Below are positions 1 through 64,000 of a stretch of 64,000 bases of DNA, piece by piece. This DNA is from Providencia rettgeri. GTDB lineage: Bacteria > Pseudomonadota > Gammaproteobacteria > Enterobacterales > Enterobacteriaceae. Under the pieces are notes generated by a model. The model was not told the DNA's origin. It searched no databases and saw only the letters and a list, made by a program, of their open reading frames with translations. Numbering within the stretch: position 1 is the first letter of the stretch; the number at the start of each line of letters is the position of its first letter. The DNA is taken from contig NZ_CP053896.1 in NCBI RefSeq assembly GCF_013255915.1, forward strand, positions 186,001 through 250,000, given 5' to 3'. A program made the translations under genes and the position numbers.

Positions 1-242
1 CAACAACCGGAGGGCTAAATTTGCATGCCGCGGGGCAAATTCGAGATATGAAAGAAATGCTTGCAGATATGATGCTTAACAGTGAAACCATTCAAGCGTT
101 GGATGAGTTATTAAAAAATCTTCTGAAGTCCATGTCTCAAAACTATGAGAAATTTGAGGAAATGTTTAGCGGAATGCTGGCGTCATTAAATCAATCAGGT
201 CAAACGAAAGTCAATATGCTGAAAACAGCCCGCTTTGCATAG
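1..242 (+). CDS. SipB/IpaB-type T3SS translocator, C-terminal fragment
   Basis: The frame is open to the left edge of the window, so only the last 80 or so residues are present, ending in TAG at 240-242. The visible part is helical and Met-, Leu- and Gln-rich, without membrane segments. It lies 20 bp before a sipC-like gene, and the following order (sipC, sipD, sipA position, iacP) is that of Salmonella SPI-1, so the large hydrophobic translocator SipB/IpaB is expected here. In that family the protein inserts into the host membrane with SipC to form the translocon pore. The identity rests mainly on position; I do not recognise a diagnostic motif in this short tail. An internal TTG at 21 is not the real start. 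Confidence 0.6.
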   Translation, partial: TTGGLNLHAAGQIRDMKEMLADMMLNSETIQALDELLKNLLKSMSQNYEKFEEMFSGMLASLNQSGQTKVNMLKTARFA

Positions 243-262
243 TTAATATAGGAATTTATCAA

Positions 263-1591
263 ATGAGTCTTAATATTCAATCAGAATCAAATAAGCCAAT
301 TTTATTTCATAAGCCTGTCAGTTTTAGTAGCGTTTCCCCGACAATTAACAGTAATACAAAAACAGTAGCCATTCCTTTACTGCAAAGCGTGCATTTAAAT
401 GATGTGCATGCAATGGCGTCAGGGGCTGAGATGGTGATGGATAAGCCATTATTAAAAATGGTTCAATTTTCAATGCATGATGACCAGATGCTAGCGGACA
501 TTTCTGCGTTAACGAATTCCGATAAATTAGCCACATTGGATGATCTTCATACTTTTCGAACACTGACACCAGAAAATATTCGACAGGCAATTGGCAAGGT
601 ATTAGAAGAAGAAAAAAGTCATATTTAACAATTAGTTGGAGATGCTCAGCTTCCAGATGAAGCCGATTTAAAACAAATGTCTCAAGCTGTTCAATTATTG
701 ATTGCCAGCAGTTTCTTCAAAGATTCGCCTTCTAGGCAGGTTGAAGGTGGTAATAAAGGTCAAGAGCCTATTGATGGCATTAAAAACAACACGTTTGTTG
801 GAATTATTAGTAATGACTTATTGGTGGAGTTGTCGAAAATTATTCGCAAAGTGATGGCAGAGATAAACATTTCAGATCGTCGTATTAGTGCGGAGTTTCT
901 GCAATTAAATGCCAAAATGGTACAAGCTTCTGCGGATTCAACGATTCGTGAAGGTAAAGAAACCTTTAAAGGGGCTATGATGGGCTTTTTTACGGCTCTT
1001 GCAATTACAGCTGCAGGCGGAGCCTTCCAAGCAAGAGGGCTGCGCCAGCAACAGCAATCGATAAAACATAACTTGATACCAGGCAATAAAAATATCAGTG
1101 GTGCTAGTAAGTTATCGGGGTTAAATGGAAATACAGAGAGCGTCTCAACGAAGCCGAATACATTGAGTCTGACGGGTAAAGATGGCTCAACAGTGACGCT
1201 GGGTAATCAAGCTTCACAAAGTCAAAAAAACCTTTCAAATCAAAGGATTGAAGAGGCTAGTAAACGTACAAGAGATTTAGGTGCCTCACAGCATGAGAAG
1301 CACGACCAAATCATGAATAAAACTCGTGTGCAAATGGGGGTGGCAGAGCAAGCTTCTCGAATGTCAGACAATGCGGGTCAACTCGCGACGGCGTCAAATC
1401 AAGTCAATGTGAAATCGGCGGAAGCGGATAAAATGATTGAACAATCCGTTGCGGATACTGCACGTTCAGTTTATTCAGATAAAGACAAGCAAATCGATAA
1501 GAGCCAGGACCTTGCGAAACAAATGCAAGAACATTTACGTGAAATTCGTGAAGGTAGCCTAAGAACAATGCAAAGTATGGTGAGAGGCTAA
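263..1591 (+). pseudogene. sipC: SipC/IpaC-type translocator interrupted by an in-frame stop
   Basis: Read as one frame this gives about 441 residues, close to SipC (409), broken only by TAA at 626-628 (codon 122). The 121 codons before it and the 320 after it are in the same frame, and the 16 codons between the stop and the next ATG (677) are also sense codons, so this is a nonsense change, not a frameshift. The second part has the SipC hallmark region: a REGKETFKGAMMGFF stretch, a hydrophobic segment at about residues 237-256, then QQSIKHN, matching SipC's MREGM...ALKHN region. It ends in a Gln/Ser/Ala-rich coiled-coil-like tail. SipC forms the translocon with SipB and nucleates host actin. 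ATG 677 has no ribosome binding site and would lack the N-terminal secretion signal. A sequencing error is the main alternative. Confidence 0.8.
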
Positions 1592-1594
1592 AGA

Positions 1595-2842
1595 ATGGAT
1601 ATTACATCTCCTTCTCGTCTAGACAACATTTCTCATTTTTCGCCGCAGGCGACATCAACAGAGCAACCACACCTCCCCCTTTTTGGGGGGGGGATTACTT
1701 TTGATGAGTCACTTATGCCTCACCAACAAGTGCTGGATGTGTTCCGACAAATGCAATATAGCGTACCGGAGGGGATTTATCAGCAACGACCACAAAATGA
1801 TTCCCCTGAAAATATACAGCTTAGGGCAAGAATGTTGGTACGTGAAAATAAGAGCGCAAATGATGCTTATGAGGAGGCTAAAGCATTAAGAGCCACGAGA
1901 AGAACGGAAACTCTCGAAGATGGCCGCTCGCATATTAATAGGCTGACTGGTTTGATTGATAATATTCATGTGAATTATCAAAAAAAATACGGTGAATTAG
2001 TTAAGGCGTCAACTCAATATATGCAAGATATGAACACGCTAGCCAGTAAGCTGTCTCGTTATATAGAGGCAGGTAAAAATGGTAAAATCCATATTAAAAT
2101 AGAAGATACTTTAAGGGTAATGGATGAAATAGTTGCGAAATACTCTGGGACTAGTGTGGCCAAAGTGGTAAAAACCGACAAAGATGAGGTGAAAGATAAA
2201 TCGCTAGGGTATACCTTAAATATGGCAAAATTGCAGGTTGGTATAGCTGAAGAAAATAAAAAAATAAAATTATTTAAACAGATGATAATACTTTTCCCCA
2301 ATAAAGGGGTAGAACAATCTCTTGATGCTGCAAACCGTAAACTTAGAGCCTTACAGGATGAGTACCAACAGCTTCAGGATAAACTCGATGAGTTAAATAA
2401 AATAGATATAGGAAAAATAGAGATCGGCGAGTATTTTGGAAAATGGAAACCTGATTTTGATAATGCTAAGCCATTAATGAAAATAAAAGGTACTGAGCAA
2501 GAGTATACTTTCTGGGAAAAAAAATTATCAGAACAAGGGTTTACTGTTAAAAGAATGAAGGGTGAGCTTTATATATTTCCTGATTTAAAGCCAGTCAAAG
2601 AGATGTTTCATGCGATTAATCACTCATCCGGCGCATGGAATGATGGTAGTGACATTATGTCTCAAGAGTTTCAAAGTTTACAAACAGCGATAGATAGCCA
2701 AAAAAATGCGATTAATAGCTCCGTATCTCGTTTATTAGAAACCTTTCGACAAGATAATAGTCACTTTGAAACTTTAACTCAGTTACTTATTCAATTATAT
2801 AAAGACTTACAACAATATAATAATGGCTATGTCAATATGTAA
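1595..2842 (+). CDS. sipD: SipD/IpaD-type T3SS needle-tip protein
   Basis: This 415-residue protein starts 3 bp after the sipC frame ends, with a GAGAGG ribosome binding site inside the end of sipC. The family caps the secretion needle and senses host contact. The C-terminal 65 residues (about 350-413, beginning DIMSQEFQSLQTAID) resemble the C-terminal helix of SipD/IpaD/BipD that packs against the needle. Two long helical, coiled-coil-like stretches lie at about 105-175 and 210-275, as expected for the central coiled coil. It is longer than SipD (343), mostly from extra sequence between the helices. Codons 31-33 are GGG GGG GGG, a run of nine G (1685-1693) preceded by C5T5, so slippage would put the gene out of frame near its start. 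Confidence 0.75.
   Translation: MDITSPSRLDNISHFSPQATSTEQPHLPLFGGGITFDESLMPHQQVLDVFRQMQYSVPEGIYQQRPQNDSPENIQLRARMLVRENKSANDAYEEAKALRATRRTETLEDGRSHINRLTGLIDNIHVNYQKKYGELVKASTQYMQDMNTLASKLSRYIEAGKNGKIHIKIEDTLRVMDEIVAKYSGTSVAKVVKTDKDEVKDKSLGYTLNMAKLQVGIAEENKKIKLFKQMIILFPNKGVEQSLDAANRKLRALQDEYQQLQDKLDELNKIDIGKIEIGEYFGKWKPDFDNAKPLMKIKGTEQEYTFWEKKLSEQGFTVKRMKGELYIFPDLKPVKEMFHAINHSSGAWNDGSDIMSQEFQSLQTAIDSQKNAINSSVSRLLETFRQDNSHFETLTQLLIQLYKDLQQYNNGYVNM
1675..1693 (+). repeat. C5-T5-G9 homopolymer tract inside the tip-protein gene
   Basis: The sequence runs five C, five T, then nine G (1685-1693), coding Pro-Leu-Phe-Gly-Gly-Gly at residues 28-33. G runs of this length are hot spots for slipped-strand mispairing, and a gain or loss of one G would shift the frame 30 codons into the protein. 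The C5/G5 arms can also pair around the T5 loop, giving a small mRNA hairpin about 80 nt inside the gene. Whether it really varies in length is unknown. Confidence 0.7.
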
Positions 2843-2920
2843 TGATAGAGCATTAGTTACTTTTCGTAGAAGAAAGTCGTTTTCGAAATTTTTCTCTATA
2901 TTAATTAATAAGGAGGAGTA

Positions 2921-4645
2921 ATGTCTATAAATGCAGTATCATCCACTGTAAATAATACACTCTCTATTTCTAAAAAAGATAATAAGTTATTTTCAAATAA
3001 TATAAACTCAGTTAATAATGTAGGTCAGGAAGCTTATTTTCCTTTAAAAGAACAGGTCATTGATAAAACATTTAATATTTCAAGTAAAAGTGATGACTTA
3101 CATTTGAATAACCAAAAAACACAGGCGAATATAATTAAATCGCTATTAACTGAAAAATACCCTGATATCAGTTTGGAAATGGTAACCAACACTCTGAATT
3201 TGGGGCATAGTGGCAATCTCCAAGGGCAAAAGTTGCAGTATCAACCGGAAAATGCCCTTATTATTTTGACACTATTGACTCCTGATGAAATTAAAGAATC
3301 AAAGGTATTAGACTGCGCTGCAAAATTAATTAAGCAAGTTAATGGTAGCCATAGTGATAAAGACCTTAAGCAGGTGATCAAATCATCGCAAAAAACTCTT
3401 GAAACTGAGCTTTTTGATAATATTTTAAGTGATAATAATATAGATGAATTGTCTCAACGTTTTGTAGATAAATATGTTTATCCTGCAATTAAAGATAAAC
3501 TAACGCCTTTTTTATCTGAAAAAACTATTGAAGAATTACCGGTTGATAAGTTATTTGATGCATCTCTTAAAAAAGACAAAGAAGGGTTAATTGCGGAAGA
3601 GAAAAGCCAACTGAAAGAACATGAAACTGATAAACCAGTTGATAGGCTCTTACAGCTACATAATATATTTTTGGCATTGGAACAACAAGTAGAAATTATG
3701 GGGCAGTTAAGTGTTTCTATAAATATGGATGGCAATACTGAAAATAGTGTAACAACAAATCCTGCGAAAAATAGCAAACCAGAGGATAGTGTGGATGGTG
3801 GTACTGACTCCGTTATTTCATCTAATGGTTCAGCGCCTGCGTCTTCTAAATCAATCGTGAATAATTACGTCATTAACAATTATTATGCGATGCCAAAAGA
3901 ATTGGTTACTGTAAATAACGAAAGGATCAAAACGAGTCAGTTTGAAAATAAAACAGTAGATAGCCGAACACCCGAGTCAGTTCAAAAAAATAGCCCCGAA
4001 GAGGGTGACAATAAGCCCAGTATACTTAGGTTTAAAAGCACGTTAGATATTCCTCAAGTTAATAATAATCCACAGGTGGCATTAGCTAGAAACGCAGTGG
4101 AAAAGGGGCATTCTTTGGCTGATGAGTTGCGCCAAAGCATTCTGGACGGTTCGCGGGATCCATCTGCACATGCCAGTAGCAAACCATTAGCATCTGCTGA
4201 GTCTAAGTTTAGTCCCGATATAAACGCGTTACTTCCTAAACCAATGGTGTCAGCGAGACGCTTCGAATTAGTTGAAGTTACTGACAAGATGACGGGTGAA
4301 ACGAAAAAAAGTTGGCAAGCTAAAGTTCCGGAAGAAAAAAATATCATCTTATCAGGTCATGGGGCGCTGACCCGTAACCAAGCTGATAAAGAACGTTATG
4401 CGAGTGGGCCGATAGCGTCAAGTACGGAAAAAATGGGGATCCCCAATAATACCAATACATTCAGTAGCAGCTTTAAATCTACAGAAATTGTTGATGAAGT
4501 AACAGGAGAAAAGAGGATAACGTGGCAGTTATCTGATGCGAAAACAAGCCAATCAGTCACGTTAACGGAGATGGGGGCGTTAACCCGTAATCAAGCAGAT
4601 AAAGAACGCTATAACGATAATACTACCCGTTCTGAAAAAGGTTAA
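2921..4645 (+). CDS. Probable T3SS effector in the SipA position, with duplicated C-terminal module
   Basis: A strong AAGGAGGAG ribosome binding site precedes this 574-residue protein, which lies between the sipD-like gene and iacP, exactly where sipA sits in SPI-1. The N-terminal 260 residues are predominantly helical. Next comes a low-complexity Asn/Ser/Lys linker (about 265-350) with an INMDGN motif and an NNYVINNYY stretch that recall SipA's IN/NID- and Asn-rich middle. The C-terminus has two copies of a module of about 50 residues (444-493 and 515-564), each with a (V/E)TGE turn, a conserved Trp and the identical end GALTRNQADKERY. I do not recognise SipA's actin-binding domain there. 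A secreted effector is inferred from position; its host target is unknown. Confidence 0.55.
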   Translation: MSINAVSSTVNNTLSISKKDNKLFSNNINSVNNVGQEAYFPLKEQVIDKTFNISSKSDDLHLNNQKTQANIIKSLLTEKYPDISLEMVTNTLNLGHSGNLQGQKLQYQPENALIILTLLTPDEIKESKVLDCAAKLIKQVNGSHSDKDLKQVIKSSQKTLETELFDNILSDNNIDELSQRFVDKYVYPAIKDKLTPFLSEKTIEELPVDKLFDASLKKDKEGLIAEEKSQLKEHETDKPVDRLLQLHNIFLALEQQVEIMGQLSVSINMDGNTENSVTTNPAKNSKPEDSVDGGTDSVISSNGSAPASSKSIVNNYVINNYYAMPKELVTVNNERIKTSQFENKTVDSRTPESVQKNSPEEGDNKPSILRFKSTLDIPQVNNNPQVALARNAVEKGHSLADELRQSILDGSRDPSAHASSKPLASAESKFSPDINALLPKPMVSARRFELVEVTDKMTGETKKSWQAKVPEEKNIILSGHGALTRNQADKERYASGPIASSTEKMGIPNNTNTFSSSFKSTEIVDEVTGEKRITWQLSDAKTSQSVTLTEMGALTRNQADKERYNDNTTRSEKG

Positions 4646-4648
4646 GAA

Positions 4649-4900
4649 ATGACAGCACAGAATTTAATTCAGCAACAATGGGTAGAAAATAAAATTAAGG
4701 AAATCCGGACTTATTCAGGAATAACGGAATCTTTTACCATGGACTCAGCCCTAATAAGAGATTTGCATATTGATTCTTTGGAAATGTTGGAGTTGATAGC
4801 AGCCATTGAGCAGTATACCGGGCAACCCATTAGCGATGAAGTCTGGATGAAATGGTATAATTTACAGGATATTGTCGAGTATCTATTGAGTGTTAAATAA
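4649..4900 (+). CDS. iacP: Acyl carrier protein IacP of the T3SS operon
   Basis: This 83-residue acidic protein has the acyl-carrier signature LHIDSLEMLEL, whose Ser (about residue 43) is the phosphopantetheine attachment site. It begins 3 bp after the effector gene, so the two are probably translationally coupled. In Salmonella SPI-1, IacP sits immediately after sipA and has been linked to modification or secretion of translocators and effectors. A terminator follows directly, marking the end of the operon. The position makes a housekeeping AcpP role unlikely. Confidence 0.9.
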   Translation: MTAQNLIQQQWVENKIKEIRTYSGITESFTMDSALIRDLHIDSLEMLELIAAIEQYTGQPISDEVWMKWYNLQDIVEYLLSVK

Positions 4901-4906
4901 AAACAG

Positions 4907-4938
4907 AAAGCCACAGTATTTATACGAGCGTGGCTTTT
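4907..4938 (+). terminator. Rho-independent terminator after iacP
   Basis: AAAGCCAC pairs with GTGGCTTT around a 15-nt loop and is followed by further T. It lies 7 bp after the iacP stop and closes the type III secretion operon. Confidence 0.8.
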
Positions 4939-5029
4939 GTTGATTTATTTCCTATCGTGTCATTTCAGTCATTTAAAATTCATATTTTTGTCATCAAGTG
5001 ATAATGCTCACAAAATAGCATACCCTCGT

Positions 5030-5059
5030 TTGCTTAATTCTACGCGCGTAGACTATCCT
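5030..5059 (+). promoter_or_regulatory. Promoter with overlapping LacI-type palindromic operator
   Basis: TTGCTT (5030-5035) and TATCCT (5054-5059) are plausible -35 and -10 boxes with an 18-bp spacer. The spacer contains the perfect 14-bp palindrome TCTACGCGCGTAGA (5039-5052) with a central CG, the usual form of a LacI/GalR-family operator. The second gene downstream encodes such a regulator, so autorepression of the operon is the natural reading. This is inferred from sequence only. Confidence 0.6.
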
Positions 5060-5131
5060 TTAAGTAAATAAAAAACGCCAGTTAGATTTTTTGATTAATA
5101 GGCTTCGCGCCAACACCAAGGGTTTATCACT

Positions 5132-6517
5132 ATGGCTACACAATTAAATATCGAGGCGAACCAACAAGCCGCGCAAGAGCGGTTAAGTACGCCAGAAGGA
5201 AAAAAAGATTTCCGGCGGGCGATTTTTTCTTGTTGGTTAGGTACAACCATGGAATATGCAGACTTTGCTCTCTATGGTTTAGCGGCAGGTATTATTTTCG
5301 GTGATGTTTTCTTCCCTGATGCAACGCCTATTATGGCGCTGTTATCCAGTTTTGCAGCCTATTCAGTTGGGTTTATTGCACGTCCAATAGGCGCGTTATT
5401 TTTTGGTTGGCTAGGTGATAAACATGGCCGAAAAATGGTTATGGTCATCACGATTGCATTGATGGGGCTATCGACTACATTAATTGGTGCAATACCCAGC
5501 CATGCACAAATTGGTGTTTGGGCACCTGTTTGTTTGGTGATCCTAAGGTTTGCTCAAGGGCTAGGAGCGGGGGCTGAACTATCCGGTGGTACTGTGATGT
5601 TGGGAGAATATGCGCCAGTAAAACGCCGTGGTTTAGTTTCTTCGATTATTGCATTAGGCTCCAACAGTGGAACATTACTGGCCTCAATGATTTGGTTGAT
5701 AGTGTTACAAATGGACAAAGAGAGCCTGATGTCATGGGGATGGCGGATCCCTTTCCTTGGTAGTATTTTGATTGCATTGGCGGCATTATTTATTCGTCAA
5801 CATATGCGTGAGACGCCAGTTTTTGAGCGGCAAAAAGAGCAACTTGCTGAAGAACGCCGCCTCGCATTGGAATCTGATGCTGTCGCTCACCCTGTAGACA
5901 ACCGTTCATTTTGGCAAAAAACGCGGGCATTTTGGACCATGGTCGGGTTACGTATTGGTGAAAACGGCCCATCTTATCTTGCTCAAGGCTTTATTATCGG
6001 TTATGTCACCAAAATATTGTTGGTTGATAAATCTGTGCCAACAACGGCGGTTTTGATAGCGTCAATTCTTGGTTTTGCCATCATTCCATTTGCCGGGTGG
6101 TTATCAGATAAATTTGGGCGTCGGATTGTTTATCGCTGGTTCTGTTTTTTACTGATGTTGTATGCCGTGCCCGCTTTCATGTTATTAGACTCCCGAGAGC
6201 CAATGATTGTTATTCCAACCATTGTTATTGGGATGGGGTTAGCATCACTAGGGATTTTTGGCGTACAAGCAGCTTGGGGGGTGGAGTTATTTGGTGTACG
6301 TAATCGTTATACTAAAATGGCTTTCGCTAAAGAGCTTGGTTCTATTTTATCTGGTGGTACTGCGCCGCTGGTGGCATCTGCATTATTGTCATGGACAGGG
6401 CATTGGTGGCCGATAGCCGTTTATTTTATTGCGATGGCATGTATTGGTTTAGTAACCACATTCTTTGCACCAGAAACGCGAGGCCGTGACCTAAATCTAC
6501 CAGAAGATGCGATATAA
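5132..6517 (+). CDS. MFS transporter, metabolite:H+ symporter (MHS) family
   Basis: This 461-residue inner-membrane protein has about 12 hydrophobic segments. The family signature GDKHGRK lies between segments 2 and 3 (about residue 95), and a second DKFGRR is at the equivalent place in the C-terminal half. The N-terminal style (GTTMEYADFALYG) is that of the ProP/KgtP/ShiA group. The next two genes, on the same strand, are a LacI-type repressor and a nucleoside hydrolase, so the substrate is probably a nucleoside or related ribosyl compound taken up with protons. That substrate is inferred from context. An AAGGG site lies about 9 nt before the ATG. Confidence 0.85.
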   Translation: MATQLNIEANQQAAQERLSTPEGKKDFRRAIFSCWLGTTMEYADFALYGLAAGIIFGDVFFPDATPIMALLSSFAAYSVGFIARPIGALFFGWLGDKHGRKMVMVITIALMGLSTTLIGAIPSHAQIGVWAPVCLVILRFAQGLGAGAELSGGTVMLGEYAPVKRRGLVSSIIALGSNSGTLLASMIWLIVLQMDKESLMSWGWRIPFLGSILIALAALFIRQHMRETPVFERQKEQLAEERRLALESDAVAHPVDNRSFWQKTRAFWTMVGLRIGENGPSYLAQGFIIGYVTKILLVDKSVPTTAVLIASILGFAIIPFAGWLSDKFGRRIVYRWFCFLLMLYAVPAFMLLDSREPMIVIPTIVIGMGLASLGIFGVQAAWGVELFGVRNRYTKMAFAKELGSILSGGTAPLVASALLSWTGHWWPIAVYFIAMACIGLVTTFFAPETRGRDLNLPEDAI

Positions 6518-6593
6518 GTAAGCATGGCTGTATATAAAAGTCAGAGTGGCTGCTATTCTTTGGCAAAGTCATGTTAGAAAAAGGAATTGCTGG

Positions 6594-7595
6594 GTGTCAG
6601 ATACAAATGACCGTAAAGTGACGCGGGTAGATGTTGCCCGCGAAGCCGGAACCTCGGTTGCGGTAGTCAGTTATGTGATTAACAATGGCCCTCGTCCTGT
6701 TGCAGAGGCAACGCGGCAAAAGGTGTTAGCAGCAATCAAAAAAACGGGGTATCGGCCAAATGGTATTGCAAAAGCCCTAGCTTCAGGGAGCACGCAAACT
6801 TATGGGCTAGTGATCCCCGATATCTCTAACCCCTTTTTAGCCTCTATTGCGCATGCTTTGCAGCGTGAAGCGTTTAAATATGGGCATGTTTTGTTACTGG
6901 GGGATGCGGGGGATTCTCGGGTTCGTGAAAAAGAGCTGATTAATAACCTTTTGCTCAGGCAAGTTGAAGGGCTTATTTATACCAGTGTTGACCGGCATCC
7001 CTATGTTGATTTAATTCAGTCATCGGGCACGCCCTGTGTGATGCTTGATAGGATTGAGGCCGCAGAAGGGATCAGTACCATTCAAGTGAATGAGAAACTG
7101 GCCGCCTATAAAATTACCCGTCATCTCATTAAGCATGGTTATCAAAATATTGGCATTATTTGTGGCCCGAATGAGATGCTCAACACACAAGACCGCTTAA
7201 ATGGCTGGAAAGCTGCGCTGACAGAAGCGGAGTTATCCATACAACAAAAATGGATTTTATCGGGGGAATACACCCGTGATTGGGGTTACCAAGCTATCTA
7301 TCAGATGCGGGAAGAGGGATTCCCCGAAGCTATTTTTGCCACGAATGAATTGCAAGCTTTTGGCTGTTTAAAAGCCTTAGCAGAATTAAAATTACGCGTA
7401 CCAGAAGATATTGCACTGGTATGTTTTAACGGTACCGTGCAATCAGAATATACTGTTCCAACTCTCACAACTGTTCGCCAGCCTGTTGATAAAATAGCGC
7501 AAAAAGCGATACACATCTTACAAAATTGGCCGCAAAAAGAAGCCATTTGTGAAGTGGAATTTGAATTACAAATCGGGCACTCATGTGGGTGCTGA
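6594..7595 (+). CDS. LacI-family transcriptional regulator
   Basis: I place the start at GTG 6594, preceded by AAGGA about 9 nt upstream; the longer frame from 6546 has no ribosome binding site. The 333-residue protein starts with the classic helix-turn-helix (VTRVDVAREAGTSVAVVSYV, about residues 8-27) followed by the hinge region. The periplasmic-binding-protein-like sensor domain (about 65-330) opens with YGLVIPDISNPFLASI. It lies between a transporter gene and a nucleoside hydrolase gene and probably represses this operon at the palindrome at 5039-5052. The effector is probably a nucleoside or its sugar, but the sequence does not show which. Confidence 0.85.
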   Translation: MSDTNDRKVTRVDVAREAGTSVAVVSYVINNGPRPVAEATRQKVLAAIKKTGYRPNGIAKALASGSTQTYGLVIPDISNPFLASIAHALQREAFKYGHVLLLGDAGDSRVREKELINNLLLRQVEGLIYTSVDRHPYVDLIQSSGTPCVMLDRIEAAEGISTIQVNEKLAAYKITRHLIKHGYQNIGIICGPNEMLNTQDRLNGWKAALTEAELSIQQKWILSGEYTRDWGYQAIYQMREEGFPEAIFATNELQAFGCLKALAELKLRVPEDIALVCFNGTVQSEYTVPTLTTVRQPVDKIAQKAIHILQNWPQKEAICEVEFELQIGHSCGC

Positions 7596-7619
7596 TTATT
7601 TATTGTTTCAGGGAAATTT

Positions 7620-8594
7620 ATGCGTGTGATTATAGATTGCGACCCCGGTAATGGGGTCGTTGGTGCTAATGTTGATGATGGCCTAGCACTTGCGCTGGCT
7701 ATCGCTGCACCTGAAATCAAATTGGAAATGATCACCACAGTTTCGGGTAATACACCTAGCGAAATTGGCTTTGACGTTGCTAGTCATTTAGTTCATTCAC
7801 TGGGTGAAAATATTCCTGTTTATCGTGGTGCGTCGTCAGCGTTGGTTGAAACTAGCGCACCATGGCGTGAACTACTCGATAACGGCGCTGAACGAGCGCA
7901 ACTTACGCACCTATGGGATGGCCTTCCATCCATACCTAGCTTACCGAAGTCTATCCCAGAAGCCGCGTTACGTATTGGCGAGTTAGTTTGCCAGAACCCA
8001 AAACAAGTCACGATTATTGCCATTGGCCCATTAACCAATATCGCAATAGCAATGCAACTGTTTCCTGACATGGCTCAAAACGTGGCAGAGATAGTGATCA
8101 TGGGGGCGGTTTTTAACGTGCCGGGGTACTTGAAAGACACCAATTTTGGCGTCGACCCTGAAGCGGCCTACGCGGTGCTTAATAGTGGAGCAAACCTGAC
8201 TTTAGTGCCGATGGATGTCACAGTACAAACACAAATGGTGCATGAAGATCTTGATAAGCTTGCTCAAATTGGTACACCACTGAGCCGTTTTCTTGTGGCA
8301 ACAATGCGACCGTGGATGGATTATTCACGTGCGACACGTCATTTAGCAGGGTGTTGGATACATGATGTGTTAACCGTAGCATGGTTATTGGATAAGAGCC
8401 TGGTGACTTATGATAAAAAGCACGTAGGTATTGAGCTGCAGGGAGTGCTGCGCGGTAAAAGCTTTTGCTATGACGCACTGCGCTTACGGGTTGGGGTTCC
8501 TGAACCAAAAACAAAGCCAATTACTGTGCTGCAATCCGTAGATAACTCAGGTTTATTAGATTTAATCTTTAATACGCTTAAACTGAAAAAATAG
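7620..8594 (+). CDS. Nucleoside hydrolase (IunH/Rih family)
   Basis: This family hydrolyses ribonucleosides to base and ribose in the cytoplasm, using Ca2+ bound by an N-terminal Asp cluster. The cluster is visible at the extreme N-terminus as DCDPGNGVVGANVDDGLAL. Compared with the usual DTDPGxDDAxA it carries an extra loop of about six residues between the DPG and DD parts, marking a divergent subgroup. The core motif IAIGPLTNIA and a second Ca2+/substrate region (NFGVDPEAA) are present. Length is 324 residues, normal for the family. It is the last gene of the transporter-LacI-hydrolase operon, 24 bp after the regulator. Substrate preference (pyrimidine or purine) cannot be read from the sequence. 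Confidence 0.85.
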   Translation: MRVIIDCDPGNGVVGANVDDGLALALAIAAPEIKLEMITTVSGNTPSEIGFDVASHLVHSLGENIPVYRGASSALVETSAPWRELLDNGAERAQLTHLWDGLPSIPSLPKSIPEAALRIGELVCQNPKQVTIIAIGPLTNIAIAMQLFPDMAQNVAEIVIMGAVFNVPGYLKDTNFGVDPEAAYAVLNSGANLTLVPMDVTVQTQMVHEDLDKLAQIGTPLSRFLVATMRPWMDYSRATRHLAGCWIHDVLTVAWLLDKSLVTYDKKHVGIELQGVLRGKSFCYDALRLRVGVPEPKTKPITVLQSVDNSGLLDLIFNTLKLKK

Positions 8595-8645
8595 TGTGGC
8601 ATGAAAGAATAGCACCTAAAGGCGCTATTCTTATGTTAATTATCA

Positions 8646-10034
8646 CTATGAAGCGGATTTTGGCATTATTCCGTGGGCTAAATGGCCTTTATGGAAAGTC
8701 GCGAATCTTGGGGAAATCCGTGCGACTGCCTCAGCAGAACAAGATGCATCAAGCAGCACAAAGCTGGCGTCATCCCCTTTAGCTGGCCACATTTGTTGGC
8801 CTTTTTCATCTAACGGCAGAATATTGCCTGTTGCGATGGCAAGCGAACGGGACAGCGATAGTTCATCAGGGCGAGTATACAGCTGCGCGTATAAATTGGC
8901 TTTTTCTAGCATATCGCCTAGGCCAAAGGGCGACCAATGGTCAATCACACTATCCGTTCCGGTCATCACAAATACCCCATTTTTATTTAGGGTTTTCAGT
9001 GGCATATGCAGTGTGCCAATCGGGACGGTAGAGGCAATGGTAATTTGCTGCTCAGCCAACTGTTTTGCCGTTTTTTCCGCTTGTTCAGGGGTGAGTGTTG
9101 CCAGTGCAAAGGCATGGCTGATGGTCACTTTACCGCGTAAGCTGCGGTTTTCATCCACCGTTTTAATCATATAATTGATAGCGGCAACGCCTGCAGGGCT
9201 CGTTTCATGCAGATGAATATCCACGCCTTTGTTGTAGTCCAATGCAATTTGGAACATCGAATCGAGAGACTTTTCCATCGCGCTATCTACATTGGTTGGG
9301 TCTAAACCGCCAACGTAATGAGCGCCCGCTTGCATGGCTTCACGCATTAAACCCTCTGACTTGGAATGTAATAAACCATGTTGCGGAAAGGCGACAATTT
9401 CGCAAGTTAGGTCTTGTTGGTGTTCACCAAGCACTTTTTGTAAGGCTTCTAAATTTTTTAAACCGGAAACGGGTTCGATATTACAATGGCTACGAGCAAT
9501 GGTCGATCCTTGGGATTGGATCAGTGCGATCAGCGCATTCGCTCTTTCTTCCGTGAAAGGTTGTAATTCAGGTAGCAATTTTTGCTCTAACGCGATCATA
9601 TCCATAATGGTTTTGCCTTCACGTGACTGTGGCGCTTGCCATGGCCCGCCATAGAAAGTTTTATCAAGGTGGATATGCATGTCACGAAAGGCCGGTAGCA
9701 TCAGTTTGCCTTGCGCACTATAGGCATTTAATGTGCCATCAGCATGCTGTTTATTCGGTAAAACGGCTGCAATTTTACCGTCCCGGATTTCTACAGTGTG
9801 TAATGCGGTTTGGGTGCCGACGACCGTTGAATCTTGGTAATTAAAGCCAGTTTCGAGTAATACGTCATCGAGGTAATAATGTTTATCCGTAATACTGGAC
9901 TGGCTTGCTTTTTGGCTAGTTTGGTCTTGAGCGGAGGCAAAGCCCGATACCGCGCCGAATAAAGTGCAAGCGGCTGCGACTTTAGCGCTGGTGGAAAGGA
10001 ACTCTCTTCTGCCTGATGATTTTTCTGCTTTCAT
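8646..10034 (-). CDS. Tat-exported CodA-like amidohydrolase
   Basis: The start at 10034 has AGGAG five to six nt upstream; the longer frame to 10088 has none. Residues 1-35 form a twin-arginine signal peptide (GRREFLSTSA, hydrophobic stretch, ASA cleavage site), so the enzyme should act folded in the periplasm. The mature part is a metal-dependent TIM-barrel amidohydrolase of the cytosine deaminase/AtzC type. It shows HIHLDKTFYGG (metal His pair), HLHET, SHAFA and TGTDSVIDHWSPFG, which correspond in order to CodA motifs. It is the last gene after a permease and a carbamate kinase, so it may deaminate or open a nitrogenous ring before uptake. Export of a CodA-type enzyme is uncommon. The substrate is unknown. 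Confidence 0.8.
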   Translation of the reverse strand: MKAEKSSGRREFLSTSAKVAAACTLFGAVSGFASAQDQTSQKASQSSITDKHYYLDDVLLETGFNYQDSTVVGTQTALHTVEIRDGKIAAVLPNKQHADGTLNAYSAQGKLMLPAFRDMHIHLDKTFYGGPWQAPQSREGKTIMDMIALEQKLLPELQPFTEERANALIALIQSQGSTIARSHCNIEPVSGLKNLEALQKVLGEHQQDLTCEIVAFPQHGLLHSKSEGLMREAMQAGAHYVGGLDPTNVDSAMEKSLDSMFQIALDYNKGVDIHLHETSPAGVAAINYMIKTVDENRSLRGKVTISHAFALATLTPEQAEKTAKQLAEQQITIASTVPIGTLHMPLKTLNKNGVFVMTGTDSVIDHWSPFGLGDMLEKANLYAQLYTRPDELSLSRSLAIATGNILPLDEKGQQMWPAKGDDASFVLLDASCSAEAVARISPRFATFHKGHLAHGIMPKSAS

Positions 10035-10095
10035 AGAAACTCCTAGTGATATCCATTTACTGTCGAATTTCCTGTTTTTAAGCGACACTTACCCA

Positions 10096-10121
10096 CTCAG
10101 ATCGTCATCAAACGATCTGAG
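10096..10121 (-). other. Perfect hairpin between carbamate kinase and amidohydrolase genes
   Basis: CTCAGATCGT and ACGATCTGAG form a 10-bp perfect stem with a 6-nt loop. On the minus transcript no U-run follows immediately, so an RNA processing or stabilising element, or an operator, is as likely as a terminator. Confidence 0.5.
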
Positions 10122-10175
10122 GAATATTGCGGTTTGCGACTAACAAAAAATTCGCATGATCCAGATTATAGAAAC

Positions 10176-11126
10176 TTACCCTTGAACAATATGGGTTCCC
10201 GTTTCACCGCGTAAGGCTTCTGGTAGCTTTTCAGGGGTGGTGATGATCACACGTTTACCGCCATTGGCAATAAACGATAGGCTGGCTTCAATCTTCGGTA
10301 ACATGCTACCCGCTGGGAAATGGCCTTCTTCCATGTAGCGTTGCATGTCGCTAGTGCTGGTTTCGCCAAGTGCTTTTTGTTCAGGTTTGCCGAAGTGAAT
10401 ACACACTTTTTCGACACCTGTGGTGATAATTAAAATATCGGCATTGAGCTCTTTCGCCAGTAAAGTTGTTGAGAGGTCTTTATCAATCACCGCGTCAACA
10501 CTTTTGTAGCCACCATTGCCGTTATCAATGACTGGAATACCGCCACCACCTGCAGCAACCACCACATAATTGTGTTCTGTTAAAGTGCGGATTGCTTGTG
10601 ATTCAATCACACGTTTTGGTTCGGGGGAGGCCACCACACGGCGGTAACCGCGACCAGAGTCTTCAACAAAATGCCAGTTTGGGTTTTCTTGCTGTAATTG
10701 CTGAGCTTGTTGCTCAGTAAAAAATGCCCCAATCGGCTTGGTTGGCGCGCTAAAGTTTGGGTCGTTTTTATCGACTTCAACTTGTGTCACTACTGTAATT
10801 GCTTGGCGGTTATGGCGTTTTGCTAAGACGTTAGTCAAAGCTTGTTGAACTAAATAGCCAATTCCGCCTTGAGTATCTGCCACACAGTTAGCCAGCGGTG
10901 TTAAAGGTAAACCTTCGGTTTCGTGTGCAATTTCTGCACGGCGCAAATCTAATCCAACTTGAGGTCCATTTCCATGGGTCAAAACAATGTTGTAATTACC
11001 TTCAAGCATGTCACTAATATGATGTGCGACTTCTTGAACGGCTTTTTCTTGAGCTTCGATAGACTGGCTGTTGTTATCTTTGATAATACTGTTGCCCCCG
11101 ATGGCAACAACCACGAGTTCTTTCAT
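10176..11126 (-). CDS. Carbamate kinase
   Basis: Carbamate kinase makes ATP and carbamate from carbamoyl phosphate and ADP, the energy-yielding last step of arginine, allantoin/oxamate and similar fermentations. This 316-residue protein has the N-terminal VVAIGGNSI, the HGNGPQVG loop, CVADTQGGIGY, the AAGGGGIPV motif and VDAVIDKDLS, all family signatures. The start at 11126 (MKELVVVAIGGN) fits the usual N-terminus; an AGGAAA site is about 11 nt upstream. It lies 22 bp downstream of the permease gene and in the same cluster as FdrA/YlbE/DUF2877, the proteins tied to oxamate carbamoyltransferase in E. coli, where a carbamate kinase is also clustered. Family members include arcC and ybcF (allK); by context it resembles the latter. 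Confidence 0.92.
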   Translation of the reverse strand: MKELVVVAIGGNSIIKDNNSQSIEAQEKAVQEVAHHISDMLEGNYNIVLTHGNGPQVGLDLRRAEIAHETEGLPLTPLANCVADTQGGIGYLVQQALTNVLAKRHNRQAITVVTQVEVDKNDPNFSAPTKPIGAFFTEQQAQQLQQENPNWHFVEDSGRGYRRVVASPEPKRVIESQAIRTLTEHNYVVVAAGGGGIPVIDNGNGGYKSVDAVIDKDLSTTLLAKELNADILIITTGVEKVCIHFGKPEQKALGETSTSDMQRYMEEGHFPAGSMLPKIEASLSFIANGGKRVIITTPEKLPEALRGETGTHIVQG

Positions 11127-11202
11127 TGTTAATGTTTCCTGAGACAGAGATTTAGCTGATAGTAGGTGTACAGCGCACACCTACTATAAAAGGTTGGCTT
11201 AG

Positions 11203-12765
11203 TTACACTGACTTACTGAGTTTCTCAGATTTTTCAGCTTGTTGTTCTTCCACCGATTTCCGGCTATCTAAAAAGTGTTTGAGTACAAATAAAGCTGCCA
11301 TCATGAGGTATGCGTAAACAAACATCAAGGTTGAACCAGTAGCAATTCCGACCGCTGGGGAGTGAATAATTCCGAAGAATACTAATATTGCTCCCGCTGC
11401 AGCAGCAATGGCTCCACGCAGTGGTTGGTTGAGGATAGCAAAGATAGCAATACAGCCCCATAACATACTGGCTAACGGCGCACCGTTACCCAAATGAACT
11501 AGACCTTGGTAATAAACACCTTTGTGTAGCAAGGTTTCAACACCAATTGCACTCGCAGAGGTGCCCGCCGCGCCCATGACACTATTAACCATCGTCAATG
11601 CCCAGTTAGCAATCCATGGGAATAGACAGATAAAGATAACGGGAACTTCAATTTTTGGCGTTTCTCGCACAACTTGGTTGGCGGTGACGACACCGATAAA
11701 CACCAGTATTGGCACGATAGCGGTCATTGGAATGATAGCTAACATAAAGGCACCGATACCGAATAATGGGACGATAAACATAGTGATACCGGATGCTAGG
11801 GTATAACCTACGCTAGCGCCCATGGCTTTCCAACCCGCATGGCCGACATAAACAGTGACAGGGAATGGGTTACCCATAAAACAGCCAACTGTAGACGATA
11901 AACCGTTAGCTAACATAACCTTACGAGTATTATATTCATCACCTGCAGCATGCGCACTTTCAATATTTTCAAGGTCGAAGATATAGTTTGCTAAGCCAAG
12001 TGGTACCGCAGACGCTAAGTAAGGCAGAGCGTGTGGCAGGCCTTGGAAGAAGCTATCAATATGTATGCCCGGCGGGTTGAAACCAAATGACGCCATTGAG
12101 TCTTTGATTGCTTCCGCACTTTGCAAGCCAGAAACCCATGCCAATACCGTACCGGCAATTAGCAGCAATAAGCCAGTTGGGATGCGAGCAAAAATCGGTT
12201 TTTTACCAAACCAGTTAATGAAAATTAATAACAGCACAATGAATGAAACCGTTGGTGCTTCAAACGCTTGCAGCATCGGGTTCATCGCTAGTAACAGTAA
12301 TCCTAAACCTGACAAACAGGATAACAGTACGGTGCGAGGGATCATCTTACGGATGGTTTCACCTAAGAAAGAACCACCGACGAGGATCATTGACTCGACA
12401 AAACACCAAACTAGCGCAATTTGGATCGCAAATTCAGCATTCTGTGTTGTTTGGTAGACAGGCATGATGACTAAGAACGTCACCGTAAAGATAGAAGGCG
12501 CACTGGGCCCTGATGGTAAAGCGGTGACATCATTGCGTCCAGTTTGCTTTATCATTTGCTGGCCAAAGTAAGCATAGCTTACGCTGGCAAGTAAAACAGC
12601 GAAACCAAAGGCAGGAGCGATACGGCCGTAAACAATTTCTGATGGGATGCCGACAACGAAAATCAAGAGACCCATCATGGTGAGTAGGTTGGTTAGGTTA
12701 TTGGTCATTAAGCCGAAGTAGGCGGCCAAATCCCCACGTTTCCATTTGATATTTAGTATATTCAT
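11203..12765 (-). CDS. NCS2-type permease (purine/xanthine/uracil-like)
   Basis: This 520-residue inner-membrane protein has 12-14 hydrophobic segments. The motif NDVTALPSGPSAPSIFTVTF (about residue 78) is of the AzgA/NCS2 nucleobase permease type, and the region PLGLANYIFDLENIESAHAAGDEYNTRKV resembles the NCS2 segment before the second substrate helix. It is first in a transcription unit with carbamate kinase and a Tat-exported amidohydrolase. It therefore probably imports the nitrogen compound whose breakdown yields a carbamoyl group. The true ligand (ureide, pyrimidine, hydantoin or triazine-like) is not shown by the sequence. An ERIC element lies just upstream of its start. Confidence 0.75.
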   Translation of the reverse strand: MNILNIKWKRGDLAAYFGLMTNNLTNLLTMMGLLIFVVGIPSEIVYGRIAPAFGFAVLLASVSYAYFGQQMIKQTGRNDVTALPSGPSAPSIFTVTFLVIMPVYQTTQNAEFAIQIALVWCFVESMILVGGSFLGETIRKMIPRTVLLSCLSGLGLLLLAMNPMLQAFEAPTVSFIVLLLIFINWFGKKPIFARIPTGLLLLIAGTVLAWVSGLQSAEAIKDSMASFGFNPPGIHIDSFFQGLPHALPYLASAVPLGLANYIFDLENIESAHAAGDEYNTRKVMLANGLSSTVGCFMGNPFPVTVYVGHAGWKAMGASVGYTLASGITMFIVPLFGIGAFMLAIIPMTAIVPILVFIGVVTANQVVRETPKIEVPVIFICLFPWIANWALTMVNSVMGAAGTSASAIGVETLLHKGVYYQGLVHLGNGAPLASMLWGCIAIFAILNQPLRGAIAAAAGAILVFFGIIHSPAVGIATGSTLMFVYAYLMMAALFVLKHFLDSRKSVEEQQAEKSEKLSKSV

Positions 12766-12776
12766 AAAATACTCCC

Positions 12777-12901
12777 ATACCCGTCATACTTTGAACCGCA
12801 GCGTTGTTGGCTGCGTTCATTCACCCTAGTCACATACTTGTGTATGCTCCTAGGGACTCATTTACTTGCCGCCTAGCTGCAATTCAAATTATTTAGGGTA
12901 T
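12777..12901. repeat. ERIC element (enterobacterial repetitive intergenic consensus)
   Basis: This imperfect palindrome of 125 bp is bounded by ATACCC and GGGTAT. Its centre carries the two classic ERIC core segments: TTGGCTGCGTTCATTCACCC and, across the dyad, TATGCTCCTAGGGACTCATT followed by ACTTGCCGCC. It separates the allG-like gene from the permease gene and may affect mRNA processing. Only this copy is visible in the window. Confidence 0.9.
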
Positions 12902-12971
12902 ACCCCTACATTTTGAGTTACAGCACTGTTTTTCAAATAAAATTAATCAGGGTTCACGTTTTATTTTTATT

Positions 12972-12998
12972 GCCCAACCGGAGTTGGGCGTCTTTTTT
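12972..12998 (+). terminator. Hairpin with plus-strand T-run downstream of the allG-like gene
   Basis: GCCCAAC/GTTGGGC with a CGGA loop is followed on the plus strand by GTCTTTTTT. The U-run is on the strand opposite to the flanking genes, so on the minus transcript it is only a hairpin, perhaps a weak terminator or 3'-end stabiliser of the upstream operon. Confidence 0.5.
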
Positions 12999-13009
12999 AT
13001 GATTGAAAA

Positions 13010-14425
13010 CTAAGCATATTTCTGTGCGTAGGCCAACATGGCTTTTTCAAAGCAATCAAACGGCGGGTGAACAATACCTGCCCCAATCATACCGATGCCC
13101 GCATCTTTATGGGCAATGGCTGTGTTGATAACAGGTAAAATACCACTGGCTGAAACCTTCGTAATATCAATAGCTGTAGGGATACCCATAAAGCCCAGTA
13201 ATGGAATAGTCACGTTCGGGTTCTCACCTAAGGTGATTTCACGCATTTGGCGAGAGAAATCGACCGCTTCTTCTACCGTACCGCCAACGAGTGCCACAAT
13301 AGCTGGCGCTGTTGCCATAGCAAAACCGCCAATACCGTAGGTTTCTGTGATTGCGGAGTCACCGATATCTAAACCAGAGTCTTCAGGTTTGTAGCCTGCA
13401 AACATTGGGCCGATAACTTGCTGAGAAGGCCCTGTGAACCATTGACCTGGTAGTCCACTAATGCGTAAACCAAATTCATAGCCATTACGCGCCATGGTCG
13501 TGACAACCGTGCTGTATTCGATACCGTGAGCCGCATCCATTGATGCTTTACACATCGCCATCCACGTTGGGCCGGAGAAGTAATCGCTGCTTGCAACAAA
13601 ATCAAATACTTCTTTTTGCTGGGCGACAGAGAAATCAGTTTGAATGATCCCCGTTGTAAGCGCTTGAATCAGTAAGGTTGTCCCTGCATTGTTGCGGTTA
13701 TGGCACTCATCGCCCATATGCAGTGCTTGAGCAAGCATCAAACGCAGGTCGATTTCACCAACGATTTTCATTGCGTCGCGCAGCATTGGGCCTAATACAT
13801 CACGCATCCAATTTAAACGGTCTATTACACTTTGGTCGTTGGCACCCATGCGCAGGATTTTCGCCATTTGCTCACTGAGGTTAGTGAATGCACGGTTGCC
13901 ATAGGTTTTATTTTCAACGATATGCATAAACATCGATGCTGAAGTGACACCAGCCATCGAACCTACACAATCGTGTTCATGGCAAGGGGAGAAAATGATA
14001 TCCCCCGAGGCCGCAACACGTTCTGCATCGGCTAAGTCTTTCGCTAAGCCTTCAAAAACCAGCGCTCCCGTCACCGCACCTTTCATAGCGCCACACATAT
14101 CTTTCCAATCAACCGGTGGGCCTGCGTGTAGGATAGTATTTTTGGTCATGCCCGGAACCACATTAATCGCTTGGTCGTAACCGATTAACACAGGTTGAGA
14201 TTGAATAATGCGCTCAAGCGCTTGGGCATTGGCGGCCGCAATTTTTTCTTGTAGTGCGGCATTACCTTCAATTTGGTCGAGGGCGCGGATAACCGCAACG
14301 TTGCCTTGTCCGGGAGGAGTCCAGTTTAAATGCGTAACTGGAACATGTTGTTTTTTTAGGTCATCACTGAACATTTCGATGCCAACATTGATGACATTTA
14401 ATGGCAGCTTAAATAATGAAGTCAT
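13010..14425 (-). CDS. YlbE/AllG-like DUF1116 protein, oxamate carbamoyltransferase component
   Basis: This 471-residue protein matches the DUF1116/YlbE style: an N-terminal part ending in NVGIEMFSDDLKKQ, a GAVTGALVFEGLA segment, the CHEHDCVGSMAGVTSASM motif with clustered Cys and His, and a Gly-rich end (GIGMIGAGIVHPPFDCFEKA). In E. coli YlbE acts with FdrA and YlbF in oxamate carbamoyltransferase activity, making carbamoyl phosphate for carbamate kinase. Its ATG at 14425 overlaps the fdrA stop (TAATG), a sign of translational coupling. No allantoinase or ureidoglycolate genes are nearby, so the substrate here may not be oxalurate. Confidence 0.8.
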   Translation of the reverse strand: MTSLFKLPLNVINVGIEMFSDDLKKQHVPVTHLNWTPPGQGNVAVIRALDQIEGNAALQEKIAAANAQALERIIQSQPVLIGYDQAINVVPGMTKNTILHAGPPVDWKDMCGAMKGAVTGALVFEGLAKDLADAERVAASGDIIFSPCHEHDCVGSMAGVTSASMFMHIVENKTYGNRAFTNLSEQMAKILRMGANDQSVIDRLNWMRDVLGPMLRDAMKIVGEIDLRLMLAQALHMGDECHNRNNAGTTLLIQALTTGIIQTDFSVAQQKEVFDFVASSDYFSGPTWMAMCKASMDAAHGIEYSTVVTTMARNGYEFGLRISGLPGQWFTGPSQQVIGPMFAGYKPEDSGLDIGDSAITETYGIGGFAMATAPAIVALVGGTVEEAVDFSRQMREITLGENPNVTIPLLGFMGIPTAIDITKVSASGILPVINTAIAHKDAGIGMIGAGIVHPPFDCFEKAMLAYAQKYA

Positions 14426-15975
14426 TATGCTTTCTCCCCTTTCCATACAAACTCACGCCCTAATAAACCGGTATTGGTGCTGCTACTTGCCCAGATAACG
14501 CCGGCATCTGTTAGCATTTTGACCTGCGCATCCATCGACGGTGTGTCTTGGTCAGTACCCAGCACATAGCCTAAAATTTCTAATTCACGCCCATCTTGTT
14601 TGGCAATATTCTTCGCTTCTTTAATCGCGTCGATCATCACGCCTACTGGGTCTTCGTGAGAACCAAAGCCCAAAACGAAGTCCATCATAATGACGCCAAC
14701 TTCAGGGTCGCGAGCCTCTTGTAATAAGCGTTCAATGCGGTTGGTAGGGTCGATCATTGGGTGCGGTTTACCGTTGGTAAAGTCGTCATCACCAAAGTCG
14801 AGGAAAGTGTGTGCAATACTTTTGTTGAGGTCTTTTAAGCGATAATCAGGGTTTGGCTGAATATTGCTGTAAACATCATCGTATTTTTCCAAGGCGGCAA
14901 ACATGGCTTCATCGCATAGCGTTCCACCACAGAATAAGCCACGAATATATTTCTGCTCAGGTTTCAGTTTTGCTCTGACTTCGTCAATAAGTGGTAAATT
15001 AAGAGGGTGTAAATCTAAATCTTCTTTGCGAATACCGGTTAATAGAACGGCTTTCAGTGCGGCTTCTTTGGTGCCCTGAGCAAAGGTTAGACCGGGTTTG
15101 TCTTCTGGTAGTGGTTGGCTACCTAAGAAACACACAACAACTGGTTTGTGGCATTTTTCCGCTTGTTCTAACACTTTTTTCGCGACGTTAGGAGCTGGTG
15201 GCTTAGAGATCAATGCGATAACTTGGGTTTCATCATCGGCATCAAGCATTTTCAGGGCGTCAATCATCATGATACCGCCAATTTTCTCGCTTAAATCGCG
15301 ACCACCAGTACCAATTAATTGGGAAACCCCTGCGCCAAATTCGTGAATACGGACGCTAAGTTCTTGGCTACCCGTACCGGATGCACCGATGATGCCAATG
15401 CTGCCACGGCGAACGCTATTACCAAAGCACAGCGCGGTTCCGTTGATAATGGCAGTTCCGCAGTCAGGGCCCATCATCAGTAAGCCTTTTTTGCTAGCCA
15501 GCTGTTTAAGTGCGAGTTCATCTTCAATGGAGACGTTATCGGAAAATAGCATGACATTGAGGTCATTTTCTAACGCAATGCGTGCTTCACGGGCAGCAAA
15601 CTGACCATTTACTGAAATGACGGCAAGGTTGGCATCTGGGATATGTGTTTTCGCTGAATTAATGGTGGCGTATTTGGCTTCATGCTGCCCGCCGCCTTGA
15701 TTTTTCTTATTAAATAAATCTTCGATAGCAATTAATGTGGCTTCGTTAGCTTCATCACTTGGGCCTTTAATGACAATCATTAAATCGCCATTTTTAGCCT
15801 CTTCTAATTCAGGTGTTAGTAAACCTAAATTACGTAAAACACCTTTGTTCATCTCTGTTGCCATTGCGACGAACGCTTGCTCAACATTGTCGAGTTGATT
15901 GGCTTTTGTCGAAATAGACATCAGTGATACGGAATCAAAATAGGTATTCTTTTTTATGACAACTTTAGTCGACAT
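14425..15975 (-). CDS. fdrA: FdrA-like acyl-CoA synthetase-fold protein (AllF type)
   Basis: This 516-residue protein is related to the alpha subunit of succinyl-CoA synthetase. The CoA-binding-domain style signature GIIGASGTGSQELSV and the IGTGGRDLSEKIGG segment lie around residues 200-240. A second part follows with VVVCFLGS and a C-terminal region containing GVIMMDFVLGFGSHEDP. In E. coli FdrA is a component of oxamate carbamoyltransferase with YlbE and YlbF. The start at 15975 has GGAG six to seven nt upstream; the frame to 16023 would run far into the upstream gene. It overlaps that gene by 11 bp and the allG-like gene by 1 bp, so the three are probably made in fixed ratio. Confidence 0.88.
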   Translation of the reverse strand: MSTKVVIKKNTYFDSVSLMSISTKANQLDNVEQAFVAMATEMNKGVLRNLGLLTPELEEAKNGDLMIVIKGPSDEANEATLIAIEDLFNKKNQGGGQHEAKYATINSAKTHIPDANLAVISVNGQFAAREARIALENDLNVMLFSDNVSIEDELALKQLASKKGLLMMGPDCGTAIINGTALCFGNSVRRGSIGIIGASGTGSQELSVRIHEFGAGVSQLIGTGGRDLSEKIGGIMMIDALKMLDADDETQVIALISKPPAPNVAKKVLEQAEKCHKPVVVCFLGSQPLPEDKPGLTFAQGTKEAALKAVLLTGIRKEDLDLHPLNLPLIDEVRAKLKPEQKYIRGLFCGGTLCDEAMFAALEKYDDVYSNIQPNPDYRLKDLNKSIAHTFLDFGDDDFTNGKPHPMIDPTNRIERLLQEARDPEVGVIMMDFVLGFGSHEDPVGVMIDAIKEAKNIAKQDGRELEILGYVLGTDQDTPSMDAQVKMLTDAGVIWASSSTNTGLLGREFVWKGEKA

Positions 15976-16888
15976 AGTTTTCTCCGAAATAATGGGTGAT
16001 ATACAGGGCATCTCGCAAGCCAAATAGCATGTCGCTGCCAGAACTCGACCCGATATTTAAAATCTCTAAAAATTGTGGATAAATATTTGTTTCTTTCGCA
16101 TCAACTAATGATTGAATTAATTGCTGCATATTTTCGCGATATTCTCGGTTTAATGCTTTTTCTAATGTGATGGCACTGATAGGTGTCGTCTGGCTTAAGC
16201 TTTGGGTTATTCCTTGATAAAACTCAGGGTAAAAAGTGGCAGCCGGGTGACCGGTTAATAATAAAAATGCCATTAACCCAACTAAGTAATCATCTCCTGA
16301 AGGTGTTAGCCCGATACCTAATCCAACAAACTGGTGGATCACATAAATAATATTTTCTTTATTTTTCTTAATTATTGACTCAATCAATTCAGAGCGTAAT
16401 TGAACCAATTGCTCTGTCATAGAGAGATAAAAAAAGTTATCTCCCTGATATTTAAATAGAGAATTTTTATTTTCAGTTAAGATTAAATCCAAATTACTTA
16501 TTTGTTCTTCGATATATAATAAATAATTTGATTTCTTCAGTTCGTTATCACTAAAGTTGATAACTGGTTGCCGCCATTCTTTACATAAAGAAAATGATAT
16601 TAAATAATGACTACCAATCAATATTTCTTTATTCGATAAATTAATAGTCTCTCCTTCTTTAATATCGAAAAGAGAAAAGTCTTTATTGATTAATCGGCAA
16701 CTATTTGGTGCATTATCTAATTGAGAACAAAGAAAAGTATAAAGTACATTATCAATAGAAAAGTTAATGGCTTTATTAAATACTTGTTCTACTGTTCCTT
16801 GGGGTTGTGGCTGATTTAACAGATTGAGAAAATGTGTATCAGCCGTTAGCCCGTATAACCTTTGCCGATGAGATATGGATGCGTTCAC
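15965..16888 (-). CDS. DUF2877 protein (YlbF/AllH-like), third carbamoyltransferase component
   Basis: The 307-residue protein carries the DUF2877 hallmark GLGIGLTPSGDDYLVGLMAF (about residues 190-209) followed by a C-terminal IGSSSGSDMLFGLRDAL motif. In E. coli the equivalent YlbF works with FdrA and YlbE. It starts with GTG at 16888 close behind a strong AAGGAGG; an ATG one base earlier in another frame meets a stop at once. It overlaps fdrA by 11 bp. The N-terminal half (residues 20-150) is unusually rich in Asn, Ile and Lys and AT-rich compared with its neighbours, suggesting rapid divergence of that part. Confidence 0.8.
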   Translation of the reverse strand: MNASISHRQRLYGLTADTHFLNLLNQPQPQGTVEQVFNKAINFSIDNVLYTFLCSQLDNAPNSCRLINKDFSLFDIKEGETINLSNKEILIGSHYLISFSLCKEWRQPVINFSDNELKKSNYLLYIEEQISNLDLILTENKNSLFKYQGDNFFYLSMTEQLVQLRSELIESIIKKNKENIIYVIHQFVGLGIGLTPSGDDYLVGLMAFLLLTGHPAATFYPEFYQGITQSLSQTTPISAITLEKALNREYRENMQQLIQSLVDAKETNIYPQFLEILNIGSSSGSDMLFGLRDALYITHYFGENYVD

Positions 16889-16923
16889 ATGCCTCCTTAT
16901 CCTATTTAGAGTCTATGATTTCG

Positions 16924-17532
16924 CTAGGCTCCAGCTGCAATCAGTAACTCAGCAATCTCGTTATAGCCTTTTTCACGTGCTAGCTCTAATGGTTTTTTAC
17001 CATACTTATCAGTCATGTGAGGGTTTGCGCCATGGTCTAATAGCAATTTAACGATTTGCTGCTGTTTTTCGCCACCGTCGTTGAGTACGATAGCTTCTAA
17101 TAGTGGTGTCCAACCTACAAAGTTGGTATGGTTGACATTAATATCGGTTTTTTCAAGTAATTCACGAACAATTTCTACATGGCCTTTTTCACTAGCAGGT
17201 GTAATTCCCACGCCACCAAAACGGGTCAATAAATCTAAATTTGGTTTTGCAGGCAAGACAATACGCAATAAAGTGAGGTCATTATTAAGACAACTTAATA
17301 AGAAAGGGTTAAAACACGTTTGGTCTTGTTTATTAATATCCGCCCCTGCATTAATCAGAAAAGAAACACATTCATAATGTTTATTCAGGCTGGCATTGAC
17401 GATAGCTGTACGGCCTTGACGGTTGGTGGTATTAATATCCACACCTTTTTCAAGACAACTTTTTAATATTTCTAATTGTCCTTGTTCAGCGGCGGTTAAA
17501 AAATCGTGAGCGAGAGTACTAGCGGTCATCAT
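16924..17532 (-). CDS. Ankyrin-repeat protein heading the carbamoyltransferase operon
   Basis: This 202-residue soluble protein consists of about five ankyrin repeats. Repeats begin near residues 10, 37, 70, 102 and 142; good examples are GVDINTTNRQGRTAIVNASL, GWTPLLEAI and GANPHMTDKYGKKPLELARE. There is no signal peptide or membrane segment. It is the first gene before allH-, fdrA- and allG-like genes, 35 bp upstream, under a shared promoter opposite the LysR gene. Ankyrin repeats are protein-binding scaffolds, so it may assemble or regulate the carbamoyltransferase. This role is inference. Two ATGs (17532 and 17529) follow AAGGGG; the second has the better spacing. Confidence 0.85.
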   Translation of the reverse strand: MMTASTLAHDFLTAAEQGQLEILKSCLEKGVDINTTNRQGRTAIVNASLNKHYECVSFLINAGADINKQDQTCFNPFLLSCLNNDLTLLRIVLPAKPNLDLLTRFGGVGITPASEKGHVEIVRELLEKTDINVNHTNFVGWTPLLEAIVLNDGGEKQQQIVKLLLDHGANPHMTDKYGKKPLELAREKGYNEIAELLIAAGA

Positions 17533-18130
17533 TTTCCCCTTAGGTTGGTTTTTATTACCAACATAGATAAAGACAATTTAAAGGTGACTTCGAATATATA
17601 ATGGTTAGAGCATAGCAATTGTCATTAATAAAAAGAATCCGTTTAAATTTAATTCATCAATGAGGCGTTTTATTGTTGAATTAAATTCAATAATCCGGCT
17701 TTTTTGTGCGTGTGAGCATTATTTTTAATCGTTATTTGATAGTTTATGGCCATTTTTTGACCCGAATTGTGTGATTTTCTTTGTTAATTAAAATCGAAAA
17801 TCATGATTTACTCAGTTCTGTGATAGACATCAAATTGAAAGTTTTTAATTTGTTAAATTTGTAATTTTATTGATCGCAATCGTGTCGAATGTTAATACTT
17901 GGTTTGCCTATTTAATTCAATAATATTAGGTATTTCGAATATTAATAGTTACTTTAAAGGTGTGGTTTTTACTTGGCGAAAATGCATATCAAATTTAATC
18001 TATTCCAGTTGTTAATAATTCTGTTAAGCTATAAAAAAGTGCTCGAAAAATAATCTGATTTTTACGTTATTGAATTTTATTCACATAAAAATATGATTTG
18101 TCTAAATTTTAAACATTTTTGGCGGTGGGT
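17533..18130. promoter_or_regulatory. AT-rich divergent control region with long inverted repeat
   Basis: This spacer of about 600 bp separates the ankyrin/carbamoyltransferase operon from the divergent LysR gene. It contains a 15-bp inverted repeat with one mismatch (arms 17646-17660 and 17673-17687, core TTTAATTCA...TGAATTAAA), and the 11-mer AATTCAATAAT occurs at 17684-17694 and again at 17914-17924. These are candidate binding sites for the adjacent LysR regulator. No convincing small gene or RNA was seen in the rest. Confidence 0.45.
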
Positions 18131-19063
18131 ATGAACTCAATTTTTACGGAAGAAAACTTACTGACTTACACAACAGCGGCGAAGTTTGCGAGTTTTAGTA
18201 AAGCAGCGGAAGAATTAGGCGTGACCACCTCCGCGGTGAGTTATACCATCAAACGTATCGAAACCTATTTAGATGTGGCGTTATTTATTCGTAATACCCG
18301 TAATATTGAACTCACCGAAGCCGGTTATTATTTTTACCGCAAAGCAACCGACTTGCTTAATAATTTCCATTCCATTCAAAAAAGTATTTATTCTATTGAG
18401 CAAGGTATTGAAGCGCGGGTACGTATTTGTATTAATCAGTTATTATATACGCCGTATCATACCGCTAGGTTATTGCAAATATTAAAAAAACAGTTTGCTA
18501 CCTGCCACATTACAGTGACAACAGAAGTGTACAATGGGGTTTGGGATGCCATTATTAATAACCATGCGGATATTGCGATTGGCGCTCCGGGTACTTTGAT
18601 GGATGGCGGTGGAATTGACTACACTGAAATTGGTGCGATTCACTGGCAATTTGCTATAGCGGCAACTCACCCTTTGGCGCTGATGCCAGAGCCCATCGCT
18701 GAGAGCCAGTTGCGTCTTTATCCAAATATTATGGTAGAGGATACCGCGCATACCATTAATAAGCGGGTGGGCTGGCTACTACATGGGCAAGAGGCAATTC
18801 AAGTTCCTGATTTTAATACTAAATGCCAGTGTCAGATACTCGGTGAAGGGATTGGCTTTTTACCCGATTATATGATCAAAGACCATGTTAAACATGGTTT
18901 GTTGGTAACAAAACAAATTCAGAACCCACGACAAGATTCCCATATGCTATTAGCCACACAACATTCAGCTACTGGGCTTGTGACGCAGTGGATCCGCAAA
19001 GAATTTGGCGAAAAGGGGGTTCTAGCAGACCTCTACAGCGATCTCCTAAAACCCATCAATTAG
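18131..19063 (+). CDS. LysR-family transcriptional regulator
   Basis: The 310-residue protein has the LysR winged helix-turn-helix at residues 10-65 (FASFSKAAEELGVTTSAVSY, then LFIRNTRNIELTEAG) followed by the two-lobed effector-binding domain. It is divergent from the ankyrin/AllFGH-like operon and so is its likely activator, with an inducer from that pathway. I prefer ATG 18131, preceded by GGCGGTGG, over the TTG at 18119. The gene ends 2 bp from the convergent esterase gene. Confidence 0.85.
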   Translation: MNSIFTEENLLTYTTAAKFASFSKAAEELGVTTSAVSYTIKRIETYLDVALFIRNTRNIELTEAGYYFYRKATDLLNNFHSIQKSIYSIEQGIEARVRICINQLLYTPYHTARLLQILKKQFATCHITVTTEVYNGVWDAIINNHADIAIGAPGTLMDGGGIDYTEIGAIHWQFAIAATHPLALMPEPIAESQLRLYPNIMVEDTAHTINKRVGWLLHGQEAIQVPDFNTKCQCQILGEGIGFLPDYMIKDHVKHGLLVTKQIQNPRQDSHMLLATQHSATGLVTQWIRKEFGEKGVLADLYSDLLKPIN

Positions 19064-19065
19064 TA

Positions 19066-19923
19066 TTATTGGCTAGCGACATCAAGGGCTTTATCGATGG
19101 CGTCAGGGATCACTGAACCGTGGTTTTTGCCGTCGAACAACATAAATTCACAGTGCCTTTGGTGGTTTGCAATTTCAGTGCAAACTTGGCGTGTGCTAAT
19201 CCAACTTTTGCGCATTTGGTAATTTTTCACCTGTTCGGTGCTGAGTTTGGATAAATCAGGGCTCTCTTCTAAACCACCTAAAGTCACAAACAGGGGGGAA
19301 CTGGCCTGTTTAGCTGTCAATTTTGCTAAATCCACCATACTTCCTTTGCCCCACCATAATGACGGGCTGGCAGAAACATAAAACTGGAAATCATCCGGCT
19401 GTTGTTGGTATGCCATCAAGGTAAATAATCCGCCAAATGAATGGCCAAATAGGGTTTGCTTGCTTTTATCAATAGGAAACCGTTGTTCTGCCCATGGGCG
19501 GACTGTGTCAGTTAAATATTGGTATAGCGCAGGGGAGCCGCCCCCTTGTTTAAAATCTTCACCGGCAACGGGTGGGGTATAGTCGTAAGTTCGCCATGCT
19601 TTTGGAAAGGCTTCGTCAATGGGGTAACCAATCCCAATAATAATCGGTAGTTTATCCGCTGGCAGCTTTTCAACTGCGCGATTAACCGCTTTGGGGTATA
19701 AACCATTGCCATCAAGCATATACAGGACAGGGCGTTGTGCGGTGATATTATAGGGCACTGCACTGTAAATGCGCAGCGCACGGTCACCGTAGGCCATATC
19801 CGTTTGTTGGATATCATAAAATTGGCTGACTTGCTCGTCCATACTCGGGATAGTTTGGCTTGGGCGGGAAAATGCGGAACTGGTCATACACAGCAATATG
19901 CCACTTAATATGATTTTATTCAT
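19066..19923 (-). CDS. Periplasmic IroE/Fes-type siderophore esterase
   Basis: A signal peptide (residues 1-19, ending SSAFS) precedes an alpha/beta hydrolase of the esterase D/Fes type. It has VLYMLDGNGLYP, the nucleophile elbow GHSFGG (Ser about 166), and a C-terminal Asp and His (DGKNHGS). Such enzymes linearise or cleave trilactone catecholate siderophores; a periplasmic form acts like IroE. It lies downstream of a TonB-dependent receptor on the same strand, with a hairpin between them. No siderophore biosynthesis or ABC transporter genes are seen here, so use of a foreign siderophore is likely. Specificity for enterobactin or salmochelin is not shown. Confidence 0.75.
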   Translation of the reverse strand: MNKIILSGILLCMTSSAFSRPSQTIPSMDEQVSQFYDIQQTDMAYGDRALRIYSAVPYNITAQRPVLYMLDGNGLYPKAVNRAVEKLPADKLPIIIGIGYPIDEAFPKAWRTYDYTPPVAGEDFKQGGGSPALYQYLTDTVRPWAEQRFPIDKSKQTLFGHSFGGLFTLMAYQQQPDDFQFYVSASPSLWWGKGSMVDLAKLTAKQASSPLFVTLGGLEESPDLSKLSTEQVKNYQMRKSWISTRQVCTEIANHQRHCEFMLFDGKNHGSVIPDAIDKALDVASQ

Positions 19924-19947
19924 TTATTGAGTCTATTTAAGGATTTT

Positions 19948-19976
19948 GAGGGTATACCTGAAACAGGCATACCCTC
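19948..19976 (-). other. Hairpin between receptor and esterase genes
   Basis: GAGGGTATACCTG and CAGGCATACCCTC form a 13-bp stem with one mismatch and a 3-nt AAA loop, in the 61-bp gap after the receptor stop. No U-run follows, so it is more likely an mRNA stabiliser or processing site that sets receptor above esterase expression. Confidence 0.5.
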
Positions 19977-19984
19977 AGAGTTAA

Positions 19985-22039
19985 TTAGAAACTAACGTTA
20001 ACGTTCGCCCAATAACGGCGTCCGTCTTCAACATCCCAGTTGCCATCAACTTTATCAATTTTAGGTCCTTTTTCATTACCAATATTTAGCACCGCAAAGT
20101 TCAGTTTAGTGTTTTTAAATAATTGATAGGTTGCGCCGACATCCATAGTGGTATAGCCACTACGATAGCGAGGCACTTTAGAACCATTACGTTGTGCTGC
20201 CCACACCTGTTTTCCTTCATAATGCGCACGTGTGTATAAAGTGAGGTCTTCATTGAAGTTCCAATCCAATTTCGCATTAGCAATATGTTTTGGTGTTTTA
20301 TCCAATGGATAACCTTTTAAGGAAATACCGTTACCTAATTTCTCATCATCACTTTTACGTTCGGAATCGGTGTATGTGTAATTTAGGTTAAGATTCCAAT
20401 CCTGTGCGATAGGAATACCTGTTGCAACTTCAACACCTTTGATGTTCGCTTTACCCACATTATCGTAGGTATATAACGTGAGGTTAGGGTGGTTAGGGTC
20501 GGGTTGGTTAAGTGAGTAGCTAGTTAGCTTGTTTTTGAAGTCGGTATTAAAGAACGTTAAACTCGCATTAAAGCCAGACTCATGGTTATAGGCAATACTG
20601 ATTTCTTCACTAACGCTTTTTTCCGGTTTTAGGTCTGGGTTACCGTAGATAATCCCGTTCCCCCCTTGGGTAGAGGTGCCATAACCTTTACTGATTTCAC
20701 GTAATGTAGGTGCGCGGAAAGCAGAAGAAACGCCCCCTTTAATGGTGATCTCATCCGTCAGATAATAAACGGCATAACCCCTTGGGTTCCAATGGTTACC
20801 ATAAGTTTCGTGGTGATCTAAACGTAGTCCACCAGTTAAGATCAGATCATCCGTTGCGGTAAATTCATTTTCGACAAACAGTGCTGATTGATCGACTGAC
20901 ATACTGGTTTTTTCCATTACGCCTTTTGAGACCAAGGAGCTGTCTTTGAGTTTTGAGTACTGATATTGCCCGCCGACGGTTAAGATGTTGTCCGGCAGGA
21001 AAGCCACCACTTTTCCATCAACAACGGTATTGGTAATTTCGGGTACGCGGTCTTCATAACCGCCTTCCCAATGCCCTGTTGTTTGATTACGGTCTTGGGA
21101 TTTTATTTTACGTTTGGTTTTTTCTTGGTAAACACTGAGCTCAGTATTAAAAGAATCCCACTCACCTTTATAAGTCAGAGCTGCATGGTTGCGGTCATTA
21201 TGCCACTCTTCTTTGGAATTATATTGCTTGTCCCCACCACGAATTTCATATTCAGATCCAGATTTACCTGGTGTCGATGTTTTCTCTTGGGTGCTACGAC
21301 CCGCTTCTAATAAGAACGTTTGGTTCTCTTGTGGTGTAAAGGTTAATTTGGCTGTTAAGCTGCGGTTATCACGTTGATGATGACCTTCTAAGATTTTATC
21401 TTCCTGACGGTAGTTACCACCACCATACAATTGCAGGCCGAGTTTATCTTGAATTAATGGGCCAGATAGGTAGAAGTTACCGTCGGTTGAATTACCGCTA
21501 TCACTGTTTTCTTGGATAATTGCGCCAGTTGTAACACTACCATGCCATTCATTGGTCACTTTTTTGGTGATGATATTGATAACACCACCCATCGCATCAG
21601 AACCATACAGGGAGGACATAGGACCACGGATCACTTCGATGCGTTCAATCGCTTCGACAGGTGGCATAAAGCCCGCTTCAAAACCACCACTGCCATTTGG
21701 ACGTGATTCACGGCTGTTTTGACGACGTCCATCGACCAATATCAAAGTATATTCGCCGGGTAAGCCACGGATATTAATATCTTGTTTGTTGGCAGCACCA
21801 ACGATACTCACCCCTTCCACGTCTTTAACGGCATCGGCGAGGTCACGGACAGGTTTATTTTGTAATTGGTCTGCACTGATCACGGTCACACTAGCAGGAG
21901 CATCACGCAGTTGTTGCGAGAAGCCTGACGCACTGACGACCATGGTATCTGTTTTATTGTCTGCTGCTGTAGCGCTAAATGAAGATAAAGCCGCACAAAC
22001 ACCGGCGGCAATAAGGGTGTAGTGATATTGCAAAGTCAT
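19985..22039 (-). CDS. TonB-dependent siderophore receptor
   Basis: The 684-residue outer-membrane protein starts at ATG 22039 with AGGGA upstream. A signal peptide ends near ATAAD (about 26), followed by the TonB box TMVVSASG. The plug domain (about 40-160) shows SVTVISADQL, VEGVSIVG, NIRGLPGEYTLILVDGRR and IERIEVIRGPMSSLYGSDAMGGVINIITKK. The beta-barrel follows, ending with aromatic F after NVNVS as is usual for outer-membrane insertion. The style is that of the FepA/CirA/IroN catecholate group. A Fur-box-like sequence lies just upstream (22063-22081), so iron repression is likely. The downstream periplasmic esterase points to a catecholate trilactone ligand. Confidence 0.88.
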   Translation of the reverse strand: MTLQYHYTLIAAGVCAALSSFSATAADNKTDTMVVSASGFSQQLRDAPASVTVISADQLQNKPVRDLADAVKDVEGVSIVGAANKQDINIRGLPGEYTLILVDGRRQNSRESRPNGSGGFEAGFMPPVEAIERIEVIRGPMSSLYGSDAMGGVINIITKKVTNEWHGSVTTGAIIQENSDSGNSTDGNFYLSGPLIQDKLGLQLYGGGNYRQEDKILEGHHQRDNRSLTAKLTFTPQENQTFLLEAGRSTQEKTSTPGKSGSEYEIRGGDKQYNSKEEWHNDRNHAALTYKGEWDSFNTELSVYQEKTKRKIKSQDRNQTTGHWEGGYEDRVPEITNTVVDGKVVAFLPDNILTVGGQYQYSKLKDSSLVSKGVMEKTSMSVDQSALFVENEFTATDDLILTGGLRLDHHETYGNHWNPRGYAVYYLTDEITIKGGVSSAFRAPTLREISKGYGTSTQGGNGIIYGNPDLKPEKSVSEEISIAYNHESGFNASLTFFNTDFKNKLTSYSLNQPDPNHPNLTLYTYDNVGKANIKGVEVATGIPIAQDWNLNLNYTYTDSERKSDDEKLGNGISLKGYPLDKTPKHIANAKLDWNFNEDLTLYTRAHYEGKQVWAAQRNGSKVPRYRSGYTTMDVGATYQLFKNTKLNFAVLNIGNEKGPKIDKVDGNWDVEDGRRYWANVNVSF

Positions 22040-22062
22040 AGTTATCCCTAGTAAATATAAAT

Positions 22063-22081
22063 GAGAATGATAATTATATTG
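22063..22081 (-). promoter_or_regulatory. Fur-box-like operator of the TonB receptor gene
   Basis: GAGAATGATAATTATATTG matches the 19-bp Fur consensus at about 14 positions, including two adjacent GATAAT-type hexamers. It lies 24 bp before the receptor start codon. Confidence 0.6.
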
Positions 22082-22887
22082 TTTGCGAATATTATCACTA
22101 AAACATATCAAAAATAAATAATGAGCTAGCTAATTTATGAGCAATATTTGATCTCAGCTAAGAATTTTCACCTAAGGTGTTTTCCCCCCTTTTACCGTTT
22201 TTACCAAGCGTGACGAAAAATTAAGGCTTAACTTTGGTTTATGGTGTTTATCGGTGTGTAAATCTACTCTAGCGCCAACGTTCACTAAAAAAATTTGAGT
22301 TATATGAAACATACATTCAAAATTAGCCCGTATCCTTGGGGATAACCTCGTTAACCTAATGAATAATATTAAGTACTGGTAAAGAGATAAAAGCCGGCCG
22401 ATAGGCCAGCAATACTAGCGTACTTCGTTACTCTATTAAGCACCGTATTGAGTTTATTAATGTTGTATTGATGAGGACAAAAATGAAAATCGAGACAATC
22501 AGTGGTATTAAAAAGCAAGCGGCAGCCCGTGATCAAAAATGAAAACTTCAAGTTAAGAAATCATAAATATAGCCTAATAAATAGGGGCGTCACATCTAAA
22601 AAAGAATGTCGATAATTGAATGATTGATTTTTATTACGAGTAAATATTATTTAATATATTTTTAATTTTCACTTTCAATCTAATTAAGAATGATTTTGAT
22701 TAAATTGATAATAAACATCAATTTAATGCTTGATTTGATTTGCTTTTAATTAGTTGTTTCATATCAATGAATTAATGGTTTTTTGTTGGGATTAATTTGA
22801 TTGTAAATTATTAGCTATTGCTTTATTACATATAGTTCGTAAATATATAGGAAGAATTAATATTGATTTCAGAACTTGAGAGTTATT
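22082..22887. other. Long AT-rich spacer before emrA with little recognisable content
   Basis: About 800 bp separate the receptor and emrA. I see one short ORF with a ribosome binding site (22483-22542) and a GC-rich island GCCGGCCGATAGGCCAGC (near 22394-22411) able to fold into a hairpin. No EmrR/MarR regulator gene is present. The rest is AT-rich and without clear signals. Confidence 0.5.
22483..22542 (+). CDS. Possible 19-residue small protein or leader peptide
   Basis: ATG 22483 is preceded by GAGGA about 6 nt upstream and opens a frame of 19 codons rich in Lys, Gln and Ala (MKIETISGIKKQAAARDQK), ending in TGA. It stands alone in the spacer about 345 bp before emrA. It could be a leader peptide, a small protein, or the N-terminal remnant of a lost gene. 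I know of no family match, so support is only the ribosome binding site. Confidence 0.25.
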   Translation: MKIETISGIKKQAAARDQK

Positions 22888-24060
22888 ATGAGTCAAGATA
22901 CCCATTCAGAAACACATAATCAAAAAACGACGAATGAAAAACGCAGAACAATATGGATGGTGATAGCCACAATAATTATCATTCTATTATTTGTAGCCTA
23001 CGGTGCTTATTGGTTTTTAGTTTTACGCTTTCAAGAATATACCGATGATGCCTATGTATCTGGCTTGCAAATCCCGATAGTTGCGCAAACAACGGGTAAT
23101 GTTACTCAAGTTAACTTTGAAAACACCGACTTGGTAAAGGCGGGTGATGTACTCGTTGTATTAGATAAAACTAACGCCCGCTTAGCATTCGAACAAGCCA
23201 AACATGATTTAGCAACAACCGTGCGCAAAACCAAAGAGCTCTATATCAATGGTGATGAATATCAAGCGCAAATTCAAAAAAACCGGGTGACACTTGCGCA
23301 AGCGCAAAAAGATTATCAACGTCGTGTGGCTTTAGGCCGCAGCGGTACCATTTCGAAGGAAGACTTACAGCACTCCCAAGAAGCGGTGCAACTTGCTCAG
23401 GCAGCTCTGGATATTTCTATTCAACAATATAATGCCAACCGTGCGTTGTTGCGTAATACGGAGCTTAAAAAACAACCAGCAATTCAGCAAGCGGCTGATA
23501 GCGTACGCAGTGCGTGGATAAACTTACAACGTACTGAAATTAAAAGCCCGATGACGGGGTATGTTTCACGGCGTAATGTTCAAGTTGGTTCTCAAGTCAG
23601 CCCACAGAGCTCTTTAATGGCCATTGTGCCTGTCCAGCCTGTTTGGGTAGATGCAAACTTCAAAGAAACCCAACTAGAAAAAGTCCGTATTGGGCAACCC
23701 GTGACGATTAACAGTGATTTTTACGGAGATGATATCGTTTATAACGGTACCGTTGTCGGGCTTGATATGGGAACCGGCAGTGCTTTCTCATTATTACCCG
23801 CCCAAAACGCGACAGGGAACTGGATTAAAGTCGTACAGCGCTTGCCTGTACGTGTTGAATTAGACCCTGAGCAGGTGGCGAAGCACCCATTACGCATTGG
23901 GTTATCCATGAATGTCACCATAGATATTAAAGACCAGAATGGCCCTGTTTTAGCGGAAGTTCAGCGTACAGCACCAGCATTTGAAAGTGATGTGTTGGTC
24001 TTAAACTTAAGTGATGTCGACCACATCATCGACACCATTATTAGCGATAACGCAGACTAG
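22888..24060 (+). CDS. emrA: EmrA-type membrane fusion protein of a multidrug efflux pump
   Basis: The 390-residue length equals E. coli EmrA. A cytoplasmic N-terminus is followed by one membrane anchor (about 23-45), then the motif YTDDAYVSG and a biotinyl-lipoyl-like domain split by a long alpha-helical hairpin (about 95-210, with QAQKDYQRRVALGRSGTISK). A beta-barrel domain follows (AIVPVQPVWVDANFKETQL). The protein bridges the inner-membrane pump EmrB to a TolC-type outer-membrane channel, which must be encoded elsewhere. It lies 16 bp before emrB. ATG 22888 fits better than the in-frame TTG at 22876. The regulator gene emrR is not upstream as it is in E. coli. Confidence 0.9.
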   Translation: MSQDTHSETHNQKTTNEKRRTIWMVIATIIIILLFVAYGAYWFLVLRFQEYTDDAYVSGLQIPIVAQTTGNVTQVNFENTDLVKAGDVLVVLDKTNARLAFEQAKHDLATTVRKTKELYINGDEYQAQIQKNRVTLAQAQKDYQRRVALGRSGTISKEDLQHSQEAVQLAQAALDISIQQYNANRALLRNTELKKQPAIQQAADSVRSAWINLQRTEIKSPMTGYVSRRNVQVGSQVSPQSSLMAIVPVQPVWVDANFKETQLEKVRIGQPVTINSDFYGDDIVYNGTVVGLDMGTGSAFSLLPAQNATGNWIKVVQRLPVRVELDPEQVAKHPLRIGLSMNVTIDIKDQNGPVLAEVQRTAPAFESDVLVLNLSDVDHIIDTIISDNAD

Positions 24061-24076
24061 CTTGAAAGGAGCCGTT

Positions 24077-25600
24077 GTGGCAGATATTCAACCACTTAAG
24101 GGTGCAAAACTGGTATGGGCAACCATTGCGTTGTCCCTTGCGACCTTCATGCAGGTGCTTGATTCCACGATTGCTAACGTGGCTATCCCGACTATTGCCG
24201 GTGACCTTGGGGTTTCTATGTCTCAAGGGACATGGGTGATTACCTCTTTTGGCGTATCGAATGCGATTTCAATTGCCATTTCTGGTTACTTAGCGAAGCG
24301 TTTTGGTGAAATCCGTGTTTTCTTATGGGCAACGGCACTTTTCACATTATTTTCATTACTTTGTGGGTTTTCCGATAGCCTTGGTATGCTGATTTTATAC
24401 CGCGTATTGCAAGGGGCCGTCGCCGGGCCAGTGATCCCGCTTTCGCAAAGTCTTATCATGCGTTGCTATCCGCCAAAAATGCAAAATATGGCGTTAGCAT
24501 TTTGGTCGATGACGATTATTTTAGCCCCAGTATTCGGTCCTATTTTTGGTGGTTATATTAGTGATAATTTCCATTGGGGCTGGATATTCTTTATGAATGT
24601 GCCTTTAGGCATTTTCGTCATTATTGTCGGCTCAATTATCTTAAAAGGGATGGAGTCGAAGGTCGTGAAAGTGCCATTCAATGTGATTGGTTTGGCACTA
24701 CTTTCTGTGGGAGTTGGCTGCTTACAAGTTCTGCTCGACAAAGGTAAGGAACTGGGATGGTTGGCGTCTAATGAAATTGTTATCTTAGCCGTTGTTTCAG
24801 CGATTGCGTTGGTATTCCTCGTTATTTGGGAACTCACAGATAAAAACCCAATTGTCGAATTATCGTTATTTAAATCGCGCAATTTTACCATCGGAACGAT
24901 TTCTGTCAGCTTGGCATATATGGCCTATTTCGGTGCTATTGTCTTGTTGCCGCAACTTTTACAGGAAGTTTATGGCTATACGGCAACATGGGCAGGGCTC
25001 GCATTGGCACCTATTGGCTTATTGCCTGTGTTGTTCTCGGCTCCAGTGGCAAAACTATCCGATTTTCTCGATATTCGCTGGATAGTGACCTTTAGCTTTG
25101 TATTCTATGCAATTTGCTTCTTCTGGCGTGCATATACTTTTGAACCGAGTATGGGCTTTTCTGCTGTGGTTTGGCCGCAATTGGTACAAGGGATGGCAGT
25201 GGCTTGTTTCTTTATGCCACTGACTACATTGACACTTTCAGGTTTACCGCCGGAAAAACTCGCTTCCGCGTCGAGTTTAGCTAATTTCTTCCGTACCTTA
25301 GCGGGTTCAATAGGGACTTCCATTACCACAACGCTGTGGAGTGATAGAGAAGCCGTGCATCATAGCCAATTAACGGAATTTATTACCGATTACAATCCTG
25401 AATCTTTAGGGATGTATCAAGAAATGGCCGCTCATGGGCTGAGTACCGAACAGACTTCCGGTTTTATTGCCCAGCAAATTACTAGCCAAGGGTTAATTAT
25501 TGCTGCAAATGAGATTTTCTGGTTATGCGGTTGGGTATTTATTGCGCTGATTATTACCGTTTGGTTTGCTAAGCCACCATTTGGCAGTAATGCGAAATAA
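24077..25600 (+). CDS. emrB: EmrB-type DHA2 multidrug efflux transporter
   Basis: This 507-residue protein of the 14-segment DHA2 MFS family shows the antiporter hallmarks LDSTIANVAIPTIAGDLG in segment 1, WVITSFGVSNAISI in segment 2, and motif C around GPIFGGYI. It exports hydrophobic toxic compounds in exchange for protons, together with EmrA. I place the start at GTG 24077, preceded by AAAGGAG; the frame from 24011 would overlap the end of emrA and lacks a site. The gene ends before a bidirectional terminator shared with paaY. Confidence 0.92.
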   Translation: MADIQPLKGAKLVWATIALSLATFMQVLDSTIANVAIPTIAGDLGVSMSQGTWVITSFGVSNAISIAISGYLAKRFGEIRVFLWATALFTLFSLLCGFSDSLGMLILYRVLQGAVAGPVIPLSQSLIMRCYPPKMQNMALAFWSMTIILAPVFGPIFGGYISDNFHWGWIFFMNVPLGIFVIIVGSIILKGMESKVVKVPFNVIGLALLSVGVGCLQVLLDKGKELGWLASNEIVILAVVSAIALVFLVIWELTDKNPIVELSLFKSRNFTIGTISVSLAYMAYFGAIVLLPQLLQEVYGYTATWAGLALAPIGLLPVLFSAPVAKLSDFLDIRWIVTFSFVFYAICFFWRAYTFEPSMGFSAVVWPQLVQGMAVACFFMPLTTLTLSGLPPEKLASASSLANFFRTLAGSIGTSITTTLWSDREAVHHSQLTEFITDYNPESLGMYQEMAAHGLSTEQTSGFIAQQITSQGLIIAANEIFWLCGWVFIALIITVWFAKPPFGSNAK

Positions 25601-25606
25601 TTAATG

Positions 25607-25633
25607 GATGGGGCTACGTATTTTAGCCCCATC
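25607..25633. terminator. Bidirectional hairpin between emrB and paaY
   Basis: GATGGGGCT pairs with AGCCCCATC around a 9-nt loop, between the convergent emrB and paaY genes. Confidence 0.65.
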
Positions 25634-25637
25634 TAGC

Positions 25638-26231
25638 TTATAACTGGGATTTAGGGATCACATTCTCGAAACTTAGAGTGGGTCGGTTCGTTTCGATTTC
25701 TTTGAGTGGTTCGACTTCTTTAAAGGTGTTTAAGCAGCGTGTGACTAAGTTTTGATAATCTTTAGTTCCGCTGGTTTTCCACGCAATTTCTTTGTCTGAT
25801 AAAGCGCGCAAGACTTTGGCTGGAGTGCCGACAATTAAACTATTTTCTGGAAAGATAGCTTCAGCTTTGACGAATGCGCATGCGCCCACTATGGAATTTT
25901 CGCCAATTACGGCTCCATCCATAATTACACTATTCATCCCGACTAGCGCATTACGTTTGATATGGCAGCCATGCAAAATTGCCCCATGACCAATGTGCCC
26001 ATTTTCCTCGACGATCGTTTCATATTGCGGGAAACCGTGCATGACACAATTATCTTGCACATTGGCACCATCTTTAATGATCAAGCGACCAAAGTCCCCA
26101 CGTAAGCTGGCGTTTGGGCCAATATAGACATTTTTGCCAATAATAACATCACCAATTACCACAGCAGTAGGGTGCACAAAACTTTCAGGGCTTACGACGG
26201 GCGTAATACCATCGATTTGATAAAAAGGCAT
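25638..26231 (-). CDS. paaY: PaaY, phenylacetate pathway hexapeptide-repeat thioesterase
   Basis: This 197-residue left-handed beta-helix protein of the gamma-carbonic-anhydrase-like family has hexapeptide repeats from about residue 15 to 150. Metal-binding His residues appear in [21 protein letters not shown]. PaaY hydrolyses dead-end CoA thioesters formed when the ring-epoxide pathway stalls, protecting the cell. It is the last gene of the paa island and lies 21 bp after paaX, as in E. coli (196 residues there). Confidence 0.93.
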
Positions 26232-26252
26232 ACAGGCTCCTGTAATGTGTAT

Positions 26253-27191
26253 TTAGGCGGCTATATCTCTGAGTACTCCACCAAAGCGGCGATAATAAGC
26301 GCTGGATGGCTGAGGTAGTTCGCCAACCGTTGTTTCGCACTGTTCAGAAACATATTGGGTTGCCGCTTGATCAATGCGTTGATAAATATTGGTGCAAAGA
26401 TGGCGAGCAATATGGCCTTCCCATTGTGTAGGAAGGAGTTCATCAGGTAATAACGGGTCTTTAAGCGTGACACGGCGGTAGAAGTGGATCAGTAACAAAC
26501 GTAGCTGAAAACAGTGTTCAGGGGAAATCTGTGCGTCAGTATTTTCTTTAAGGAGTAGTGCAAGTGGCCTAAATAAGGAAATAAACTGATGGTAATGCTC
26601 TGAAATTTCTTGCAAAGACCAAGCGTGTGAAACCAGTTCTTTGAGGTTTTTTTCTGAGCGGCTATAGGGGTAATCGGCATGAAAATAAATGGCATTTTCC
26701 GTGGCATTGAGTTCATTGAGTAATGTCGGTACATCACTTTGTGCACAGCTTGGTGCCGCCATGAGTGACGTGTTAAATTGCCCGAAACCGAGCCAACTCA
26801 GTTCCTTTTTTAGCCTAATTTTTTCGTCTTTATCAGCCGCTTCGAGGAGTAGTAAGTCCCACTTTCCATCCCAATCAGGCTGCCCTGCGAGGTAAATTTT
26901 ATTTTCTGCACGGCGAAATCGACTTTGTCCGCGCTCAGAAATGCGGTAATAGCTGCGACGGCCGATTTTTTCTACATCGAGCCAACCTTCTTTTTGTAAA
27001 CGGAAAACGGAGGTTCGAACAAAGCGGTCAGTAAAGCCCATCGGTTCTAACAGCTTAGTTAAGCTTCCTAGCCACACTTCACCACCACGATGGTGCAAAG
27101 CATCACCATAAAGTGAGCTAATGAGAGACGTACCACTAATGGGCTGGCTTGCTATTGCATGTTGTATGAATTGGCTAAGTTTATTTTCCAT
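26253..27191 (-). CDS. paaX: PaaX, phenylacetyl-CoA-responsive repressor
   Basis: The 312-residue GntR-like regulator has an N-terminal winged helix (about 15-90, with FVRTSVFRLQKEGWLDVEKIGRRSYYRIS) and the typical C-terminal PaaX domains (WDLLLLEA; LLLIHFYRRVTLKDPLLPDELLP). It represses the paa promoters until phenylacetyl-CoA, made by PaaK, binds. The matching operator pair is visible in the paaA-paaZ spacer (37166-37204). Its gene lies 151 bp after paaK, so it may have its own promoter. Confidence 0.95.
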   Translation of the reverse strand: MENKLSQFIQHAIASQPISGTSLISSLYGDALHHRGGEVWLGSLTKLLEPMGFTDRFVRTSVFRLQKEGWLDVEKIGRRSYYRISERGQSRFRRAENKIYLAGQPDWDGKWDLLLLEAADKDEKIRLKKELSWLGFGQFNTSLMAAPSCAQSDVPTLLNELNATENAIYFHADYPYSRSEKNLKELVSHAWSLQEISEHYHQFISLFRPLALLLKENTDAQISPEHCFQLRLLLIHFYRRVTLKDPLLPDELLPTQWEGHIARHLCTNIYQRIDQAATQYVSEQCETTVGELPQPSSAYYRRFGGVLRDIAA

Positions 27192-27342
27192 TTATATTTC
27201 ATCTATAAAATTTATGTATCAGAAGGCTTACTGAATAGTAGACATAAATTTAAAGGTTGTCTTCCATTACCTGTTTTGAACACTTTCTCAGAGATTAAGG
27301 CATATCAGAGTAGTTCATCTCAATACGCCTTAATAATTTGAA

Positions 27343-28653
27343 TTAAATCGCAATTCTAGTATCAATTACTCGTTCGGCTTTGCCTTGAGAACGAGGGATA
27401 TCGCCGCAATTGACAATACTAATACGGGTGCTAATGCCAACCATGGATTTGATTCGGTGCTTTAAATGGTGGCAGATATTACAGCGTTCATCATAAGTGA
27501 GTTGTTCAGGGTGTTTGAGCTCAACACGGACAGATAAGTTGTCCATATTGCCTTGGCGACCAATCTCTAACTGATAGTGGGGAGAAAGCTCCTTAAACTG
27601 CATAATTTGTTCTTCAATCTGAGAAGGGAACACATTCACGCCGCGAATAATCATCATGTCATCTGAACGACCGGTGATTTTACCAATTCGACGCATATTA
27701 CGATTGACCCCCTGCATAAGGTGGGTGAGGTCGCGAGTTCGGTAACGAATCACAGGCATAGCTTCCTTTGTCAGGGTAGTAAACACTAACTCACCATGTT
27801 CACCCGCCCCCAAGGTTTTTAAGGTATTGGGGGAAATAATTTCGGGATAAAAATGGTCTTCCCAGATAGTTGGGCCACTCTCTCCTGAGTCTGCACACTC
27901 CATAGCGACACCAGGCCCCATGACTTCAGATAAACCGTAAATGTCTAACGCTTTGATACCAAGGCGGGTTTCAATTTCTGTTCTGAGAGATTCTGTCCAA
28001 GGTTCAGCGCCAAAGACACCTAATCTAAGTGAGCACTTACTAGCATCTCCGCCCATGATTTTCTCAAGTTCATCAATAATACTTAAGCAGTACGATGGAG
28101 TTACCATGATCACATCGGGTTTGAAATCCGCGATTAGTTGCGCTTGTTTTTCAGTTTGCCCACCAGACATAGGAATAACTGCGGCTCCTAGGCGCTCCGC
28201 ACCATAGTGGGCACCTAGGCCTCCGGTGAATAAACCATAGCCGTAAGCAACATGGACTTTATCGCCTCGGACAGTGCCTGCTGAACGTAAACTACGTGCG
28301 ATCAGGTCAGCCCAGTTATCGATATCTCGTTGGGTGTAACCCACCACCGTTGGGCGGCCAGTCGTTCCCGAAGAGGCGTGAATACGGATGATTTGGTCCA
28401 TTGGCACGGCAAAGGTGCTAAATGGGTAGTTTTCACGTAAATCCTGTTTGGTCGTGTAAGGGAATTTTTCGATATCACTCAGTTGTTTGAAATCGTCAGG
28501 GTGTACACCCGCATCATCGAATTTTTTACGATACATGGGGACGTTTTCATAGGCGTGAGTGAGTGTCCACTTCATTCTAGAGTACTGTAAAGACTCGATC
28601 TCATCCCGCGATGCAAATTCAATTGGGTCGATGCTATCTTGTATATTGCTCAT
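27343..28653 (-). CDS. paaK: PaaK, phenylacetate-CoA ligase
   Basis: This enzyme activates phenylacetate to phenylacetyl-CoA with ATP, the entry step of the pathway and the source of the PaaX inducer. The 436-residue protein shows the adenylate-forming motifs HASSGTTGRPTVVGYT (about 91-106), YGLSEVMGPG (about 240) and YRTRDLT, and a C-terminal domain with GRSDDMMIIRGVNVFPSQIE. Length matches E. coli PaaK (437). Confidence 0.96.
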   Translation of the reverse strand: MSNIQDSIDPIEFASRDEIESLQYSRMKWTLTHAYENVPMYRKKFDDAGVHPDDFKQLSDIEKFPYTTKQDLRENYPFSTFAVPMDQIIRIHASSGTTGRPTVVGYTQRDIDNWADLIARSLRSAGTVRGDKVHVAYGYGLFTGGLGAHYGAERLGAAVIPMSGGQTEKQAQLIADFKPDVIMVTPSYCLSIIDELEKIMGGDASKCSLRLGVFGAEPWTESLRTEIETRLGIKALDIYGLSEVMGPGVAMECADSGESGPTIWEDHFYPEIISPNTLKTLGAGEHGELVFTTLTKEAMPVIRYRTRDLTHLMQGVNRNMRRIGKITGRSDDMMIIRGVNVFPSQIEEQIMQFKELSPHYQLEIGRQGNMDNLSVRVELKHPEQLTYDERCNICHHLKHRIKSMVGISTRISIVNCGDIPRSQGKAERVIDTRIAI

Positions 28654-28771
28654 AATTGCCTGTCCTCATAATTATTATGGTCACCAGTTCACGTGAATAA
28701 ATGACGTTTCTGGTATTTGCCTGAGCAGGTGTCGGGTTTTCAGGCTGCTTTTATTTGTATTAAGACGTTGT

Positions 28772-29974
28772 TCAGACTCGTTCAATAATCATTGCTATGC
28801 CTTGGCCAACACCGATACACATGGTGCATAATGCATAACGCCCCTGCTTGCGGTGCAGCTCATTGATAGCGGCAATAACAAGCCTTGCTCCACTCATTCC
28901 AAGTGGATGGCCTAACGAAATGGCTCCCCCGTTAGGGTTAACGTGTGAGGCATCATCAGGTAAACCAAGCCCCCTTAAAACGGCGAGTGCTTGAGCGGCA
29001 AAGGCTTCGTTTAGTTCAATAACATCCATTTGTTCGATGGTGAGCCCTGCCATTTTTAATACTTTTTGCGAGGCAGGAAGTGGACCGATCCCCATCAATC
29101 TTGGCTCAACGCCGCAAGTGGCTGTAGCGATGATACGAGCCCGTGGTGTTAGCCCTTGCTGCTTGGCAATAGTGCCGGATGCGATAATCAGTGCGGCAGC
29201 TCCATCATTAACACCAGAAGCATTACCTGCCGTTACAGTCCCGTTATCGCGAAACGGGGTTTTTAGTTTTTGTAATTGTTCAAATGTCGTTTCTGCTCTT
29301 GGATGCTCGTCTTCACTGACGACGTATTCATTTTGACGTTGTTTAACCGTGACAGGGATGATTTCTTGCGCAAAAATACCGTTAACTTTTGCAGTTTCAG
29401 TACGCTGTTGACTGCGTAATGCAAAAGCATCTTGGTCTTCACGGCTAATTTGGTAGGTTTCAGCCACATTTTCCGCAGTTTCTGGCATCGAATCTGTGGA
29501 AAACTGTTGTTCCATTAGCGGGTTGATAAAGCGCCAGCCAATAGTGGTATCAAATACTTGCGCTTGGCGTGAGAATGCAGATTCTTGTTTGCCCATGACA
29601 AACGGCGCTCGGCTCATGGACTCGACGCCTCCGGCAATCATGAGCCCGGACTCACCAGATTTGATACTTCTTGCCGCTAATGCAATGGCATCTAGCCCAG
29701 AACCACATAGGCGGTTAATGGTGGTACCAGAAACTGAAACAGGGAGCCCGGATAACAGTCCTGCCATGCGAGCTACATTACGGTTGTCTTCTCCTGCTTG
29801 GTTTGCGCAACCTAAAATGATGTCGTCAGTTAATGACCAATCGAGTTGCGGGTGCCTTTCCATTAAGGCTTTTAATGGCACTGTGGCAAGGTCATCAGGA
29901 CGTAATGGTGATAAAGCGCCACCGTAGCGGCCAATTGGGGTGCGGACACCATCACAAATAAACGCATCTATCAT
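28772..29974 (-). CDS. paaJ: PaaJ, 3-oxoadipyl-CoA/3-oxo-5,6-dehydrosuberyl-CoA thiolase
   Basis: The thiolase splits 3-oxoadipyl-CoA to acetyl-CoA and succinyl-CoA and also acts earlier on the dehydrosuberyl intermediate. Thiolase signatures are clear: nucleophile Cys in NRLCGSGLDA (about 90), NPNGGAISLGHPLG with the active-site His, and C-terminal CTMCIGVGQG with the second Cys. Length is 400 residues (401 in E. coli). Its start overlaps the end of paaI by 4 bp (ATGA), indicating coupled translation. Confidence 0.96.
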   Translation of the reverse strand: MIDAFICDGVRTPIGRYGGALSPLRPDDLATVPLKALMERHPQLDWSLTDDIILGCANQAGEDNRNVARMAGLLSGLPVSVSGTTINRLCGSGLDAIALAARSIKSGESGLMIAGGVESMSRAPFVMGKQESAFSRQAQVFDTTIGWRFINPLMEQQFSTDSMPETAENVAETYQISREDQDAFALRSQQRTETAKVNGIFAQEIIPVTVKQRQNEYVVSEDEHPRAETTFEQLQKLKTPFRDNGTVTAGNASGVNDGAAALIIASGTIAKQQGLTPRARIIATATCGVEPRLMGIGPLPASQKVLKMAGLTIEQMDVIELNEAFAAQALAVLRGLGLPDDASHVNPNGGAISLGHPLGMSGARLVIAAINELHRKQGRYALCTMCIGVGQGIAMIIERV

Positions 29975-30411
29975 GATTGTTCTCCTGTTAAACGATGGCC
30001 TAACCGATGAGAGCGACCGTGAAATAGAGCGAGTGTTTTGCCATCTTGGTTAGTTATCTCGACTTCATATAAGCCGTTACGTTTGCCTTGGTGTTTCATC
30101 GTGGCAGTGGCAGTCAGTAAGTCACCTTCAAAACCGGGACGAATAAAATCAATGGAACACATTGAGGCAACAGCGGCATGCCCTTGGCTATTACAGGCGT
30201 AGGCAAATGCAGTGTCGGCAAGGCTAAATAATTGCCCGCCGTGGCAGGTTTTATGGCCGTTAAGCATTTGTGCTGTGATAGGCATCTTCAATTGCGCAAA
30301 GCCTTCTTCGACTTTTTCAATGGACATACCCATAGCTTTTGCACATGCATCATCACGGTACATAATGTGAGCTGATTGCTGGGCCAGTGTATCGTTTGGC
30401 AGTGAAATCAT
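29971..30411 (-). CDS. paaI: PaaI, hydroxyphenylacetyl-CoA thioesterase
   Basis: This 146-residue hot-dog-fold thioesterase has the family signature NGHKTCHGGQLFSLADTAFA (about 49-68) with the catalytic Asp. In the pathway it releases CoA from dead-end ring-hydroxylated phenylacetyl-CoA derivatives. The gene overlaps both paaH and paaJ by 4 bp. Confidence 0.95.
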   Translation of the reverse strand: MISLPNDTLAQQSAHIMYRDDACAKAMGMSIEKVEEGFAQLKMPITAQMLNGHKTCHGGQLFSLADTAFAYACNSQGHAAVASMCSIDFIRPGFEGDLLTATATMKHQGKRNGLYEVEITNQDGKTLALFHGRSHRLGHRLTGEQS

Positions 30412-31958
30412 GGTTGCTCCTTGAAAGATAAAGATTGATAACTGGCTGCTAATTGCCTTAAAAGTGGGTTTGGCCGATAACGGCTGTCGCCATAAAACTG
30501 TGCTAAATTTTCAAGTACGGACAGCACGCGTTGCCAGCCAAGTTGTATCCCCCAAGCGAGTGGGCCTTTGGGGTAATTCACACCAAAACACATGGCATTA
30601 TCGGTATCTAACGCAGTTGCTATTCCCTTATTGACGATATCTAATGCCTCATTGCACAACATCGCGACCGTTCTCATGGTTAACAGCGCAGGGTAGTCTG
30701 GTAATACAATCACGTGTTTGCCTAATGATTGAAAAAATGCGATTGCTTGTTGGTTTTGCTGCGTATTATTTTGTGCTGCACAGCTTATCGTGATGGCTTT
30801 TGCTGTAAGGTAATTTGCTGACAAATCAAAATGTACGACCGCTTGTTTTTGTATTTGCGCATGTGATGACGCCAATTCACCATTCGTTAACATAATAATA
30901 ACGTCATTAACAATAAGTGTTGGGAATTGTTCGGAATGTTGTGTGAATCCTTCGAGAGAGATCCCATTTTCAATTAAAAGCTGCGCAAACTCAGGAAATA
31001 TCTGCCAATCGCCATGAGCTTTTATGTTTAGAGGCTGGTCAAGGTGAATTTTTTCTGCGACTAAAGGTAAAGGCTGGGGTTTATTATCATCATAATGATA
31101 AAATCCTTGCTTCGATTTACGGCCTAAATGACCCGCTTGAACTAATTCCAATTGCATTAATGAGGTTTGAAAGCGTGGGTCATACCCAAAGGCCTGAAAT
31201 ACCGATTCAGTCACCGCATAGTTCACATCATGACCAATTAAATCTGTTAGTTGTAATGGCCCCATAGCGAAACCACCGGCGTCACGTATGGCGCTGTCTA
31301 ATGTGGCAGGGGACGCAATTTGTTCTTCAAGGGCACGCATTGTTTCTGCGTAGAAAGGCCGAGCCACACGGTTGACAATAAAACCAGGAGTGGAACGGCA
31401 AATCACAGGCACTTTTCCAAATGATAGCGTCAATTCTTTTAGCTGTTTTATCACCGTATCTGATGTTTCTAGCCCGCGGATCACTTCAACCAATTTCATC
31501 ACGGGAGCGGGATTAAAAAAGTGTAATCCTGCAAGACGTTCTGGATGAGTTAATTGTCTACCGATTGCGGTAATTGATAACGATGAAGTATTACTAGCAA
31601 AAATGGTTTTTTCGTTACAAATACCTTCAAGTTCACTGAAAATGGTTTGCTTTACCTCAAGTTTTTCAGCAACAGCTTCTATTACCAATTGTGCTTCTGA
31701 GAGCTCAGGTAAACTTTGCGCAACGCTAATGCAGTTAAGCAGTTCTTTTGTTGCTACAGCTTGGGCTTTTCCTTGCTCCACGCGCTTATTGAGCCGTTGA
31801 GTCATTTCGGTAAGGGAGTGACGTAAAACCTCTTGGTTAACATCAAACAACAAGACACGTAAACCCGCGCTCGCGGCAACTTGCGCAATACCAATACCCA
31901 TAGTGCCTGCGCCAATAACGGCGACGGTATTGATGGCTAAATTCAAAGGTAAGGTCAT
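30408..31958 (-). CDS. paaH: PaaH, 3-hydroxyadipyl-CoA dehydrogenase
   Basis: This NAD-dependent 3-hydroxyacyl-CoA dehydrogenase converts 3-hydroxyadipyl-CoA to 3-oxoadipyl-CoA. The N-terminal Rossmann motif GAGTMGIGIAQVAA (about 17-30) is followed by SNTSSLSITAIG, LHFFNPAPVMKLVEVI with the catalytic His, and TPGFIVNRVARPFYAE. A second, partly repeated C-terminal dehydrogenase-type domain ends with GVNYPKGPLAWG. At 516 residues it is about 40 longer than the E. coli protein, the extra sequence lying in the linker around residues 290-370. Confidence 0.95.
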   Translation of the reverse strand: MTLPLNLAINTVAVIGAGTMGIGIAQVAASAGLRVLLFDVNQEVLRHSLTEMTQRLNKRVEQGKAQAVATKELLNCISVAQSLPELSEAQLVIEAVAEKLEVKQTIFSELEGICNEKTIFASNTSSLSITAIGRQLTHPERLAGLHFFNPAPVMKLVEVIRGLETSDTVIKQLKELTLSFGKVPVICRSTPGFIVNRVARPFYAETMRALEEQIASPATLDSAIRDAGGFAMGPLQLTDLIGHDVNYAVTESVFQAFGYDPRFQTSLMQLELVQAGHLGRKSKQGFYHYDDNKPQPLPLVAEKIHLDQPLNIKAHGDWQIFPEFAQLLIENGISLEGFTQHSEQFPTLIVNDVIIMLTNGELASSHAQIQKQAVVHFDLSANYLTAKAITISCAAQNNTQQNQQAIAFFQSLGKHVIVLPDYPALLTMRTVAMLCNEALDIVNKGIATALDTDNAMCFGVNYPKGPLAWGIQLGWQRVLSVLENLAQFYGDSRYRPNPLLRQLAASYQSLSFKEQP

Positions 31959-31960
31959 GA

Positions 31961-32755
31961 TTATCTTCCTTTAAACTGTGGTTCACGTTTATTTAAAAAA
32001 GCACTAACTCCTTCGCGATAATCTTCACTTCTCCCGCCAAGGCGCTGTAAGTCGCGCTCAAGGTTGAGTTGCTCATCAAGAGTGTTAGTTGCCGCGGCAT
32101 AAATGGCTTTTTTGATAAGCCCTAAGCCATAAGTGGGTTGGGTCGCAAGGTGTTGCGCAAGCTGTTGAGTGGTATTAGTGAGTTCTTCATTTTCAGTGAC
32201 TTGCCAAATCATTCCCCACTGTAATGCTTGCTCCGCACTTATTTTATCGCCTAATAATGCCATCCCCATTGCCCGTGCATGGCCGACTAATTGAGGTAAA
32301 AACCAACTCCCCCCTGAGTCAGGAACCAAGCCAAGGCGGCAAAAAGATTGAATAAAACTGGCACTTTTTGCGGCAATGACAATATCACCAGCGAGTGCAA
32401 TGGCGGCGCCTGCACCCGCTGCAACACCATTGACCGCACAAATAATTGGTTTTGGTAATGCGGTTAGGCGACGGATCAAGGGGTTATAATAAGTTTCAAC
32501 AGAGAAACCGAGATCAGGAACTTCACTACCTACGCTCACATTGCGATCATTCAGATCTTGTCCGGCACAAAATCCACGGCCTGCGCCAGTGATCACTAAA
32601 CAGCGTACGGTTTCATCGCGTTCTGCTATTTTGATTGCTTCACTGAGCTGACGATGCATTTCATCGTTAAAACTATTCAGCCTATCGGGGCGGTTGAGAG
32701 TGACGGTGAGAACCCCATTTTCTAAAGTAGTGAGGATCATTGCTTCATTGGTCAT
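31961..32755 (-). CDS. paaG: PaaG, ring-1,2-epoxyphenylacetyl-CoA isomerase
   Basis: This 264-residue crotonase-fold enzyme isomerises the ring epoxide to an oxepin, preparing ring opening by PaaZ. Crotonase motifs are present: GRGFCAGQDLNDR (oxyanion hole, with the Asp characteristic of PaaG) and GVAAGAGAAIALAGDIVIA. The C-terminal end FLNKREPQFKGR is typical. It lies 2 bp from both paaF and paaH. Confidence 0.94.
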   Translation of the reverse strand: MTNEAMILTTLENGVLTVTLNRPDRLNSFNDEMHRQLSEAIKIAERDETVRCLVITGAGRGFCAGQDLNDRNVSVGSEVPDLGFSVETYYNPLIRRLTALPKPIICAVNGVAAGAGAAIALAGDIVIAAKSASFIQSFCRLGLVPDSGGSWFLPQLVGHARAMGMALLGDKISAEQALQWGMIWQVTENEELTNTTQQLAQHLATQPTYGLGLIKKAIYAAATNTLDEQLNLERDLQRLGGRSEDYREGVSAFLNKREPQFKGR

Positions 32756-32757
32756 GA

Positions 32758-33531
32758 TTATTGTCCTGTAAACTGGGGTTTTCGTTTTTCGAAGAATGCC
32801 TCGATCCCTTCACGTCGATCGTTAGTACCCGCTAAAGTCACAAAATATTGGCGCTCAAGCTGTAACCCCTCAGTAAGGTGGTTTTCTTGAGAATGCACCA
32901 GTGATGCTTTCGCGGCTTGTACGGCTAAAGGCGCATGCATCGCGATGCGCTCTGCCAGTTTTTGGGCGCGTTCTACCACCAATTCATCCACACAAATCTC
33001 ACTGATTAACCCTGCTTGCAACGCGTGTTTTGCATTGATTGGTTCACCCGTTAGTACCATTTGCATGGCGAGGGATTTGCCCACCGCGCGGATTAAACGC
33101 TGCGTTCCTCCCGCGCCTGGCATTAAACCCAGAGTAATTTCGGGTAAGCCGAAGCGAGCGGACTCACCGGCAATGATGATGTCGCTGGCGAGTAATAATT
33201 CAAAACCTGCCCCTAGTGCATAACCATTTGCAGCAGTAATAATAGGTTTTGATATCATGGATAACCTGCGCCAAACTTGTGGGCGTTTATCGGTGATCGC
33301 ATTCGCAATGGTTTGTTGCTGTAGTTCTTTAAGGTCGGCACCGGCTGCGAAAAAACGTGGATTTCCGGTGATTACGATCGCACCGACCTCATCATTTATT
33401 TGTGCTTGTTCGAGGTGCTGAACGAGCAATTCTAAGCAGGCGGTGCTCAGGGCATTACGCACTTCAGGGCGGTTTAACGTGAGTGTCAAAACGCGGTTAT
33501 GTTGTTGTGACAAAATCCAGTGGTTTTCCAT
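32758..33531 (-). CDS. paaF: PaaF, 2,3-dehydroadipyl-CoA hydratase
   Basis: A 257-residue enoyl-CoA hydratase that converts 2,3-dehydroadipyl-CoA to 3-hydroxyadipyl-CoA. The crotonase features ITGNPRFFAAGADLKEL and ANGYALGAGFELLLASDIIIAG form the oxyanion hole. The catalytic Glu pair is expected around FGLPEITLGLMPGAGGTQRL. Order and spacing match paaF in E. coli. Confidence 0.94.
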   Translation of the reverse strand: MENHWILSQQHNRVLTLTLNRPEVRNALSTACLELLVQHLEQAQINDEVGAIVITGNPRFFAAGADLKELQQQTIANAITDKRPQVWRRLSMISKPIITAANGYALGAGFELLLASDIIIAGESARFGLPEITLGLMPGAGGTQRLIRAVGKSLAMQMVLTGEPINAKHALQAGLISEICVDELVVERAQKLAERIAMHAPLAVQAAKASLVHSQENHLTEGLQLERQYFVTLAGTNDRREGIEAFFEKRKPQFTGQ

Positions 33532-33539
33532 TACAGCTC

Positions 33540-34598
33540 CTACACGTCAAAGTCTAAAACAACACCATCGCCTTTTGGCCACGCTTGGCAGCTAAGAATG
33601 TACCCCGCAGCGATTTGGTCGGGCTCGAGGCTGTAATTGACCCCCATTTCCACTTCACCAGAGCGCAATTTACATTTGCAGGTTGCGCAAACGCCCCCTT
33701 TACAGGCGTAGGGCAAATCCGCACCTTGGCGCAGTGCGGCATCCAAAATACTGTCGTCTTGGCTATCCATGGCGATATCCATCGTTCTGCCATCAAGGTG
33801 AATACTGACTTGACGTGTTTCGCTAGTCATAGCTGTTGTGGGTTTGAATTTAGCGCCTGAAGTATTGAAACGCTCGGTGTGAACATATTCCTTTGGCATG
33901 CCATAGCCGACTAGCGTGTCATGTACCTCATCCATCATGCTGTCGGGCCCACAAATAAACGCTCGGTTAAATTGTTTAAAATTTAATAAGGTGTTATTTA
34001 AGGCGCTGAGCTGTTGTTGGCTAATCCTGCCGCTGAGTAGTTCGCTATCTTGCTGTTCTTGGCTGAATAGGTAGAGAACTTGGAAACGTGTTGCAAAACG
34101 GTTTTTTAGGTCTGCGATGCTTTCTTTAAACATCACTGAGCGGCTATTTCGATTACCATAAATCAACACAAAACTGCTTTTGGGTTCAGTTTGTAATGTG
34201 GCTTTAATAATGGAGAGCAATGGTGTGATCCCAGAGCCAGCAGCGACGGCAAGATAGTGTGCGTGGTTATCTGCTTCTGGCTGATAGCCAAATTGCCCTT
34301 GCGGAACCATCACATCAAGGCTATCGCCAACTTGTAGCTCTTGGTTAACGAAATTAGAGAAACGCCCCTCGTAAATGGCTTTCACCCCAATTTTTAGCGT
34401 GTTTTCATCCGGTGAGCTGCAAATGGAATAACAGCGACGTAGGTTTTCACCATTAATAGAGGCTTTTAATGTGAGGTGTTGCCCCGGGCGGTAATGATAT
34501 TGCTCTCGTAATGCATCGGGTACGTTAAAAGTAATAGCGACAGCATCAGGGGTGTCACGCTCAATGGCAGCAATACTTAAACGATGAAATACAGTCAT
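33540..34598 (-). CDS. paaE: PaaE, reductase subunit of phenylacetyl-CoA epoxidase
   Basis: The 352-residue flavoprotein passes electrons from NADPH to the PaaABC oxygenase. The N-terminal ferredoxin-reductase domain has RRCYSICSSP (FAD) and YLAVAAGSGITPLLSIIKA with FVLIYGNRNSRSVMF (NAD(P)). The C-terminal plant-type 2Fe-2S domain carries CKGGVCATCKCKLRSG plus a distal Cys (ILSCQA). I start at 34598; the frame to 34631 runs into the end of paaD. Confidence 0.95.
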   Translation of the reverse strand: MTVFHRLSIAAIERDTPDAVAITFNVPDALREQYHYRPGQHLTLKASINGENLRRCYSICSSPDENTLKIGVKAIYEGRFSNFVNQELQVGDSLDVMVPQGQFGYQPEADNHAHYLAVAAGSGITPLLSIIKATLQTEPKSSFVLIYGNRNSRSVMFKESIADLKNRFATRFQVLYLFSQEQQDSELLSGRISQQQLSALNNTLLNFKQFNRAFICGPDSMMDEVHDTLVGYGMPKEYVHTERFNTSGAKFKPTTAMTSETRQVSIHLDGRTMDIAMDSQDDSILDAALRQGADLPYACKGGVCATCKCKLRSGEVEMGVNYSLEPDQIAAGYILSCQAWPKGDGVVLDFDV

Positions 34599-34608
34599 AT
34601 AGGTGCCC

Positions 34609-35118
34609 CTAAATACATTTAAAGTAATCAAACGGTTCTAAGCATTCAGTGCATCGATACAATGCCTTGCATGCAGTGGAACCAAATTCACTAATTTTTT
34701 CGGTCTGCTCGCTGTCACAACGTGGGCAACGAACCGCACCTTTGTGTTCTGGGTGCTCGCAGGACGTACCTTGTGGTGGTGCGATACCGAATTCACGCAA
34801 GCGTCTTTTTGCATCTTGGTTCATCCAATCTGTTGTCCACGCAGGGGTTAACAGAATTTCGATATCGATATTTGGAAAACCCGCATTACCTAGAACAGTT
34901 TTAATTTCATTGAGTAAAAATTCAGTTGCTGGGCAACCTGAATAGGTAGGTGTAAAAATAACTTTCCAACCCTGAGCCGCAGGTAGCACATTGCGGATCA
35001 TGCCAAGATCAGTAATAGAGAGTGCGGGTAGTTCAGGATCGGGTATTTGGTGGAGCTGTTGCCAGATCTGGTGAACTTGGGGCGATTGAAGTTCGCAATG
35101 TTGCAGTCTCTGTTCCAT
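34609..35118 (-). CDS. paaD: PaaD, Fe-S assembly factor for the epoxidase
   Basis: A DUF59/MIP18-type protein of 169 residues. The N-terminal part shows DPELPALSITDLGMIRNV and FTPTYSGCPATEF with the conserved Cys. The C-terminal zinc-ribbon-like tail has CxxC pairs (CPRCDSEQ...CTECLEPFDYFKC). It is needed for the epoxidase, probably to mature the PaaE iron-sulfur cluster. ATG 35118 follows the paaC stop by 4 nt. Confidence 0.93.
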   Translation of the reverse strand: MEQRLQHCELQSPQVHQIWQQLHQIPDPELPALSITDLGMIRNVLPAAQGWKVIFTPTYSGCPATEFLLNEIKTVLGNAGFPNIDIEILLTPAWTTDWMNQDAKRRLREFGIAPPQGTSCEHPEHKGAVRCPRCDSEQTEKISEFGSTACKALYRCTECLEPFDYFKCI

Positions 35119-35122
35119 AGCA

Positions 35123-35881
35123 TCACCACTGGCAGTTCGGGTAAGCGCGTTGCACAAACTGCAATTGTGTTAATAACAAGCCCAAATGTTCAGTATGGCT
35201 GCCTTGTTTGCCGCCTAAGCGATATGCTTTTTTCTCCGGCACAGTGAGGGTCGCTTCAGTGAATGTTTCGTTAATGGTGTTTAACCATGCGGCTTGTAAA
35301 GAACGTGGGTCAACGGCGATGTCTAATTCGCTAAGTGCGATTTCAACGTCATCAGCATGGAAAAGTTCGCCAGTAAAACGCCATAACTCATTGACTGAAC
35401 GTTGGATTCGTTGATGACTTTCTTCACTGCCATCCCCTAAACGGATCATCCAACCGCGGCTAAAACGCAAGTGATAAACGGCTTCTTTGAGGGATTTCTC
35501 AGCAATGGCAGACAGTTGTTCATCACAGCTATGAATTAGCGCTTCATATAATGGAACATGATAAGCATCCATAAAAAATTGGCGCACTAAAGTGTCATCA
35601 AAGCCATTGTTGGGTTGTTCAACCAATAATAAATTGCTGAATTCTCGTTCATCACGCAAAAAAGCAAGGGTGTCTTCATCGCACTCAGTTCCTTTTAATT
35701 GCGCGGCATAGTTCAAAAAGTTACGCGCTTGCCCTAGCAAATCTAAGCCGATATTGGATAACGCAAGGTCAATTTCGAGCTCAGGGGCATGGCCACACCA
35801 TTCGCACAGGCGCTGCGCTAAAATTAAGGGGGTATCGCCAAGTCGTAATGTGTAATGGTGGAGCTGTTCTTGTTGGTTCAT
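35123..35881 (-). CDS. paaC: PaaC, structural subunit of phenylacetyl-CoA epoxidase
   Basis: This 252-residue, all-helical, ferritin-like protein pairs with the catalytic PaaA but has lost most metal ligands. Typical segments are LCEWCGHAPELEIDLALSNI and the C-terminal KQGSHTEHLGLLLTQLQFVQRAYP. The start at 35881 has AAGGAG six nt upstream; the frame extends to 35998 but that would overlap paaB. Confidence 0.95.
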   Translation of the reverse strand: MNQQEQLHHYTLRLGDTPLILAQRLCEWCGHAPELEIDLALSNIGLDLLGQARNFLNYAAQLKGTECDEDTLAFLRDEREFSNLLLVEQPNNGFDDTLVRQFFMDAYHVPLYEALIHSCDEQLSAIAEKSLKEAVYHLRFSRGWMIRLGDGSEESHQRIQRSVNELWRFTGELFHADDVEIALSELDIAVDPRSLQAAWLNTINETFTEATLTVPEKKAYRLGGKQGSHTEHLGLLLTQLQFVQRAYPNCQW

Positions 35882-35891
35882 GGCAAGCTCC

Positions 35892-36179
35892 TTACATGTT
35901 TTTGATACCATCAGGGATGGTATAGAAGGTTGGGTGACGATAGACTTTGGTATCCGCAGGGTCGAAGAAGGTGCTTTTATCTTCGGGCTGTGAGGCAATT
36001 AAATGTGCGGCCTTCACCACCCAAATTGAGCAGCCTTCGCTACGCCTTGTATATGCATCGCGGGCATTCTCCAGTGCCATTTGGTCATCAGCCGCATGTA
36101 AACTGCCGACATGACGATGCGCAAGCCCTTGCTTACTACGGACAAAAACTTCATATAAAGGCCAATCTTGATTGCTCAT
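35892..36179 (-). CDS. paaB: PaaB, small subunit of phenylacetyl-CoA epoxidase
   Basis: This 95-residue protein has the same length as E. coli PaaB and the typical start WPLYEVFVRSKQGLAHRHVG and end YRHPTFYTIPDGIKNM. It links PaaAC heterodimers and may help dock the reductase. AAAGGA precedes its ATG. Confidence 0.96.
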   Translation of the reverse strand: MSNQDWPLYEVFVRSKQGLAHRHVGSLHAADDQMALENARDAYTRRSEGCSIWVVKAAHLIASQPEDKSTFFDPADTKVYRHPTFYTIPDGIKNM

Positions 36180-36210
36180 GGTGTTTTCCTTTTTGTAAAA
36201 TGGTCAGTGA

Positions 36211-37149
36211 TTAAGCCGCCGTTTTAACGGATTTTTGTTTGCGGCTATGTGCCATTGCACCTTCACGTACCCATGCGCCGTCTTCCCACCCTTTGCGCTT
36301 AGCGCTAAGGCGCTCGTGATTACAAATGCCATTGCCTTTAATAACTTGATAAAACTCTTCCCAGTCGATTTCACCAAAGCGGTAATGACCAAGTTCTTCA
36401 TCCCAAACCAGATCAGGGTCAGGGATCGTCATACCTAACGCTTCCACTTGCGGAACGGTGTTATCAACAAACTTTTGCCGTAGCTCATCATTACTGAAGC
36501 GTTTGATTTTCCAAGCCATGCTTTGAGCGCTGTGCGGGGAGTCCGAATCATTGGGGCCGAACATCGTGAGAACGGGCCACCAAAAGCGGTTTATCGCATC
36601 TTGCAGCATCGCTTTTTGCTCATCGGTGCCTTCTGCAAGTGCCATAACAGCTTCATAACCTTGGCGTTGGTGAAAACTTTCTTCTTTACAAATTTTCACC
36701 ATTGCTCGTGCATAAGGGCCATAAGAGGCACGGCACAATGCAACTTGGTTCACAATTGCCGCACCATCGACAAGCCATCCAATCACTCCTATGTCTGCCC
36801 AACTTAATGTCGGGTAGTTAAAAATGGAGGAATATTTCATTTTTTCATCAAGTAACTTTTGGTAGATATCTTGACGAGAGCAACCGAGAGTTTCGGCAGC
36901 GCTATACAGGTATAAACCATGACCTGCTTCATCTTGAATTTTGGCCAGTAAAATCGCTTTACGGCGGAGTGTTGGGGCTCGAGTCAGCCAATTCGCTTCT
37001 GGTAGCATGCCGACGACTTCTGAATGGGCATGCTGACCAATTTGGCGGATAAGATTTTGCCGATACGCATCGGGCATCCAGTCCTTGGGCTCGATGGAAA
37101 TATCTGCTTCGATTTTGGCTTCGAAGTTAGCCTGATTATGCTCGCTCAT
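36211..37149 (-). CDS. paaA: PaaA, catalytic diiron subunit of phenylacetyl-CoA epoxidase
   Basis: PaaA epoxidises the aromatic ring of phenylacetyl-CoA with O2. The 312-residue ferritin-like protein shows diiron ligands in [17 protein letters not shown] (ExxH) and in [14 protein letters not shown] (ExxH), plus the C-terminal [23 protein letters not shown] segment (given here in part). I chose ATG 37149, preceded by GGAAAG, over 37161, which has no site. First gene of the long paa operon, facing paaZ. Confidence 0.96.
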
Positions 37150-37471
37150 TGATCTTTCCATTAAGTGATTCGTTAATGTTATTTTTTATTAAAATAGTGA
37201 ATCATGTTTATTTAACATCAATGCTAGGAATTGTTAACATAAAGATCAATATTCATTAACCTTGTTTTGCGATGTACTTCACAATCAATAAGTAAAATTA
37301 AAGAAAAAACAATTAGTTAAATTTATTGCTTTTTGTGTGGTTTTAATGGAAATAGGCATTTTATATAAAATTGTTCTTAATTTGTTAAATTTAAATTAGC
37401 TTCTATGATTATTTTTATGATACATATTTGTCATCTGATTTGAATTGATGTTTTTATTTCTGGAGAGGAAT
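37150..37471. promoter_or_regulatory. Divergent paaA/paaZ promoter region
   Basis: About 320 bp of AT-rich DNA between paaA (minus) and paaZ (plus). It holds the TGATTC-N27-GAATCA inverted repeat near paaA and must contain promoters for both directions. I cannot assign the -10/-35 boxes with confidence. Confidence 0.7.
37166..37204. promoter_or_regulatory. Likely PaaX operator, TGATTC-N27-GAATCA
   Basis: TGATTC (37166-37171) and GAATCA (37199-37204) are separated by exactly 27 bp. This is the arrangement I recall for PaaX-bound regions of the E. coli paa promoters. Its place just upstream of paaA suits repression of the main operon. Confidence 0.65.
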
Positions 37472-39535
37472 ATGCAGCATTTAACAAGTTACATTATGGG
37501 AAAATGGGTACAAGGTGAGGGCGAAGGGCGAAAAATTCACCATGCGCTAACGAATGAAACCTTATATACGGTGACGACTGAAGGGCTGCCGTTAGCTGAA
37601 AGTTTGCAATATGGTCGCCAAGTGGGAGGCGAAATATTGTCAGCGATGACATTTCAGCAGCGTGGGCAAATGCTCAAAGCACTCGCAAAATACCTACTGG
37701 AACATAAAGCCCAGTTATATGCGATTTCGGCACAAACTGGCGCAACCAAAGCGGATAGCTGGGTGGATATTGAAGGGGGAATTGCCACATTGTTTTCTTA
37801 TTCGGGGCTCGCTAACCGTGAGCTACCAGATGACACGATTTGGCCTGAAGATGAAATGATCCCGTTATCAAAACAAGGGCAATTTATTGGCCATCATATT
37901 TTAACATCTCGCCGTGGCGTTGCCCTGCACATTAATGCATTTAACTTCCCGTGCTGGGGTATGTTAGAAAAACTGGCTCCAACATGGCTTGCTGGCATGC
38001 CTGCTATTATCAAACCAGCAACCGCCTCAGCACAGTTAACACAGGCGATGGTGAAGTTAATGGTGGATAGCGGCCTGGTACCTGATGGCGCAATTCAACT
38101 GGTTTGCGGTGGTGTTGGCGATATGTTTGAACACCTCGATTTTGAAGATGTGGTGACTTTTACAGGGTCGGCTAGTACAGGGCAAAAACTAAAATCGCAT
38201 CCATGTATCATTGCCAAATCAGTGCCTTTTACAATGGAAGCGGATTCACTGAATTGTGCAATTTTAGGTGATGACGTCCAGCCAGAACAGCCTGAATTTG
38301 CTTTATTTATTAAAGAAGTCGTTCGTGAAATGACAGCGAAAGCGGGACAGAAGTGTACCGCGATTCGTCGCATTATTGTGCCGAAAAACCAGCTCGAAAA
38401 TGTGAAGCAGGCATTATTGAAACGTTTATCTGCCACAACAGTGGGCGATCCTGCGGTGGAAGGGGTTAGAATGGGCGCATTGATTAACTTAGAACAGCGC
38501 CAAGACGTACAAGAAAAGGTGAATTATTTACGTGACCATGGCTGTGAAGTCCTATGTGGTGGGCAATTCGAAAAGCTGGATGTTATTGGAGCAGATAGCC
38601 AGTACGGGGCTTTCTATCCACCAACGTTGTTATATTGTGCAGAGCCGTTTAATTCGACTGCGGTACATGAAATTGAAGCTTTTGGCCCTGTCGCCACATT
38701 AATGAGCTATGACAATATCGAACAGGCGGTGCAGTTGGCGATTTTAGGTGGAGGTAGTCTTGCGGGGACGTTAGTCACTGCTGATGCACAAGTCGCGCAA
38801 ACGGTCATTCGTGCGAGTGCGCGGGCACATGGGCGGATGCTAATTTTAAACGAAGCATCCGCCGCGGAGTCTACAGGCCACGGTTCTCCGCTTCCGTTAC
38901 TGGTACACGGCGGCCCAGGTCGTGCAGGTGGTGGTGAGGAGCTCGGTGGGTTGAGAGCTGTCAAACACTATATGCAGCGTACTGCCATCCAAGGTAGCCC
39001 TTCGATGCTAACAGCCATTACCAAGCAATGGATTCGCGGGGCAGACACTATCGCTGATGTGGTTCATCCATTCCGTAAGCATTTTGAAGACTTAGCGATT
39101 GGCGACACATTACTGACTGCAAGGCGTACCGTTACAGAGGCCGATATTGCTAATTTTGCTTGTCTCAGCGGTGATAATTTTTATGTTCACGTCGATAAAA
39201 TTGGCGCAGCACAGTCGTTATTTGGTGAACGAATTGCGCACGGCTATTTTGTCGTTTCAGCAGCCGCAGGGTTATTTGTTGATGCAGGTGTTGGGCCCGT
39301 AATCGCCAATTATGGCATGGAAAGTTTGCGTTTTATTGAACCAGTGAAAATCGGAGACACCATACAAGTTCGCCTAACGTGCAAGAAAAAGATCAAAAAA
39401 ACGCAAAAACTTGCTGAAGATAAACCCAATGGTGTTGTTGAATGGGATGTGCAAGTGTTTAATCAGGATGATACCGTTGTGGCGTTGTACAGTATTTTAA
39501 CGCTGGTGGAGCGTCGTGTAGGTGATTTTCATTAG
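37472..39535 (+). CDS. paaZ: PaaZ, bifunctional oxepin-CoA hydrolase / semialdehyde dehydrogenase
   Basis: This 687-residue fusion opens the oxepin-CoA ring and oxidises the resulting aldehyde. The N-terminal aldehyde dehydrogenase domain (1-520) has [18 protein letters not shown], the catalytic Glu in FTMEADSLN and the catalytic Cys in [10 protein letters not shown]. The C-terminal R-specific hydratase (MaoC) domain (about 540-685) has [13 protein letters not shown] and [17 protein letters not shown] 37472 is preceded by GGAGAGG; earlier ATGs in the frame are not. It is divergent from paaA as in E. coli. Confidence 0.96.
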
Positions 39536-39633
39536 TCATTATACGATATGAATTAATTATTGAGCTAATAGGTGCATTTTCAATCATTTTCTGTTGTGAT
39601 GAGTTACTAGCAACTGAATGTAGGGAAACAAAG

Positions 39634-40395
39634 ATGAAAACGCACCATCAAGCGGTTTATCAACAATTTGACCAGCAAGCAAACTCGTATTTAACCAGCC
39701 AAGTTCATGCACAAGGTGAGGACTTACTTGTTTTGCAACAATTGCTACAAGGCTGTCAGGGCGAGGACGTGCTTGACCTTGGCTGTGGAGCAGGGCATGC
39801 CAGTTTCCATGCAGCGCCGTTGGTGAAGTCAGTGACGGCTTATGATTTATCGGACTCAATGCTCAATGTTGTGGCTAAAAATGCACAAGAACGTGAATTA
39901 AACAATATCACTACCTGCAAAGGGACTGCGGAGTCTCTACCGTTTGATGACAATTGTTTTGACCGAGTGATTAGCCGTTATTCAGCACACCATTGGCACG
40001 ATGTGGAACAAGCGCTACGTGAGGTGCGCCGAGTGCTCAAAGCGGGTGGAAAAGGCATCTTTATTGATGTGGTATCACCGGGGCATCCATTATTGGATAT
40101 TTACTTACAAACTGTCGAAGTGCTTCGGGATACTTCACACATTCGTGATTATTCCGCTGGAGAATGGTCTGGTATGTTTAATAATGCAGGGCTATTTGTT
40201 CAACGAGTACAAAGTTTCCGTTTAGCACTGGAATTTACCAGTTGGGTCGAACGGATGCGTACACCACAGGCACTCGTTGAGGCTATCCGCCACTACCAAG
40301 GAACATTAAGTGATGAGGTAAAAAGCCACTTTGCAGTACAAGCAGATGGCTCATTTACCTCAGATGTGATGTTGTTTGAATTTCAGTACCAATAG
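39634..40395 (+). CDS. Class I SAM-dependent methyltransferase (YafE-like)
   Basis: A 253-residue soluble protein with a Rossmann methyltransferase core: motif I VLDLGCGAGHASF (about 46-58), motif II acidic loop in VTAYDLSDSM, and FDRVISRYSAHHWHDVEQAL followed by RVLKAGGKGIFID. The pattern is that of the UbiE/Methyltransf_11 group, most like E. coli YafE. The methyl acceptor is unknown. It stands alone between paaZ and a convergent small gene, with a GGGAAA site before the ATG. Confidence 0.8.
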   Translation: MKTHHQAVYQQFDQQANSYLTSQVHAQGEDLLVLQQLLQGCQGEDVLDLGCGAGHASFHAAPLVKSVTAYDLSDSMLNVVAKNAQERELNNITTCKGTAESLPFDDNCFDRVISRYSAHHWHDVEQALREVRRVLKAGGKGIFIDVVSPGHPLLDIYLQTVEVLRDTSHIRDYSAGEWSGMFNNAGLFVQRVQSFRLALEFTSWVERMRTPQALVEAIRHYQGTLSDEVKSHFAVQADGSFTSDVMLFEFQYQ

Positions 40396-40399
40396 CTAT

Positions 40400-40429
40400 T
40401 TATTGCGCTAAAAATTATTGCGCTAAAAA
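40400..40429. repeat. Perfect 15-bp tandem duplication at a gene end
   Basis: TTATTGCGCTAAAAA occurs twice in direct succession (40400-40414 and 40415-40429). The right copy encodes the last four residues and stop (FLAQ*) of the YdhR-like gene; the left copy is a noncoding echo after the stop. Confidence 0.85.
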
Positions 40430-40726
40430 CTGCGCTTGGTTTAATTGGCTAAGCGCGTTATTTACCGCAAAAATTTCACCGCGAACATCAGGAACACCAA
40501 AGGATTTTAATCGTGCGCTGTGTTTGGTGAGGTAAGCTTGTGCATCAGCTTCTGAAGCAAACAAATACACACCACCTGCCTTTTGTGTTTGTTGGTTTTC
40601 AGTCCAAATCTTCCAAATAAAGCCCGGCTCTTGGTTAATTGATTCCGCCAAATCATTCATTGCGGATGCCATTTCATCACCCCATGGCCCCTGATACGGA
40701 AAATCAACTTGTAAAATAACGCTCAT
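40415..40726 (-). CDS. YdhR-family small monooxygenase-like protein
   Basis: This 103-residue protein has the dimeric alpha/beta-barrel style of the MO_ydhR family: it starts MSVILQVDFPYQGPWGDEM and contains EPGFIWKIWTENQQTQKAGGVYLF and a C-terminal helix-turn. Family members are small cytoplasmic proteins suggested to be monooxygenases; a substrate is not established. It precedes phrB on the minus strand in gene order but is transcribed away from its 3' end, with 79 bp between. Confidence 0.75.
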   Translation of the reverse strand: MSVILQVDFPYQGPWGDEMASAMNDLAESINQEPGFIWKIWTENQQTQKAGGVYLFASEADAQAYLTKHSARLKSFGVPDVRGEIFAVNNALSQLNQAQFLAQ

Positions 40727-40805
40727 ATCTGCTCCTTATGATTGAAGCGTTATAGTAGTTCTTAAAGCAAATAATAACTTTGCTATTTATCGTATTTTAA
40801 ACGAT

Positions 40806-42248
40806 TTATTGCTTCAAACTATTACGTTTACCTGCCTCAAACGCAGCCAAAGTCGCTAACCGAGCTTGTTTATGGTCAACAATCGGCTCTGGGTAATTAA
40901 GCGCAGTGTTGCTGATCACAGCCCATTCATGAGGTGTATGAATATATTTGTCGGGGACTTGCTGCAATTCGGGCAACCAATGGCGAATAAAAGCCCCTTG
41001 CGCATCAAACTTTTTCCCTTGAGTGGTTGGGTTAAAGATACGAAACCAAGGGGAGGCATCAACGCCAGTAGAGGCTGACCACTGCCAACCGCCGTTATTC
41101 GCGGCTAAGCTGCCATCAAGCAGTTGGCTCATAAAGTATTTTTCACCTTTGCGCCAATCAATCAGTAAGTCTTTGACTAAAAAACTAGCCACAATCATTC
41201 GTAGGCGGTTATGCATCCAACCTGTTGTATTTAGCTGGCGCATAGCGGCATCCACTATTGGGTAACCCGTTTGTCCCGTTTTCCATGCTGCAAAATCGGT
41301 TGAAGAATCATTCCAGTGAATATGTTGTGTCCACTGAATAAATGGCTGATGGCGACATAGGCGTGGAAATGCCACTAAAAGATGCGAATAAAATTCACGC
41401 CAGACTAACTCATTTAACCACGTGAACGCCCCACTATCAGGGTGATCTAACACTTGGGGGTTCTCTGCTTGTAATCGGTTGAAGCATTGGCGAGGGGATA
41501 GCACCCCCACCGCGAGATAAGGTGATAATTGGCTGGTACCATCAATAGAGGGAATATCTCTATCGTTTTGATAATCGCCGACTTTCAGGGAACAAAACTG
41601 CCTGAGTCGCGTTAAAGCCGATTTTTCACCGGCAGGAAATTGCTGGAAGTCTTCAATGGGCTGGTGCGGAAATAATGGCAAAGCCTTATCGATGTTGATA
41701 GCGGCCGCTCGTTTTTCAGGGGCTCGCAGTGAACGGCAATCTGTCACGGTAAGTTGGGTGAGGAAGGCACGGCGAAAAGGGGTATAGACTTGATACATCT
41801 CACCTTTTTGGGTAGTTACGGAGCCGGGGGGCAGTAATAAATAGTCATCGAAAGCATGAATATGTAACCCATGTGGCTGGTTGATTAACCATTCGTCCCG
41901 TTGTTTTTCGTTCCATTCATATTGCCGATTAAAAAATAAGGCATCAGCCTGTTGCGCCTTTGCGTAATCAAGTACCCATTGTGCCGCATCGGTGAAATGG
42001 TTAACTGTTTGGCAAACCAGTGGAATACCAAGCTCTGCGAGTGAATTCTGCAGTTCAACAAGATTCTGGTGAATGAATGAAATTTGCCGTTCAGCCATAT
42101 CATGTTGTTGCCACTGCTTAGGGGTTGCCGTAAAAAGGGCGATTACCTTTGCATTTGGGTCTGCGCAGGCGGAGGAAAGTGCTTTGTTATCAGTGACCCG
42201 TAGATCATTACGAAACCAGATAAGATGACAAACTTGTTTGGCTGCCAT
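40806..42248 (-). CDS. phrB: Deoxyribodipyrimidine photo-lyase
   Basis: The enzyme repairs cyclobutane pyrimidine dimers with light, using FADH- and a folate antenna. The 480-residue protein has the N-terminal photolyase domain (HLIWFRNDLRVTDNKAL) and the FAD-binding helical domain with LSPYLAVGVLSPRQCF, NELVWREFYSHLL, TGYPIVDAAMRQLNTTGWMH and NNGGWQWSASTGVDASPWFR. Length is near E. coli PhrB (472). GGAGGG precedes the ATG. Confidence 0.95.
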   Translation of the reverse strand: MAAKQVCHLIWFRNDLRVTDNKALSSACADPNAKVIALFTATPKQWQQHDMAERQISFIHQNLVELQNSLAELGIPLVCQTVNHFTDAAQWVLDYAKAQQADALFFNRQYEWNEKQRDEWLINQPHGLHIHAFDDYLLLPPGSVTTQKGEMYQVYTPFRRAFLTQLTVTDCRSLRAPEKRAAAINIDKALPLFPHQPIEDFQQFPAGEKSALTRLRQFCSLKVGDYQNDRDIPSIDGTSQLSPYLAVGVLSPRQCFNRLQAENPQVLDHPDSGAFTWLNELVWREFYSHLLVAFPRLCRHQPFIQWTQHIHWNDSSTDFAAWKTGQTGYPIVDAAMRQLNTTGWMHNRLRMIVASFLVKDLLIDWRKGEKYFMSQLLDGSLAANNGGWQWSASTGVDASPWFRIFNPTTQGKKFDAQGAFIRHWLPELQQVPDKYIHTPHEWAVISNTALNYPEPIVDHKQARLATLAAFEAGKRNSLKQ

Positions 42249-42289
42249 CGTCTCCCTCCTTGGTTGAAGTTTTTGTTGAAATTAAAACA

Positions 42290-42311
42290 AAGAGCCGTTT
42301 TACCGGCTCTT
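42290..42311 (-). terminator. Distal terminator hairpin of the proP transcript
   Basis: AAGAGCC and GGCTCTT enclose an 8-nt loop. On the minus strand the stem is followed by TGTTTTAATTT, a fair U-rich tail. An identical hairpin lies 163 bp closer to proP. Confidence 0.6.
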
Positions 42312-42452
42312 CAGACTGCTGACAAACATATTATGTTTGGCGGCAAGTCGAATAGGTTTTGAAAATAAACTAGGAAAATCAATTTATTGATTTTCGGCTG
42401 ATAACACAAAGTGGGAAAAACCACGCTTTTATCCCGCTTTGTCAACAACCTT

Positions 42453-42474
42453 AAGAGCCGTTTTACCGGCTCTT
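42453..42474 (-). terminator. Proximal copy of the same hairpin after proP
   Basis: The 22-nt hairpin AAGAGCC-N8-GGCTCTT is identical to that at 42290-42311. It lies 6 bp after the proP stop. On the minus transcript it has only a short U stretch, so read-through to the distal copy is plausible. Confidence 0.55.
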
Positions 42475-42480
42475 TCATGT

Positions 42481-43983
42481 TTAATCTAATTTAGGGTGCT
42501 GATTGATTAAGGATTGGCGTTTTTTCTCAAGCTCAGCAATTTGTTGGTCAATATCTTCAACTTTCTGCTCAATATTGTCAAAGTGCTCGCTAAGAATTTC
42601 TTTTGCCTCAGCTTTATCTGATGCCGCAGGTGTTGCTCCACGCAATGGCTTATTCGCCGTTTCTGGCATCCTGATACCCGTATATAAGCCGATTAAAGCA
42701 ATCACGATTAAGTAATAAGCTGGCATATATAAGTCAGTGGTTGATTCGACCAACCATGCCGCAACAGTCGGTGTCGCACCGGCAATTAATACTGAAATGT
42801 TAAAGGCAATAGCTAACGCACTGTAACGAATATGTGTCGGGAAAATCGCGGGTAAAATGGAAGCCATAACCCCTGTAAAACAGTTCAACAGCACCGCTAA
42901 AATTAATAAACCTAGGAAAATTAAGCCAACAGAACCACTGTTGATTAACATAAACGCAGGGTATGCCAATAAAATCAGCCCTACGCTACCGGTAATGACA
43001 AATGGGCGACGACCAATTTTATCACTGGTTAAACCGATAATCGGTTGAACAAATAACATACCAATCATAATTGCAATAATAATTAGCACACCATGGTCAG
43101 TAGAGTAATTCAGGTTGTGTGATAAGTAACTTGGCATGTAGGTCAGCAACATATAGTAAGTCACGTTGGTTGCGATAACCAAGCCAACACAAATCATCAA
43201 GCTTTTCCAATACTTAGTCGCCACTTCACGTACTGAGATTTTTGGTGGGTTTTGAATATTGGCTTTATCTTGCTTTTCTAACGATTCGACATGTTGTTGG
43301 AAAGCAGGGGTTTCTTCTAGTGAATGACGTAGATATAACCCGATGATCCCTAACGGTAATGCTAAGAAGAACGGAATTCTCCAGCCCCAATCATGGAAGT
43401 TAGCTTCCCCAACGATACTGGAAATGAGTACTACGACACCCGCACCTAAGACAAAACCGGCGATAGAGCCAAAGTCTAACCAACTTCCCATAAAACCACG
43501 TTTACGGTCTGGTGAGTATTCAGCAACAAAGATTGCTGCACCAGAATATTCACCACCTACCGAGAAACCTTGAGCTAACTTAGCAATTAATAACAGAATG
43601 GGTGCCCAGATACCAATGCTTTCATATGATGGAATCAAACCAATACAGAAGGTACTGACTGCCATGATGATAATTGTCATCGAAAGGACTTTTTGACGGC
43701 CGTATTTGTCACCTAAAATACCAAAAACGACACCACCTAATGGCCTAACTAAGAAAGGCACGGAGAAAGTGGCTAATGCGGCAATCATCTGTACGCTCGG
43801 TGATGCGTCCGGAAAGAAAACCTGACCTAGAACATAGGCTAAGAAACCGTATACCCCAAAATCAAACCATTCCATCGCATTACCCAGCGAAGCCGCGGTA
43901 ATTGCTTTTTTGAGTTTACCGTCATCAATAATAGTAATATCACTAATATTTAACGGTTTTTCTTTTTTCTTCTTGAATCTCAT
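42481..43983 (-). CDS. proP: ProP, osmoregulatory proline/betaine:H+ symporter
   Basis: This 500-residue MHS-family transporter has exactly the length of E. coli ProP. It has 12 membrane segments, the motif GDKYGRQKV (about 92) and SDKIGRRP in the second half. The long cytoplasmic C-terminal tail (about 455-500, HFDNIEQKVEDIDQQIAELE) is a heptad-repeat coiled coil, the hallmark that tunes ProP to osmolality. It imports proline, betaine and related osmoprotectants. AGGATGG precedes the start. Confidence 0.93.
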   Translation of the reverse strand: MRFKKKKEKPLNISDITIIDDGKLKKAITAASLGNAMEWFDFGVYGFLAYVLGQVFFPDASPSVQMIAALATFSVPFLVRPLGGVVFGILGDKYGRQKVLSMTIIIMAVSTFCIGLIPSYESIGIWAPILLLIAKLAQGFSVGGEYSGAAIFVAEYSPDRKRGFMGSWLDFGSIAGFVLGAGVVVLISSIVGEANFHDWGWRIPFFLALPLGIIGLYLRHSLEETPAFQQHVESLEKQDKANIQNPPKISVREVATKYWKSLMICVGLVIATNVTYYMLLTYMPSYLSHNLNYSTDHGVLIIIAIMIGMLFVQPIIGLTSDKIGRRPFVITGSVGLILLAYPAFMLINSGSVGLIFLGLLILAVLLNCFTGVMASILPAIFPTHIRYSALAIAFNISVLIAGATPTVAAWLVESTTDLYMPAYYLIVIALIGLYTGIRMPETANKPLRGATPAASDKAEAKEILSEHFDNIEQKVEDIDQQIAELEKKRQSLINQHPKLD

Positions 43984-44804
43984 GAAACCATCCTCTTATT
44001 TTAATTTCAATAATCGAAACAACAGCACTTAAGATATGGGTTTTCATACATCGGAAAATATAAAACCTTATTATTTAGAATAGACGTTGTTTACGCAATA
44101 GATAAGTTTTTAGTGTTTTTATGTCGCGCTGAAATAACAGGCTAAAATAGGTATGTAATGGGTAGAATAATGAGAGTGTCTGTCTTTAAAATACAGCAAA
44201 AAAGTCACCTTGAGTTAAAAATACAGTACTAATACTACATTAATATCGAACAAATGTAAAATGCAGGTGCTTTATACTGATTCATGCGCCTTATTGGGAT
44301 TTTATATTGGTAATATAACGATTGAATTTAATACTTGAAAAAATAGAACTTTGGGGATCAATTAGGTGAATATAAATTGTTTTAAATCAATTTAGTATAT
44401 GTTTTTTTGGTGAGTTTTAGTCTGTCATAAATATATAAGGTTATTGATTTAATATGGTGGAAACAATGGTGTGACTGTGATGAATAATATATGTAGATAA
44501 CTCCATCTTTTTATGATGTTCTTGTTTTGCTTAAGTTGTTAATAACTCGCCTATTTATTTATCTTGTTGCTATCCTCTTCTTTTGATAATAACGGTGGAT
44601 TGTGCTGTTCTATTTTATATTTAATTTGATGAGTAGGAATGAGGAATTTACTTAGTTACAATCAATCTATTATCGATATTGGGTTTGATATACGCGAGTA
44701 TGACAAGATTCTACTTTGAATGTTGTTATGTTTCTAAAAGTACCTTTCATATTTTGAGCTGCAAGATATCAAGGGTATCACATCCGACTTAAAAGAGTGC
44801 CATT
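43984..44804. other. Long AT-rich spacer between proP and poxB
   Basis: About 820 bp between divergent genes, with no convincing ORF, tRNA or terminator. It must hold the proP and poxB promoters, which in E. coli include stress (RpoS) promoters, but I could not pick reliable boxes. AAGAG lies upstream of the poxB start. Confidence 0.5.
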
Positions 44805-46529
44805 ATGAAAAAACAGAGTGTTGCATCCTATATTGCAAAAGTACTTGATAATGCAGGTGTTAAACGTATTTGGGGCGTTACAGGAGACTCGTTGAATGGC
44901 TTAACCGACAGCTTGCGTCGTCAAGGCGCTATTGAGTGGCTAGGAACTCGCCATGAGGAAGTCGCTGCCTTTGCTGCGGGTTCAGAAGCTCAGCTAACTG
45001 GTAATTTAGCCGTATGTGCAGGCTCTTGTGGGCCGGGAAATATGCACCTTATTAATGGGCTGTATGATTGCCATCGTAATCGAGTGCCCGTGTTGGCAAT
45101 CGCCGCTCATATTCCATCTAGCGAAATTGGTAGTAATTATTTCCAAGAAACCCATCCAACTGAATTATTCCGCGAGTGCAGCCATTATTGTGAAATGGTC
45201 TCTAACCCTGAGCAAATTCCACAAGTTCTTGGTATCGCTATGCGTAAAGCGATTCTGAATAAAGGGGTATCAGTCGTTGTGATACCAGGTGATATTGCGC
45301 TAAAAGATGCGCCAGAGTCCGCGAAAGAAACATGGTATCAACCACAAGCGCCACTGATTATGCCTCAGCGAAGTGAAATCGAAAAACTCGCTGAATTGCT
45401 GAATCAGTCTAAGAATATCACGTTATTCTGTGGTAATGGCTGCGCAGGTGCCCATGATGAAGTGGTTAAACTAGCAGAAACACTAAAAGCACCGGTAGTA
45501 CATGCGTTACGTGGTAAAGAACATATTGAATGGGATAACCCATACAGCGTTGGGATGACAGGCTTAATAGGTTTTTCATCAGGTTACCACGCAATGATGA
45601 ATGCAGATACGGTTGTTTTGTTAGGGACACAATTTCCATACCGTCCTTTCTACCCAAGCGAAGCTAAAATTATTCAGGTTGATATTAATGCAGGTAGCTT
45701 GGGCTCCCACTGTCATATTGATATGGGGCTGATTGGTGATATCAAAGCAACATTAGATGCATTACAGCCACATTTAGAGGCTAAACAAGATACAAAACAC
45801 CTTGATGGCGCTTTAAAACATTATGCAGAGGCTCGAAAAGGGTTAGATGACCTCGCTAAACCGGGTCATGAGGGGTTAATACATCCTCAGTATCTTGCAA
45901 CAAAAATTAGTGAATTAGCTGCTGATGACGCGATTTTCACCTGTGACGTTGGAACCCCGACAGTATGGGCTGCGCGCTACTTGAAAATGAACGGTAAGCG
46001 CCGTTTAATTGGCTCTTTTAACCACGGGTCAATGGCGAATGCGATGCCACAAGCTATTGGTGCGCAGGCCGTTGATAAAAAACGTCAAGTGGTTGCAATG
46101 TGTGGCGACGGCGGTTTCAGTATGCTAATGGGGGACTTTATCTCTCTTTCTCAAATGCAATTACCGGTAAAAATCATCATTCATAACAATGGGGTGCTCG
46201 GTTTTGTTGCCATGGAAATGAAAGTGGCTGGTTTCTTAACAGCGGGAACGGATTTACATAACCCTAACTTTGCAGCGATTGCGAATGCTGCGGGTATCAA
46301 AGGGATCCGTGTTGAAAAAAGTGAAGATCTAGACGGTGCATTAAAAGAAGCTTTTGCCCATGATGGGCCAGTGGTGGTTGATGTCCTAACCGCCAAACAA
46401 GAGCTGTCGATGCCACCAGAAATTGCGGCACAAGAAGCGAAAGGTTTTAGCTTGTATATGTTAAAAGCGATTATGAGTGGTCGCGGTGATGAAGTCGTTC
46501 AATTAGTGAAAACGAACTGGTTACGTTAA
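44805..46529 (+). CDS. poxB: Pyruvate dehydrogenase (quinone), pyruvate oxidase
   Basis: PoxB decarboxylates pyruvate to acetate and CO2 and passes electrons to ubiquinone at the inner membrane. The 574-residue TPP/FAD enzyme has the N-terminal [11 protein letters not shown] and the catalytic Glu in [13 protein letters not shown], the FAD-domain region (about 190-330) with [10 protein letters not shown], and the C-terminal TPP motif [16 protein letters not shown]...NN. The amphipathic C-terminus needed for membrane binding is present (572 residues in E. coli). A terminator follows. Confidence 0.95.
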
Positions 46530-46550
46530 ATCATTATTGTGAATAGTAGG

Positions 46551-46585
46551 AAAGCCCATTTCAGGTTATTGAAGTGGGCTTTTTA
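46551..46585 (+). terminator. Terminator after poxB
   Basis: AAAGCCCA...TGGGCTTTTT forms a stem extended by ATTTCA/TGAAGT with a T-run. It also ends close to the convergent alkA gene. Confidence 0.8.
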
Positions 46586-46592
46586 AAACTAT

Positions 46593-47492
46593 TCAATAAC
46601 CTGCGGCTGACTGGCTACGCCACAAATGGGCGGCAACCAGTGCACGCCATGGGGAAAATTGTTCCAACCATTTTTCCGTTTCTTTGGCGGAGGGCTGTTC
46701 TAATTTCGCAAGTAATGTTTGCAAATTACGTCTTACCGCCACATCTCCATGTAAAGAGCCATCTAAATAGTTGAATCCTCTAAGTAAAGCATAGCTCACA
46801 GTCCAAGGTCCAATACCTTTGATTTGTAATAATTGTTCAGTTATTTGATTCGCATTGGAATGAGTCACGTGCTGTGATAAATCAATTTGTTGATTTTCGA
46901 TGGCGTCACAAAGAGCTCTGAGGGCGATAATTTTTCCCTTTGAAAAACCCGTTTGGCGCAGTATTTCGTCATCAACTAACCTGACTTGTGGAACATCGGG
47001 AAAACACCAAATACCTGAAGCATGCTGAATCCCCACGGCTTGGATAAATCGCCGACGAATGGCGATAGCTGCATGGACACTAATTTGTTGCCCAATAATA
47101 GCCCAAACTAACGCTTCAAATGCACTAGCAGATTGATAAATTCGTAATCCTCTTTGTTTTTCAATGAGCTGTCCAAGTATTGGGGTTTCAAGGTAGCGTT
47201 TTTCGAACTCATCAATATTTTGTTTCAAACCAAGTACATGCTGTGCCAGCGTTAGTAAATCTTGCTCATTGATAATGATAGATGGAGAATCAATCGCTAA
47301 TGAAATCGTTGCTTGTTGTTTTTTAAGTTCCAATGTCATTTTTGTTGCATGTTGTTGCCATATTATGCCTTTATGTAATGTATTTTCTTCTACTATTTCC
47401 GCGACATTGTGTTGATCTCTTAAATGAAAGGCAAAAAAATCACCATAAAGGTAATTGGTAGGGAGTGGTAACTGTGCGGTAAATATTTGCAT
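46593..47492 (-). CDS. alkA: DNA-3-methyladenine glycosylase II
   Basis: AlkA removes alkylated bases from DNA. The 299-residue protein has an N-terminal mixed domain (about 1-110) and the helix-hairpin-helix GPD region LLQIKGIGPWTVSYALLRG (about 205-223) followed by the catalytic Asp in SLHGDVAVRRNL. An AlkA-style WAIIGQQISVHAAIAIRRR segment lies near residue 130. Slightly longer than E. coli AlkA (282). No ada gene is adjacent. Confidence 0.9.
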   Translation of the reverse strand: MQIFTAQLPLPTNYLYGDFFAFHLRDQHNVAEIVEENTLHKGIIWQQHATKMTLELKKQQATISLAIDSPSIIINEQDLLTLAQHVLGLKQNIDEFEKRYLETPILGQLIEKQRGLRIYQSASAFEALVWAIIGQQISVHAAIAIRRRFIQAVGIQHASGIWCFPDVPQVRLVDDEILRQTGFSKGKIIALRALCDAIENQQIDLSQHVTHSNANQITEQLLQIKGIGPWTVSYALLRGFNYLDGSLHGDVAVRRNLQTLLAKLEQPSAKETEKWLEQFSPWRALVAAHLWRSQSAAGY

Positions 47493-47643
47493 AATGATGG
47501 CCTTGTCAGATTGTTCTTTATTAGCAATATAATTGTGAATTAGCGCATTTAGTTACTCATTTTTTGTTGAGTAGGTATGCTATCTTATACAGGGCTATTT
47601 ATTTTGTATTGATATTATTTGTATGTTTAATAAGGAAGTGTAA

Positions 47644-48156
47644 ATGAAAACTGAAGGTCACAGTTCATCTCATGGCACTTCGGTACCATCACCACAACCA
47701 AGGCAGGAATTAAAAGGCATTGGTGGATGGCTTATTTTACCCATGTTAGGGATAATATTGTCCTTGATTATTTTGCCTTTTTCGATTTATGAGCAAAATG
47801 CTCAAGTGATTGAATATTGGATTGAATTAACAGACCCACAATCAAGTTCATTTATTCCATTATTTAAAGAGCTAATCTACTTTGAAGTTTTAGGTAACGT
47901 TATTTTATACGCCACCTTACTTTTCCTAAGTTATGTCTTTTTTACAAAGAAAAAACTCACAATTAAAATTTATATTTTTTTCCAGATCTTTTCTTTAGTT
48001 TTGACGGTTACGGATATTATACTCACAAGTATTTTATTGGATTTAGAGGTTGAAGCCTCCGATATCAAAGATATTTTTCGGGCTCTAATTGCTTGTGCCA
48101 TTTGGATACCGTATTTTTTAGTTTCAAGGCGTGTTAAAAATACTTTTGTAAATTAA
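47644..48156 (+). CDS. DUF2569 membrane protein, copy 1
   Basis: This 170-residue inner-membrane protein has four hydrophobic segments. It has the DUF2569 start motif LKGIGGWLILPMLG (about 22-35) and the family-typical end IWIPYFLVSRRVKNTFVN. The N-terminal 20 residues are Ser/Pro/Gln-rich and hydrophilic. Function is unknown. It shares its C-terminal motif with the second DUF2569 gene at 48569, so the two are paralogues flanking a DUF488 gene. Confidence 0.8.
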   Translation: MKTEGHSSSHGTSVPSPQPRQELKGIGGWLILPMLGIILSLIILPFSIYEQNAQVIEYWIELTDPQSSSFIPLFKELIYFEVLGNVILYATLLFLSYVFFTKKKLTIKIYIFFQIFSLVLTVTDIILTSILLDLEVEASDIKDIFRALIACAIWIPYFLVSRRVKNTFVN

Positions 48157-48193
48157 TAAATAAAATGCTGCGGTTTACTTATTGGGTAGGTAA

Positions 48194-48550
48194 ATGATGA
48201 TTAAATGCAAACGAGTTTATGACCCTGTTGACGATAATGATGGTTATCGCGTGCTTATCGATAGACTGTGGCCAAGAGGAATAAAAAAAACAGACTTACA
48301 CCACGACTCTTGGAATAAAGACGTTGCACCTTCCAATGAGTTACGAAAATGGTTTCATCAGAACACAGATCAGTTTGCTCAATTTATCGAGCGATATCAG
48401 CAGGAACTTAATAACACAACAGCTTGGCAGGTATTGGTTTCACAAGCAAAACAAGGTGACTTAACACTGTTATACAGTGCTAAAAATACAGAACATAATC
48501 AAGCAATTGTACTCAAGGCATTTCTTGAAGAAAAAATGCAAAGTAAATAG
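48194..48550 (+). CDS. DUF488 protein (YeaO-like)
   Basis: A 118-residue soluble protein with the DUF488 signature RVYDPVDDNDGYRVLIDRLW followed by PRGIKK and, later, LTLLYSAKNTEHNQAIVL. The conserved Arg and Asp of the family are present. Function is not established. It lies between two DUF2569 membrane genes, 37 bp and 18 bp away, so the three are probably cotranscribed. Two ATGs (48194, 48197) are possible. Confidence 0.85.
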   Translation: MMIKCKRVYDPVDDNDGYRVLIDRLWPRGIKKTDLHHDSWNKDVAPSNELRKWFHQNTDQFAQFIERYQQELNNTTAWQVLVSQAKQGDLTLLYSAKNTEHNQAIVLKAFLEEKMQSK

Positions 48551-48568
48551 TAAATAAAGGTTATTTGA

Positions 48569-49093
48569 ATGGATATTCAGCAATCAACCACGCAAACAGA
48601 GCCAGCAATAATATCACCAGAGGCTCAGCCGGTAGTTAAAAAGCCGTTACAGGGACTCAGTGGATGGTTAATTTTACCGGTTATTGGTCTGTTTTATATG
48701 TTGTACAAAACGGTCACGATGCTATTGCAAGAAATCTCGCAAGTACAAACTGCATGGTCATTGGCAACTGAAGCGGATTCTGATTTTTATATTTCAGGCT
48801 TTGCGACAGGTTTTTACCTCTTGCAACTAGGTTATGGTGTTTTAATTGCTCTATTTCTTTGGACGTTTATCGCTGCGGTTAAATGGAAAAAACAGGCGAA
48901 GTGGCTGTTTATCACCACCATGGTACTGTTTACTTTAATGGTATTAGTTGCTCGTTTTGTGTTCCCATATATATTTGGTTTGGAAATTAACTACTCAAAT
49001 ATTATTACCGCTATAAATGGCAGCTTCTATTGTGTGTTATGGATCCCCTACTTTTTAGTTTCTCATCGCGTCAAAAATACGTTTATCCATTAA
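48569..49093 (+). CDS. DUF2569 membrane protein, copy 2
   Basis: A 174-residue paralogue of the protein at 47644. It has LQGLSGWLILPVIGLFYML after a hydrophilic N-terminus of about 28 residues, four hydrophobic segments, and the matching end LWIPYFLVSHRVKNTFIH. Function unknown; the shared ends show a local duplication or insertion of the DUF488 gene between copies. Confidence 0.8.
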   Translation: MDIQQSTTQTEPAIISPEAQPVVKKPLQGLSGWLILPVIGLFYMLYKTVTMLLQEISQVQTAWSLATEADSDFYISGFATGFYLLQLGYGVLIALFLWTFIAAVKWKKQAKWLFITTMVLFTLMVLVARFVFPYIFGLEINYSNIITAINGSFYCVLWIPYFLVSHRVKNTFIH

Positions 49094-49135
49094 AGCAGAT
49101 GGCCACACCTAATTAGGCAGTGGCCTAGTAGACAG

Positions 49136-50707
49136 TTATTTATCAGAAAGATTTAGCGTATGGGTTATATTGCAGTTTGCAATAAAGGCGTCATCGTGAG
49201 AAACCAGTAAGAGTGTTCCTTGGTAGTCCTGCAATAGCGCTTCAAGTAGTTGTTTTGAATCCAAGTCTAAATGGTTATCCGGTTCATCGAGTAATAAAAT
49301 AGCGGGTGGGTTCGGGCTATGCGTGAGCGCCAGTAGTGTTGCTTTTAACTGCTCACCACCACTGAGCTGCTGTAGTGGCAGTAATGATTTATCTCCTCGT
49401 ATTCGCAGCATACCTAATTGCGTGCGCCACTGCTCTACAGTAAACAACGGTTGGTATTGATGAAGTGCTTCAGCGACAGGTAATGTCTTATCGAGTAAGT
49501 TGAGGTGTTGGTCTAAATAGCAAAATTCACCGCTTAGGCGGCATTCTCCTGAAGATGATGGCAATAGGCCAGCAAGCACTTTAAGTAGTGTTGACTTACC
49601 ACAGCCATTACGCCCTTGAATATGCCAATGTTCTCCACTGTATATGGTGAATGAAAGTGGTGATGAATAACCGTAGGGCAAACACAAGTTAGAAGCAAAA
49701 ATTGTGACTTTATTACCTTCATTTTGATAGTTAATCGTCATTTTTTGTGGCTTGATATAGCGAGCTTTTTCTTGGTTTTCCTGTTGTTGGCTTTGCAGAT
49801 TATCCATAACCCGTTGGTGCCGTTCTGCGACATTTGATTGCCTTTTCTCTGCACGGTTCTTTTGCATATCAAGTAGCAGTAAGGATTGCGACCCACCATA
49901 GCGAATTTTTTCCCCCTGTTTCTTGCGTTGAGCGGCTTTTTGTAATGTGGCCTGTTGCTGCTTTTTCTCTTGGTGAATACGTTTTTCTAAGCGCTCACTT
50001 TGTGCATCAATTGCGGCAATTTCCAAGTTTTTTTGGGTATCGTATAACGCATAATTTCCCCCATATTCGTGTAAGCCTTTTTCCGTTAATTCAAAAATAG
50101 CATCCATTTCGCCTAACAGAGTTCTGTTGTGAGAGATAACTAGGCAGCCAGCCCGATGCTCAGTAAGCTTTTGGCTGAGCCATTGCCGACTTTGCGTATC
50201 TAAATGGTTATCCGGCTCATCAAGTAGCAAAAAGTGATCTTGATGAAGAAATGCACGGCAAAGGGCTAGACGGGTACGTTCACCCCCACTTAAATGGGAG
50301 ATAGGAGCTTCCATTGAGATAGCTAGCCCAGCAGAGTCCAATAAACTTTGCCATTGGGAAGGTAAATGCCATTTATCTTCCGTTAGTTCAAAATCTGCCA
50401 AAGAACCATTTCCTGCCTCAATGCGTGAAAATGCATGATAAAGTTCCTTGATGCCTAAGGCATCGACGAGTGTTTCGCCCGTTAGCCGAGTTAACTGCTC
50501 AACATAGATAAAGGGGAGGTTCCAATGTACATTCCCTTGTGTAGGGCGCAATTGGTTAGCAAGAATACGCATTAAAACCGATTTTCCTCTGCCATTATGG
50601 CCAATTAGAGCATTTTTTTGGCATGACAACGTCCCGCTTATCGGTGGAAAAAGGGCGGTTTGGTTAAATTCAATATTGAGCTGTGAAAAGTGACAAGCTA
50701 TCGTCAT
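49136..50707 (-). CDS. ABC-F family ATPase
   Basis: A 523-residue soluble protein with two fused ABC domains and no membrane segments. Walker A motifs are GHNGRGKSVL (about 39) and GRNGCGKSTL (about 365), signatures LSGGERTRLAL and LSGGEQLKATL, and Walker B FLLLDEPDNHLD and ILLLDEPDNHLD. A charged linker of about 80 residues rich in Lys, Gln and Glu separates them, as in ABC-F proteins that act on ribosomes. The start at 50707 has GGAGG nearby. A nested inverted repeat in the leader suggests attenuation. Whether it gives antibiotic resistance or assists translation cannot be told. Confidence 0.85.
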   Translation of the reverse strand: MTIACHFSQLNIEFNQTALFPPISGTLSCQKNALIGHNGRGKSVLMRILANQLRPTQGNVHWNLPFIYVEQLTRLTGETLVDALGIKELYHAFSRIEAGNGSLADFELTEDKWHLPSQWQSLLDSAGLAISMEAPISHLSGGERTRLALCRAFLHQDHFLLLDEPDNHLDTQSRQWLSQKLTEHRAGCLVISHNRTLLGEMDAIFELTEKGLHEYGGNYALYDTQKNLEIAAIDAQSERLEKRIHQEKKQQQATLQKAAQRKKQGEKIRYGGSQSLLLLDMQKNRAEKRQSNVAERHQRVMDNLQSQQQENQEKARYIKPQKMTINYQNEGNKVTIFASNLCLPYGYSSPLSFTIYSGEHWHIQGRNGCGKSTLLKVLAGLLPSSSGECRLSGEFCYLDQHLNLLDKTLPVAEALHQYQPLFTVEQWRTQLGMLRIRGDKSLLPLQQLSGGEQLKATLLALTHSPNPPAILLLDEPDNHLDLDSKQLLEALLQDYQGTLLLVSHDDAFIANCNITHTLNLSDK

Positions 50708-50990
50708 ATGCACCTCCAAAATAATGAGGACAGACAACGTCGTTGACTTATCAAGAAGTGTCGATGAAAGCGGTTGCCTGCCAGGAACAGAAAAATGAAT
50801 ACCAAAAGGGTATTAGAAAATATTTTCTGGCAGTGCTTAGTTCATCGTGAGGCGTACCTGCGAAGTTGGGTGAGAAGTAAGGTCGCGTACATTATAAACA
50901 GATGGAATTGATTTGTGCAAATTATCGTGATTGGGGTTTTTCTGAAAGTCGTACAAACTAAAAATAGAAAAAACGGTTTAAAAATAGAAA

Positions 50991-51020
50991 AAGCCAGTCA
51001 ACAATTGCAACTGGCCTTTT
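50991..51020 (-). terminator. Terminator of glpD
   Basis: On the minus strand GGCCAGT and ACTGGC form a stem with a partly paired loop, followed by TTTTTC. It lies 40 bp after the glpD stop. Confidence 0.75.
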
Positions 51021-51024
51021 CCAT

Positions 51025-51055
51025 TAACAACGAGATTTTATAACAACGAGATTTT
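51025..51055. repeat. Two 15-bp direct repeats after glpD
   Basis: TAACAACGAGATTTT is repeated at 51025-51039 and 51041-51055, one base apart, between the glpD stop and its terminator. Confidence 0.8.
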
Positions 51056-51060
51056 TACGA

Positions 51061-52566
51061 TTATGCAGAGGTGTGCTCTGACAACCCATTTTTTGCTAAC
51101 CAATGAGCAATGTGCTGTTTTTCTTCTTCATTCAGCCACATACCCAATTTAGTACGACGCCAAATAGCATCATCCAACTCTGTTACCCATTCATGTTTGA
51201 CTAAGTAACGTAATTCCGCTTCGTAGACATTCGCAGAGAATGCTTCACCAAGGTCGCTGAGTGAATTCGCGCCTTCAAGGATTAATTTACTGTTGCTACC
51301 GTAGGTTCTGGCAAAACGTAGCGCTAAGCCTTCAGGAAGCCATTGATAATGTTGACGTAACACGCGTGCATAACCATCACGGTCACAACCTTCGATATCA
51401 CCACCCGGTAATTGGCCATTTTTGGTCCATGGGCTACCTGCATTTGGATAATAAGTCGCTAATTTATTCACAGCGGCTTCCGCTAACTTACGATAAGTCG
51501 TTAATTTACCGCCAAATACAGATAACAATGGCGCTTGGCCTTGTTCATCGTGAATATCCAATGTGTAATCACGAGTAATGGCTTGTGGTGAGTCTGATTC
51601 ATCGTCGCACAGTGGGCGAACACCTGAATAGTCCCAAACAATATCACTCACGGTTAACTGTTTTTTGAAGTGATCGTTATACACTTTCAGTAAATAGTTA
51701 ACTTCGTTTTCATCAATTTTGACGTCTTTCGGGTCGCCTTTGTATTCTACGTCAGTGGTGCCGATGATAGAAAATTCATCCATCCACGGAATAACAAATA
51801 CAATACGGTTATCTTCATTTTGTAAGATGTACGCTTGTGGTTCATCATGAGCACGCGGAACGACAATATGGCTCCCTTTGATTAGGCGAATACCATAAGG
51901 TGATTTTAATTTCAGCCCATCATCAAAGAACTCTTTTACCCAAGGCCCTGTGGCGTTAACTAGCCCTTTTGCTTTCCATGTATGGGTTTCGCCTGTACGT
52001 AAGTCCTGAGCTTCAACAACCCATAAGCCGTTTTCACGGTAAGCGCGAGTCACTTTTGTGCGAGTACGAACCTCACCACTCTTACGTACCACTTCTTGAG
52101 CGTTTAACACAACTAAACGCGCATCATCAACCCAACAATCGGAATATTCAAAACCTTTTGTTAGTTCAGGTTTTAGTACAGAGTTTTGGTTGAATTTCAG
52201 CCCCTTACTACTTGGTAAGCTGACACGTTTGCCTAAATGGTCATATAAGAATAGGCCAATACGGATCATCCAAGCTGGACGTAAATGAGGCTGATGAGGT
52301 AAGCGGAAGCGCATTGGGAAGGCAATATGCGGTGCTAATCGTAATAGCACTTCACGTTCTGCCAAAGCTTCGCTGACTAATCTAAATTCATAATGCTCTA
52401 AATAACGTAAGCCACCATGAATGAGTTTAGAACTCGCAGATGAAGTCGCACTTGCCAAGTCTTGAGCTTCGAGCAGTAATACCGATAATCCACGACCTGC
52501 AGCATCTGCTGCAATTCCAGCGCCGTTGATCCCGCCGCCGATGACAATCAAGTCTTTAGTTTCCAT
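51061..52566 (-). CDS. glpD: Aerobic glycerol-3-phosphate dehydrogenase
   Basis: GlpD oxidises glycerol 3-phosphate to dihydroxyacetone phosphate at the membrane and feeds electrons to ubiquinone. The 501-residue flavoprotein starts with the FAD motif DLIVIGGGINGAGIAADAAG, then SSASSKLIHGGLRYLE, TGPWVKEF and SVFGGKLTTYRKLAE, all typical. Length equals E. coli GlpD. GlpR operator-like sites lie just upstream. Confidence 0.96.
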   Translation of the reverse strand: METKDLIVIGGGINGAGIAADAAGRGLSVLLLEAQDLASATSSASSKLIHGGLRYLEHYEFRLVSEALAEREVLLRLAPHIAFPMRFRLPHQPHLRPAWMIRIGLFLYDHLGKRVSLPSSKGLKFNQNSVLKPELTKGFEYSDCWVDDARLVVLNAQEVVRKSGEVRTRTKVTRAYRENGLWVVEAQDLRTGETHTWKAKGLVNATGPWVKEFFDDGLKLKSPYGIRLIKGSHIVVPRAHDEPQAYILQNEDNRIVFVIPWMDEFSIIGTTDVEYKGDPKDVKIDENEVNYLLKVYNDHFKKQLTVSDIVWDYSGVRPLCDDESDSPQAITRDYTLDIHDEQGQAPLLSVFGGKLTTYRKLAEAAVNKLATYYPNAGSPWTKNGQLPGGDIEGCDRDGYARVLRQHYQWLPEGLALRFARTYGSNSKLILEGANSLSDLGEAFSANVYEAELRYLVKHEWVTELDDAIWRRTKLGMWLNEEEKQHIAHWLAKNGLSEHTSA

Positions 52567-52579
52567 GCATCCCCCTGAG

Positions 52580-52620
52580 ATGTTCGAAACACTTTCAATA
52601 ATGTTCGTTTTCGCTCATTT
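52580..52620 (-). promoter_or_regulatory. Two GlpR operator-like sites upstream of glpD
   Basis: ATGTTCGAAACACTTTCAAT (52580-52599) and ATGTTCGTTTTCGCTCATTT (52601-52620) resemble the GlpR operator WATGTTCGWTAWCGAACATW, each with a good left half-site. They are adjacent and lie 14-54 bp before the glpD start, suiting repression by the GlpR encoded next door. Confidence 0.65.
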
Positions 52621-52816
52621 GATTGTAGTCAAAATAGATAGTGATGCCAACTATTATTAATGAAAAAAATAACAACTGCGTGATATTGGTAACAATTTTT
52701 TTTCAATACCCACATATAAAGTATTGTTATTTACAAGAGGGAAAAGAGGGTTTCGCGCGAAAAAGAAAAAAACACCTGTAAGGTGGGGGACTATGGTGGG
52801 GAAGGGGACTAATGAA

Positions 52817-52844
52817 CATGATGGTAGCTGGGACTACCATCATG
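52817..52844 (-). terminator. Hairpin after glpR
   Basis: CATGATGGTAG and CTACCATCATG form a perfect 11-bp stem with a 6-nt loop, 15 bp after the glpR stop. The following sequence is not U-rich, so it may stabilise the 3' end as much as terminate. Confidence 0.55.
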
Positions 52845-52859
52845 AAGGTAACTATTTGA

Positions 52860-53618
52860 TTAACAAAGCTCTAATTGAACATTATGTTGCTCAATCACTT
52901 TGAGAATGCTGTCTGGTGGCTGTTTATCAGTAAATAAATAGTCAATTAGGTTCATATTACCCAAATTAACCATCGCGTTACGACCAAATTTAGAATGGTC
53001 GGTGACAAGCATGACACAACGTGAATTTTCAATAATCGCGCGTTTGGTACGAACTTCGTGGTAATCGAACTCAAGTAATGAGCCATCCATATCAATACCA
53101 CTGATGCCCAAAATGCCGTAATCTAACCTAAATTGGGAAATAAAATCGAGGGTCGCTTCACCGACAATACCGCCATCTCGTGATCGTACTTCACCTCCCG
53201 CTAAAATTAGGCGGAAGTCTTCTTTTGGCATCAGCAAGGTGGCGACGTTAAGATTATTGGTCACCACACGTAGGTTTTTATGGTTAACCAGCGCATGAGC
53301 AACCGCTTCAGGGGTTGTACCAATATCAATAAATAGTGTCGCACCATCAGGGATCTGGCTTGCAACATGCTGCGCGATACGCGCTTTTTCATCTGACCAC
53401 ATGATTTTACGGTCATTATAAGCTGCATTCACAGAACTTGAAGGCAGTGCTGCGCCACCGTGGTGCCGCTGAATTTTATTCTGTTCAGCGAGGTCATTGA
53501 GGTCTCGACGGATCGTTTGAGGACTAACCTCAAAGTGTTCGACGAGTTCTTCAGTACTGACATATCCCTGAAGACGCACAAGCTCAACTATTGCATCATG
53601 TCTCTGGGTTTGTTTCAC
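52860..53618 (-). CDS. glpR: GlpR, glycerol-3-phosphate regulon repressor (DeoR family)
   Basis: The 252-residue DeoR-type repressor has the N-terminal helix-turn-helix (RHDAIVELVRLQGYVSTEEL, then HFEVSPQTIRRDL) and a sugar-phosphate-sensing C-terminal domain (LFIDIGTTPEAVAHAL; VVTNNLNVATLL). It represses glp genes in the absence of glycerol 3-phosphate. It is third in glpE-glpG-glpR, as in E. coli, and its likely sites lie before glpD. Confidence 0.95.
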   Translation of the reverse strand: MKQTQRHDAIVELVRLQGYVSTEELVEHFEVSPQTIRRDLNDLAEQNKIQRHHGGAALPSSSVNAAYNDRKIMWSDEKARIAQHVASQIPDGATLFIDIGTTPEAVAHALVNHKNLRVVTNNLNVATLLMPKEDFRLILAGGEVRSRDGGIVGEATLDFISQFRLDYGILGISGIDMDGSLLEFDYHEVRTKRAIIENSRCVMLVTDHSKFGRNAMVNLGNMNLIDYLFTDKQPPDSILKVIEQHNVQLELC

Positions 53619-53646
53619 AGCGTTAGCCTCTAATTATTAAAATGTT

Positions 53647-54492
53647 TTATCTGGAGCTCTGGTGTTTAAAACTGTGCCTATTATCCCATACTCCCATCAA
53701 TAAGCCGATAATTAACCCTGAAGTATGTGCGGCATTGGCAATATGCATACCTAAAACATCGAAGTAACCGAAAAAAAGCCAGATAATCGAGAATATCATT
53801 AACCCTCGAGGAACACTGATGCCACTTTCGGGACGACGTTCACCCGTTAACCACACATAGCTGACAAGGGCATAGACGACACCAGATAAGCCGCCAAAGT
53901 TGTTTTCACTAAACAGCGACTGCCCCCAGTTACTAAACAGCGCTGAGACCAGTAAGATAGTGAATAATTTACCCGTTCCGAGCTTTCGTTCTACTTGCCC
54001 AGCCAAAAACCACCAGAGCGCAAGGTTGAAACCAATATGTGATAGCGAAAAGTGCACCAATGCAGGACTAAACCAACGCCAAAGTTCCGTTTGTTGGTCG
54101 CCAATAGGCCATGCCAAATAACGTAGAACTTCTCGTGCATCAGTCATTTCTACCCAAAGATATACAACAATCGACAACAAAATAACAGCGATAGTTAAAG
54201 GGCCAGATTGTTCTTTAAGGTAACCCCAAGTTAGGTAATTGCGATATTGAAACTGGGTATCTGCGCTTCCCGTGTGCCAACTGGCTTCTAGGTAGCGAGG
54301 GTGATTTGGGTCTTGTAGAAAAATATCTAATTCTTTTTGGACTTGAGGTTGAAGTTGCTCATCTTCTAGCCAAAGCTCAAAGACAGCTTGTTCCTGTGAT
54401 GGCTTTATTTTTAAGTGAATATTTTTGCTAGCCATATAGTCAACAAAGGCTTGCGCCATTCTGGGATTAGCAAAGGAGGTGATGTGGATCAT
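53647..54492 (-). CDS. glpG: GlpG, rhomboid intramembrane serine protease
   Basis: A 281-residue protein with a cytoplasmic N-terminal domain (1-90) and six membrane segments. The catalytic Ser lies in GLSGVVYALV (about 205) and the catalytic His in HTSGLIIGLLMG (about 260). The L1-loop type WRWFSPALVHFSLSHIGFNL is present. It cleaves membrane-protein substrates within the bilayer. Located between glpE and glpR as in other Enterobacterales. Confidence 0.95.
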   Translation of the reverse strand: MIHITSFANPRMAQAFVDYMASKNIHLKIKPSQEQAVFELWLEDEQLQPQVQKELDIFLQDPNHPRYLEASWHTGSADTQFQYRNYLTWGYLKEQSGPLTIAVILLSIVVYLWVEMTDAREVLRYLAWPIGDQQTELWRWFSPALVHFSLSHIGFNLALWWFLAGQVERKLGTGKLFTILLVSALFSNWGQSLFSENNFGGLSGVVYALVSYVWLTGERRPESGISVPRGLMIFSIIWLFFGYFDVLGMHIANAAHTSGLIIGLLMGVWDNRHSFKHQSSR

Positions 54493-54508
54493 GAATGCGT
54501 TTTCTCAT

Positions 54509-54832
54509 CTAGAGAGCCGTAACGGCTTGTGGATATTCCCTTAACCATGCTTCAAATCCACCATTGATGCTATATACAGATTCAAAGCCAATGTTGATCA
54601 GATATTGTGCAGCACCTTGGCTACTGTGCCCATGGTAGCACATCACCATAACAGGTTGTTCGTAATCCGTTTGTTCTAAAAATTGGCTCAGTGACTCATT
54701 GGTGAGGTGATAGGCTCCACTAGCATGGCCTGCACGGAAACTTTGTGGGTCTCGTACATCTACCAGTATGGCCGTGCCGTCTAACCAATGTTGATAGGCT
54801 TGTTCTGGTGTTAGTGTTTCAAAATGGTCCAT
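54509..54832 (-). CDS. glpE: GlpE, single-domain rhodanese
   Basis: A 107-residue thiosulfate sulfurtransferase of one rhodanese domain. The active-site loop is VMCYHGHSS, with the persulfide-forming Cys about residue 65, and the [20 protein letters not shown] signature precedes it. It is the first gene of glpEGR, 16 bp before glpG. Length equals E. coli GlpE (108). Confidence 0.95.
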
Positions 54833-54920
54833 AAAATACCGAATACAGTAGGTAACAACCCATTAAAGGTTAAATAATAGGCACTCGTAAAAACAGAGTG
54901 CCAAATATTCGTGGTATTGA

Positions 54921-55499
54921 TTAGTAGAAAGAGTGCTCGCCACGTTGGTGTTCAGTCAGGTCTTTAACGCCTTTTAGCTCACCTTCAAACATTTTGAGAA
55001 GTTCTTTTTCGATACCTTCTTTAAGCGTGACATCGACCATTGAACAACCGTTACAGCCGCCACCAAATTGCAGAATTGCAAAGCCTTCATCGGTGATTTC
55101 CATCAGGGAAACACGGCCACCGTGGCTGGCAAGTTGTGGGTTAATTTGTGACTGTAAAACATACTCAACACGCTCAATTAATGGTGCGTCATCAGAGACT
55201 TTACGCATTTTGGCGTTCGGCGCTTTTAACGTCAGTTGTGAGCCTAGTTGGTCGGTAACGAAGTCAATCTCGGCATCATCCAAGAATGGAGCGCTAATTT
55301 CATCAACATAAGCAGATAATTTCTCGAACTTTAGTTCTTTATCTGTTGCTTCAACGGCACCCGGAGGGCAGTATGACACACCGCATTCTGCGGTTGGTGT
55401 GCCTGGGTTGATAACAAAAACACGGATTTGAGTTCCTGGCTCTTGATTTTCCAACAACTTGGCAAAATGAGCCTGTGCTGCTTCAGTAATATTAATCAT
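54921..55499 (-). CDS. nfuA: NfuA, Fe-S cluster carrier
   Basis: The 192-residue protein has an N-terminal degenerate A-type domain (1-95, with [20 protein letters not shown]) and a C-terminal Nfu domain with the cluster-binding CxxC in [19 protein letters not shown] (about 149-152). It delivers 4Fe-4S clusters to target enzymes under stress. I start at 55499 ([12 protein letters not shown]) by comparison with E. coli; an ATG 6 nt earlier is also possible. Confidence 0.96.
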
Positions 55500-55562
55500 A
55501 ATCATTTGCTCAATAATAGTTGACTGCTTTAGTTGGTTATAATACGCCCATTTACCCCTTTC

Positions 55563-56246
55563 CTACAAGGTGCGACACAGTGACCATGCATCAACAGTAC
55601 GTGCTCCCGCACAAATCAACAATTGTGCTGCGGCATTCATCGTGGAACCTGTTGTAATAACATCATCAATAACAGCAACATGTAGGTTTGAAACCGAGTC
55701 GTTTAAGGTAAATGCTCCCTTTAGGTTGTTTTGGCGATACTCACGTTTTAGTGTTGTCTGTGCCAGTGTAGCACGACTACGCGATAATGAATTTTGCGAA
55801 TAGGGGATATTTAACCATCTGGATAAATTTTCGCCTATTAATGCCATGTGGTCAAATCCTCTCCACCACAGACGGCGGCGATGCAATGGAATTGTGACAA
55901 TTAAGTCCGGTTTGTGCCATTTTTGTTGGCGGTAACCCGTGAGCCAAAATAACGCAAAGATACGAGCTAGAGTAAAAGCAAGCTGAGGTTGTTTTTGAAA
56001 TTTAAACCGATGGATTAACATGCGTAAAGCGGCTTGGTATGGGGTTACAGTGATAATTCTCTGCCATGCAGGAGGGTTTTTTAGGCAGCGTCCACACTCC
56101 ATGGTAGGCTGTTCACAGGGTAAAGCACAGCGCAAACAGCAGGTTGGCATTTTAGGTAATCCTTCAAGACAAAAACTACAAACACCTTGATGAGGTAATT
56201 TTAGTGATTGATGGCATAGCCAGCAGCCCCCCTCCATTGTTAGCAT
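55563..56246 (-). CDS. gntX: GntX/ComF-family phosphoribosyltransferase-like protein
   Basis: A 227-residue ComF-type protein, same length as E. coli GntX. The N-terminal zinc-ribbon-like part has paired Cys (CWLCHQSL, CSFCLEG, CLRCALPC, CGRCLKNPP). The phosphoribosyltransferase domain ends with DDVITTGSTMNAAAQLLICAGA, the PRPP loop. In transforming bacteria ComF helps DNA uptake; in enterobacteria it is needed to use DNA as a nutrient. It faces away from bioH, in the usual neighbourhood. Confidence 0.93.
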   Translation of the reverse strand: MLTMEGGCWLCHQSLKLPHQGVCSFCLEGLPKMPTCCLRCALPCEQPTMECGRCLKNPPAWQRIITVTPYQAALRMLIHRFKFQKQPQLAFTLARIFALFWLTGYRQQKWHKPDLIVTIPLHRRRLWWRGFDHMALIGENLSRWLNIPYSQNSLSRSRATLAQTTLKREYRQNNLKGAFTLNDSVSNLHVAVIDDVITTGSTMNAAAQLLICAGARTVDAWSLCRTL

Positions 56247-56299
56247 AGTAGAGTCCTGTTAAACGAGTTGACGAATAAATGAATGAAGAGAGTGTAACG

Positions 56300-57079
56300 A
56301 TGGCAAAGTTATATTGGCAGACCGTTGGTGAAGGTAAACAAGATCTTGTGTTGCTGCACGGATGGGGATTGAATGCACAAGTCTGGCAAACAATTATTCC
56401 GCGAATCGCTTCGCACTTTCGGGTTCATTTGGTTGACTTGCCGGGGTACGGACGTAGCCAAGGGTTCTCCCCCATGAATATTCAATCGATGGCGAATATC
56501 TTGTGGGAGCAAGCCCCTAAAAACGCGATTTGGCTCGGTTGGTCACTTGGTGGGCTAGTTGCAAGCCGTATTGCGCTTGACCATCCTTATGAAGTCAAAG
56601 GGTTAATTACCGTTGCTTCTTCCCCATGCTTTAAAGCAGAAGAAAACGGTTGGGCAGGGATCCGGCCAGAGGTTTTATTAGGTTTCGAGCAGCAACTTTC
56701 GGCTGATTTTCATCGCACCGTCGAGCGTTTTTTAGCATTGCAAACTTTAGGCACTGAAAGTGCAAGAAATGATGCAAAAACTTTGAAATCTGTGGTACTT
56801 GAGCAGCCTATTCCAACTGTTGAAACACTAAATGCAGGGCTTGAATCATTACGTACCGAAGATTTGCGGGATGAATTAAAACAGTTACCTATTCCTTTCT
56901 TGCGCATTTATGGTTATCTCGATGGCTTGGTACCGCGCAAAATAGTGCCTATTTTAGATGAGCTGTATCCGAATTCGCCATCCGTGATTATGCGCAATAG
57001 CGCTCACGCGCCGTTTATTTCTCATCCTGATGAGTTTTGCGAATACTTGTTGGATTTTCAAAGTCGTACCGAGGAATAA
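56300..57079 (+). CDS. bioH: BioH, pimeloyl-ACP methyl ester carboxylesterase
   Basis: BioH removes the methyl group from pimeloyl-ACP methyl ester in biotin synthesis. The 259-residue alpha/beta hydrolase starts [20 protein letters not shown], has the nucleophile Ser in [12 protein letters not shown] (about 80), the Asp region YLDGLVPR and the His in [11 protein letters not shown] (about 233). I prefer ATG 56300, giving 259 residues (256 in E. coli), over 56279. A terminator follows. Confidence 0.93.
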
Positions 57080-57083
57080 ATAA

Positions 57084-57116
57084 AAAAAATCAGCCTAATT
57101 TGGGGCTGATTTTTTG
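57084..57116 (+). terminator. Terminator after bioH
   Basis: AATCAGCC and GGCTGATT around an 8-nt loop, followed by TTTT, 9 bp after the bioH stop and just before the convergent feoC end. Confidence 0.85.
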
Positions 57117-57127
57117 TGGTGTCTCTA

Positions 57128-57361
57128 TTATTTGATTTTATACACAAAATGAGCGCAATCAGTGCTTTCAGGGCAACCTTTACAGCTACTGCCTGTTAAA
57201 CAAGCACTGATATCGACTTGTTCAATTTTTTCTAAACTGACTAGCTTCTCAACCATTGCTTTAATTAATGGGATTGGCGTATTTAGCTGCTCACTAAGTA
57301 GTGCGATGTCAGCTTGCCCATATAAGGCGATTAAATCTCTTATTTGTAGCAAGCAGGTCAT
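57128..57361 (-). CDS. feoC: FeoC, ferrous iron transport accessory protein
   Basis: This 77-residue winged-helix-like protein starts at ATG 57361 with AAGGA upstream. The body has LLQIRDLIALYGQADIALLS, followed by the Cys loop CLTGSSCKGCPESTDC, which in FeoC proteins can bind an Fe-S cluster. It stabilises or regulates FeoB. Its start lies 12 bp after the end of feoB, so the gene is last in feoABC. Confidence 0.92.
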   Translation of the reverse strand: MTCLLQIRDLIALYGQADIALLSEQLNTPIPLIKAMVEKLVSLEKIEQVDISACLTGSSCKGCPESTDCAHFVYKIK

Positions 57362-57372
57362 CGTTTCATTCC

Positions 57373-59691
57373 TTAGTGGCAAGCATCTCTTGAACAGCCA
57401 GAGCATTGCTCTGCGGTTTTGCTCTTGATATTCAAGGTTACGCGGCTACGCATGCGACGTAAGAATATAAACAAGGCAAGGTTGAACAGGATAACCGCAG
57501 TAATGGTAATCAAGCTACTTTGTGGGTGTTCGCTGAAAGTCGCTGTTTGGTAAAATAGAGCTGCAAGACTATAAGCCACATTTAAACCCCACAGAATGGA
57601 GAAACTCATCCAGCTTTTATTGGTTTCACGTGCGATAGCCCCCATCACCGAGACGCAAGGCACATACAGCAAGACGAAGATGAGGTAGCTGTAAGCTGCA
57701 ATTCCTGAACCAAATTTTGCTGCCATGGTTCCCATTGAGCCGGATTCCATCTCTCCATCGCCTTTACTAGCTTCGATAGGGTTTGATAGCGCGCTTAAGG
57801 TAAAGGTTTCTTTTAAGCTATCCCAAGTTTCAGAAACCGCATCTCCCAGTTCTTCCCATAAATTGAAAGATTCTGCATCAAACGGCTCAGAAGTAATGGC
57901 TTCAGCGGTATACAGGGTGTTTAGTGTTCCCACTACCACTTCTTTGGCCATCGCCCCGGTAATCAACCCAACGGTCGCTTGCCAGTTATCAGCATGCACG
58001 CCAATAGGTTGTAAAGCAGGGGTTATGACTTTACTGACAGAAGCCAGTGCGGAGTCATTAATATTATCAACAGGCTTACCAGAGAAAGAAAAGCTATTTA
58101 ATGCACCAATAAAGATACTGGCAACGATGATGACTTTACCTGCACGTACCACGAAGCCTTTGAGGCGTTGCCATGTTTGAATCAGTAGTGTTTTGATGTG
58201 TGGCACATGGTAAACCGGAAGTTCCATGATAAATGGAGAGGCTTCGCCACGCATGAGGGTATGTTTTAGTAGTAACCCAGTTAAGATAGCGACAACAATC
58301 CCTAAAATATAGAGAGAAAAGACCACACTTGCCCCATTTTTGCCAAAGAAAGCGGCAGCAAAAACGGCGAAAATGGCCAGTCTTGCACCACAAGACATAA
58401 ATGGAGCCATTAATACAGTAATTAGTCTTTCACGGGGTGCGTCTAACGTGCGGGCACCCATAATGGATGGTACATTACAACCAAAACCGACAATCAAAGG
58501 CACGAAGGATTTACCTGGTAAACCTAGTGCTTGCATGAGGCGGTCCATTACGAAAGCCGCTCGCGCCATATAACCCGAGTCTTCCAGTATTGAAAGGAAC
58601 AGGTACATCATCCCGATTTGTGGCACTAACGGTAAAACCGTGTTAATACCGCCACCAACACCTTGAGCAAGGAAAATAGTTAGCCAATCAGGGAAGCTGA
58701 AATAATCACCTAGCCATTGAATTCCATGGATAAATATTGCTTCTGATGCACCTTCAAAGAAGGGTTGTAAGGCACCGCCAATGTTGATGGCTAAGACGAA
58801 CATCAAATACATCACAAACAAGAAAATTGGTACGCCGAGCCAACGGCTCAGAATAAATTTATCCAGTGATTGTGTTAGTCGATTTGGTTCAGCGGCACTA
58901 TTGTTAATCGCAGCATTGCAAATTGTGGCAATAGATTGATAACGTGCGTCGGCAATGAGTAGTTCAGGTTCTTCGTTTAAGCTTTCTTTCAGTGTTTGGC
59001 GTATCGCCAGCAATTGCCCTTCAGATATTTCCGCGCGTTGGCGGCTATAAATATCCCCTTCGAGGATCTGCAATGCTAGCCAGCGGCGTTGCTGGTGGCT
59101 AAATTGTTGTGCTGAAATTTGTTCAGATAATGAATCCACTGCCTGTAATAATTGGGGTGGATATTCCACAAGGGCTTGCTGGCTATTTTGTGGATGTGTA
59201 TCAATGGCTTTTTTCAGTTTATCGATACCAGTTGCTCGAGTTGAAACCATTGGGATCACAGGGCAGCCGAGCTGTTTTTCTAATTCAGCGATATTAATAT
59301 CAATATGTTGGCTTTGAGCGATATCCAACATATTCAAGGCGACAATACATGGAACGCCTAACTCGACTAATTGTAATGTCAGATAAAGGTTACGTTCTAA
59401 ATTAGACGCATCGACAACATTAATGAGCATGTCTGCCTCACCACTTAAAATAAAGTAGCAGGCGATTTGTTCGTCGAGAGAGGTTTGTTCAGAAATCGTG
59501 GTCAGAGAATAGGTGCCAGGTAGGTCAACGAGCTCGATTTTATGGTCATCTGTATGGAAGCGACCGACTTTTCGTTCAACAGTGACCCCAGCCCAGTTAC
59601 CGACACGCTGTCTTGACCCTGTGAGCTGGTTGAATAAGGTCGTTTTGCCTGCATTGGGGTTACCAATTAAGCCGATGGTTAAACGTTTCAT
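57373..59691 (-). CDS. feoB: FeoB, ferrous iron transporter
   Basis: FeoB moves Fe2+ across the inner membrane. The 772-residue protein has an N-terminal GTPase domain (G1 GNPNAGKTTLF about 10-20, G2 GVTVERK, G3 DLPGTYSL, G4 NMLD) and then a membrane domain with Gate segments (FGCNVPSIMGARTLD; VPCVSVMGAIARE). The C-terminus has Cys-rich CSGCSRDAC. ATG 59691 fits the usual start MKRLTIGLIGNPN. Second gene of feoABC. Confidence 0.97.
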   Translation of the reverse strand: MKRLTIGLIGNPNAGKTTLFNQLTGSRQRVGNWAGVTVERKVGRFHTDDHKIELVDLPGTYSLTTISEQTSLDEQIACYFILSGEADMLINVVDASNLERNLYLTLQLVELGVPCIVALNMLDIAQSQHIDINIAELEKQLGCPVIPMVSTRATGIDKLKKAIDTHPQNSQQALVEYPPQLLQAVDSLSEQISAQQFSHQQRRWLALQILEGDIYSRQRAEISEGQLLAIRQTLKESLNEEPELLIADARYQSIATICNAAINNSAAEPNRLTQSLDKFILSRWLGVPIFLFVMYLMFVLAINIGGALQPFFEGASEAIFIHGIQWLGDYFSFPDWLTIFLAQGVGGGINTVLPLVPQIGMMYLFLSILEDSGYMARAAFVMDRLMQALGLPGKSFVPLIVGFGCNVPSIMGARTLDAPRERLITVLMAPFMSCGARLAIFAVFAAAFFGKNGASVVFSLYILGIVVAILTGLLLKHTLMRGEASPFIMELPVYHVPHIKTLLIQTWQRLKGFVVRAGKVIIVASIFIGALNSFSFSGKPVDNINDSALASVSKVITPALQPIGVHADNWQATVGLITGAMAKEVVVGTLNTLYTAEAITSEPFDAESFNLWEELGDAVSETWDSLKETFTLSALSNPIEASKGDGEMESGSMGTMAAKFGSGIAAYSYLIFVLLYVPCVSVMGAIARETNKSWMSFSILWGLNVAYSLAALFYQTATFSEHPQSSLITITAVILFNLALFIFLRRMRSRVTLNIKSKTAEQCSGCSRDACH

Positions 59692-59720
59692 AGTGTTTGC
59701 CAATAATAAAAAAGAAATAC

Positions 59721-59951
59721 TTAAGCGGTGGTCGCTTCATCTAGGTTGAGTAGGGCGAGATCCTTTTTGCGTAGCACTAAGCTGACACGATGAGTTTCTA
59801 TTTGTACAGGATCGCCAAAAGGCGCTAAACGCACCACTTTAAAGACAGAACCCGGAAGTAAACCGAGTGAAAGCAGTTTTTGTCGGTATGCAGGACTGAT
59901 TTCTGGGGAGAAACCAAGTATTTTGTAGCTGCATTGAGGAAGTATTGCCAT
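59721..59951 (-). CDS. feoA: FeoA, ferrous iron transport SH3-like protein
   Basis: A 76-residue cytoplasmic SH3-fold protein with [31 protein letters not shown] (part shown), required for FeoB function. AGGAAG precedes its ATG. It is first in the operon, with Fur-box-like sequence upstream. Confidence 0.96.
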
Positions 59952-60290
59952 AGTGTCTTCCTAATCATTTAATTCATAATGATATCGATGACAATTGTTA
60001 ATGATTACAATTGCTCAGGTAACGAGACCACCAAACAACAATAAATCTAATTAACAATGAGAATCATAATCATCCACCTTTTATTATATTTAGCCTCTTT
60101 TTTCGTCAATTTGACTTGATATGGATCAACGAAGCATTGAGTTTGCGGTGTTTCGTTAGCAAAAATAATGGTGGGGTAAACGGGGGAGAGGGTTTAATTA
60201 TGCCTAATATATTGGCTGGGGTAATTAATTACAGCATTATTTATTGAAATAGGCACCACAACAGGTACATTGCGATGCCTATTAACAGAG
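59952..60290. promoter_or_regulatory. feoA promoter region and spacer to tex
   Basis: About 340 bp of AT-rich DNA containing a Fur-like box (60053-60071) and AATTGTTAATGATTACAATT-like dyads near 59992-60012 that may bind Fnr or Fur. An imperfect hairpin at about 60251-60280 (AGGCACCACAA/TTGCGATGCCT) lies after the tex stop and may terminate it. Confidence 0.5.
60053..60071 (-). promoter_or_regulatory. Fur-box-like site upstream of feoA
   Basis: AACAATGAGAATCATAATC matches the Fur consensus GATAATGATAATCATTATC at 15 of 19 positions, about 100 bp before feoA. Confidence 0.65.
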
Positions 60291-62621
60291 TTAACGTTTC
60301 TTGCCAAATGCAGCAGCAAGGGCATCACTCATGGCACTATTACCCGAAGATGCGTTGTTTTGGCGTGAATTTCCTCTTGATTGAGGTGTTTTACGCGTAT
60401 TTTTTTCCTGTTCAGGGGCGGCACGGCGAGGAGAACTATTAGAATCCCCCGCTTGCTCATCTAAACGCATCGTTAAAGCAATACGTTTGCGTGCAATATC
60501 AACATCTAACACTTTTACTTTAACAATGTCGCCCGCTTTTACCACCTTGTGTGGGTCTTCGACATAACTATTTGAAAGTGAAGAAATATGAACTAAACCG
60601 TCTTGGTGAACACCAATATCCACAAAAGCACCGAAGTTGGTCACATTAGTGACTGCGCCTTCTAATATCATGCCAGAAGTCAGGTCATTCATCGTTTCTA
60701 CACCTTCTGCGAAGGTGGCAGTTTTAAACTCAGGACGTGGGTCACGACCCGGTTTTTCCAGTTCTTTAATGATATCAGTGACAGTTGGAACCCCGAATTG
60801 CTCAGTAGTAAAGTCACGTGGGCTCAAGGCATTAAGCACCTGTGAGTTACCCATAATTTCTTTGAGCGGCTGGCGGACAGACTCAAGAATTTTTTCAACA
60901 ATCGGGTAAGCTTCAGGGTGAACAGTAGAAGCATCTAACGGGTTTTCACCATTGGTGATACGTAAGAAGCCCGCACATTGTTCAAAGGCTTTTGGCCCAA
61001 GGCGTGCAACTTTGAGTAACTGTTTTCTATCACTAAACTGGCCATTCTGGTCGCGCCAGTCCACCACGTTTTGCGCAATCATTTTGCTTAAACCGGCAAC
61101 GCGAGTCAGTAAGGCAACAGAAGCGGTATTCAAATCAACACCAACGGAGTTTACACAGTCCTCGACGACCGCATCGAGTTTACGCGCTAACTGGGTTTGG
61201 CTAACATCATGCTGATATTGGCCAACCCCAATGGATTTAGGGTCAATTTTCACTAATTCAGCAAGTGGGTCCTGTAGGCGACGCGCAATAGATACGGCAC
61301 CACGTAAAGACACATCTAAGCTTGGAAATTCTAAAGCCGCAAGTTCAGAAGCGGAATAAACAGAAGCGCCAGCTTCGCTGACAATGACTTTCTGTGCTGT
61401 GACTTCAGGGTACTGTTTTTGTACTTCAGCAAAGAAACGTTCCGTTTCACGAGAAGCGGTGCCGTTGCCAATCGCCACTAATTCGACGTTATGTTTTTGG
61501 CAAAGTGCCGCAACGATGGTTGCCGCTTTTGCAGCTTGTCCGGTGTGCGGATAAATCGTATCCGTCGCAATTAATTTACCTGTCGCATCCACAACTGCGA
61601 CTTTCACCCCAGTACGTAAACCTGGATCTAAGCCCATGGTGGCACGCATTCCCGCTGGCGCCGCCATCAGTAAGTCACTAAGGTTACGAGCAAACACGTT
61701 AATAGCTTCCTCTTCAGCTTTTTCGCGCAGTGAGCTCATGACCTCTGTTTCTAAGTGCAGTAATACTTTGACACGCCATGTCCAGCTGATCACGGCTTTA
61801 CGCCATTGGTCAGCCGGCGCATTATTTAAACGAATATCTAAATGGCGGGTGATAATTTCTTCGCAGTAACTTTCTTTTGGCGGTTCATCGAACTGTGGAT
61901 CACAGTTTAATGAAAGTTGTAAAATTCCTTCGTTACGACCACGGAACATCGCAAGAGCTCGGTGAGAAGGGACTTGAGCAACAGGCTCGTGATGCTCAAA
62001 ATAGTCACTAAATTTTACCCCTTCTTCTTGCTTACCTTCTGCAACAGCAGAAACAAGGTGGGCATTTTTCCAAATATAGTCACGAACTTTCGCTAAAAGT
62101 GCCGCATCTTCGGCGAAACGCTCCATAAGGATATAACGAGCACCATCTAAGGCGGCTTTGACATCAGCAACACCTTTATCTGCATCGATATACGTTTTTG
62201 CAAGTTCGTCAGGTGATTGGCTAGGGTCATTCCATAAGGTGTCCGCTAAAGGCTCAAGCCCTGCTTCGATAGCAATTTGCCCACGGGTGCGACGTTTCGG
62301 TTTATAAGGAAGATACAGGTCTTCAAGTTCGGTTTTATTAAGCGTAGTGTCGATAGCGGAGGCAAGCTCTGGAGTCAATTTACCTTGCTCTTCTATCGAT
62401 TTGAGAATGGTTTGTTTACGGTCATTTAATTCGCGCAAGTACCCTAAACGGCTTTCTAGCTGGCGAAGCTGAGTATCGTCCAACCCACCGGTAACCTCTT
62501 TACGGTAACGTGCAATAAACGGGACAGTATTCCCTTCATCTAATAGTGTGATGGCAGAAAAAACCTGTTTCGGCTGGGCTTGCAGTTCCGCTGCAATAAT
62601 TTGGCTTAGAGTTTCATTCAT
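60291..62621 (-). CDS. tex: Tex, RNA-binding transcription accessory protein
   Basis: A 776-residue cytoplasmic protein with the Tex domain order: N-terminal Tex-N helices ([20 protein letters not shown]), a YqgF-like RNase H-fold domain ([18 protein letters not shown], about 330), helix-hairpin-helix ([20 protein letters not shown]) and a C-terminal S1 domain ([20 protein letters not shown]), then a Ser/Arg/Asn-rich tail. Also called yhgF in E. coli. It lies next to greB and ompR as in relatives. Confidence 0.96.
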
Positions 62622-62789
62622 GTCGAGTTTAAATACCTACTGAAAGAACAGTTAAAAAATTTACTGCACTGTTATACTTGGTGGTAACGAGAATTTCCAG
62701 ACTGAATTTGAGCCTATTGGTAGGAAAGTCTCAGATTATGTTCTATAAAATACTATAATTATGGTTTCACTGATTAATATTCAAAGGTT

Positions 62790-63275
62790 ATGACTAAAAG
62801 TCTTTTAATTACACGTGAAGGTTGGGATGCATTAGATAAAGAGCTGAAATACCTGTGGAAGGAAGAACGTCCTCGGGTTACTCAATCTGTTTCAGAGGCC
62901 GCAGCTCAAGGGGATCGCTCAGAAAATGCAGAATATATTTACGGCAAAAAAAGGTTGCGCGAAATTGATAGACGCATCCGTTTCTTATCCAAAAGATTGG
63001 ATCAATTAAGGATTATCGAGCCTGATCCTCGCCAAGAAGGCCGTGTGTTTTTTGGAGCATGGGTTAAACTAGAAGATGAAAATGAAAATATCAGAATATT
63101 CCGTATCGTCGGTGCTGATGAATTCAACCCTACAAAACAATGGATTTCAATTGATTCTCCCGTAGCACGAGCCTTGATAGGTAAACAGGTTGATGATGAA
63201 ATAACAGTAAATACGCCAGGAGGGCAGGTGACTTATTTTGTGTTAGAAATAAGCTACCAGCCACTAACCACCTGA
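62790..63275 (+). CDS. greB: GreB, transcription elongation factor
   Basis: GreB stimulates RNA cleavage by backtracked RNA polymerase. The 161-residue protein has the N-terminal coiled coil with the catalytic acidic tip (SEAAAQGDRSENAEYIYGKK, about 38-57) and the C-terminal FKBP-like domain (VFFGAWVKLEDE; SPVARALIGKQVDDEI). GreB rather than GreA by the YLWKEERPRVTQ segment and by its place beside tex and ompR. Confidence 0.96.
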   Translation: MTKSLLITREGWDALDKELKYLWKEERPRVTQSVSEAAAQGDRSENAEYIYGKKRLREIDRRIRFLSKRLDQLRIIEPDPRQEGRVFFGAWVKLEDENENIRIFRIVGADEFNPTKQWISIDSPVARALIGKQVDDEITVNTPGGQVTYFVLEISYQPLTT

Positions 63276-63391
63276 AGTGTAAAATGATTCATTAAATCCT
63301 ACGTTAGTGGTAAATTAGTGAGCATTAATATTGTTTTACTTACATTCATTAAAAAAATAATTTGAAAGATGCACATCTTGAGGGCTACAAA

Positions 63392-64000
63392 ATGCAGGAA
63401 AGTTATAAGGTTCTTGTCGTCGATGATGATATGCGTTTACGTGCACTGCTGGAACGTTACCTCACTGAGCAGGGTTTTCAGGTAAGGAGTGCCGCGAACG
63501 CAGAACAGATGGACAGAATCCTGACAAGAGAATCTATTCATCTGATCGTCTTAGATCTAATGCTACCGGGTGAAGATGGCTTATCAATTTGCCGTCGCTT
63601 ACGTAGTCAAAATAACCCAATTCCTATTATTATGGTAACAGCGAAAGGCGAAGAAGTTGATCGCATCGTTGGCTTAGAAATCGGTGCGGACGACTATATT
63701 CCAAAACCTTTTAATCCACGGGAATTGCTAGCTCGTATTCGTGCGGTTTTACGTCGCCAAGCTAATGAATTACCGGGTGCGCCATCTCAAGATGATGCGA
63801 TAATTACTTTTGGTAAATTTAAATTAAATCTTGGGACACGAGAAATGTTCCAAGGTGATGAGAATATGCCATTAACCAGCGGTGAATTCGCGGTGTTAAA
63901 AGTGTTGGTTTCTTACCCAAGGGAACCGTTATCTCGTGACAAGTTAATGAGCTTAGCGCGAGGTCGTGAATACAGTGCGATGGAACGTTCAATCGATGTT
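63392..64000 (+). CDS. ompR: OmpR response regulator, 5' part
   Basis: The frame is open to the right edge, giving 203 residues of a protein of about 239. The receiver domain starts YKVLVVDDDMRLRALLERYL and has the phosphorylated Asp in LIVLDLMLPGEDGLS (about 55), the switch Thr in MVTAKGEEVD and Lys in DYIPKPFNPREL. The winged-helix DNA-binding domain begins near residue 137 and is cut off. OmpR with EnvZ controls porin genes in response to osmolality; envZ should lie just outside the window. Confidence 0.97.
   Translation, partial: MQESYKVLVVDDDMRLRALLERYLTEQGFQVRSAANAEQMDRILTRESIHLIVLDLMLPGEDGLSICRRLRSQNNPIPIIMVTAKGEEVDRIVGLEIGADDYIPKPFNPRELLARIRAVLRRQANELPGAPSQDDAIITFGKFKLNLGTREMFQGDENMPLTSGEFAVLKVLVSYPREPLSRDKLMSLARGREYSAMERSIDV

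What the first reader, a model, noticed from the sequence alone, without database searches (positions are those of the whole stretch)
8646..17532. Carbamoyltransferase cluster cut loose from allantoin breakdown
FdrA, YlbE and DUF2877 proteins form oxamate carbamoyltransferase in the E. coli allantoin pathway. Here they sit with carbamate kinase, an NCS2-type permease, an exported CodA-like amidohydrolase and an ankyrin protein, and there are no allantoin genes. The gene set suggests a complete route: outside deamination, uptake, carbamoyl transfer, ATP. The substrate is unknown, and a ring-opening step in the cytoplasm is missing or done by the amidohydrolase. This is the best candidate for an undescribed pathway in the window.
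Basis: partly seen in the sequence, partly recalled or inferred. Interest (0 to 1): 0.78.

Follow-up and report, generated by a model that had tools for sequence, protein, structure and literature searches.

The report
E. coli yah-type ureide operon
This is the Providencia-like version of a widespread E. coli gene cluster (yah) of unknown function that probably turns a urea-containing compound from outside the cell into ammonia and ATP, and relatives of its genes lie beside genes for breaking down triuret, cyanuric acid and the herbicide atrazine.

Summary
The seven genes are present at the stated coordinates, but they are not an unseen set. They are the E. coli yahD-E-F-G-I-J operon with its divergent LysR gene yahB, plus a permease gene between G and I. 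In 80 related loci there is always exactly one of two membrane proteins, the permease (65) or YahC (15); the tree needs one swap. "No allantoin genes" holds only for the window: the genome has an allantoin cluster with its own allFGHK 1.4 Mb away. YahG forms its own clade, apart from allantoin AllG and from a clade found beside triuret/biuret- and cyanuric-acid-hydrolase genes. The amidohydrolase is Tat-exported and AtzC/CodA-like with its catalytic residues kept. On atrazine plasmids, atzC lies behind a truncated DUF1116 gene and a carbamate kinase, the same order as here. Best reading: YahJ makes a ureide outside, the permease imports it, YahEFG phosphorolyses it to carbamoyl phosphate, YahI makes ATP. 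No reaction is shown. Oxalurate is the leading substrate candidate because an Enterococcus faecalis homologue joins the YahG clade. The label "NCS2" is not supported.

The parts
8646..10088 (-). yahJ orthologue: Tat-exported AtzC/CodA-like amidohydrolase (likely start 10034)
   Evidence: NF005312 660 bits over cut-off 447; 70% identical to E. coli YahJ; catalytic set H138, H140, Q236, H292, E295, H325, D379 kept, K143 as in AtzC, S380 in place of CodA D314
9930..10034 (-). Tat signal region of YahJ (SGRREFL...ASA)
   Evidence: RRx[FL] motif upstream of the HIHLDK motif in 77 of 77 YahJ of the related loci; E. coli YahJ listed as Tat substrate in PMC7549933 (passages)
10176..11180 (-). yahI orthologue: carbamate kinase (likely start 11126)
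   Evidence: NF009007 557 bits over cut-off 266
11203..12765 (-). permease, 520 aa, unassigned family; absent from the E. coli K-12 yah locus
   Evidence: no Pfam/NCBIfam/PDB match; 38-39% identical to permeases of AllFGH clusters with a triuret/biuret-hydrolase-like gene
13010..14446 (-). yahG orthologue: AllG-type transcarbamylase subunit with the FdrA C-terminal module at its N-terminus (likely start 14425)
   Evidence: PF06545 297 bits; 85-86% to E. coli YahG, 43% to own AllG; module at residues 15-66
14425..16023 (-). yahF orthologue: FdrA/AllF-type subunit (likely start 15975)
   Evidence: NF004760 500 bits over cut-off 433; 78% to E. coli YahF, 37% to own AllF
15965..16888 (-). yahE orthologue: AllH-type subunit, low GC (32.7%)
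   Evidence: PF11392 95 bits; GC; lost from 24 of the 80 related loci
16924..17532 (-). yahD orthologue: ankyrin-repeat protein, first gene of the operon
   Evidence: Ank_2 117 bits; present in 79 of 80 loci, the other cut by a contig end
17819..17834 (-). CRP-like site TTTGAN6TCACA in the divergent promoter region
   Evidence: one mismatch to TGTGAN6TCACA in 46 of 78 D-LysR intergenic regions, shuffles give 1.1; the loci are related, so not independent
18119..19063 (+). yahB orthologue: divergent LysR regulator of the AllS/PunR group
   Evidence: best NCBIfam models AllS 265 bits and PunR 236 bits, both under cut-off; present in 77 of 80 loci, the others being contig ends

Best explanation
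The cluster is the Providencia-type version of the E. coli yah operon: a stand-alone ureide-scavenging unit, a paralogue of the allantoin oxamate-transcarbamylase operon and separate from it. Inferred working: (1) YahJ, exported by Tat, removes an amino or imino group (as AtzC and CodA do) from a small nitrogen heterocycle or acyl-guanidine in the periplasm, giving ammonia and an oxo compound; (2) the permease (or YahC in the E. coli group) imports the product, which is or becomes a linear ureide; (3) YahFG, with YahE where present, transfers its carbamoyl group to phosphate; (4) carbamate kinase YahI makes ATP, and carbamate decays to ammonia and CO2. YahB probably controls it; YahD's role is unknown. 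Shown: gene order, orthology, conservation, Tat motif, catalytic residues, separate clade. Inferred: every reaction and both transport steps. The most likely ureide is oxalurate (about 0.4), otherwise another N-acylurea; ring opening, if needed, is spontaneous or done by an enzyme encoded elsewhere.
For: Conserved operon: 75 of 80 loci have J, I, G, F, D and LysR. The homologous AllFGH is oxamic transcarbamylase in E. coli (PMC11326118, passages). YahG is one clade, 95/97 support, apart from allantoin AllG. The Enterococcus faecalis structure 3clq is its sister (100/100) at 69-73% identity, against 44-46% to allantoin AllG; E. faecalis is stated to have oxamate transcarbamylase (PMC3282769, passages). 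The catalytic residues of CodA/AtzC-type deaminases are kept in 80 or 81 of 81 YahJ. The import/phosphorolysis part occurs without YahJ (Providencia rustigianii L019; an E. coli IncF plasmid copy), and YahJ occurs without that part (L131, L132), as expected of a supplier plus a self-sufficient consumer. The permease family is shared with other AllFGH clusters.
Against: E. coli lacking allFGH made no oxamate from allantoin (PMC11326118, passages), so chromosomal yahEFG did not replace it there (not induced, or another substrate). 22 YahG positions differ from residues shared by the allantoin and triuret-type clades, and 3clq shares 15 of them, which suits a different specificity. YahE is lost from 24 of 80 loci, and two sampled genomes of that layout have no AllH match at all; PMC11326118 concludes that three genes are needed, although its tables show a little oxamate without allH (1.2 mM against 17.7 mM). 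The permease could not be assigned to a transporter fold. The separable halves can also be read as two unrelated functions. No substrate was tested. Whether E. faecalis has another AllG could not be checked.
Confidence: 0.55

Rival explanations
1. YahEFG is simply a second oxamic transcarbamylase: the operon uses external oxalurate (or parabanate, which opens to oxalurate) made by other organisms or by YahJ, independent of allantoin. (This is the leading form of the best explanation, not exclusive of it.)
For: Sister placement of the E. faecalis 3clq protein; E. faecalis oxamate transcarbamylase (PMC3282769, passages); titles seen in reference lists only: induction of oxamate transcarbamylase by parabanic acid (1965) and an oxalurate pathway with a third carbamate kinase in S. 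faecalis (1986).
Against: No oxamate in E. coli delta-allFGH; YahG differs at 22 positions that the allantoin and triuret-type clades share; parabanate opening is recalled chemistry, and YahJ's part is not shown.
Confidence: 0.4
2. YahEFG phosphorolyses a biuret-like ureide, as its relatives beside triuret/biuret- and cyanuric-acid-hydrolase genes may do, with YahJ acting on an aminotriazine- or acyl-guanidine-like precursor.
For: Permease family shared with triuret-type clusters; YahJ nearest to AtzC among AtzC, CodA and an Aminobacter enzyme; atzC itself beside a truncated DUF1116 gene and carbamate kinase; one triuret-type G (Peptoclostridium) groups with YahG (95/90, long-branch warning).
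Against: YahG lies outside the main triuret/cyanuric-acid clade; no AtzD-family ring-opening hydrolase found in this genome (though no control genome rang either); AtzC-like enzymes in general are not tied to AllG (1 of 29 places).
Confidence: 0.2
3. YahJ and YahEFG are only co-located: YahJ is a periplasmic ammonia-releasing deaminase, and the rest of the operon uses an unrelated ureide.
For: YahJ occurs without AllG (2 of 8 over-cut-off genomes) and the rest without YahJ (L019, IncF plasmid copy).
Against: YahJ follows the carbamate kinase gene in 77 of 80 loci; two of the other three are contig ends.
Confidence: 0.2
4. The operon is a redundant or decaying second copy of the allantoin pathway.
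For: Paralogy of F, G, H and CK; YahE lost in some lineages; broken E in the IncF plasmid copy.
Against: Order and genes conserved across many genera; own dedicated allFGHK elsewhere; distinct residues.
Confidence: 0.08

Closest known systems
E. coli yahB-yahC / yahDEFG-yahI-yahJ locus
   Same: Same genes, order and divergent LysR; F, G and J 78%, 85-86% and 70% identical
   Different: Window has the permease between G and I and no YahC; E. coli K-12 has YahC and a repetitive stretch in the G-I gap
E. coli allFGHK (oxamic transcarbamylase and carbamate kinase of the allantoin pathway)
   Same: Homologous F, G, H subunits and carbamate kinase
   Different: Compared here with the window genome's own copy: 37% (F) and 43% (G) identity, separate clade, module moved from F to G, no allC/allD/allE neighbours in the window
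AllFGH clusters with a triuret/biuret-hydrolase-like gene (e.g. IncF plasmid L118, Peptoclostridium L116)
   Same: F, G and mostly H and carbamate kinase; the yah-type permease family in four of them (L116, L123, L145, L146)
   Different: Cysteine hydrolase instead of exported YahJ; mostly a different AllG clade
AllFG-CK clusters with cyanuric acid hydrolase (plasmids L117 and Aminobacter pSR8 L112)
   Same: F, G and carbamate kinase; L112 also has a CodA/AtzC-like amidohydrolase
   Different: Ring-opening AtzD-family enzyme present; another transporter family
AtzC, N-isopropylammelide isopropylaminohydrolase of atrazine plasmids
   Same: Closest solved relatives of YahJ bear this name; Lys after HxHxD; located behind a DUF1116 fragment and carbamate kinase
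   Different: About 30% identity; no RRx[FL] motif in its first 60 residues; separate clade

Membership tests
E. coli yah operon | Gene order D-E-F-G-(x)-I-J with divergent LysR | tested here: met
E. coli yah operon | YahC (DUF1097) beside the LysR gene | tested here: not met
   The window has the permease instead; of 80 related loci 65 have the permease, 15 YahC, none both
Oxamic transcarbamylase (AllFGH) | F, G and H subunits encoded together | tested here: met
Oxamic transcarbamylase (AllFGH) | G subunit in the allantoin AllG clade | tested here: not met
   YahG is a separate clade
Oxamic transcarbamylase (AllFGH) | Activity on oxalurate/oxamate | not testable with these tools
   Only indirect: E. 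faecalis 3clq sister placement
Catabolic carbamate kinase | Carbamate kinase model over cut-off | tested here: met
   NF009007 557 bits, cut-off 266; arcC TIGR00746 357 bits, just under its cut-off 358
AtzC/CodA-type deaminase | HxH, Q, HxxE/D, H, D catalytic set | tested here: met
AtzC/CodA-type deaminase | Deaminase activity on a ring substrate | not testable with these tools
   no assay
NCS2 permease | Xan_ur_permease (PF00860) or profile similarity | tested here: not met
   No Pfam match for the window protein and no PF00860 among matches of 18 members; hhalign 0.1% (shallow profiles); structure prediction could not be run
Tat substrate | RRxFL signal | tested here: met
   77 of 77

The most novel reading that the evidence does not exclude
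AllFGH-type enzymes are a family of N-acylurea phosphorylases with at least three specificities: oxalurate (allantoin operons), carboxybiuret or biuret (operons with triuret-hydrolase-like or cyanuric acid hydrolase genes, the known enzymes of both kinds yielding carboxybiuret), and a third one in yah. This would be an unrecognised ATP-saving route for triuret, cyanuric acid and related oxidation products of purines. The yah branch is fed by a periplasmic deaminase, and the atrazine gene atzC was captured from an operon of this layout.
Probability: 0.35. Interest if true: 0.75.

Novelty: new variant of a known kind. Interest (0 to 1): 0.52.

Why it matters
The yah operon is present in E. coli K-12 and many gut bacteria, and I found no assigned function; placing it in a family of ureide-phosphorolysing operons gives a short list of substrates and an enzyme assay. 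If the carboxybiuret branch is real, triuret and cyanuric acid (oxidation products of uric acid, and residues of fertiliser, herbicides and disinfectants) can be used with ATP gain, and the origin of the atrazine gene atzC becomes traceable.

Tried and rejected
NCS2 identity of the permease: rejected on sequence, though profiles were shallow and no model could be made. Ring opening by an AtzD-family enzyme in this genome: no match (no control rang, so weak). Viral contigs: no relatives of YahG. FNR site in the divergent promoter: 7 of 78 regions with at most one mismatch against about 3.7 in shuffles, and 48 with two against 25.5; not convincing, since the CRP-like site overlaps this pattern. 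AtzC-like enzymes as general partners of AllG: rejected, 1 of 29 places; only 2 of the 27 genomes have an AllG, one of them on another contig. Permease/YahC exclusion as many independent events: rejected, one change on the tree. Inverted repeats of 12 bases or more in the G-permease gap: none; one terminator-like stem of 8 pairs points the other way. Promoter and terminator scans overall: 20 and 12 found, shuffles 24.5 and 11.3.

Of the 26 over-cut-off AllG places in the order sample I read the wider surroundings of 22; both places of G550, G608 contig 3 and G750 were not read. Three long-branched AllG rows used (L134, L120, the second L141 gene) were dropped. Pepto_B was left out of the residue comparison. 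My ORF caller can hide genes under longer overlapping frames. L049 was left out of the 79-row tree.
Full report
What is there. The window lies at 186001-250000 of contig 1 of a 4.74 Mb genome. On the minus strand, 17532 down to 8646, seven genes follow each other with short gaps or overlaps, except for 244 bases between G and the permease. Family scans give ankyrin repeats, AllH (PF11392), FdrA/AllF, AllG (PF06545), a protein without any family, carbamate kinase and amidohydrolase NF005312. A LysR gene diverges from the first gene.

It is the yah operon. A DNA search with the E-F-G part finds the yah genes of E. coli at 72% identity; 5368 of 5426 E. coli genomes have some match, which may include the more distant allFGH. 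In MG1655 the order is yahB, yahC, yahD, yahE, yahF, yahG, yahH, yahI, yahJ. The window proteins F, G and J are 78%, 85-86% and 70% identical to the E. coli ones. The E. coli gap between yahG and yahI translates as a repetitive stretch, with no permease.

Distribution. One scan of 84,980 species genomes with YahG gave 146 relatives, of which the best 80 were kept. In these 80 loci: G 80, F 79, carbamate kinase 79, ankyrin 79, LysR 77, J 77. The missing ones are contig ends, except J in L019 (Providencia rustigianii). YahE is not found in 25; one of these (L049) is a contig end, so 24 look like real losses, with 14-370 bases left between D and F. They are Enterobacter, Leclercia, Lelliottia, Silvania, Huaxiibacter and an unclassified Enterobacteriaceae isolate, plus Aeromonas cavernicola; the tree needs two changes. 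Two sampled genomes with this layout, G629 and G804, have no PF11392 match anywhere. PMC11326118 (passages) concludes that E. coli oxamic transcarbamylase needs three genes, but its table shows 1.2 mM oxamate without allH (17.7 mM in the wild type), so this subunit may be accessory.

Transporter swap. All 80 loci have exactly one of the 520-aa permease (65) or YahC/DUF1097 (15). On the YahG tree of 79 rows this takes one change, so it is one replacement event, not 15 independent ones. It still suggests that YahC does the permease's job. The permease is 38-39% identical to permeases encoded in four other AllFGH clusters (L116 with two, L123, L145, L146). It matches no family or solved structure, and its profile does not match two NCS2 proteins.

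Not the allantoin operon. The same genome has a second AllG at 1.6056 Mb inside what reads as a complete allantoin cluster: allE, allC, allD, allF, allG, allH, allK, allS, allR, gcl, hyi, glxR, an NCS2 permease, allB, allP and glxK (names by my reading of the sequences, Pfam matches for four neighbouring or member proteins). Window F and G are 37% and 43% identical to those. The roughly 50-residue module at the end of allantoin-type F (4 of 4) is at the start of G in 10 of 11 other sets, absent from one, and between the two parts in one fused protein.

The wider family. tblastn against plasmids and surveys of 299 (phylum) and 197 (order) genomes showed other AllFGH operons. Eleven carry a cysteine hydrolase (L116, L118, L122, L123, L128, L136, L137, L144-L147); a carbamate kinase was seen in 7 of the 11, and in L145 and L147 there is no room for one after G. 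The one compared with solved structures (L118) is closest to triuret hydrolase (269 bits), then biuret hydrolase (243 bits or less); for L118 and L116 the biuret hydrolase model scores below its cut-off. L118 also has a stand-alone allophanate-hydrolase C-terminal domain by Pfam, and six others have a relative of it. Two plasmid clusters have a cyanuric acid hydrolase (L117: 581 bits; L112: 551 bits; cut-off 360). PMC7948467 (passages) states that triuret hydrolase and cyanuric acid hydrolase both yield carboxybiuret, and that oxidation of uric acid can give triuret and cyanuric acid. In the tree, the L117 cyanuric-acid cluster lies inside the main cysteine-hydrolase clade (99/97), the Aminobacter one beside it (93/91); but the Peptoclostridium cysteine-hydrolase G groups with YahG instead (95/90, with a long-branch warning). 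So, if the cysteine hydrolases are triuret hydrolases, one transcarbamylase clade is paired with two different enzymes that make the same intermediate, which suggests that it works on carboxybiuret or biuret. PMC12625717 (passages) reported allFGHK beside triuret/biuret genes in comammox bacteria and read them as oxalurate genes; PMC12928451 (passages) described such an E. coli cluster as related to pyrimidines and oxalurate.

YahJ and atzC. YahJ's nearest solved relatives are named AtzC, then CodA. In 81 YahJ rows each deaminase residue is kept in 80 or 81; the residue after HxHxD is Lys (as in AtzC; Thr in CodA), and CodA Asp314 is Ser in 80. All 77 YahJ of the loci have a twin-arginine motif. 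E. coli YahJ is listed as a Tat substrate of unknown function, and its loss gave a competitive index of 0.70 (p = 0.02) in an animal competition assay (PMC7549933, passages). On three atrazine plasmids atzC is preceded by a carbamate kinase gene and a truncated DUF1116 gene, and followed across an IS5 element by a transporter; the one compared (L114) is 34-36% identical to those of the cyanuric-acid clusters. That is the order G-CK-amidohydrolase of yah. The carbamate kinases there are 47-50% identical to yahI and to the Aminobacter one. In 398 genomes, AtzC relatives reach only 29-35% identity at 29 places in 27 genomes; the best-scoring place lies in an AllFGH cluster (G636, L124), and 25 of the 27 genomes have no AllG at all. 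So the link is specific to a few lineages, and no close parent of atzC was found. No paper in the library holds both 'atzC' and 'carbamate kinase'.

Separable halves. Of 8 genomes with YahJ over the model cut-off, 6 have an AllG within about 5 kb (for G550 and G608 judged by coordinates only) and 2 have no AllG. One of these keeps LysR, ankyrin and YahJ only; the other has YahJ beside a LysR-like gene. Conversely L019 and a copy on an E. coli IncF plasmid (ColV-type by recall) lack YahJ; the plasmid copy also has E broken into two frames. This fits a supplier (YahJ) and a self-sufficient import/phosphorolysis unit, but also two unrelated functions.

Substrate. The protein 3clq, from E. faecalis according to PMC10647573 (passages), is sister to YahG at 100/100 and 69-73% identical. 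E. faecalis is stated to have oxamate transcarbamylase (PMC3282769, passages). The papers on parabanic acid induction (1965) and on an oxalurate pathway in S. faecalis (1986) I saw only as titles in reference lists. This favours oxalurate. Against it, E. coli without allFGH made no oxamate. YahG also departs at 22 positions from residues shared by the allantoin and triuret-type clades, against 8 where the triuret-type clade alone departs and 20 where the allantoin clade alone departs; 3clq has the YahG residue at 15 of the 22. I put oxalurate at about 0.4 and leave other N-acylureas open.

Verdict. A real, conserved operon of known but uncharacterised genes, in a variant with a permease; probably a ureide-to-ATP scavenging route.

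Noticed in passing
L117 and 48 of 132 plasmid records with a cyanuric acid hydrolase match (3 at >=99%, 44 at 95-99%, 1 at 90-95%): A nearly identical cyanuric acid hydrolase gene rides on plasmids of Citrobacter, Klebsiella, Enterobacter, Leclercia, Raoultella and others, many from human samples or showers. In all 16 of these records that were listed in both searches, the DUF1116 gene lies about 5.5 kb away. Isocyanurate disinfectants could be a selective source (my speculation).
   Followed up: partly
L113, L114, L115 (atrazine plasmids): atzC sits behind a truncated DUF1116 gene and a carbamate kinase, suggesting capture from an AllG-CK-amidohydrolase operon; an IS91-type transposase gene lies just upstream in L114.
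   Followed up: partly
L013:5258-6810: The genome's allantoin cluster has a hydantoin-racemase-family protein with a Tat-like N-terminus and an OHCU-decarboxylase-family protein with a signal-like N-terminus: a second case of apparently exported ureide enzymes.
   Followed up: no
window:17819-17834: CRP-like site in the divergent promoter region, one mismatch in 46 of 78 loci; the two E. coli-type loci printed (L075, L059) have two mismatches at best.
   Followed up: partly
L143:7304-10330: Natural FdrA-AllG fusion protein of 1008 aa in an allantoin-type cluster, with the shared module between the two parts.
   Followed up: partly
window:5132-8594: MFS transporter, LacI regulator and nucleoside hydrolase genes next to the operon; found with it in only 2 of 80 loci (L018 all three, L020 two of them on a shorter contig piece), so probably a separate unit.
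   Followed up: partly
L110 (E. coli IncF plasmid): A second yah copy in E. coli with the permease, a broken E gene and no YahJ, with IS elements nearby.
   Followed up: partly
window:15965-16888: YahE has 32.7% GC against 44-47% for F, G, permease, CK and J and is the most divergent gene: 35-41% identity in 42 of 55 loci, mean 44% against 71-88% for the others.
   Followed up: no
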